The notes under the pieces were generated by a model, which worked only from the letters and a program-made list of their open reading frames with translations, had not been told where the DNA came from and made no database searches. A stretch of 21,207 nt of DNA. Source: a virus. Made by a program: the position numbers and the translations under genes. Shown here piece after piece: positions 1 to 21,207 of the stretch; position 1 is the first letter of the stretch, and each line of letters opens with the position of its first letter. The stretch spans positions 1-21,207 of IMG/VR virus record IMGVR_UViG_3300045993_000206; one strand, given 5' to 3'.

Positions 1-14
1 TTATTTATTAATGA

Positions 15-29
15 GGCGTAATATACGCC
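15..29. repeat. small hairpin at left edge
   Basis: The arms GGCGTA (15-20) and TACGCC (24-29) form a perfect 6-bp stem with a 3-nt loop, downstream of the stop of the leftward 222-aa gene. There is no T-run after it on either strand, so it is not a convincing terminator. It may protect the 3' end of the leftward transcript. Apart from this, 1-78 holds only very short leftward reading frames (10-17 codons) that I do not call as genes. Confidence 0.3.
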
Positions 30-78
30 CTATCGCCCATTCTATAACCTCCACTGGTGTATAAAATAGGCTAAGGGA

Positions 79-747
79 TTACATAGGCAAGTCTTCAGCT
101 GTTACAAAGTCATCAAATTTATATGTATTATTTGCTAACGCCTTGAAAATATTCAATGACTTTGAACCAGTGAAATGTGTTTTTACATTCTCACTGATAT
201 ATCCATTGTCATTTATTTCAAAGTTGTATGTTATGCCATTTTTTTCAATGTATCCGCCTGTAATACGTGTTTTATCGTAATTCTTATAGTATTTTACTTC
301 CTCGCCTGATTCTTCTAGCTTCTTCATAAATGCTGTTACTTTGCCCGCTGTTTCGTTTTGCACTTTCTCACATTGTGCATGATATGCTAACTCTTCCGCT
401 ATCTTTGTTTCTAGCTTCTTGAGTGTGATACTTTTCATGTTATTGCTTTTATATACAGCCTTGTATATTTCGCCTCGCTTGTAGCTATCTACATTTGAAT
501 AATGTTTGTATTCTCTCAGTACTACATGGATATTGTTATGGTAGTCTCTTCTAACTTCGAATTGCTCGCCTCCATTGTCTAATATTAGACGATAGTCAGC
601 CCGCCCATTGTCGCCCTCGATAATGCAAAGGTTAAAGGCTGGAACGCCTGAGGCTATTAACTCAGCTTGTAAAGCTTCTTTCTTGTTGTATTCTTGCGTC
701 ATGTAGCTATCAAAATTCTTTTTGTTGATTGGGTTTAATGTTGTCAT
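79..747 (-). CDS. hypothetical protein, last gene of leftward operon
   Basis: This is a 222-residue soluble protein that I do not recognise. It has no signal peptide and no membrane segment. The middle (about residues 100-150) is Lys/Glu-rich and probably helical. The C-terminal part (about 155-200) has Tyr/Gly/Asn-rich short strands. It begins ATG-ACA and ends in TAA. It lies 4 nt downstream of the 46-aa ORF and shares a leftward transcript with it and with the 57-aa gene, which should be driven from the promoter at 1109-1136. There is no Shine-Dalgarno sequence before the ATG. A weak extra promoter (TTGCAA at 785-790, AT-rich -10 about 16 nt on) may lie inside the preceding small gene. Position opposite the late genes suggests an early or regulatory role, but that is inference only. 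Confidence 0.75.
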   Translation of the reverse strand: MTTLNPINKKNFDSYMTQEYNKKEALQAELIASGVPAFNLCIIEGDNGRADYRLILDNGGEQFEVRRDYHNNIHVVLREYKHYSNVDSYKRGEIYKAVYKSNNMKSITLKKLETKIAEELAYHAQCEKVQNETAGKVTAFMKKLEESGEEVKYYKNYDKTRITGGYIEKNGITYNFEINDNGYISENVKTHFTGSKSLNIFKALANNTYKFDDFVTAEDLPM

Positions 748-751
748 GGTT

Positions 752-892
752 TTATATGTGATTATTTATAAGTCTTTTCATGCCTTGCAAAGTTTGTGCT
801 CTAAGGTTTAATTGTCTTGTGTAGTAACGTATACCGCTATAATTAGTACTTGATAGGTATATATCTATATTTTTGTAGGTTGTTTTATACAT
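752..892 (-). CDS. small hypothetical protein (46 aa)
   Basis: A complete ATG-to-TAA frame of 46 codons fits exactly between its neighbours: 4 nt after the stop of the 57-aa gene and 4 nt before the start of the 222-aa gene. That packing is the main reason to call it. The product is basic and Tyr/Asn-rich, starting MYKTTYKNIDIYLSSTNYSG, with no membrane segment and no motif that I recognise. No Shine-Dalgarno sequence precedes it. It could be a spurious frame, because it is short and AT-rich. Confidence 0.5.
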   Translation of the reverse strand: MYKTTYKNIDIYLSSTNYSGIRYYTRQLNLRAQTLQGMKRLINNHI

Positions 893-896
893 TGTA

Positions 897-1070
897 TTAT
901 TCTTTATCTATTAATATACTATTTATTCTTTTGTCTCGCTCACTGTAAGCCTTGCATGTTGTTTCGTCTATATCATCATTTATATGGTAATTTGCGTATA
1001 TAATGCCCGCTATGAGTGCTAACACTATTAAGATGGGGAACAGTTGCACGTTGTAATTAAATATTGTCAT
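897..1070 (-). CDS. small single-pass membrane protein (57 aa), first gene of leftward operon
   Basis: A 57-codon frame runs from an ATG at 1070 to a TAA at 897-899. Residues 9-28 form one strongly hydrophobic segment (VQLFPILIVLALIAGIIYAN). A polar, charged C-terminal tail of about 29 residues with one Cys follows. This is the shape of small phage membrane proteins such as superinfection-exclusion or inhibitor peptides, but no family can be assigned. It is the first gene after the near-consensus leftward promoter at 1109-1136, with a leader of about 30 nt that lacks a Shine-Dalgarno sequence. It starts with ATG-ACA like several other genes here. Confidence 0.6.
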   Translation of the reverse strand: MTIFNYNVQLFPILIVLALIAGIIYANYHINDDIDETTCKAYSERDKRINSILIDKE

Positions 1071-1108
1071 TTGATTATATAACCGTTTAGTTAGTTGGTT
1101 ATATATCT

Positions 1109-1136
1109 ATTATAGCGGTGGCGGTGCTATTGTCAA
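1109..1136 (-). promoter_or_regulatory. leftward promoter with palindromic -35 region
   Basis: On the minus strand a perfect TTGACA (1131-1136) is followed by a 16-bp spacer and a perfect TATAAT (1109-1114). It should start transcription near 1102 and drive the three leftward genes. The -35 is embedded in a 13-bp palindrome (CTATTG, T, CAATAG at 1127-1139). The spacer also carries arms ATAGC/GCTAT at its two ends. Both are plausible operator sites for a repressor. Confidence 0.7.
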
Positions 1137-1160
1137 TAGGGGTATATGTGGATAACTTTC

Positions 1161-1186
1161 AAGCCTTATAATGTAAGGCTTTTTTA
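1161..1186 (+). terminator. rho-independent terminator
   Basis: The arms AAGCCTTA (1161-1168) and TAAGGCTT (1174-1181) form a perfect 8-bp stem with a TAATG loop, followed by a run of T on the + strand (1180-1186). It reads rightward, yet no rightward gene precedes it in this window. It may end a short transcript opposing the leftward operon, or insulate the control region. Confidence 0.7.
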
Positions 1187-1232
1187 GGTGTGGAATATAA
1201 AAAGTATTCGGGGGGCTTTGGGTTTTTGGATG

Positions 1233-1262
1233 ATGTCACGTTATGCGGGTATGTCAAGTTAT
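1233..1262 (+). repeat. 12-nt direct repeat, ATGTCA half-sites
   Basis: ATGTCACGTTAT (1233-1244) and ATGTCAAGTTAT (1251-1262) are direct copies with one mismatch, offset by 18 bp. They share ATGTCA with the palindrome at 1372-1402. They may be binding sites for the same regulator. Confidence 0.4.
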
Positions 1263-1279
1263 TGCTTTACTTTGTACAG

Positions 1280-1307
1280 TTGTTAGCCTCCAACCATGCA
1301 CTATACT
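1280..1307 (+). promoter_or_regulatory. weak rightward promoter candidate
   Basis: TTGTTA (1280-1285), a 16-bp spacer and TATACT (1302-1307) would start a rightward transcript near 1314. No gene follows closely, so if real it would make a non-coding leader running into the GC-rich hairpins at 1448-1544. Confidence 0.25.
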
Positions 1308-1371
1308 ACTGTACTTTGTAAAGTCTTTATTCTCAATCGCCTTGATACTGTTGCACAATAACCATGCCATC

Positions 1372-1402
1372 ATGTCAATAGTACAGCTGTTCTAATTGAC
1401 AT
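1372..1402. promoter_or_regulatory. nested palindrome, operator candidate
   Basis: The outer arms ATGTCAAT (1372-1379) and ATTGACAT (1395-1402) are a perfect 8-bp inverted repeat. Between them lies the perfect 8-bp palindrome ACAGCTGT (1383-1390). The right arm contains the TTGACA -35 of a rightward promoter candidate. The 9-mer TGTCAATAG recurs at 1131-1139 over the -35 of the leftward promoter, so one regulator could control both. Confidence 0.5.
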
Positions 1403-1425
1403 TTATTATTTGTGTGCTGTAGAAT
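1396..1425 (+). promoter_or_regulatory. rightward promoter candidate in palindrome
   Basis: TTGACA (1396-1401), an 18-bp spacer and TAGAAT (1420-1425) predict a start near 1432. The transcript would pass through three GC-rich hairpins before the ACCAACAT repeats. No protein gene begins near the start, so it may make a non-coding RNA or a long leader. Confidence 0.35.
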
Positions 1426-1447
1426 GTTGTGCTTTGAAATGGTCCGA

Positions 1448-1548
1448 GGGGGTGACCCCTTCGCATGACCCCCGGGTATATTTTAAAAAAAAGAATCCTA
1501 TACCCTCCCCAGAGAGGAGGGACTTGTTGACTGGCGGTGCCGCCTTTT
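1448..1548 (+). terminator. three GC-rich hairpins, last one terminator-like
   Basis: In an AT-rich region three GC-rich inverted repeats lie in a row. They are GGGGGT/ACCCCC (1448-1453, 1468-1473), CCCTCC/GGAGGG (1503-1508, 1516-1521) and GGCG/CGCC (1533-1536, 1541-1544). The last is followed by TTTT and soon another T-run, as in a rho-independent terminator. Together they could be a structured RNA ending at about 1548, an attenuator, or a DNA packaging or origin structure. Confidence 0.35.
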
Positions 1549-1597
1549 CCTATCCTTTTTTACCTAAAAATTTTTCTAAAAAAATTCCTTACAAAAA

Positions 1598-1909
1598 ACC
1601 AACATAAGCGTAAATCTTATGTTGTCAGAAAACCTATATGTTTCAATGGTTATTCAGCACGACCAACATATACCAACATGACACAAAACTTATGTTGGTC
1701 AAGAAAACTATTAATTGACAAGGCTTTTTTAGAATAACCAACATAAGATTCATTTTTATTCATATTTTTTTTTAAGTAAAATAAAGATATAGTAATATAC
1801 CCAACCCTAGGAGAAAAACTGAAAAAAAAAGTCATGTTGGAATTTCCGATAAAAACGTTACGTTATAATGGTTTTTTGCACCAACATATAAAATGGTCTT
1901 ATGTTGGTT
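1598..1909. repeat. cluster of nine ACCAACAT(AAG) repeats in both orientations
   Basis: Copies on the + strand start at 1598, 1662, 1672, 1737 and 1880 (ACCAACAT core). Copies on the - strand lie at 1616-1625, 1689-1699, 1832-1840 and 1898-1908 (ATGTTGG or a one-base variant). Several form inverted pairs: 1600-1608 with 1616-1624, 1661-1670 with 1691-1700 (perfect 10-bp arms), and 1880-1887 with 1901-1908. They end just before the promoter of the RHH-protein gene. Irregular spacing and mixed orientation rule out CRISPR. They fit operator sites, a partition or packaging site, or origin iterons. Confidence 0.75.
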
Positions 1910-1912
1910 ATC

Positions 1913-1941
1913 TTGCAATACAAAATATTTTGTGATACTAT
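1913..1941 (+). promoter_or_regulatory. leaderless promoter of RHH gene with palindromic spacer
   Basis: TTGCAA (1913-1918), a 17-bp spacer and TACTAT (1936-1941) end 6 nt before the ATG, so the mRNA should begin at the start codon. The spacer contains the perfect 14-bp palindrome ACAAAATATTTTGT (1920-1933). This is a natural place for a dimeric repressor to bind, plausibly the RHH product itself. Confidence 0.6.
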
Positions 1942-1947
1942 ATATCT

Positions 1948-2181
1948 ATGAAACAAAAACAATTAATACACATAAATGAGGAAATTAAGAACAAATTCAA
2001 GGCAATTGTATATTCAAAAGGGAAGATGATTAGTCCTGTTATTGAGATGCTTATGATTAAGTATATCGAGGAGCAAACTGCGATAGAAGAGAACCTTAAA
2101 AAAGTACGAGAGCAAGGTAATGTCTTCGTTGATGATGAAGGAAAACCGATTGAAGGTAATTTCCCTGATGGGTATTTTTAA
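1948..2181 (+). CDS. ribbon-helix-helix (Arc/CopG-type) DNA-binding protein
   Basis: A 77-residue protein. Residues 4-9 (KQLIHI) fit the DNA-reading beta strand, 11-23 the first helix, a Gly-containing turn at 24-26, and 28-41 the second helix (SPVIEMLMIKYIEE). This is the usual RHH pattern of polar strand, 'EEIKNKFK' helix and 'SxVIEMLxxKY' helix. The last 35 residues are acidic and could form a partner-binding or oligomerisation tail. RHH proteins act as dimers on palindromic or repeated operators. Here a 14-bp palindrome lies inside its own promoter and nine ACCAACAT repeats lie just upstream, so autorepression and control of the flanking operons is the simplest reading. It starts leaderless and is followed 5 nt later by the mini zinc protein. 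A role in packaging or partition instead is possible. Confidence 0.7.
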   Translation: MKQKQLIHINEEIKNKFKAIVYSKGKMISPVIEMLMIKYIEEQTAIEENLKKVREQGNVFVDDEGKPIEGNFPDGYF

Positions 2182-2186
2182 AGTGT

Positions 2187-2381
2187 ATGATGAAATGTCT
2201 CGACAAAAAATGTATCAGAAGAGCTGAGATGCGTGGCTTATGTATGAAACATCACGATAGATTAAAAAGAATAGTCCAAGATTGGACCAATACAACTCTC
2301 TGGAAAGATTTTGAGGAACAGGGTAAATGTTTACCTAAAGGCGGAATGGCTAAAAACAGTATTTATAAAATGTTACTCTAA
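2187..2381 (+). CDS. mini zinc-binding protein (64 aa)
   Basis: The product has Cys4, Cys9, Cys19 and His22 in a pattern C-x4-C-x9-C-x2-H followed by HDRL. This matches the small 'CxxxxC...GLCxxHxxR' zinc motif often found at the N-terminus of phage HNH-type proteins. No HNH catalytic core follows, so this is either a stand-alone zinc knuckle or a remnant of a larger protein. Residues 33-64 are probably helical and basic at the end. It begins ATG-ATG 5 nt after the RHH gene, with no Shine-Dalgarno sequence, so the two are probably translationally coupled. The second ATG could be the start. The exact role is unknown. Confidence 0.6.
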   Translation: MMKCLDKKCIRRAEMRGLCMKHHDRLKRIVQDWTNTTLWKDFEEQGKCLPKGGMAKNSIYKMLL

Positions 2382-2400
2382 ATACCAAAAGTGGTATACT
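2373..2400 (+). promoter_or_regulatory. near-leaderless promoter with hairpin before small terminase
   Basis: TTACTC (2373-2378), a 16-bp spacer and TATACT (2395-2400) end 9 nt before the ATG at 2410. An inverted repeat ATACCA/TGGTAT (2382-2387, 2392-2397) starts just after the upstream stop codon and overlaps the -10. The -35 is poor, so confidence is limited. Confidence 0.4.
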
Positions 2401-2409
2401 TAATAACAT

Positions 2410-2871
2410 ATGCCGAAAATATCTAAAACAGGTTCTACTCTCAAACAGATGGCGTACGCTAGGCGTGTTTGGGGTGCAAAAGGTGAAAATAGAAGCGGGA
2501 TTGCTGTAGATGTAGGATACTCTCTTCATGCTGCAAGCTCACCAAAGGATAAAATAGAAAGTAAAAAAGGATTTAACAATGCGATGTCAGCACTTGCTAG
2601 AGAATCGAATGAGGTTGCTTTATCTATCCTCCATGAATTTAAAAGTAGAGGGGTAGAAAACTTTACGAACAAGGAACTCATATCTTCACTTAATGCAATA
2701 GGTGGAGCGTGGGCGAAGTTCAATCCGAAGGAGGATTATGAAGACAAAAACGGAAAGAAGGATAATAATAGGTTGCGTGCGGTGATAATCCACGAGGCGG
2801 AGAGAGCTATAGGAGAACCACCAGTTGCTACTTATGAGGAAGAACCTGTAGACGACCCGGACGATTTCTAA
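2410..2871 (+). CDS. terS: probable terminase small subunit
   Basis: A 153-residue protein lies immediately upstream of the large terminase, with 1 nt between stop and start. It has the usual TerS design: an N-terminal basic region (about 1-35, KQMAYARRVWGAKGENRSG) compatible with helix-turn-helix DNA binding. A helical middle (about 50-110) follows, probably for ring oligomerisation. The tail is strongly acidic (about 137-153, ending EEPVDDPDDF), of the kind that contacts the large subunit. TerS recognises the pac or cos site and presents DNA to the motor. The repeat cluster 500-800 bp upstream is a candidate site. The call rests mostly on position and architecture, since TerS sequences diverge quickly. 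Confidence 0.7.
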   Translation: MPKISKTGSTLKQMAYARRVWGAKGENRSGIAVDVGYSLHAASSPKDKIESKKGFNNAMSALARESNEVALSILHEFKSRGVENFTNKELISSLNAIGGAWAKFNPKEDYEDKNGKKDNNRLRAVIIHEAERAIGEPPVATYEEEPVDDPDDF

Positions 2872-2872
2872 T

Positions 2873-4585
2873 ATGGCAAATCCAATAAACGAACACAATG
2901 AGAAGATTGTGGAAATGTTGACGAAGGACCCGTCGCTCATCAAGAACAAGGAATGGAGACTCACAAACCTGTACTGGCTCATTACCAAGGACGGGAAGAA
3001 AGAGGTATTTTCTATGAACCGTGCTCAGAAGCACTTCTTTGATAATTATTTGAACGTGCCGAATCCTTTTCACAGGCATATAATCCTCAAATCACGGCAG
3101 TTGGGGTTCACGACATTCATCGACTTGTACATTCTTGACGAAATACTCTTTACCACAAACAAGGAAGGAATTATTATAGCTCACAAACTCGAGGATGCCA
3201 CTACTATTTTCGACAAGAAGATAGATTTTGCGATACGAAACATGGCGGAGGATGTAAAAGGTGCGTTTTTCAGACTAAACAGAAACAGTTCCAGGAAGAT
3301 TCAGGTAACAATTGATTATGGAAAGGAGGTGGGGTCTACGTCTTCAATCCTCGTGTCTACATCAGGGCGTTCTGGAACATATCACCTCGTACATATTTCG
3401 GAGTTTGCGAAGATGTGTGTAATGTTTCCGAAACGTGCGGAGGAAGTAATTACCGGAACATTCCCTGCGGTTCCATTTGACGGATATGTGTTTATTGAGT
3501 CAACTGCGGAAGGTATGGCTGGGTATTTCTATGAGATGTTCAATGAGAACTGGCTCTCAAGAGAGAAGCTGACGCACACACTATCTCGTGTGCAGTTCAT
3601 TCCACACTTTTATAACTGGCAGTACGACGATATGGAAATGAAAAAAATTTCGGAGGCAGTTCCAGTATCACAAATGGAGGAGTGCGAAATTCCATGGGCG
3701 GAGTATCAGAAGGAGTACAACCTGACGGATATTGAAATCACGTACTACTACATGAAGTGGTTGCAGCTCGGGGGGAAGTCGGGGACGGATGCGGTGAAGA
3801 AGCTCAAGCAGGAATACCCTACGACTGCGGAGGAGGCTTTTCTATCTACTGGTCAGTCGTATTTCCCTACTGCTAAAGTTGCGAGCCTACTTTCACAAGT
3901 AAAGCCGGGAATAAAAGGGGAATTTATTGACGACGGGAGTGGAAAGATAAAGTTCATGGAAAGTCATGCGGGTAATTTCGAAATGTTCGCTCCACCTGAA
4001 CAGGGAACTAAATACGTTGTCGGAGGAGATACTGCGGAAGGTCTAGCACACGGGGATGCTCAAGTGCTCTATGTGATTAACCATAAGACGGAGGAATGTG
4101 CGGGTCTGTACAGGTCGCAAGTTCCACCTGACGAACTGGCTACGGACGCTTATAAAATTGGCAAGTTCTACAACTGGGCGTTACTCGGTATCGAAGTGAA
4201 TAAAGATGGACTCTGGGTGAACGACGCTCTTGAGAAAATGGGGTACTTGAACCTGTACTACCGAAAGGCTTTTGATGATATTACTCAGAAGGTGACGAAG
4301 TACTTCGGGTGGAAGACGACCTCAGCCACAAGACCTTTTGCACTCGCATCACTCAAAGCAATATTTTTGCGAAAAGACAAAGGATTCCCAGCTCCGCTAC
4401 TTGGTGAGATGTTCACATTCGTGAGAAATGCAAAAGGTAAAGCAGAAGCGATGCAAGGGAAGCACGATGACATCATTATGGCAGCAAGTATCGGATATTC
4501 TATCCTCCAAGAGCAGGGTAAGTACCTCGAGGAAGCGAGCCAAGCAGACTCTAAGTCGCACTTCAATGCGATGTGGGGAAACTAA
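2873..4585 (+). CDS. terL: terminase large subunit (packaging ATPase-nuclease)
   Basis: A 570-residue protein with the complete TerL architecture. Walker A variant KSRQLGFTT lies at residues 73-81, a Walker B-like HISEFA at 174-179 and coupling motif ESTAEG at 209-214. The linker carries QEYPTTAEEAFLSTG at 313-327, common in this family. The RNase H-like nuclease shows its acidic residues at D386 (GGDTAEG), E441 (GIEVN) and D532/D533 (HDDIIMA). It translocates DNA into the prohead through the portal and cuts it. It starts one base after the TerS stop without a Shine-Dalgarno sequence, so it is probably coupled. The length is normal and no key residue is missing. Confidence 0.95.
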   Translation: MANPINEHNEKIVEMLTKDPSLIKNKEWRLTNLYWLITKDGKKEVFSMNRAQKHFFDNYLNVPNPFHRHIILKSRQLGFTTFIDLYILDEILFTTNKEGIIIAHKLEDATTIFDKKIDFAIRNMAEDVKGAFFRLNRNSSRKIQVTIDYGKEVGSTSSILVSTSGRSGTYHLVHISEFAKMCVMFPKRAEEVITGTFPAVPFDGYVFIESTAEGMAGYFYEMFNENWLSREKLTHTLSRVQFIPHFYNWQYDDMEMKKISEAVPVSQMEECEIPWAEYQKEYNLTDIEITYYYMKWLQLGGKSGTDAVKKLKQEYPTTAEEAFLSTGQSYFPTAKVASLLSQVKPGIKGEFIDDGSGKIKFMESHAGNFEMFAPPEQGTKYVVGGDTAEGLAHGDAQVLYVINHKTEECAGLYRSQVPPDELATDAYKIGKFYNWALLGIEVNKDGLWVNDALEKMGYLNLYYRKAFDDITQKVTKYFGWKTTSATRPFALASLKAIFLRKDKGFPAPLLGEMFTFVRNAKGKAEAMQGKHDDIIMAASIGYSILQEQGKYLEEASQADSKSHFNAMWGN

Positions 4586-4614
4586 TTGCACTTTATTAAA
4601 TAAAACGTTATTAT
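4586..4614 (+). promoter_or_regulatory. leaderless promoter of portal gene
   Basis: TTGCAC (4586-4591) starts right after the terL stop. A 17-bp spacer and TATTAT (4609-4614) follow, then 6 nt to the ATG at 4621. The spacing is the same as for the RHH gene, so the transcript should start at the ATG. Confidence 0.6.
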
Positions 4615-4620
4615 TATAGT

Positions 4621-6786
4621 ATGAATCCAACTTCCACTGAGAAAGTTCCAAAAGCAACAGCAAAAGTTGCTCCAGACGATAAAAAGACGATAGAATTTAT
4701 CGACAATAAGAAAAAAGAGATGAAGAAGTCTCAGTATCGAGAGAAATTCGATGCTCTTGCAGCGGAAATTGAGATAAATCTCGTAAATACGAATGTGACC
4801 TACGGACAGAAGCTCTACGAGAAGTCTGGATGGGGTTCAATGGTGTTCTACAACAAAATGGCGAACGGTGCATATGACATTAACGTCTATCCACAGAAGC
4901 TGACTGACCGTGACCAAAACCGTTCCGGTGTACCAGTGTCTCAGGAGCCGATTGCTTTCTCAAAGATTATGATTGCCACAAGTGTACTAGCTGGAAAACT
5001 CCCAGACGCTACAGTTATTGCTGATGATAAGATTTACGCTAAAGCTTGTTATGAGCTATGGAAGAGAAGTTGGAGTTTGACTGGTGGCAACGGAGAGAAC
5101 ACCCTGATGATGGTGTATCAGAACCTATTCACATACGGATGGGCTGCTTGGCGTGTTTACCCTCGTCGTGTACAGGTAAAAAGAAAAGGAGTTGATAAGA
5201 TTCTATTTGATGACATCTACCGTGAGCCGATGGATGTAAAAAGAACATGGCTCGGTGTTGGGTTCAACCACGGAGACTATTGGTCATGGGGCGAAGCATA
5301 CTACGAGAAGGATATGCTCAAGGACGAGTTCTATAAGATGTACCCGGATGCTGAAAAGAATAAGAAGAAGCTCGAATACTGTTCTGTATCAGAAGAGGCT
5401 AAGGATGAAAACCGTGACAAGCTACAGACTTCAGTTACTATCGGCTACTACGAAAACGAACTTCTAAATCGTTACGTCATTGTGTGTGGAAAGATGGTTA
5501 TATACGACGGTGAACTTCCAAACGACGGCTCACACGGTTCTATCGTTACAGCTCGTTGTTTCGTTCGTAATCCGAATGACCCACACGGAGTTGGACTCTA
5601 CGAAATGATGCGTGGTAATACAGCTATCTATACATATATCAACTCTCTTAATGCACAACAAGTTGAGGCGGAAATATTCCCACTTCTTTTTGGTGCACAG
5701 GTTCAGAATGGTACAGCTACATATAAGCGAGGTCCGAACATCGTGAACCCTAAGCACCCAGGAACAGATATTGATGTTGTTAAAACTTCTGGAAACGTAC
5801 AGCAAGGTATGCTATTCGGAGACAAACAGAAGCAAAACATCGAGGAAAACACAGGTGTTAATAATATTGTGGCAGGAGCTGATTCATCAAACACTCTTGG
5901 CTCTACAGTTATTCTCAAAGAAGCTGCGTACAATCGTCTTACACCACCAAAGAACTCAGTGGTTACAGGTCTACAGAAAGATGCACATATCGCTAACACA
6001 TGGATGATGCAGACATACTCTGTTGATAAGATTTTCATGATTGACTCACAAGACCAGCTCGCAGAGTTTGCAAAGCAAAACCCAGATTACTTTATGGAGT
6101 CCGAGGAAGTTGTTGATGATGAAGGCACACCTACAGGAAAGCACGCAGTTGCGGCTTCAAAGAATCTACGTCTTAATTTTGACTTTACTCCAGAAGGAGA
6201 AATGCTCGAGAATGTTCCAACGAGAACTATTTCTTCCAAGAAATTGTTCGATGAGATGAAAGCTCACGGTCACAAGAGTGACTATGTAGAATTTGTCATT
6301 GACCCAGATTCAATGCTTCTTCCATCTATCGAAATCCAGAAGCAAACATTTATGGCTCTATTCCCTGTTATTACAAACCAGATTACACTCATTTTTTCAA
6401 TGCGTAATCAGGACCCAGAGGCAGCATCATCTCAATTGATGGCTCTCGATAAACTTCTTGAAATTCAAGGACAGGATATTTATGATTACATAGCTAAAAC
6501 AGATTATGACGCAATCATCAATAAAGTGCCTTCACAAATGCAACAACAAATGCAGCAACAGCAAATGGATATGGAGGCTAAGAATACAGCTATGCAAACT
6601 ATGGCTGGAGGCGAATCTGCTGGTCCAATGGCTCTTGGTAAAGGCTCTTCGATGACTAAAGATGGAACAGACCCAATGCAGCCACAGAACCCTAACGAAG
6701 TTCCACGACCTCAATCACCTATGGGAGCATCAATAGACGCATCAGTAGGAAGGGCTGCAAATCTCCCATTCTTTCCAGGAGAATAG
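4621..6786 (+). CDS. portal protein
   Basis: A 721-residue protein follows the large terminase, which is the standard portal position, and is close in length to the large portals of P22-like podoviruses. The N-terminus (1-60) is Lys/Glu-rich. A central mixed alpha/beta core includes LFTYGWAAWRVYPRR (about 160-175) and NTAIYTYINSLNAQQVEAE (about 335-353), which resemble the wing and stem regions of portals. Residues about 639-655 are a Gln/Met-rich helix, and the last 60 are Pro/Gly/Met-rich. Portals form a dodecamer at one capsid vertex, dock the terminase and later join the neck. It has its own leaderless promoter. The call rests on position, size and composition rather than a catalytic motif. 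Confidence 0.85.
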   Translation: MNPTSTEKVPKATAKVAPDDKKTIEFIDNKKKEMKKSQYREKFDALAAEIEINLVNTNVTYGQKLYEKSGWGSMVFYNKMANGAYDINVYPQKLTDRDQNRSGVPVSQEPIAFSKIMIATSVLAGKLPDATVIADDKIYAKACYELWKRSWSLTGGNGENTLMMVYQNLFTYGWAAWRVYPRRVQVKRKGVDKILFDDIYREPMDVKRTWLGVGFNHGDYWSWGEAYYEKDMLKDEFYKMYPDAEKNKKKLEYCSVSEEAKDENRDKLQTSVTIGYYENELLNRYVIVCGKMVIYDGELPNDGSHGSIVTARCFVRNPNDPHGVGLYEMMRGNTAIYTYINSLNAQQVEAEIFPLLFGAQVQNGTATYKRGPNIVNPKHPGTDIDVVKTSGNVQQGMLFGDKQKQNIEENTGVNNIVAGADSSNTLGSTVILKEAAYNRLTPPKNSVVTGLQKDAHIANTWMMQTYSVDKIFMIDSQDQLAEFAKQNPDYFMESEEVVDDEGTPTGKHAVAASKNLRLNFDFTPEGEMLENVPTRTISSKKLFDEMKAHGHKSDYVEFVIDPDSMLLPSIEIQKQTFMALFPVITNQITLIFSMRNQDPEAASSQLMALDKLLEIQGQDIYDYIAKTDYDAIINKVPSQMQQQMQQQQMDMEAKNTAMQTMAGGESAGPMALGKGSSMTKDGTDPMQPQNPNEVPRPQSPMGASIDASVGRAANLPFFPGE

Positions 6787-6815
6787 TTGGTGTTAGCACC
6801 GTTTCGTGCTATAGT
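6787..6815 (+). promoter_or_regulatory. promoter candidate with hairpin in spacer
   Basis: TTGGTG (6787-6792), a 17-bp spacer and TATAGT (6810-6815) end 8 nt before the ATG at 6824. The spacer holds an inverted repeat TAGCAC/GTGCTA (6794-6799, 6806-6811) that begins 8 nt after the portal stop codon and is followed by TATTTTTAT. It may be a weak terminator for the portal transcript and a promoter for the next genes at once. Confidence 0.4.
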
Positions 6816-6823
6816 ATTTTTAT

Positions 6824-7054
6824 ATGGAAGACCAGACAACAAAACAAAAAATGATTACGTTTGCTACGAGTGATAACGCTCCAGGTGCAATAGAATTATT
6901 AAAAAAATGTCGAACACAACTCACCTCAGTTGTTTCAGGCACAGAGTTTCAAACACTTGTAAATGCAATAACTCTCGAGGTTGAATCTAATCTTATTCAA
7001 AGACTTGTCGTAGCTATAGATAATATAAGACAAGGAGAACCTATACCAGACTAA
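6824..7054 (+). CDS. small hypothetical protein (76 aa), head module
   Basis: A helical, soluble 76-residue protein of unknown function lies between the portal and scaffold-like genes. It shows no motif I recognise, no signal and no membrane segment. Helices are likely at about 18-35 and 40-65. The next gene starts 2 nt after its stop, so the two probably form a translationally coupled pair. Position suggests a capsid-assembly or connector accessory role, which is inference. Confidence 0.7.
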   Translation: MEDQTTKQKMITFATSDNAPGAIELLKKCRTQLTSVVSGTEFQTLVNAITLEVESNLIQRLVVAIDNIRQGEPIPD

Positions 7055-7056
7055 TT

Positions 7057-7542
7057 ATGTCAAAACCAATAGAACTCAAAACACCTTCATACACAATACA
7101 ATTAAAGTATTCTCCGGAAGCAATTGACAAAAAGCTCATGAAATTTATAACTCCGTCAGGAGACTATTTCGAGATTTCATCTGATGAAATGATTCGTATT
7201 ATGATGGAACAAGTGAACCAGGACACCCTTACACCAGCGTTCGTAGAAATGGACCGTATTAACGTTGTAGAAGTAGCTAGGCAGTTAGAATGTGAACTTA
7301 CAGAGGATATGAAAGCCGGACAGAAGATTAGACTTAACTACAAGCACCCGTACCCAGTTGAGCTTGCTATTATTGAGGAAGCTGCGAAGATTGCTAAAAT
7401 AAATATGGATGTACCGGCTTTTACTCTTACAAAAGAATACATTGATGAGGTTCGCTCTAAAATTAAGCCACAGTCTGAAAACTTTATGAAGAAATTCTAT
7501 TCTTCCTTTAAAAATCTAGGAGGGTTCAATGGAACAAATTGA
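7057..7542 (+). CDS. hypothetical head-module protein (161 aa)
   Basis: An unrecognised soluble protein starting ATG-TCA 2 nt after the previous stop. The first 45 residues look like short beta strands, the middle is mixed, and the end (about 125-155) is helical and basic. It is the only gene in the window that ends in TGA. Reading through would add only about five codons before TAA, so nothing suggests recoding. A small virion or assembly role is plausible from its place between portal and capsid genes. Confidence 0.7.
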   Translation: MSKPIELKTPSYTIQLKYSPEAIDKKLMKFITPSGDYFEISSDEMIRIMMEQVNQDTLTPAFVEMDRINVVEVARQLECELTEDMKAGQKIRLNYKHPYPVELAIIEEAAKIAKINMDVPAFTLTKEYIDEVRSKIKPQSENFMKKFYSSFKNLGGFNGTN

Positions 7543-7564
7543 ACATTATTATTTTAAACACTCC

Positions 7565-7582
7565 AGTGGTAGGATAACCACT
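7565..7582 (+). repeat. hairpin before the 173-aa gene
   Basis: The arms AGTGGT (7565-7570) and ACCACT (7577-7582) form a 6-bp stem with a 6-nt loop, followed by TTTC and then the ATG at 7588. It lies 22 nt after the previous stop. No convincing -35/-10 pair is present. It could be a weak terminator, a transcript-end stabiliser or a translational control element, because it ends 5 nt before the start codon. Confidence 0.4.
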
Positions 7583-7587
7583 TTTCT

Positions 7588-8109
7588 ATGTCAGAAATCA
7601 AAAAAGAAGAAAATGAGTTTGATATTAATTTATCAAACCCAGCAGCCGCAGCACCAGCTCTTACAAAAGCTCAAGCAGCCGCAGCAGCAGCTAATAAACC
7701 GTTAGTTACAGTTAAAAAGAAAAAAGAACCAGTTCTAAAAAACATCGAAGGTAAAGACATGAAGCCGGAGGATTACTTCTATGCAGAAGGCGATTCAAAA
7801 GCTATAACTCCTGTATCATTCAATGATGTTGTTGGTATGCCTGTAACACGTGAAGACCTTATAGAAACATTTAATAATGTTTTCAAACCAGAAGATAATG
7901 TACTCTTCTACAAAACAATTGATAAAGAAGTGTATATCATTATTATTCCTATCAAGTATTCAACTACAGTGGGACGTATGCACGAATCACTCAATGGAGA
8001 CTTCCAGAAGCACGCAATTTCGTTCATCGCTGAAGGTTCTGTGAACCTAGTAACCTTCCAAGCAAAGCTAAAAAGAATCTTACCATTCGTAAACTTTGTT
8101 GCAAGATAG
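7588..8109 (+). CDS. hypothetical head-module protein (173 aa)
   Basis: The N-terminal 60 residues are low-complexity: an Ala-rich stretch (about 18-36) and then a Lys-rich segment (about 42-52), typical of a flexible arm. The C-terminal 110 residues look folded, with IPIKYS and FIAEGSVNLVTFQAKLKRIL strands and helices near the end. I do not recognise a family. It lies between portal and scaffold-like genes, so a capsid-assembly or minor head role is likely by context only. It starts ATG-TCA, and a hairpin ends just before the start codon. The -35 of the next promoter overlaps its last codons. Confidence 0.7.
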   Translation: MSEIKKEENEFDINLSNPAAAAPALTKAQAAAAAANKPLVTVKKKKEPVLKNIEGKDMKPEDYFYAEGDSKAITPVSFNDVVGMPVTREDLIETFNNVFKPEDNVLFYKTIDKEVYIIIIPIKYSTTVGRMHESLNGDFQKHAISFIAEGSVNLVTFQAKLKRILPFVNFVAR

Positions 8110-8127
8110 TTTCATACATTATATAAT
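8099..8127 (+). promoter_or_regulatory. strong promoter before scaffold/capsid genes
   Basis: TTGCAA (8099-8104), a 17-bp spacer and a perfect TATAAT (8122-8127) predict a start near 8134. This is one of the few promoters in the window with a real leader, about 35 nt before the ATG at 8169. The leader holds only a weak purine-rich GAGAAG as a possible ribosome site. Strong expression of the scaffold-decoration-capsid block would make sense. Confidence 0.65.
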
Positions 8128-8168
8128 TAAATTAACCATCGAAGCTCTCACGATACGAGAAGAACCAT

Positions 8169-9038
8169 ATGGACCCAATCACAAATGAAGTAGTTATTAA
8201 TGAAGATGCTGAACTCGATGCCGAGTTAAACGCAACATTAGAATCTATAAAAACTGGAAAAGAATCTCCTGCTCCTGTAGCGGAGGTCAAGCCTGAGGTA
8301 GAACCAAAGGTGGAGGAACCCAGTACCCCTCCTGAAGTCAAGCCAGAATACGAGTTTACTGTTCCGAAAAAAGGTGCAAATGAATCAGACGAATCTTTCG
8401 AGAAACGAATTGAATTATCTGACCTTATTAAGAAAAGAAAGCTCGCTAAGTCTGATGACCAAAAACAAACCATTTCTGATAAGATTCAGGAAACTAGAAA
8501 AGACTTATTTAAGATAGGTCTTACGGAGAAAGGAAAAATTACTAACCCACTCCCAGAGAGTGAGGTAATAGTCCCAGAAGAGGATGAGTCCATTAGGGCA
8601 GATAGAGAAAGATTACAACAATTAGGTGGTGCGACGAAAGAAGACCTCATCGAAGTCTTAAAGCAAGAACGTCAAGCTGCTGAAGTTCAATCAACCCTCA
8701 AATCGTTCGTTGATAGATATGGTGAACTAAAAGATGAAGACACTCGTGAGGTATTCTTTGACTTCGTTGATTCGAACTACAATTGGCAAAACAAGAGTGG
8801 TAGAGAGTTAATGACAGTCCTAGAACTCGCTCGTGAAAGCATGTTTAAGCCATCAGAATCTATCTCAGAACGTGTATTAGCTGGAGCAAATGTTCAAGAG
8901 AAAGTAAATGCTATGCAATTCCCAGGCGGAACAGTAATAACCAAAACTGCTATGTCACCGGAAGTAAAGCAATCTGTCTCTGAGCTTATGGCTACAGGTA
9001 TGTCTGAAGCTAAGGCACTCGAACTCCTATCGGATTAA
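8169..9038 (+). CDS. probable capsid scaffolding protein
   Basis: A 289-residue, highly charged protein directly upstream of the decoration and major capsid genes, the usual scaffold position. Residues 1-65 are acidic and Pro/Glu-rich. Residues about 80-115 and 150-180 are charged helices likely to form coiled coils. The C-terminus (about 250-289) is helical with SPEVKQSVSELMATGMSEAK. Scaffolds of this kind co-assemble with the coat protein and leave or are cleaved before packaging. No protease motif is visible here. The call rests on position, length and composition, and a different minor head protein cannot be excluded. Confidence 0.65.
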   Translation: MDPITNEVVINEDAELDAELNATLESIKTGKESPAPVAEVKPEVEPKVEEPSTPPEVKPEYEFTVPKKGANESDESFEKRIELSDLIKKRKLAKSDDQKQTISDKIQETRKDLFKIGLTEKGKITNPLPESEVIVPEEDESIRADRERLQQLGGATKEDLIEVLKQERQAAEVQSTLKSFVDRYGELKDEDTREVFFDFVDSNYNWQNKSGRELMTVLELARESMFKPSESISERVLAGANVQEKVNAMQFPGGTVITKTAMSPEVKQSVSELMATGMSEAKALELLSD

Positions 9039-9052
9039 AGCCAGACTTTAAT
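9034..9052 (+). repeat. AT-rich hairpin at stop codon
   Basis: The arms ATTAAAG (9034-9040) and CTTTAAT (9046-9052) form a perfect 7-bp stem with a 5-nt loop, spanning the stop codon of the scaffold-like gene. It lacks a T-run. It might partly separate translation or mRNA decay of the scaffold from the decoration and capsid genes. Confidence 0.35.
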
Positions 9053-9062
9053 TCAAAAACAA

Positions 9063-9479
9063 ATGACAGGATTCATTCAATCAAAGATTAAGAATACCCG
9101 TGAAATTGTATTAGCGAATAAAGCTTCAGGTACTGCAACTACTATGAATTACCTCTACGACCTCACAGCAGGTCTAGCAGTAGCAGCAACTTCAAGTTCT
9201 ACTCGTGCAACAATCGCAGGTGTTTCAAACCAGACTATAGTGGCTGGTGACGCACTTACACAAGTTCCTCTTATCGCTATTCACGAAGGCGATACATTCC
9301 TCGTAGACTCAACTAATAACTCAGATGAGGCTCACAACGGTCAGGATATGATTCTAGGTGCTAACGCTTATACAGTAAACAATACTGGCACTACAAGTGC
9401 TGTAGGTATTGTTAAACAGGTCGGTACATTCGGAGCAGCTGCTGACAAGAAGATTCTTGTTAGATTCCTCGTTGTATAA
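9063..9479 (+). CDS. probable head decoration protein
   Basis: A 138-residue, beta-rich, Ala/Thr/Gly-rich protein directly before the major capsid gene. The segments EGDTFLVDSTNN and GIVKQVGTFG, with the run between them, resemble the small beta-tulip or decoration proteins that bind capsid three-fold or quasi-three-fold sites. These proteins stabilise the expanded shell. There is no signal peptide and no Cys. It starts ATG-ACA 24 nt after the scaffold stop with no Shine-Dalgarno sequence. Confidence 0.7.
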   Translation: MTGFIQSKIKNTREIVLANKASGTATTMNYLYDLTAGLAVAATSSSTRATIAGVSNQTIVAGDALTQVPLIAIHEGDTFLVDSTNNSDEAHNGQDMILGANAYTVNNTGTTSAVGIVKQVGTFGAAADKKILVRFLVV

Positions 9480-9499
9480 TTTTACTAATAACATAAATA
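9472..9499 (+). promoter_or_regulatory. weak promoter candidate before capsid gene
   Basis: TTGTAT (9472-9477), a 16-bp spacer and TAAATA (9494-9499) end 7 nt before the ATG at 9507, again the leaderless spacing. A TATAAT also lies at 9475-9480 but has no good -35. Both readings are weak, and the capsid gene may rely on the promoter at 8099. Confidence 0.25.
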
Positions 9500-9506
9500 A
9501 ACTATC

Positions 9507-10541
9507 ATGACAGGAACAATCAATGATTACGCAGTAATCGTCAACAATGTGCTCAAGCATGTGGCTCCAAAGGTATCTCCTTCAGTAAAGCCTGAATACC
9601 TCGACTTCATGTTCAAAGTGGACAACAATGAACGTATCTATACAGACATCGGTGTAACAGGTCTTGGAATGGCTGAAATCATTCCAGACGGTGGTATTGG
9701 TGCTTCAGATGCTCCAATTCAAGGGTTCACAAAAAACTATGTACAAATGCACTTTACAAAGAAAGTACGTCTTACATTCCAATCAAACTTCTTCCTTTTC
9801 GAATCAGCAGCAGCTAAAATCAAGTCTTCTGTAAAGTCAAAGGTTATCGAAGGAAAGAACGCTATCGAACACGCAAAGAACTATCTAGCACAGTCTCTTC
9901 TTGCACAAGGTTTCGCTACATCTTTCACATGGACTCCAATCAACAACGTTGGTGTTAATACTCCAATTTCAACACTTGGAGCAGATGCAGTAGAATTCTG
10001 GTCAGCAGTTCACCCACGTGAAGACGGAGGACCAACATGGTCAAACGTTATCGTTGATGGACTTAACTCACCACAGTTCACTTACTCAGCACTTCTCGCT
10101 GCTCGTCGTCAGCACTCACTCAAGAAGGATGGTCGTGGAAATCCATTGATTTCACAGCTCGATACTCTTGTATGTCGTTCTGGTTCAGCAACAGCTCAGT
10201 TTGCTAAGACAATTAAGGGTACTATTGATAAAGGTCTTGCTCCACAGCAATCAAACCTCTTCAATAACGCTCCAGCTACTGATACTTTCAAGGTTGTAGA
10301 GCTTTCAGCTTACGAAAACCTTGGTCTTACAGGTCTAGCTTGGGGTATGTTTGACTCGAACATGATGAACGAGGATTACGGTTTCAAGTATATTGAAGCT
10401 CTTCCAACACGTGCAGAACCTGCAGTTGTTGACCTCCTCGGTAACCAGGACCTCGTGATGAACTTCAACTCACTCGCAGTTATGGGTGCATCAGACCTTC
10501 GTGGTTGGATGTGGTCAGCTGGTGACGGAACAACTATCTAA
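9507..10541 (+). CDS. major capsid protein
   Basis: A 344-residue protein following scaffold- and decoration-like genes, with the size and composition of an HK97-fold coat protein. An N-terminal arm (1-35) is followed by a segment rich in short strands, a long helix-like stretch (about 95-135, KIKSSVKSKVIEGKNAIEHA) comparable to the spine helix, and a C-terminal half rich in Asn/Gly/Ala loops. No delta-domain or protease site is evident, consistent with a separate scaffold gene. It is encoded with strongly preferred codons (TCA, CTT/CTC, GCA), as expected for an abundant protein. Upstream there is no Shine-Dalgarno sequence. Confidence 0.85.
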   Translation: MTGTINDYAVIVNNVLKHVAPKVSPSVKPEYLDFMFKVDNNERIYTDIGVTGLGMAEIIPDGGIGASDAPIQGFTKNYVQMHFTKKVRLTFQSNFFLFESAAAKIKSSVKSKVIEGKNAIEHAKNYLAQSLLAQGFATSFTWTPINNVGVNTPISTLGADAVEFWSAVHPREDGGPTWSNVIVDGLNSPQFTYSALLAARRQHSLKKDGRGNPLISQLDTLVCRSGSATAQFAKTIKGTIDKGLAPQQSNLFNNAPATDTFKVVELSAYENLGLTGLAWGMFDSNMMNEDYGFKYIEALPTRAEPAVVDLLGNQDLVMNFNSLAVMGASDLRGWMWSAGDGTTI

Positions 10542-10555
10542 ATAGTTTATCCATT

Positions 10556-10587
10556 CGGTACCCCTAGCTGTAGAGCAAGAGGTATCG
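10556..10587 (+). repeat. hairpin after capsid gene
   Basis: The arms CGGTACC (10556-10562) and GGTATCG (10581-10587) form a 7-bp stem with one G-U pair, extendable by two more wobbles. A small inner stem of three pairs sits in its 18-nt loop. It starts 14 nt after the capsid stop and is followed by A/T-rich sequence without a T-run, so it fits mRNA 3'-end protection better than termination. Confidence 0.4.
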
Positions 10588-10589
10588 GG

Positions 10590-10616
10590 TTGGGGAAATT
10601 ATAAAATAAATATAAA
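10590..10616 (+). promoter_or_regulatory. weak leaderless promoter candidate
   Basis: TTGGGG (10590-10595), a short 15-bp spacer and TATAAA (10611-10616) end exactly 6 nt before the ATG at 10623. The -10 placement matches the other starts, but the -35 and spacer are poor. Confidence 0.3.
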
Positions 10617-10622
10617 ACTAAA

Positions 10623-10949
10623 ATGTTACAAGATGTACACACAGCTAAAACATCAATCGGAGTTACCGCAGCTCCAGGAGATACAACGGTAGTCGCAGCG
10701 AATCCAGATGCTTGGATTTATATACATGAAATAATGGGAGACCTTAGTGCAACTGGAACAATTGCGATTAAAGCTGGCAGTCGTACACTTGCAACATTCT
10801 CTCTTGACGCTGGACAAGGACTCACAGAAAGTGATGAACCAGGAATGGATGGAGTTGCACGATTCCAATGTAAGCCAGGAGAAGCTTTTATTCTTACTTG
10901 TGTTACCGGTACATTTATCGGAACAGTTGATTACTCATACAGATACTAA
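10623..10949 (+). CDS. small beta-rich virion protein (108 aa)
   Basis: A 108-residue protein predicted to be almost all beta strand, with alternating Thr/Val/Ile and Gly turns (TGTIAIKAGSRTLATFSL, then GEAFILTCVTGTFIGTVDYS). This is the profile of a small jelly-roll or immunoglobulin-like virion protein such as a capsid or fibre accessory. It follows the major capsid and precedes the fibre modules, with the next gene starting 1 nt after its stop. There is no signal peptide. Family not identified. Confidence 0.7.
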   Translation: MLQDVHTAKTSIGVTAAPGDTTVVAANPDAWIYIHEIMGDLSATGTIAIKAGSRTLATFSLDAGQGLTESDEPGMDGVARFQCKPGEAFILTCVTGTFIGTVDYSYRY

Positions 10950-10950
10950 T

Positions 10951-11547
10951 ATGGAACCAATCACCCAAGCACAATCAAATCAAATAAAAGCATGGGCTGA
11001 AGAAAGAGATTCCATTCTTAAAGAAATATCAGCAAAAAGAGAAGAATTAAACGCTCTAACTCTACACAACGCAGCACTCGCTGCATCAAGTTCTGAAATA
11101 TCTACTAGGATAGTGAAATCTGAAGGAAGACTTATCGAAGTTGAAAAGAAAGAGACAGAAATGTCTTCTAAAATATCATCTGAGATAGCAGAACTTACAG
11201 CACAAAAAACAGCACTTCAGTCAGAAGTGTCTGGTCTTGTTACGTCTATTCCATTACTAATTGCTCAAAAGGACTTACTTGTAGAGACTATTGAAAACTA
11301 TAAGGATGTAAGTGTAAAGATTTTCAAAAAGACAACTTCATTGGATAAAGTGGTAGACCACGTTACATCTGTGAATAAGGAAAATATTCATCAGGTAGAT
11401 GAACTTGTAAAGAGTCTCGAGAAGAGTGTGAAGAAGGTAATTGAAACGAATGAAGCGAATGTTAAAAAAGCTAATCAGTATATTGATGAATTACCTAAAA
11501 TATTCTTCGCTATACAGAAAGCAGCTCCTATCAAAAAAACAATGTAA
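10951..11547 (+). CDS. coiled-coil protein A of duplicated fibre module (198 aa)
   Basis: I place the start at the ATG at 10951, 1 nt after the preceding stop, because the longer upstream frame overlaps the 108-aa gene. The product is a long Glu/Lys/Ser/Leu-rich coiled coil over most of its length (about 15-170), broken by a short hydrophobic stretch near 92-110 (VSGLVTSIPLLIAQKDLLVE). It is followed 3 nt later by an MTYLGN fibre protein. The same arrangement, a coiled-coil gene then an MTYLGN gene, occurs at 15092-15987. A structural stalk or a fibre-assembly chaperone is plausible, without a recognised family. Confidence 0.75.
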   Translation: MEPITQAQSNQIKAWAEERDSILKEISAKREELNALTLHNAALAASSSEISTRIVKSEGRLIEVEKKETEMSSKISSEIAELTAQKTALQSEVSGLVTSIPLLIAQKDLLVETIENYKDVSVKIFKKTTSLDKVVDHVTSVNKENIHQVDELVKSLEKSVKKVIETNEANVKKANQYIDELPKIFFAIQKAAPIKKTM

Positions 11548-11550
11548 TAT

Positions 11551-12042
11551 ATGACATATCTAGGAAACAAATTCGGAGACCCAAATAACTTAGGATACTA
11601 TGCCACATCAGCAGCTTTAATATCTGCTTATCCTGTAGGTATAGCCGGAGCTTTTGCTCTAGTTGGTGCAACCGATACTTTCTGGGTGTGGGATGCAGAT
11701 ACAACAGCGTGGGTTGATTCAGGAGGCACAGGAAGCTCAGGGACAGTTACAACAGTTTCGGTGGTTACGGCTAATGGACTATCTGGTTCTGTAGCAAATC
11801 CAACTACCACACCAGCTATAACTCTTACTCTTACATGTCGTTCAGAGACACCATCAGGGACAATAAACGGTTCTAATGCGACTTTTACAATAACTACATC
11901 AAAGACATTCGTTATTGGTATATGGATGAATGGACAATTTATACATCCAGCTGACTATTCTGTTACTGGAACAACTATAACATTCGGTACTGCCCCGGAT
12001 GTAAGTTACAGTGGTTTACCTTTTACTATCGTCTATTTTTAA
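11551..12042 (+). CDS. fibre-like virion protein, MTYLGN copy 1 (163 aa)
   Basis: Starts MTYLGN, identical to the protein at 15604. Residues about 12-55 contain a common phage fibre module (LISAYPVGIAGAFALVGATD, then FWVWDADTTAWVDSGG). A linker of the TVTTVSVVTANGLSGSVAN type follows, and the end (about 100-163) is a beta sandwich with INGSNATFTITTSK and VIGIWMNGQFIHPADYSV, typical of tail- or head-fibre tips. The likely role is a fibre or receptor-contacting appendage. It lacks a signal peptide, unlike the gene that follows it. The two MTYLGN proteins differ after the first six residues, as expected if that segment is a shared attachment or assembly peptide. Confidence 0.75.
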   Translation: MTYLGNKFGDPNNLGYYATSAALISAYPVGIAGAFALVGATDTFWVWDADTTAWVDSGGTGSSGTVTTVSVVTANGLSGSVANPTTTPAITLTLTCRSETPSGTINGSNATFTITTSKTFVIGIWMNGQFIHPADYSVTGTTITFGTAPDVSYSGLPFTIVYF

Positions 12043-12050
12043 GATATAAT
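12022..12050 (+). promoter_or_regulatory. leaderless promoter of secreted 808-aa protein
   Basis: TTTACT (12022-12027), a 17-bp spacer and a perfect TATAAT (12045-12050) end 6 nt before the ATG at 12057. The -35 lies inside the preceding gene. This gives the signal-peptide gene its own leaderless transcript, separate from the fibre gene upstream. Confidence 0.55.
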
Positions 12051-12056
12051 TTATAT

Positions 12057-14483
12057 ATGAAAAAAATTTTACTATCAGCACTTCTAGGATTATTAACCAC
12101 TACAGCATTTGCGGCTCCTTACACAACATTTCAGGGTGGGACAGGAACATCTACAGCATACGCAAACCGTGTGCTTATTGGTAATACTGCAGGGACAGCG
12201 TGGACATCACTAGCTACTTCTTCTCTTGGTTTCCCTACACTTGCAACCATTCTTTCATCATTATCTAACACTGTAACAGGTCTTACATACACACCTGGCA
12301 CAGGGGTTACATCACTTACAGCCGGATATGTAATACCACTATCAGCATCAACCACTGAATGGTCAGGTTTTTATAATACACCATCAACAAGAATTACAGC
12401 TGGTACAAATCTTTCATGGTCTGGTAACACACTAAATGCAACAGGCGTGGGGTCTGGTGATGTAGTAGGTCCGTCCGCAGCAACAAGTTCAGCCGTTGCT
12501 CTATTTAGTGGAACAACTGGAAAGTTGCTAGAAAATTCTGTAGTAACTATGGTGGACACGATGTCTAGTGGAGTTAAAGACTATCTTCAAATTACAGGAA
12601 AAGCAAACAGTACAGCAGCCGGAGGAATTAGATTAGTCAAGACTATCAGTGGAGACCAAAAGTCAATACTTCAGTTTTCTGATTCAGGTTCTGATACTTT
12701 AGCACAAGGAAGACTTCGTTTTTACGGTGGAGCTCCAGGCATTAGTACGACGTTAGTTGGACAAATACAACCTGATGGTGATAGTTTTCTTGATTCTTCT
12801 GTATTTGCCAGTGGAACACTTTCTCGTTTTGGAATTGGAGCACAACCTACAGAAGTTTTTGATGTTAATGGAAGTGCTAGATTTAGAAAAGGATTTAAAG
12901 ATAGCACAAACGCAACAGGGACATTAGGTCAAATTCTATGGTCAACAGGAACATCAACATTATGGGTTGCTACAAGTTCTCTTGGGATAAGTGGAGGAGG
13001 AATCACTTCATTAGCAGGTCAAACTGGAGCAACACAGTTATTTGCTTCATCTACAACAGGGACTGATTTCACTATTACTTCTTCAGGAAATACTCATACA
13101 TTTAATCTTCCTAGTGCTTCAGCTTCTGCAAGAGGGTTTGTAAATACAACAACACAAGCTTTCACTGGGAATAAATTTTTTAATGGTAACCTTGAGAACT
13201 CTACTGATTTAACTGTAGGTGGCTCTGCAGGTATTGATATGACCGGGTCAGAATTATATGTTTCTGGAACCGTGGCTATAAATAAAGGGAACTCACCAGA
13301 AAATTTTGCATTTCGTGGAGCACCTCAGTATAGTGGTGTTGCTTTTATAAATTTGGACAGTTCTGTAGCAACAGCTGGTATAGGAGATTCTTTCGCTAAC
13401 CTTACTGTGACAGCTGATGGTACAGTCGGAGAAGCATCTTCAGGGAATCATCCACTTATAACACAGGTGGGATTGAAACCAGTCAGAGTTACTGCGGCAG
13501 CAGCAACCGTCTCAGACACATCTACTCTGTATATCGAAGGTTCAGCAACATCTACAACAGTAACAGGAAATAATTACTCTCTATGGGTAGATAATGTTGG
13601 AGGAGGAGGTAAGTCAAGAATTGACGGTTCTCTGGCTTTAGGAAATGAATTACGAGATTCTACTAACGTTTCAGGTGCATCTGGTCAAATTCTACAATCA
13701 ACAGGTACATCAACGCTGTGGGTTACAAATGACCCTTCAATTATTCCAGTAAAAACAGTTACTGACTTTAATGCAACTTATTCAGATGATTTGTCTCGTA
13801 TATGGTTCCATAAGATAACAGGGGCATCTAATGCTAATAATGTTTTAACTAATAGCTATATTAACAATGGAGTAGGACAAGTATATAGCACTACTTCTGC
13901 TGCACAGCAAATATCAACGGCTTCAGTCGCTAAAGATAATAATGTCACAATTACTAAAGGAATGATTACATATGAAGGTTTTCATTATGCTTTTGTCGGC
14001 ACAACTACAAGTTGGTCAATTCAAAGAGCAACTTCATCAAGCGATACTAATGTTGTGACACAGGCAAACTGGGCAACATCAACACTTTCTGGAGGAGGAT
14101 TTGCAAGTACAAGTTATAGTCTTGTTGGAGTTGCTGCTAATAAACTATATTTTATAGCAACTTCAACAGCACTAGTAAGTTTTACAATAGCAACGACAAC
14201 AAACACTCTTACGTTTAGTGCTACAACATCAATACCAACAGCTTCTATGAATGTGTCAAATACTAGAGTTAATGAAAATGGTATATATACTTCTGACGGT
14301 GGAGCGACGGTAGCAAAATTTAATTTTTCTGGAACTAGAGTAGCTAATCATGGAGGAGCTGCAGCGTTGTCTACAACAGTAGGACCAGGAATATTTGCTA
14401 CAAAGTATTCAATTTATTTATTAACGACAAATACTCCATCAAATAATACAGATTACCAGTTGTTTAAAATTAACGGTTTTTAG
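12057..14483 (+). CDS. secreted fibre-like surface protein with signal peptide (808 aa)
   Basis: The N-terminus is a classical Sec signal: MKK, a hydrophobic core at 4-13, and a likely cleavage after A19 (AFA/AP). The mature part is Ser/Thr/Gly/Ala-rich, predicted beta, and resembles both tail-fibre shafts (FDVNGSARFRKGF, GGTGTSTAYANRVLIG) and secreted proteins of Patescibacteria (GTSTLWVATSSLGI). A unit starting DSTNxxG and running through GQIL-S-TGTSTLWV occurs twice, near residues 282-308 and 534-560. No C-terminal S74 chaperone, enzyme motif or membrane anchor is visible. A signal peptide is not expected on a cytoplasmically assembled virion protein, so it may be displayed on the infected cell or derive from a host adhesin. 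It has its own leaderless promoter, and the CAP-domain gene follows 2 nt after its stop. Confidence 0.85.
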   Translation: MKKILLSALLGLLTTTAFAAPYTTFQGGTGTSTAYANRVLIGNTAGTAWTSLATSSLGFPTLATILSSLSNTVTGLTYTPGTGVTSLTAGYVIPLSASTTEWSGFYNTPSTRITAGTNLSWSGNTLNATGVGSGDVVGPSAATSSAVALFSGTTGKLLENSVVTMVDTMSSGVKDYLQITGKANSTAAGGIRLVKTISGDQKSILQFSDSGSDTLAQGRLRFYGGAPGISTTLVGQIQPDGDSFLDSSVFASGTLSRFGIGAQPTEVFDVNGSARFRKGFKDSTNATGTLGQILWSTGTSTLWVATSSLGISGGGITSLAGQTGATQLFASSTTGTDFTITSSGNTHTFNLPSASASARGFVNTTTQAFTGNKFFNGNLENSTDLTVGGSAGIDMTGSELYVSGTVAINKGNSPENFAFRGAPQYSGVAFINLDSSVATAGIGDSFANLTVTADGTVGEASSGNHPLITQVGLKPVRVTAAAATVSDTSTLYIEGSATSTTVTGNNYSLWVDNVGGGGKSRIDGSLALGNELRDSTNVSGASGQILQSTGTSTLWVTNDPSIIPVKTVTDFNATYSDDLSRIWFHKITGASNANNVLTNSYINNGVGQVYSTTSAAQQISTASVAKDNNVTITKGMITYEGFHYAFVGTTTSWSIQRATSSSDTNVVTQANWATSTLSGGGFASTSYSLVGVAANKLYFIATSTALVSFTIATTTNTLTFSATTSIPTASMNVSNTRVNENGIYTSDGGATVAKFNFSGTRVANHGGAAALSTTVGPGIFATKYSIYLLTTNTPSNNTDYQLFKINGF

Positions 14484-14485
14484 AA

Positions 14486-14809
14486 ATGGTAGAACTTCTA
14501 ATCATGATTAATATGGTTAGAGTTTCTCCTCTAAAAATAAGTCATACCCTTTCATCTATAGCAGATAAAAGGGCTACTTATTTATGTGACCACGAGTTCT
14601 CTCACGCAGGTTGGAGGAGTTATCCATCTAAATTTTCTTACAGAGGTGAGAATCTTGCAAAAGATTATGGTACAATTAAAGAAGCACACGAAGCTTTAAT
14701 GCTTTCTGCTAGTCACAAGGCAAATATCTTAAACAAGAATTATAGATATGTAGGTCTCGCTTATAAATGTGGAATTTTAGTAGAAGAATTTGGAGGATAC
14801 TCTTATTAA
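14486..14809 (+). CDS. CAP/SCP-superfamily domain protein (107 aa)
   Basis: This is almost exactly one CAP (CAP/SCP/PR-1) domain. The family pattern is visible in order: an N-terminal helix INMVRVSPL, ADKRATYLC, F-S-H40 in EFSHAGW, E55 in GENLA, E69 region, then S-x-x-H77 in SASHKANIL, and a final strand GILVEEFGG. H40, E55 and H77 match the usual cavity residues. CAP proteins are mostly secreted, and bacterial ones have been linked to lipid binding or proteolysis. This one has no clear signal peptide but starts 2 nt after the stop of the secreted 808-aa protein, so co-expression is likely. Function in a phage is unclear: it could be a virion enzyme or a cell-envelope effector. Confidence 0.75.
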   Translation: MVELLIMINMVRVSPLKISHTLSSIADKRATYLCDHEFSHAGWRSYPSKFSYRGENLAKDYGTIKEAHEALMLSASHKANILNKNYRYVGLAYKCGILVEEFGGYSY

Positions 14810-14814
14810 TAATT

Positions 14815-15060
14815 ATGGATGTAAAGGACAACAACAGTATAGAAGAACTCTCTCATATTTTACATGAGCATATTAATAATGAAACCCATAATATGACAGA
14901 ACTATTAAATGAAGTCAAGGCTATGAGAGAAGAGGTAAAACCGTTAGTTGATATTTATAAAGACTCTCTAGGTACTTATAAAATACTCACAGGATTCTTC
15001 AAGTTAGCAGCCGTTGTTGCGGCTGGTATAGCAGCCTTACTTTTCATTAAGAAATTGTAA
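14815..15060 (+). CDS. small membrane protein with C-terminal TM, holin-like (81 aa)
   Basis: I start this at the ATG at 14815, 5 nt after the CAP-gene stop, instead of the longer frame that overlaps it. Residues 8-45 form a charged amphipathic, coiled-coil-like helix. Residues 57-77 are one hydrophobic segment (GFFKLAAVVAAGIAALLFI) ending KKL. This 'coiled coil + C-terminal TM + basic end' shape is seen in XhlA-type holin-associated proteins and other small phage membrane proteins. It is not next to the endolysin, which lies 4.4 kb downstream beside another holin candidate. A membrane anchor for the surface proteins upstream is an alternative. Confidence 0.65.
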   Translation: MDVKDNNSIEELSHILHEHINNETHNMTELLNEVKAMREEVKPLVDIYKDSLGTYKILTGFFKLAAVVAAGIAALLFIKKL

Positions 15061-15083
15061 TCATTATCAAATTAATATATAAT
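15055..15083 (+). promoter_or_regulatory. strong, near-leaderless promoter
   Basis: TTGTAA (15055-15060, overlapping the preceding stop codon), a 17-bp spacer and a perfect TATAAT (15078-15083) end 8 nt before the ATG at 15092. It should drive the second coiled-coil/MTYLGN pair. Confidence 0.65.
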
Positions 15084-15091
15084 TAAAGCAT

Positions 15092-15595
15092 ATGAGCAAA
15101 ATGTCTCCAGTAGAACTTCCAACAAACCTACCTGATAATATTGAAGAAGCTATCAGAGCAGCAAAGAGAACAATGACAGATGTAAATGCTGAGACTTTGC
15201 GTATTAAGGATGAGAATGAAAACCTTCTAAAAGGATACGAACAAGATATTGAAAAAGAAGCTTCCAATTTAGCGGCTTTACGAACAGTTTTAACCGGACT
15301 TGACTCAGCTGTACTTGTAAAAAAACAAGAGATGCTTTCTCTTGATGAAAAGATAGGTGAAAAGCAGAAGTATCTAGCATCTTTCCATAGTAGAATAGAA
15401 GCATCTGAAGATGAACTTTCTAAACTTGATGAAGAAATAAAAACAAAGAGTAAAGATATTGAAGCTAGATTTACTTCACTTAGTGATAAAGAATCAGCCC
15501 TTAATGTGTACGCTACAGCTCTCTCTGTTAAGGAGGACAAAATCAACAGATACCTAGCGATGATTGAAGGAATCAAAACATCAGTCGCTAGATAA
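15092..15595 (+). CDS. coiled-coil protein B of duplicated fibre module (167 aa)
   Basis: After a short N-terminal segment (MSKMSPVELPTNLPDN) almost the whole protein (about 16-150) is a charged coiled coil rich in Glu, Lys, Asp and Leu, as in DELSKLDEEIKTKSKDIEA. It has no membrane segment. It has the same size class, composition and neighbour as the 198-aa coiled-coil gene at 10951: each is followed within 10 nt by a gene starting MTYLGN. The two coiled coils are not obviously alignable by eye, so they may be old paralogues or analogous stalks. The role is unknown, with fibre stalk or assembly chaperone most likely. Confidence 0.75.
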   Translation: MSKMSPVELPTNLPDNIEEAIRAAKRTMTDVNAETLRIKDENENLLKGYEQDIEKEASNLAALRTVLTGLDSAVLVKKQEMLSLDEKIGEKQKYLASFHSRIEASEDELSKLDEEIKTKSKDIEARFTSLSDKESALNVYATALSVKEDKINRYLAMIEGIKTSVAR

Positions 15596-15603
15596 TACTA
15601 TCT

Positions 15604-15987
15604 ATGACATATCTAGGTAACTCGTCAATACCTCTTACACCGGATGAGGAACTCATATTAGCTGACTTAGTTGCTCTTGGAGCACCTGGTCAAGTACCAG
15701 CAGTAAATGCTAGTGGAACAGGACTTGAATATATTGATGTTTCAGGTTCTTCAAACACGTTCGAAACAGTATCAGCTAACCTATCAGCTTATGATTACAC
15801 TATCAATTATAACGTTTCAGGCGATGTATCGTCTATTGTCTATTCTAATGGAGTCACTAAGACACTTAACTATACCAGTGGTAATGTTACTAGTATTGTA
15901 CTTTCTGGCTCTACTCCTTCAGGTATATCACTCACAAAGACATTGACATACACATCAGGGAATGTAACAGGTATATCTTACTCATAA
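15604..15987 (+). CDS. fibre-like virion protein, MTYLGN copy 2 (127 aa)
   Basis: Starts MTYLGN. Its first 14 nt are identical to those of the gene at 11551. Residues about 28-52 (GAPGQVPAVNASGTGLEYID) are a common fibre linker. The C-terminal half is strand-turn repeats: KTLNYTSGNVTSI (about 90-102) and KTLTYTSGNVTGI (about 113-125), preceded by a looser copy with NVSGDVSSIVYS. This recalls the spirals of YD/RHS-like beta repeats, although only two to three units are present. It is probably a short fibre or appendage tip, partner of the coiled coil upstream, 8 nt away. No Shine-Dalgarno sequence. Confidence 0.7.
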   Translation: MTYLGNSSIPLTPDEELILADLVALGAPGQVPAVNASGTGLEYIDVSGSSNTFETVSANLSAYDYTINYNVSGDVSSIVYSNGVTKTLNYTSGNVTSIVLSGSTPSGISLTKTLTYTSGNVTGISYS

Positions 15988-16008
15988 TTTTTGTTATACT
16001 TAATATAT

Positions 16009-16041
16009 CTACTTGAGGAAGTAGTATTATAAATTTATAGA
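16009..16041 (+). promoter_or_regulatory. leaderless promoter candidate with hairpin
   Basis: TTGAGG (16013-16018), a 17-bp spacer and TATAGA (16036-16041) end 5 nt before the ATG at 16047. The -35 sits in an inverted repeat CTACTT/AAGTAG (16009-16014, 16019-16024) located just after the preceding gene. The repeat could be an operator or an mRNA hairpin ending the upstream transcript. Confidence 0.4.
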
Positions 16042-16046
16042 ATTTT

Positions 16047-16454
16047 ATGTCAAAATCAAACGCATCAGAAAACGATACACTGAAGATGTTTCTACAGGGA
16101 ACAGACCCTTCCTTCAGGTCAAATGCTAATAATTATTTAGCACTTTATACAGCAGACCCAGGAGAAGCTGGAACAGCAACTACCAACGAAACAGCATATA
16201 CAAACTATGCTCGCCAGACTCTTATTAAAGCTTCTGCTTGGACTGATGGAGGTGCTTCATTCACCAACGCTGACCTTATCCAGTTCCCACAATGCGGTGT
16301 AACAGGAGCTACTATTACTCATGGAGCAATCGTAACAACAGCATCAGGAGCCGGTGAGATTCTCTACTCAGGAGCACTTAATAGTTCTCTTCCTGTAGCG
16401 AACCTTATTCAGCCACAGTTCGGTATCGGTGGAATAACAATTACAGAGGATTAG
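16047..16454 (+). CDS. tail-associated structural protein of widespread phage family (135 aa)
   Basis: The sequence NNYLALYTADPGEAGTAT followed by NETAYTNYAR is the hallmark of a common phage protein family, usually annotated hypothetical or tail/fibre-associated. Its members have an N-terminal 'LYxALHTADPGEAG' strand pair and a C-terminal beta half. Here the C-terminal half is Gly/Thr/Ile-rich strands (GATITHGAIVTTASGAGEIL). There is no signal peptide. It starts ATG-TCA. The 48-aa zinc protein follows 1 nt after its stop, and three further virion genes continue in the same operon. Function beyond 'virion protein' is not established. Confidence 0.8.
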   Translation: MSKSNASENDTLKMFLQGTDPSFRSNANNYLALYTADPGEAGTATTNETAYTNYARQTLIKASAWTDGGASFTNADLIQFPQCGVTGATITHGAIVTTASGAGEILYSGALNSSLPVANLIQPQFGIGGITITED

Positions 16455-16455
16455 T

Positions 16456-16602
16456 ATGTATAAATGCTCAGTATGTAACAAAGGTGTAATAGTTCTAAAC
16501 GGAGAAGTCTTCAGAGCTTGTCCTAAAGAGTGTTCTGAATCTGCGATAATTGCAGACATGTCAATGAGTATGAAAGGTGTTGGTGGACTTAACAGTAACT
16601 AA
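16456..16602 (+). CDS. mini zinc-ribbon-like protein (48 aa)
   Basis: A 48-codon frame fits exactly between two structural genes: it starts 1 nt after a TAG and its TAA is followed immediately by the next ATG. It has C4-x2-C7 and C22-x3-C26, two Cys pairs spaced like a zinc ribbon (MYKCSVCNKG, then FRACPKECSES). A Ser/Met/Gly-rich tail follows. Unusually for this window it has a plausible ribosome site, AGAGGA, 5 nt before the ATG. Small zinc ribbons of this sort often act as folding or assembly factors, but the role is unknown. Tight packing is the strongest evidence that it is real. Confidence 0.7.
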   Translation: MYKCSVCNKGVIVLNGEVFRACPKECSESAIIADMSMSMKGVGGLNSN

Positions 16603-17466
16603 ATGGCAGTAAATAGCGTACAACAAGTAGTAGATGCAGAAATAAACGGAGCAGTACGCAGATATATGTGGCGTAAGGTTCCTTCTCAAGTAACCACAGC
16701 TGGTTACTGGTTTGACCTATCTCTCTCTCCAGGAAACCCTGTTCCTAAATACTGGTTTGACGCTACTCCATTAATCGCTAAAGGTATATTCCAAAGTACA
16801 GACGGAGGTATATGGCATGGTCCTAATACTACTCCAAAGAAGCAATATCTGAGAATGACTACTGCTATGAGTAACTCTGCTACAGGCTTACCGCTACCTC
16901 TTTTACTTTGTGACTTCTTACTATACTACCCTTCAATAGATGATTCAGTTCTTGACCCACAAGTTCTTGATAATACAGTTACACTACCTCGTTACACAGA
17001 CGGTAAAGGTGTACAAGTTATTGCTGTTACAGTGGCAGGAAGAACAGGAGGACAATCTTTCTTCTTCACGTATACAAATAGTGATGGAGTAGGTGGAAGA
17101 ACTTCACAAACAGTACAGCAAAATGCTATTTCAGCCATTGGAACGATGACAACTTCTTCTCTATCTACAAATACTCAATCGGGTAATCCTTTTATCGGGT
17201 TGCAGTCAGGAGATAGTGGAGTACGAAGCATTGAGTCAGTTACAATGTTAGGGGTGGATGTAGGACTATTCTCACTTATTCTCGTTAAACCTTTAGCTCA
17301 AACACAAATTCGTGAACAAACAGCTCCAGTAGAAAAAGACTATCTTATTGAAACTAGCGATGTTCCAGAAGTAAAAGATGATGCTTACCTCAGTTGGCTA
17401 ACCTGTCCCCAAGGTTCGTTAAACGGTGTTACTTTATTCGGGGATTTACAAGTAATTTTTAATTAA
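16603..17466 (+). CDS. virion structural protein, paralogue 1 (287 aa)
   Basis: A 287-residue beta-rich protein with aromatic-rich N-terminal segments (YWFDLSLSPGNPVPKYWFD). Its later part matches the next protein by eye: LPRYTDGKGVQVI (about 128-140) against LPRYTNGAGVQAI, FTYTNSDG against LGYTNSAQ, LQSGDSGVRSI against LQAGDAGIAEI, SLILVKPLA against TVALVKELA, and a similar tail ending in a short strand and Asn. Both therefore descend from one gene. Role unknown, but position among fibre and tail genes suggests an appendage or baseplate-like component. It starts with no gap after the zinc mini-gene. Confidence 0.75.
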   Translation: MAVNSVQQVVDAEINGAVRRYMWRKVPSQVTTAGYWFDLSLSPGNPVPKYWFDATPLIAKGIFQSTDGGIWHGPNTTPKKQYLRMTTAMSNSATGLPLPLLLCDFLLYYPSIDDSVLDPQVLDNTVTLPRYTDGKGVQVIAVTVAGRTGGQSFFFTYTNSDGVGGRTSQTVQQNAISAIGTMTTSSLSTNTQSGNPFIGLQSGDSGVRSIESVTMLGVDVGLFSLILVKPLAQTQIREQTAPVEKDYLIETSDVPEVKDDAYLSWLTCPQGSLNGVTLFGDLQVIFN

Positions 17467-17470
17467 AACC

Positions 17471-18643
17471 ATGTCAGGATTTCAATCACAAGACAATATA
17501 ATCAACGCTCTCACTCAAGGTCAATCATTTAGATATGACTGGAACAAGAGCATGAACCCAACAACTGCAGCTATTGCTGGAGAGGTTCATTTAACAGCTA
17601 GAGGTAACGGTAATCCAGGACCAGATGCAATCTTTGACTTAGGTACTAACCTACTCTTTCAAGGTGTAACAGATGCTACTACTAACGCTGCTTCTATCCC
17701 TCACGGTGGAAACGTACAACCAACCTACTACAAGTCATTAGCTAACTTTTCTGCTATGACTAACGCTGCAACAACAGCACCTTGTGTAGCAGTTCTTGTG
17801 GACATTGTAGGTTTCTATCGTTCTACAGCAGTAACCACAATTACAGCACAGGCAACTACAAACACTCTTGGTTATTCAGATAACTTCACAGCAGATTCAA
17901 CTACTGATATTTGTACTTGGACTACTACTACAAACATTCCATCTAATATCCTTACAGGTACTCGTATTCAGGTATCTAACTCTGGTGGAGCATTACCTAC
18001 AGGACTTGCAGCAGTTACAAACTACTACTACATAAGAGTTACAGATAGTACATTCAAACTTGCTACTACTTATGCTAACGCAGTTCTTGGTACAGCAATA
18101 GACATTACAGCTAATGGTTCAGGTACTCAATCACTTGTAAGACTACTTCCTCGTTATACTAATGGTGCAGGTGTACAGGCTATCTTCTTTAACCCAGCAG
18201 CTACAGCTCTTGGTGCAGCAACTCCTAACCTTTCTCTTGGTTATACAAACTCTGCACAGACAACAACTCGTGCTACTCCTGGTGTTCTACCAGTAGGAAA
18301 GACAGCAGCTTCTAACTCACTGATTATCTATACAGGAACAGGAGCTGGAAAGTACAACTATCAAATGCCACTACAAGCAGGTGATGCAGGTATCGCAGAA
18401 ATCAACACAATCCAGAACTCAACTAACTATGTGTCAGGTACTTACACAGTAGCTCTTGTAAAAGAACTTGCTCGTCTACCTATTACAACTACTGGTGTTA
18501 TGGCAGAACGTGATTTGGTAAATCAGCTACCTTCACTTCCTCGTATCTATGATGGAGCAGCACTCTATTGGTTGATTGTTTCATCAACTACTACACCAGC
18601 AGCAGCTAACTTCACAGGTCATATCCTTACTACTTGGAACTAA
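17471..18643 (+). CDS. virion structural protein, paralogue 2 with inserted module (390 aa)
   Basis: Related to the preceding 287-aa protein along most of its length. The segment beginning CVAVLVDIVGFY (about 105) corresponds to CDFLLYYP in the paralogue, but LPRYTNGAG comes about 121 residues later here versus about 25 there, so about 95 extra residues are inserted (about 127-222). The insert contains NYYYIRVTDSTFKLATTY and GTAIDITANGSGTQ, a beta module I recognise from many phage and bacterial surface proteins. An exchangeable binding domain grafted into a scaffold is the simplest reading. It starts ATG-TCA 4 nt after the preceding stop, without a Shine-Dalgarno sequence. Confidence 0.8.
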   Translation: MSGFQSQDNIINALTQGQSFRYDWNKSMNPTTAAIAGEVHLTARGNGNPGPDAIFDLGTNLLFQGVTDATTNAASIPHGGNVQPTYYKSLANFSAMTNAATTAPCVAVLVDIVGFYRSTAVTTITAQATTNTLGYSDNFTADSTTDICTWTTTTNIPSNILTGTRIQVSNSGGALPTGLAAVTNYYYIRVTDSTFKLATTYANAVLGTAIDITANGSGTQSLVRLLPRYTNGAGVQAIFFNPAATALGAATPNLSLGYTNSAQTTTRATPGVLPVGKTAASNSLIIYTGTGAGKYNYQMPLQAGDAGIAEINTIQNSTNYVSGTYTVALVKELARLPITTTGVMAERDLVNQLPSLPRIYDGAALYWLIVSSTTTPAAANFTGHILTTWN

Positions 18644-18644
18644 T

Positions 18645-19409
18645 ATGTTATTAGGTAACTACAACATCTTTCTAAAAAATCCTGTTACATATACAGGAGG
18701 TGATTCGGTGTCTGGTATTGTAGGATTACGCTCTAACTGGAATACTCCAGGATTAACCAGAAACAGATTCTACGGAGAAAACTGGTTACCTGGTACAGCT
18801 GATAGATTCGGTGTTCCTAGTGCTTACGCTTCACCTTACGCATGGACTTTACCACCACACTCAGGCGGTATTGGTTGTAACACAGGGATGGCTGGAGCTA
18901 GTACACTTACAGGAAACGGAGCGTTAGGTATGAATATGGAGATGACTATTGCTGGTTTTGGAGAAATAAGTAACTTAAATATGGGTCTTATCATCTCAGC
19001 CATACTCAGTATTAGTGGTATAGGAGGACTTACAGCAAGTATGACTGGAGCTTTAAACGCTTCTATGACTATGGCAGGTCAAGGTAATATGTCTGGAGCT
19101 ATTGGAGCCTTAGCTAATATGGTTATGCAAGCAGAAGGTCAAGGACAAATGACAGCACTTATGACGGCTAAAGGAAATATGACTATGGACATATACGTGA
19201 ACCAGTCTACAGCTACTGTAAATGAACTCGTTGCTGGTGTGTGGAACGCCTTAGCTGCAGACTTTAACGATTCAGGGACTATGGGGAATAAACTAAATGG
19301 TGCGGGTTCAGCAGGTGACCCATGGACAACTGACCTTACACCGTATACAACTCCAGGGACAGCTGGAGACTTAGTAAAGAAAGCATCTAAACCTAAAATA
19401 AGCCTATAA
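18645..19409 (+). CDS. Gly/Met-rich structural protein (254 aa)
   Basis: I place the start at the ATG at 18645, 1 nt after the preceding stop, because the longer frame overlaps that gene. Residues about 1-90 are aromatic/Gly-rich. Residues about 90-190 are a low-complexity run of Gly, Met, Ala, Ser and Asn with loose repeats (NMEMTIAGFG, ASMTMAGQGNMSG, MVMQAEGQGQMTALMTAKG). The C-terminal part holds VWNALAADFNDSGTMGNKLN, a motif common at the ends of phage tail and fibre proteins. It is probably a virion fibre or appendage protein and the last structural gene before lysis. Met-rich repeats of this kind are unusual. Confidence 0.7.
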   Translation: MLLGNYNIFLKNPVTYTGGDSVSGIVGLRSNWNTPGLTRNRFYGENWLPGTADRFGVPSAYASPYAWTLPPHSGGIGCNTGMAGASTLTGNGALGMNMEMTIAGFGEISNLNMGLIISAILSISGIGGLTASMTGALNASMTMAGQGNMSGAIGALANMVMQAEGQGQMTALMTAKGNMTMDIYVNQSTATVNELVAGVWNALAADFNDSGTMGNKLNGAGSAGDPWTTDLTPYTTPGTAGDLVKKASKPKISL

Positions 19410-19411
19410 TT

Positions 19412-19867
19412 ATGTCACGAGATACAAAAGATTTGCTACCATTAGTAGCACGTAAAGCAAAAGAATTTCAAAAGTTAGCACTAGCTAACGGAGTTGATTT
19501 TATTATTACCTGTACGTATCGTTCTATAGAGGAGCAAAACGCTCTTTACAATCAGCCTTTTGACAAAATAGACAATGATAAAGATGGTATGATTGATGAA
19601 TCAGATGAGAAAGTTACTCAAGCTAAAGGTGGACAATCGTTTCATAATCATCGTGTGGCGTTTGATATTGTCCCTATATTAAATGGTAAGGCTCAATGGA
19701 ATAACGATGCACTATGGTCAAAATTAGGAAAACTAGGACAGTCTATAGGTATTGAATGGGGAGGCTCGTGGACAAACTTTAAAGATAAACCTCATTTTCA
19801 AATTATTCAAGGATACTCATTCACCGACTTCACAAAAGGTAAAGTGGATTTGAAAAAGTTTGCTTAA
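19412..19867 (+). CDS. endolysin, M15 L-alanyl-D-glutamate-type peptidase with Ca-binding loop
   Basis: A 151-residue single-domain peptidase. The zinc motif SxHxxxxAxD is S76-F-H78-x4-A83-F-D85, and the third ligand is H128 in KPHFQ, with E115 in IEWGG as the likely catalytic base. This is the M15 (VanY-like) family used by phage endolysins to cut the peptide stem of peptidoglycan. Between the second helix and the zinc motif there is an EF-hand-like loop, D54-x-D56-x-D58-G59-x-I61-D62-x2-D65. It resembles the calcium-regulated loop of phage T5 endolysin, suggesting Ca-controlled activity. There is no signal peptide, so it needs the holin candidate just downstream. It follows the Gly/Met-rich gene by 2 nt. 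Confidence 0.88.
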   Translation: MSRDTKDLLPLVARKAKEFQKLALANGVDFIITCTYRSIEEQNALYNQPFDKIDNDKDGMIDESDEKVTQAKGGQSFHNHRVAFDIVPILNGKAQWNNDALWSKLGKLGQSIGIEWGGSWTNFKDKPHFQIIQGYSFTDFTKGKVDLKKFA

Positions 19868-19868
19868 A

Positions 19869-19897
19869 TTGATATTATTAAAGTGCAGTTTTATTAA
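19869..19897 (+). promoter_or_regulatory. promoter candidate before holin
   Basis: TTGATA (19869-19874), a 17-bp spacer and TATTAA (19892-19897) predict a start about 8 nt before the ATG at 19913. This would give the holin gene its own transcript. Confidence 0.4.
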
Positions 19898-19912
19898 ATT
19901 AATTACATAAAC

Positions 19913-20206
19913 ATGAATCCAATTATCGCTTCATCAGTTGACCCTACAAAGTTATCAAACACTATTAAGGGTATTATTATTTCTCTATCGAGTGTTATCA
20001 TTTTCGTTGCTTCTGTGTATTTTAATACATCAGTAAGTTCAGACCAGGTTATGTCTTTTGCAAACCAGACAGCCAATACAGTTGCTGCGGTAGGTATAGC
20101 TTTCGGAGCACTACACACAATGTACGGTCTTCTTGTAAAAGCACTGAACAAGGTTACTACTAAAAAAAATGAATCAGAAACTCTACAGTCGTCTGTTGAG
20201 AATTAG
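19913..20206 (+). CDS. holin candidate, two TM segments (97 aa)
   Basis: Residues 18-37 (TIKGIIISLSSVIIFVASVY) and 53-76 (TANTVAAVGIAFGALHTMYG onward) are hydrophobic, separated by a short polar loop, and the C-terminus is polar and charged (KKNESET). A small two-TM protein directly after the endolysin is the classical holin position, and the topology fits a class II holin. Sequence alone does not prove pore formation. The gene has a probable promoter of its own and no Shine-Dalgarno sequence. Confidence 0.75.
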   Translation: MNPIIASSVDPTKLSNTIKGIIISLSSVIIFVASVYFNTSVSSDQVMSFANQTANTVAAVGIAFGALHTMYGLLVKALNKVTTKKNESETLQSSVEN

Positions 20207-20249
20207 AAGATGGTTTAAAAAACAGTTAGCTGTTGTACTATCAGACTAA
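20169..20249 (+). CDS. possible 26-aa basic peptide overlapping holin end
   Basis: A frame of 26 codons starts inside the last 38 nt of the holin gene in another frame and ends at a TAA: MNQKLYSRLLRIRRWFKKQL, then AVVLSD. It is strongly basic and amphipathic, which is interesting beside a holin, but it is very short. The promoter of the next gene lies in its second half. Call with low confidence. Confidence 0.25.
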   Translation: MNQKLYSRLLRIRRWFKKQLAVVLSD

Positions 20250-20261
20250 AAAGATTATAAT
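20233..20261 (+). promoter_or_regulatory. strong leaderless promoter
   Basis: TTGTAC (20233-20238), a 17-bp spacer and a perfect TATAAT (20256-20261) end exactly 6 nt before the ATG at 20268. It is the cleanest example of the leaderless arrangement in the window. Confidence 0.65.
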
Positions 20262-20267
20262 TAAGTA

Positions 20268-21207
20268 ATGTCAAACTTCCCACAAATCACTGTCAAGCAC
20301 AACATTGGAAATACAATTGATATTCCTAATGAGCTGGATATTAAGGTCTCTACATATCTAAGTGATAATAAAGCTGTTGGAGTTACTTCAATTTCTGTAG
20401 ATAACGCTGCAGACTTCACTACAGGCTCTACTATTCCTCTCCTTGTTTCATCAATGGGTGCAGAAAATGCTGAAATTGTTACATCAACAACTCACACGAA
20501 TACAGCCATTACAACATCTGCTACTACTACAACTCATAATAGAGGAGACTCTATTTCTGAACTAAAGTACGACCAAGTAGTTATCTCAAAGAGTTCAACA
20601 CTCACTGGCACATATACTACATTTGCTACAATGACCTTCCAGGTTACGCAGCAGAATACAGTAGTGTTTGATATGACAGGTCTATCTACAGATTACTATA
20701 AAGTACAGTGGAAGAACTCTATCTCAAGTGCTGTATCTGATTTCTCTGACCCTATTAGTGCCACAGCATACCCATCTAACTCAGTTGCTCGTGTTATCTA
20801 CCCTGTACTAAAAGCGATGGGAGTTTCAGAGAATGACCCTAAGATTACTACTGAGTTCTGTCTTTCAGCTATTGATGATGCTCGTAAGTTCACTGAAGCT
20901 AAATTGTACGGTATCCGTCACGCATGGCTCCAGAACTTTGAACACCCTATTCAGTGTCTAGCAGGTAGTAACTCAGTAGACCTTCCTGCAGATACAGACT
21001 TTACAGATACTGACCGTTCAGTTCTCGCTGTTCGTTTCTTGATTGGTAACGTTCTTACTCCTTACAACCTCAGATACATCGACAAGCGTTCATGGAATCA
21101 GATTGCCTTCTCTGTGATGGGTGGATATACAACAGTAGACGCTACAACAGTAAGTACAACACTCACATTCGATAGTGTCTCAGACTTTCCTTCAGTAGCT
21201 TCAGGTG
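20268..21207 (+). CDS. virion structural protein, partial at right edge (313+ aa)
   Basis: An open frame of 313 codons runs from the ATG at 20268 to the end of the window with no stop. Residues 1-130 are beta-rich with VGVTSISVDNAADFTTGSTI, a segment common in phage virion proteins. Residues 130-170 look like a fibronectin-like domain (YYKVQWKNSISSAVSDFSDP). From about 180 on there is a helical domain (VARVIYPVLKAMG, FCLSAIDDARKFTEAKLYGI) and then VLTPYNLRYIDKRSWNQ, which I associate loosely with neck or adaptor proteins. A virion role is likely. The exact part is not clear. It has its own leaderless promoter and starts ATG-TCA. Confidence 0.8.
   Translation, partial: MSNFPQITVKHNIGNTIDIPNELDIKVSTYLSDNKAVGVTSISVDNAADFTTGSTIPLLVSSMGAENAEIVTSTTHTNTAITTSATTTTHNRGDSISELKYDQVVISKSSTLTGTYTTFATMTFQVTQQNTVVFDMTGLSTDYYKVQWKNSISSAVSDFSDPISATAYPSNSVARVIYPVLKAMGVSENDPKITTEFCLSAIDDARKFTEAKLYGIRHAWLQNFEHPIQCLAGSNSVDLPADTDFTDTDRSVLAVRFLIGNVLTPYNLRYIDKRSWNQIAFSVMGGYTTVDATTVSTTLTFDSVSDFPSVASG

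Follow-up and report, generated by a model that had tools for sequence, protein, structure and literature searches.

A Sec signal peptide on a tail-fibre-like protein encoded behind a virion adapter stub in an uncultured phage: a candidate for fibre docking outside the cytoplasm

Results

A signal-bearing fibre gene in a tail-fibre module

The window, by which we mean the whole 21,207-nt stretch analysed (positions 1 to 21,207 of IMG/VR record IMGVR_UViG_3300045993_000206), carries on its plus strand an open reading frame at 12057-14483, whose 808-aa product had been singled out in a sequence-only reading. The N terminus of this product displays two lysines, a hydrophobic core some 14 residues long and then AFA/AP at residues 17-19 (the slash marks the predicted cut), which together form a classical Sec signal, MKKILLSALLGLLTTTAFA/AP, spanning residues 1-19 (12057-12113, plus strand) with cleavage predicted after A19. 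Signals were assigned by a rule of our own that asks for K or R in the n-region, a 9-residue hydrophobic core with a mean hydropathy of at least 1.9 and small residues at -3 and -1, and that returns about 7% background positives. Applied to all genes of the window, this rule finds a positive n-region, a hydrophobic core and an AxA site in the 808-aa fibre, which bears the only convincing Sec signal; the other match, at 19913, was rejected as a holin-like transmembrane (TM) segment. As no ATG, GTG or TTG lies between codons 1 and 39, a signal-less form cannot begin near the cleavage site, and the signal proposed earlier, with its cut at about A19, is borne out.

The predicted mature protein (12114-14483, plus strand) is tail-fibre-like, as judged by a shared motif and domain, rich in serine and threonine and free of cysteine, and a check for surface anchors found no LPXTG motif, lipobox or C-terminal TM segment. 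Its repeats comprise two copies of GTSTLW and two of ATSSLG, the latter at 12213-12230 (residue 53) and at 12969-12986 (residue 305, within GTSTLWVATSSLG), both on the plus strand. The repeats noted in the sequence-only reading are present, and none of 2000 composition shuffles of the fibre reached two ATSSLG units. A promoter-like site, TTTACT-17-TATAAT (12022-12050, plus strand), ends 6 nt upstream of the fibre ATG and makes a leaderless transcript plausible. The earlier claim of an own leaderless promoter thus holds for the presence and spacing of the site, but shuffled sequence has sites of this kind at least as often as the region. Across the window, TATAAT lies 7-32 nt upstream of four starts (9507, 12057, 15092 and 19412), which suggests leaderless transcripts.

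The fibre gene lies behind an adapter gene and ahead of lysis genes, which is a tail-fibre-module position and agrees with the virion-module placement given before. In the module, all on the plus strand, a coiled-coil protein (10951-11547) lies directly before the adapter and is kept in the phage family with homologues (39-46%) in 31 related loci; its start was set at the ATG at 10951, in agreement with the start of the relatives. The adapter follows at 11551-12042 as a stub of 163 aa that, by comparison with relatives, consists of an N-terminal virion adapter domain and a C-terminal docking-type domain. Beyond the CAP gene that follows the fibre come a small protein with a C-terminal hydrophobic segment (14767-15060), which from its sequence may be in a holin/XhlA-like position, a second coiled-coil gene (15092-15595) with homologues in 6 related loci, and a second adapter stub (15604-15987), whose homologues in relatives are the N termini of fibre genes. 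This second coiled-coil and stub pair (15092-15987) is an observation in its own right, the stub being merely 127 aa long and the homologous adapters in relatives beginning fibre genes. Further downstream, an M15/VanY endolysin (19412-19867) contains a stretch, DNDKDGMIDESDE, that resembles the calcium-binding loop of an EF-hand, although the match to the Pfam EF-hand (E 0.017) falls short of the cut-off.

The CAP-domain protein (14486-14809, plus strand; PF00188, E 1.5e-9; viral relatives L106-L114) stands alone and has no signal. Its gene starts 2 nt past the fibre stop, and it had been read as a partner of the fibre. The neighbourhood stands, but we rejected CAP as a component of a signal-fibre unit because none of the 17 related or fibre-bearing records searched has a CAP match. 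Viral CAP relatives are mostly proteins with a signal and LysM beside holin or endolysin genes in gut-type phages, and the nearest (L106, 45%) is likewise stand-alone. With no signal of its own and viral relatives mostly in lysis regions, the CAP gene is, judging by sequence, a separate matter from the fibre.

The phage family and the relatives of the fibre

The phage family of the window is represented in IMG/VR by at least 80 terminase relatives (68-88% identity), and in one member (L008) the major capsid protein is 98% identical to that of the window, whose flanking genes match the family. The family layout is a coiled-coil gene followed by fibre genes that open with one adapter domain. This domain corresponds to about 64 aa of the 11551-12042 product and is 61-69% identical to the starts of the relatives' long fibres; in the relatives it is joined in one protein to fibres that reach about 1000 aa, whereas in the window the adapter protein ends at 163 aa and the signal-bearing fibre gene begins 14 nt downstream. 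The family relatives examined lack the 808-aa fibre, the CAP protein and the M15 endolysin, and only 3 of 774 family ORFs of at least 150 aa pass the signal rule, none of them a fibre. The signal fibre therefore looks like a recent acquisition in the lineage of the window. In the fibre modules of several relatives (among L089-L100), glycosyltransferase-like genes, recognised by eye, are inserted among the fibre genes.

The 808-aa fibre shares a short motif with the phage fibre-like protein MW202545 and a domain of 140-240 aa with other viral, fibre-like proteins, which upholds the fibre character assigned to it earlier. Pfam and PHROG scans of the protein gave no match, and we therefore count its sequence relation to annotated fibres as present but weak. 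A PDB sequence search likewise returned no match, and its C-terminal 238 aa had no relative among the loci collected up to that search. Structure prediction, which had been proposed as a check, was of use for only one of the two proteins: the AlphaFold model of the fibre has a pLDDT of 40, unusable for judging a trimeric beta fold, while the C-terminal domain of the stub was modelled with confidence (see below). A homology search against other phages, also proposed, did find viral relatives, for the most part phage proteins encoded in virion modules. Among the bacterial genomes covered by the search, the sole match is from Flavisolibacter (Bacteroidota, L005), and that protein too seems to have a signal.

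The closest relative found is the fibre of a phage (L003, IMGVR_UViG_3300033067_000899) in which a 61-residue segment is 85% identical to the window fibre; blastn between the two fibres reported no nucleotide match. As in the window, the L003 fibre is signal-bearing and has a gene with the same adapter domain ending shortly (9 nt) before it, but the phage is otherwise different and has two further signal- or TM-bearing proteins behind its fibre. Behind the L003 signal fibre and the L002 relative, a TM-bearing protein is followed by a signal protein (L103 6862-8740, L104 2466-3858), an order that is alike in these otherwise different phages.

The stub ends in a domain that recurs in front of signal fibres

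The last 73 residues of the stub (residues 91-163; 11821-12039, plus strand), ETPSGTINGSNATFT...DYSVTGTTITF, form a beta domain predicted by AlphaFold with pLDDT 89-98. In structure comparison it matches CBA120 TSP4 with a VIA Z of 8.2 to residues 187-249 (XD2; rmsd 2.4, 63 aligned) and of 7.7 to residues 261-332 (XD3). Since the connector proteins of T5 and DT57C score as well (Z 9.0 and 8.6), the match speaks for the fold only.

A scan of viral contigs for WVATSSLGI yielded about 12 further signal-bearing fibre-like proteins, together with an adjoining family with WVATSTFGI and no signals. A second scan, for GYxLQ(T/S)(N/D)GxxxxW, separated two groups, signal-bearing proteins, most of which have the motif soon after the signal, and signal-less ones with the motif after a longer N-terminal region. 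Signal fibres have virion genes as neighbours: L224, for instance, shows a PHROG major head protein upstream, and L125 shows head-closure and amidase matches downstream. The L125 fibre itself matches PHROG tail fibres and contains the chaperone domain Peptidase_S74. In L186 the signal fibre shares 35-39% identity, over 400-500 aa, with the homologous tail fibres of the cultured phages Pelagibacter HTVC111P/112P, Roseobacter CRP-1 and Methylophilales Venkman, which, unlike it, have ordinary N termini without a signal; for the signal fibres of L321 and L302 the phage collection held no cultured relative. In these last two phages and in L335, uncultured and Bacteroidota-like judging by signals, the tail-fibre region has two to four consecutive signal-bearing genes (L302 335-5054, L335 2594-7599, L321 1-3395). 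Glycine-rich proteins resembling fibre tips also occur with a signal peptide (L126 1861-2790, L137 2742-3455), and tip-type domains of this kind occur without one in L127 (5784-6761) and in the window relatives L026 and L098.

An upstream gene could be read in 19 signal-fibre loci. In 16 of these its product ends in a stub-type domain of about 70 aa (ExPxGxINGxNxTFT...YTxSGxTITF), the exceptions being L122, L124 and L127. The distance from upstream gene to fibre is mostly -8 to +14 nt, and three more pairs overlap further owing to alternative starts. Started from the stub domain of the window alone, phmmer finds 6 of the 16 domain-bearing loci, and an HMM of the domain set also picks up L224, absent from its building set, where a signal fibre is again next. 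In a test blind to signals, viral contigs were scanned by DNA pattern for the core motif of the stub domain alone. Among the matches listed, 14 of 39 non-redundant genes next to a C-terminal copy of the domain are signal-bearing; for the rest of the ORFs in these loci the figure is 89 of 1337 (odds ratio 7.9, Fisher p=2.3e-7). The remaining next genes are mostly signal-less fibre-like proteins with starts such as MAETTIAGRQI and MAQTKLNNAQL.

Starts of this signal-less type also appear directly behind the cleavage site of signal fibres, as in FG/QATKIREG (L309), WG/QTQFKTNQI (L321), MA/AVTQVDLTTQ (L255) and AA/QTQVNLQTQ (L330). When 15 signal fibres were compared with a profile of signal-less fibre N termini, the best-matching position coincided with the predicted cleavage site in 8 of them, where 1.9 would be expected; the p value of 2e-4 is only indicative because some cleavage sites were set by eye. 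The mature N terminus of the window fibre, APYTTFQGGTG, is of a QGGTG type and is not a best match of this docking profile. Most signal fibres have a good AxA-type site, and the signals of L159, L120 and L310 look more like anchors than cleavable signals.

Signal-bearing fibres in virions of cultured phages and the likely hosts

Evidence from particles comes from cultured Cellulophaga phages. In phi19:1 (NC_021799), gp101, gp102 (pectate lyase), gp103 (tail fiber) and gp104 each start with a Sec signal and are annotated in the record as detected in virions by MS/MS, and the same holds for gp91, gp92, gp93 and gp94 of phi10:1 (NC_021802). Both records are silent on signal cleavage. By record annotation, then, eight signal-bearing fibre or tailspike proteins of these two phages are virion proteins, and by analogy the window fibre may be one too. 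Signals are present on nearly all fibre-module genes of phi19:3, phi46:3, phi13:2 and Ingeline_1, and several Cellulophaga signal-fibre genes have no internal start within the first 50 codons; the fibres of phi38:1 and phi46:1 have no signals. The regularity of fibre and tailspike signals goes unmentioned in the records NC_021799, NC_021802, NC_021789, NC_021792, NC_021803 and MT732435. A search of the open-access literature found no paper describing signal-bearing tail fibres as a class, which is weak evidence of absence.

Shine-Dalgarno use is at chance level in the window (9%; 2 of 22 ORFs, the shuffled level), in its family (11%), in the L003 phage (8%) and around the repeat-motif signal fibres (5%), shuffled sequence giving 5-14%; the Cellulophaga phages stand at 9% and signal-less comparison sets at 30-50%. 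Missing Shine-Dalgarno use fits Bacteroidota hosts, and other lineages without it are possible. The sequence of the window is thus compatible with a Bacteroidota host. Three signal fibres from the stub scan (L240, L246 and L307) do use Shine-Dalgarno sites, which indicates that signal fibres as a class are not confined to one host group.

Discussion

In standard teaching, tailed phages assemble in the cytoplasm, and the sequence-only reading had taken the signal to imply a separate role away from the virion. The presence of signal-bearing fibres in Cellulophaga virions removes the premise of that step, and with signal fibres frequent behind adapter stubs we find the proposed non-virion role unsupported. 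We consider it reasonably probable that the 808-aa product belongs to the virion as a tail fibre, leaving the cytoplasm by way of Sec and docking on the virion adapter outside it. In such a scheme a Sec signal peptide would stand in place of the usual virion-adapter N terminus of the fibre, and the adapter, made separately as the upstream 163-aa stub, would remain in the cytoplasm and join the particle. The fibre would be exported, cleaved after A19 and folded outside the cytoplasm, and its new N terminus may dock on the XD-like C-terminal module of the stub once fibre and particle come together, at lysis or later.

A protein with a classical signal, adhesin-like repeats and a promoter-like site of its own could instead be a surface or secreted effector that coats the infected cell and so hides receptors, keeps other phages out or alters the attachment of the host to partner cells. 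We regard this as unlikely, given that the window fibre has no surface anchor, that in many phages such fibres are tightly coupled to the gene for a virion adapter and that signal-bearing fibres occur in the virions of cultured ones; the fibre may have a second role at the infected cell. The signal might also, if its cleavage were slow or absent, tether fibre trimers to the membrane and so keep them apart from the particles until they are released by lysis and join the virion. The late position beside lysis genes and the anchor-like signals of L159, L120 and L310 fit such a tether, but most signal fibres have a good AxA-type site at which a fibre-like N terminus often starts, and we judge it distinctly improbable.

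That the gene is a captured host adhesin, lying by chance inside a virion module, was another suggestion of the sequence-only reading. Apart from the Flavisolibacter match with its apparent signal, all relatives found are viral and sit in virion modules with phage fibre motifs, and the adapter-plus-fibre unit is widespread, so that we hold such a capture to be very unlikely. Least probable is an artefact, whether a hydrophobic start that arose by chance or a contig that is chimaeric or stems from a host. It could draw on the lack of any other signal-bearing fibre in the family of the window, but it is contradicted by the recurrence of the signal-plus-stub layout in many independent contigs, by the signal fibres of cultured phages and by the family matches of the genes that flank the fibre.

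We more tentatively propose, at somewhat less than an even chance, that export of a tail fibre exemplifies a widespread and overlooked class in tailed phages, in which receptor-binding fibres are secreted by Sec, matured by signal peptidase and joined to virion adapters after export or lysis, at least in phages of Bacteroidota and also in those of other hosts. If fibres routinely passed through Sec, their attachment would occur in another compartment, fibres could be shared between particles from different cells and free fibres could coat the host. Annotation that drops signal-bearing ORFs as host genes would then overlook receptor-binding proteins. The idea can be tested now in the cultured Cellulophaga phages, and the adapter-stub domain offers a sequence handle for finding signal fibres in uncultured ones.

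Known systems allow further comparison. The Cellulophaga fibre clusters resemble the window in having fibre-module genes with strong Sec signals, which are consecutive in Cellulophaga, and their fibres are the same kind of protein as that of the window but not demonstrably the same sequence family. For the docking step, the comparison is with TSP4 of CBA120 and gp10 of T4, whose partners are not known to carry a signal. Because XD-like folds are common in phage tails, the partner of the stub domain is one that we infer. The sequence identity between the TSP4 and gp10 modules and the stub domain is only 15-21%, but the likeness extends to the fold of the C-terminal domain and to an arrangement of stub and then fibre gene. 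The XD2/XD3 modules of TSP4 and those of T4 gp10 are where partner tailspikes or fibres bind (PMC8825819), and by analogy it is reasonable to infer that the fibre docks on the stub.
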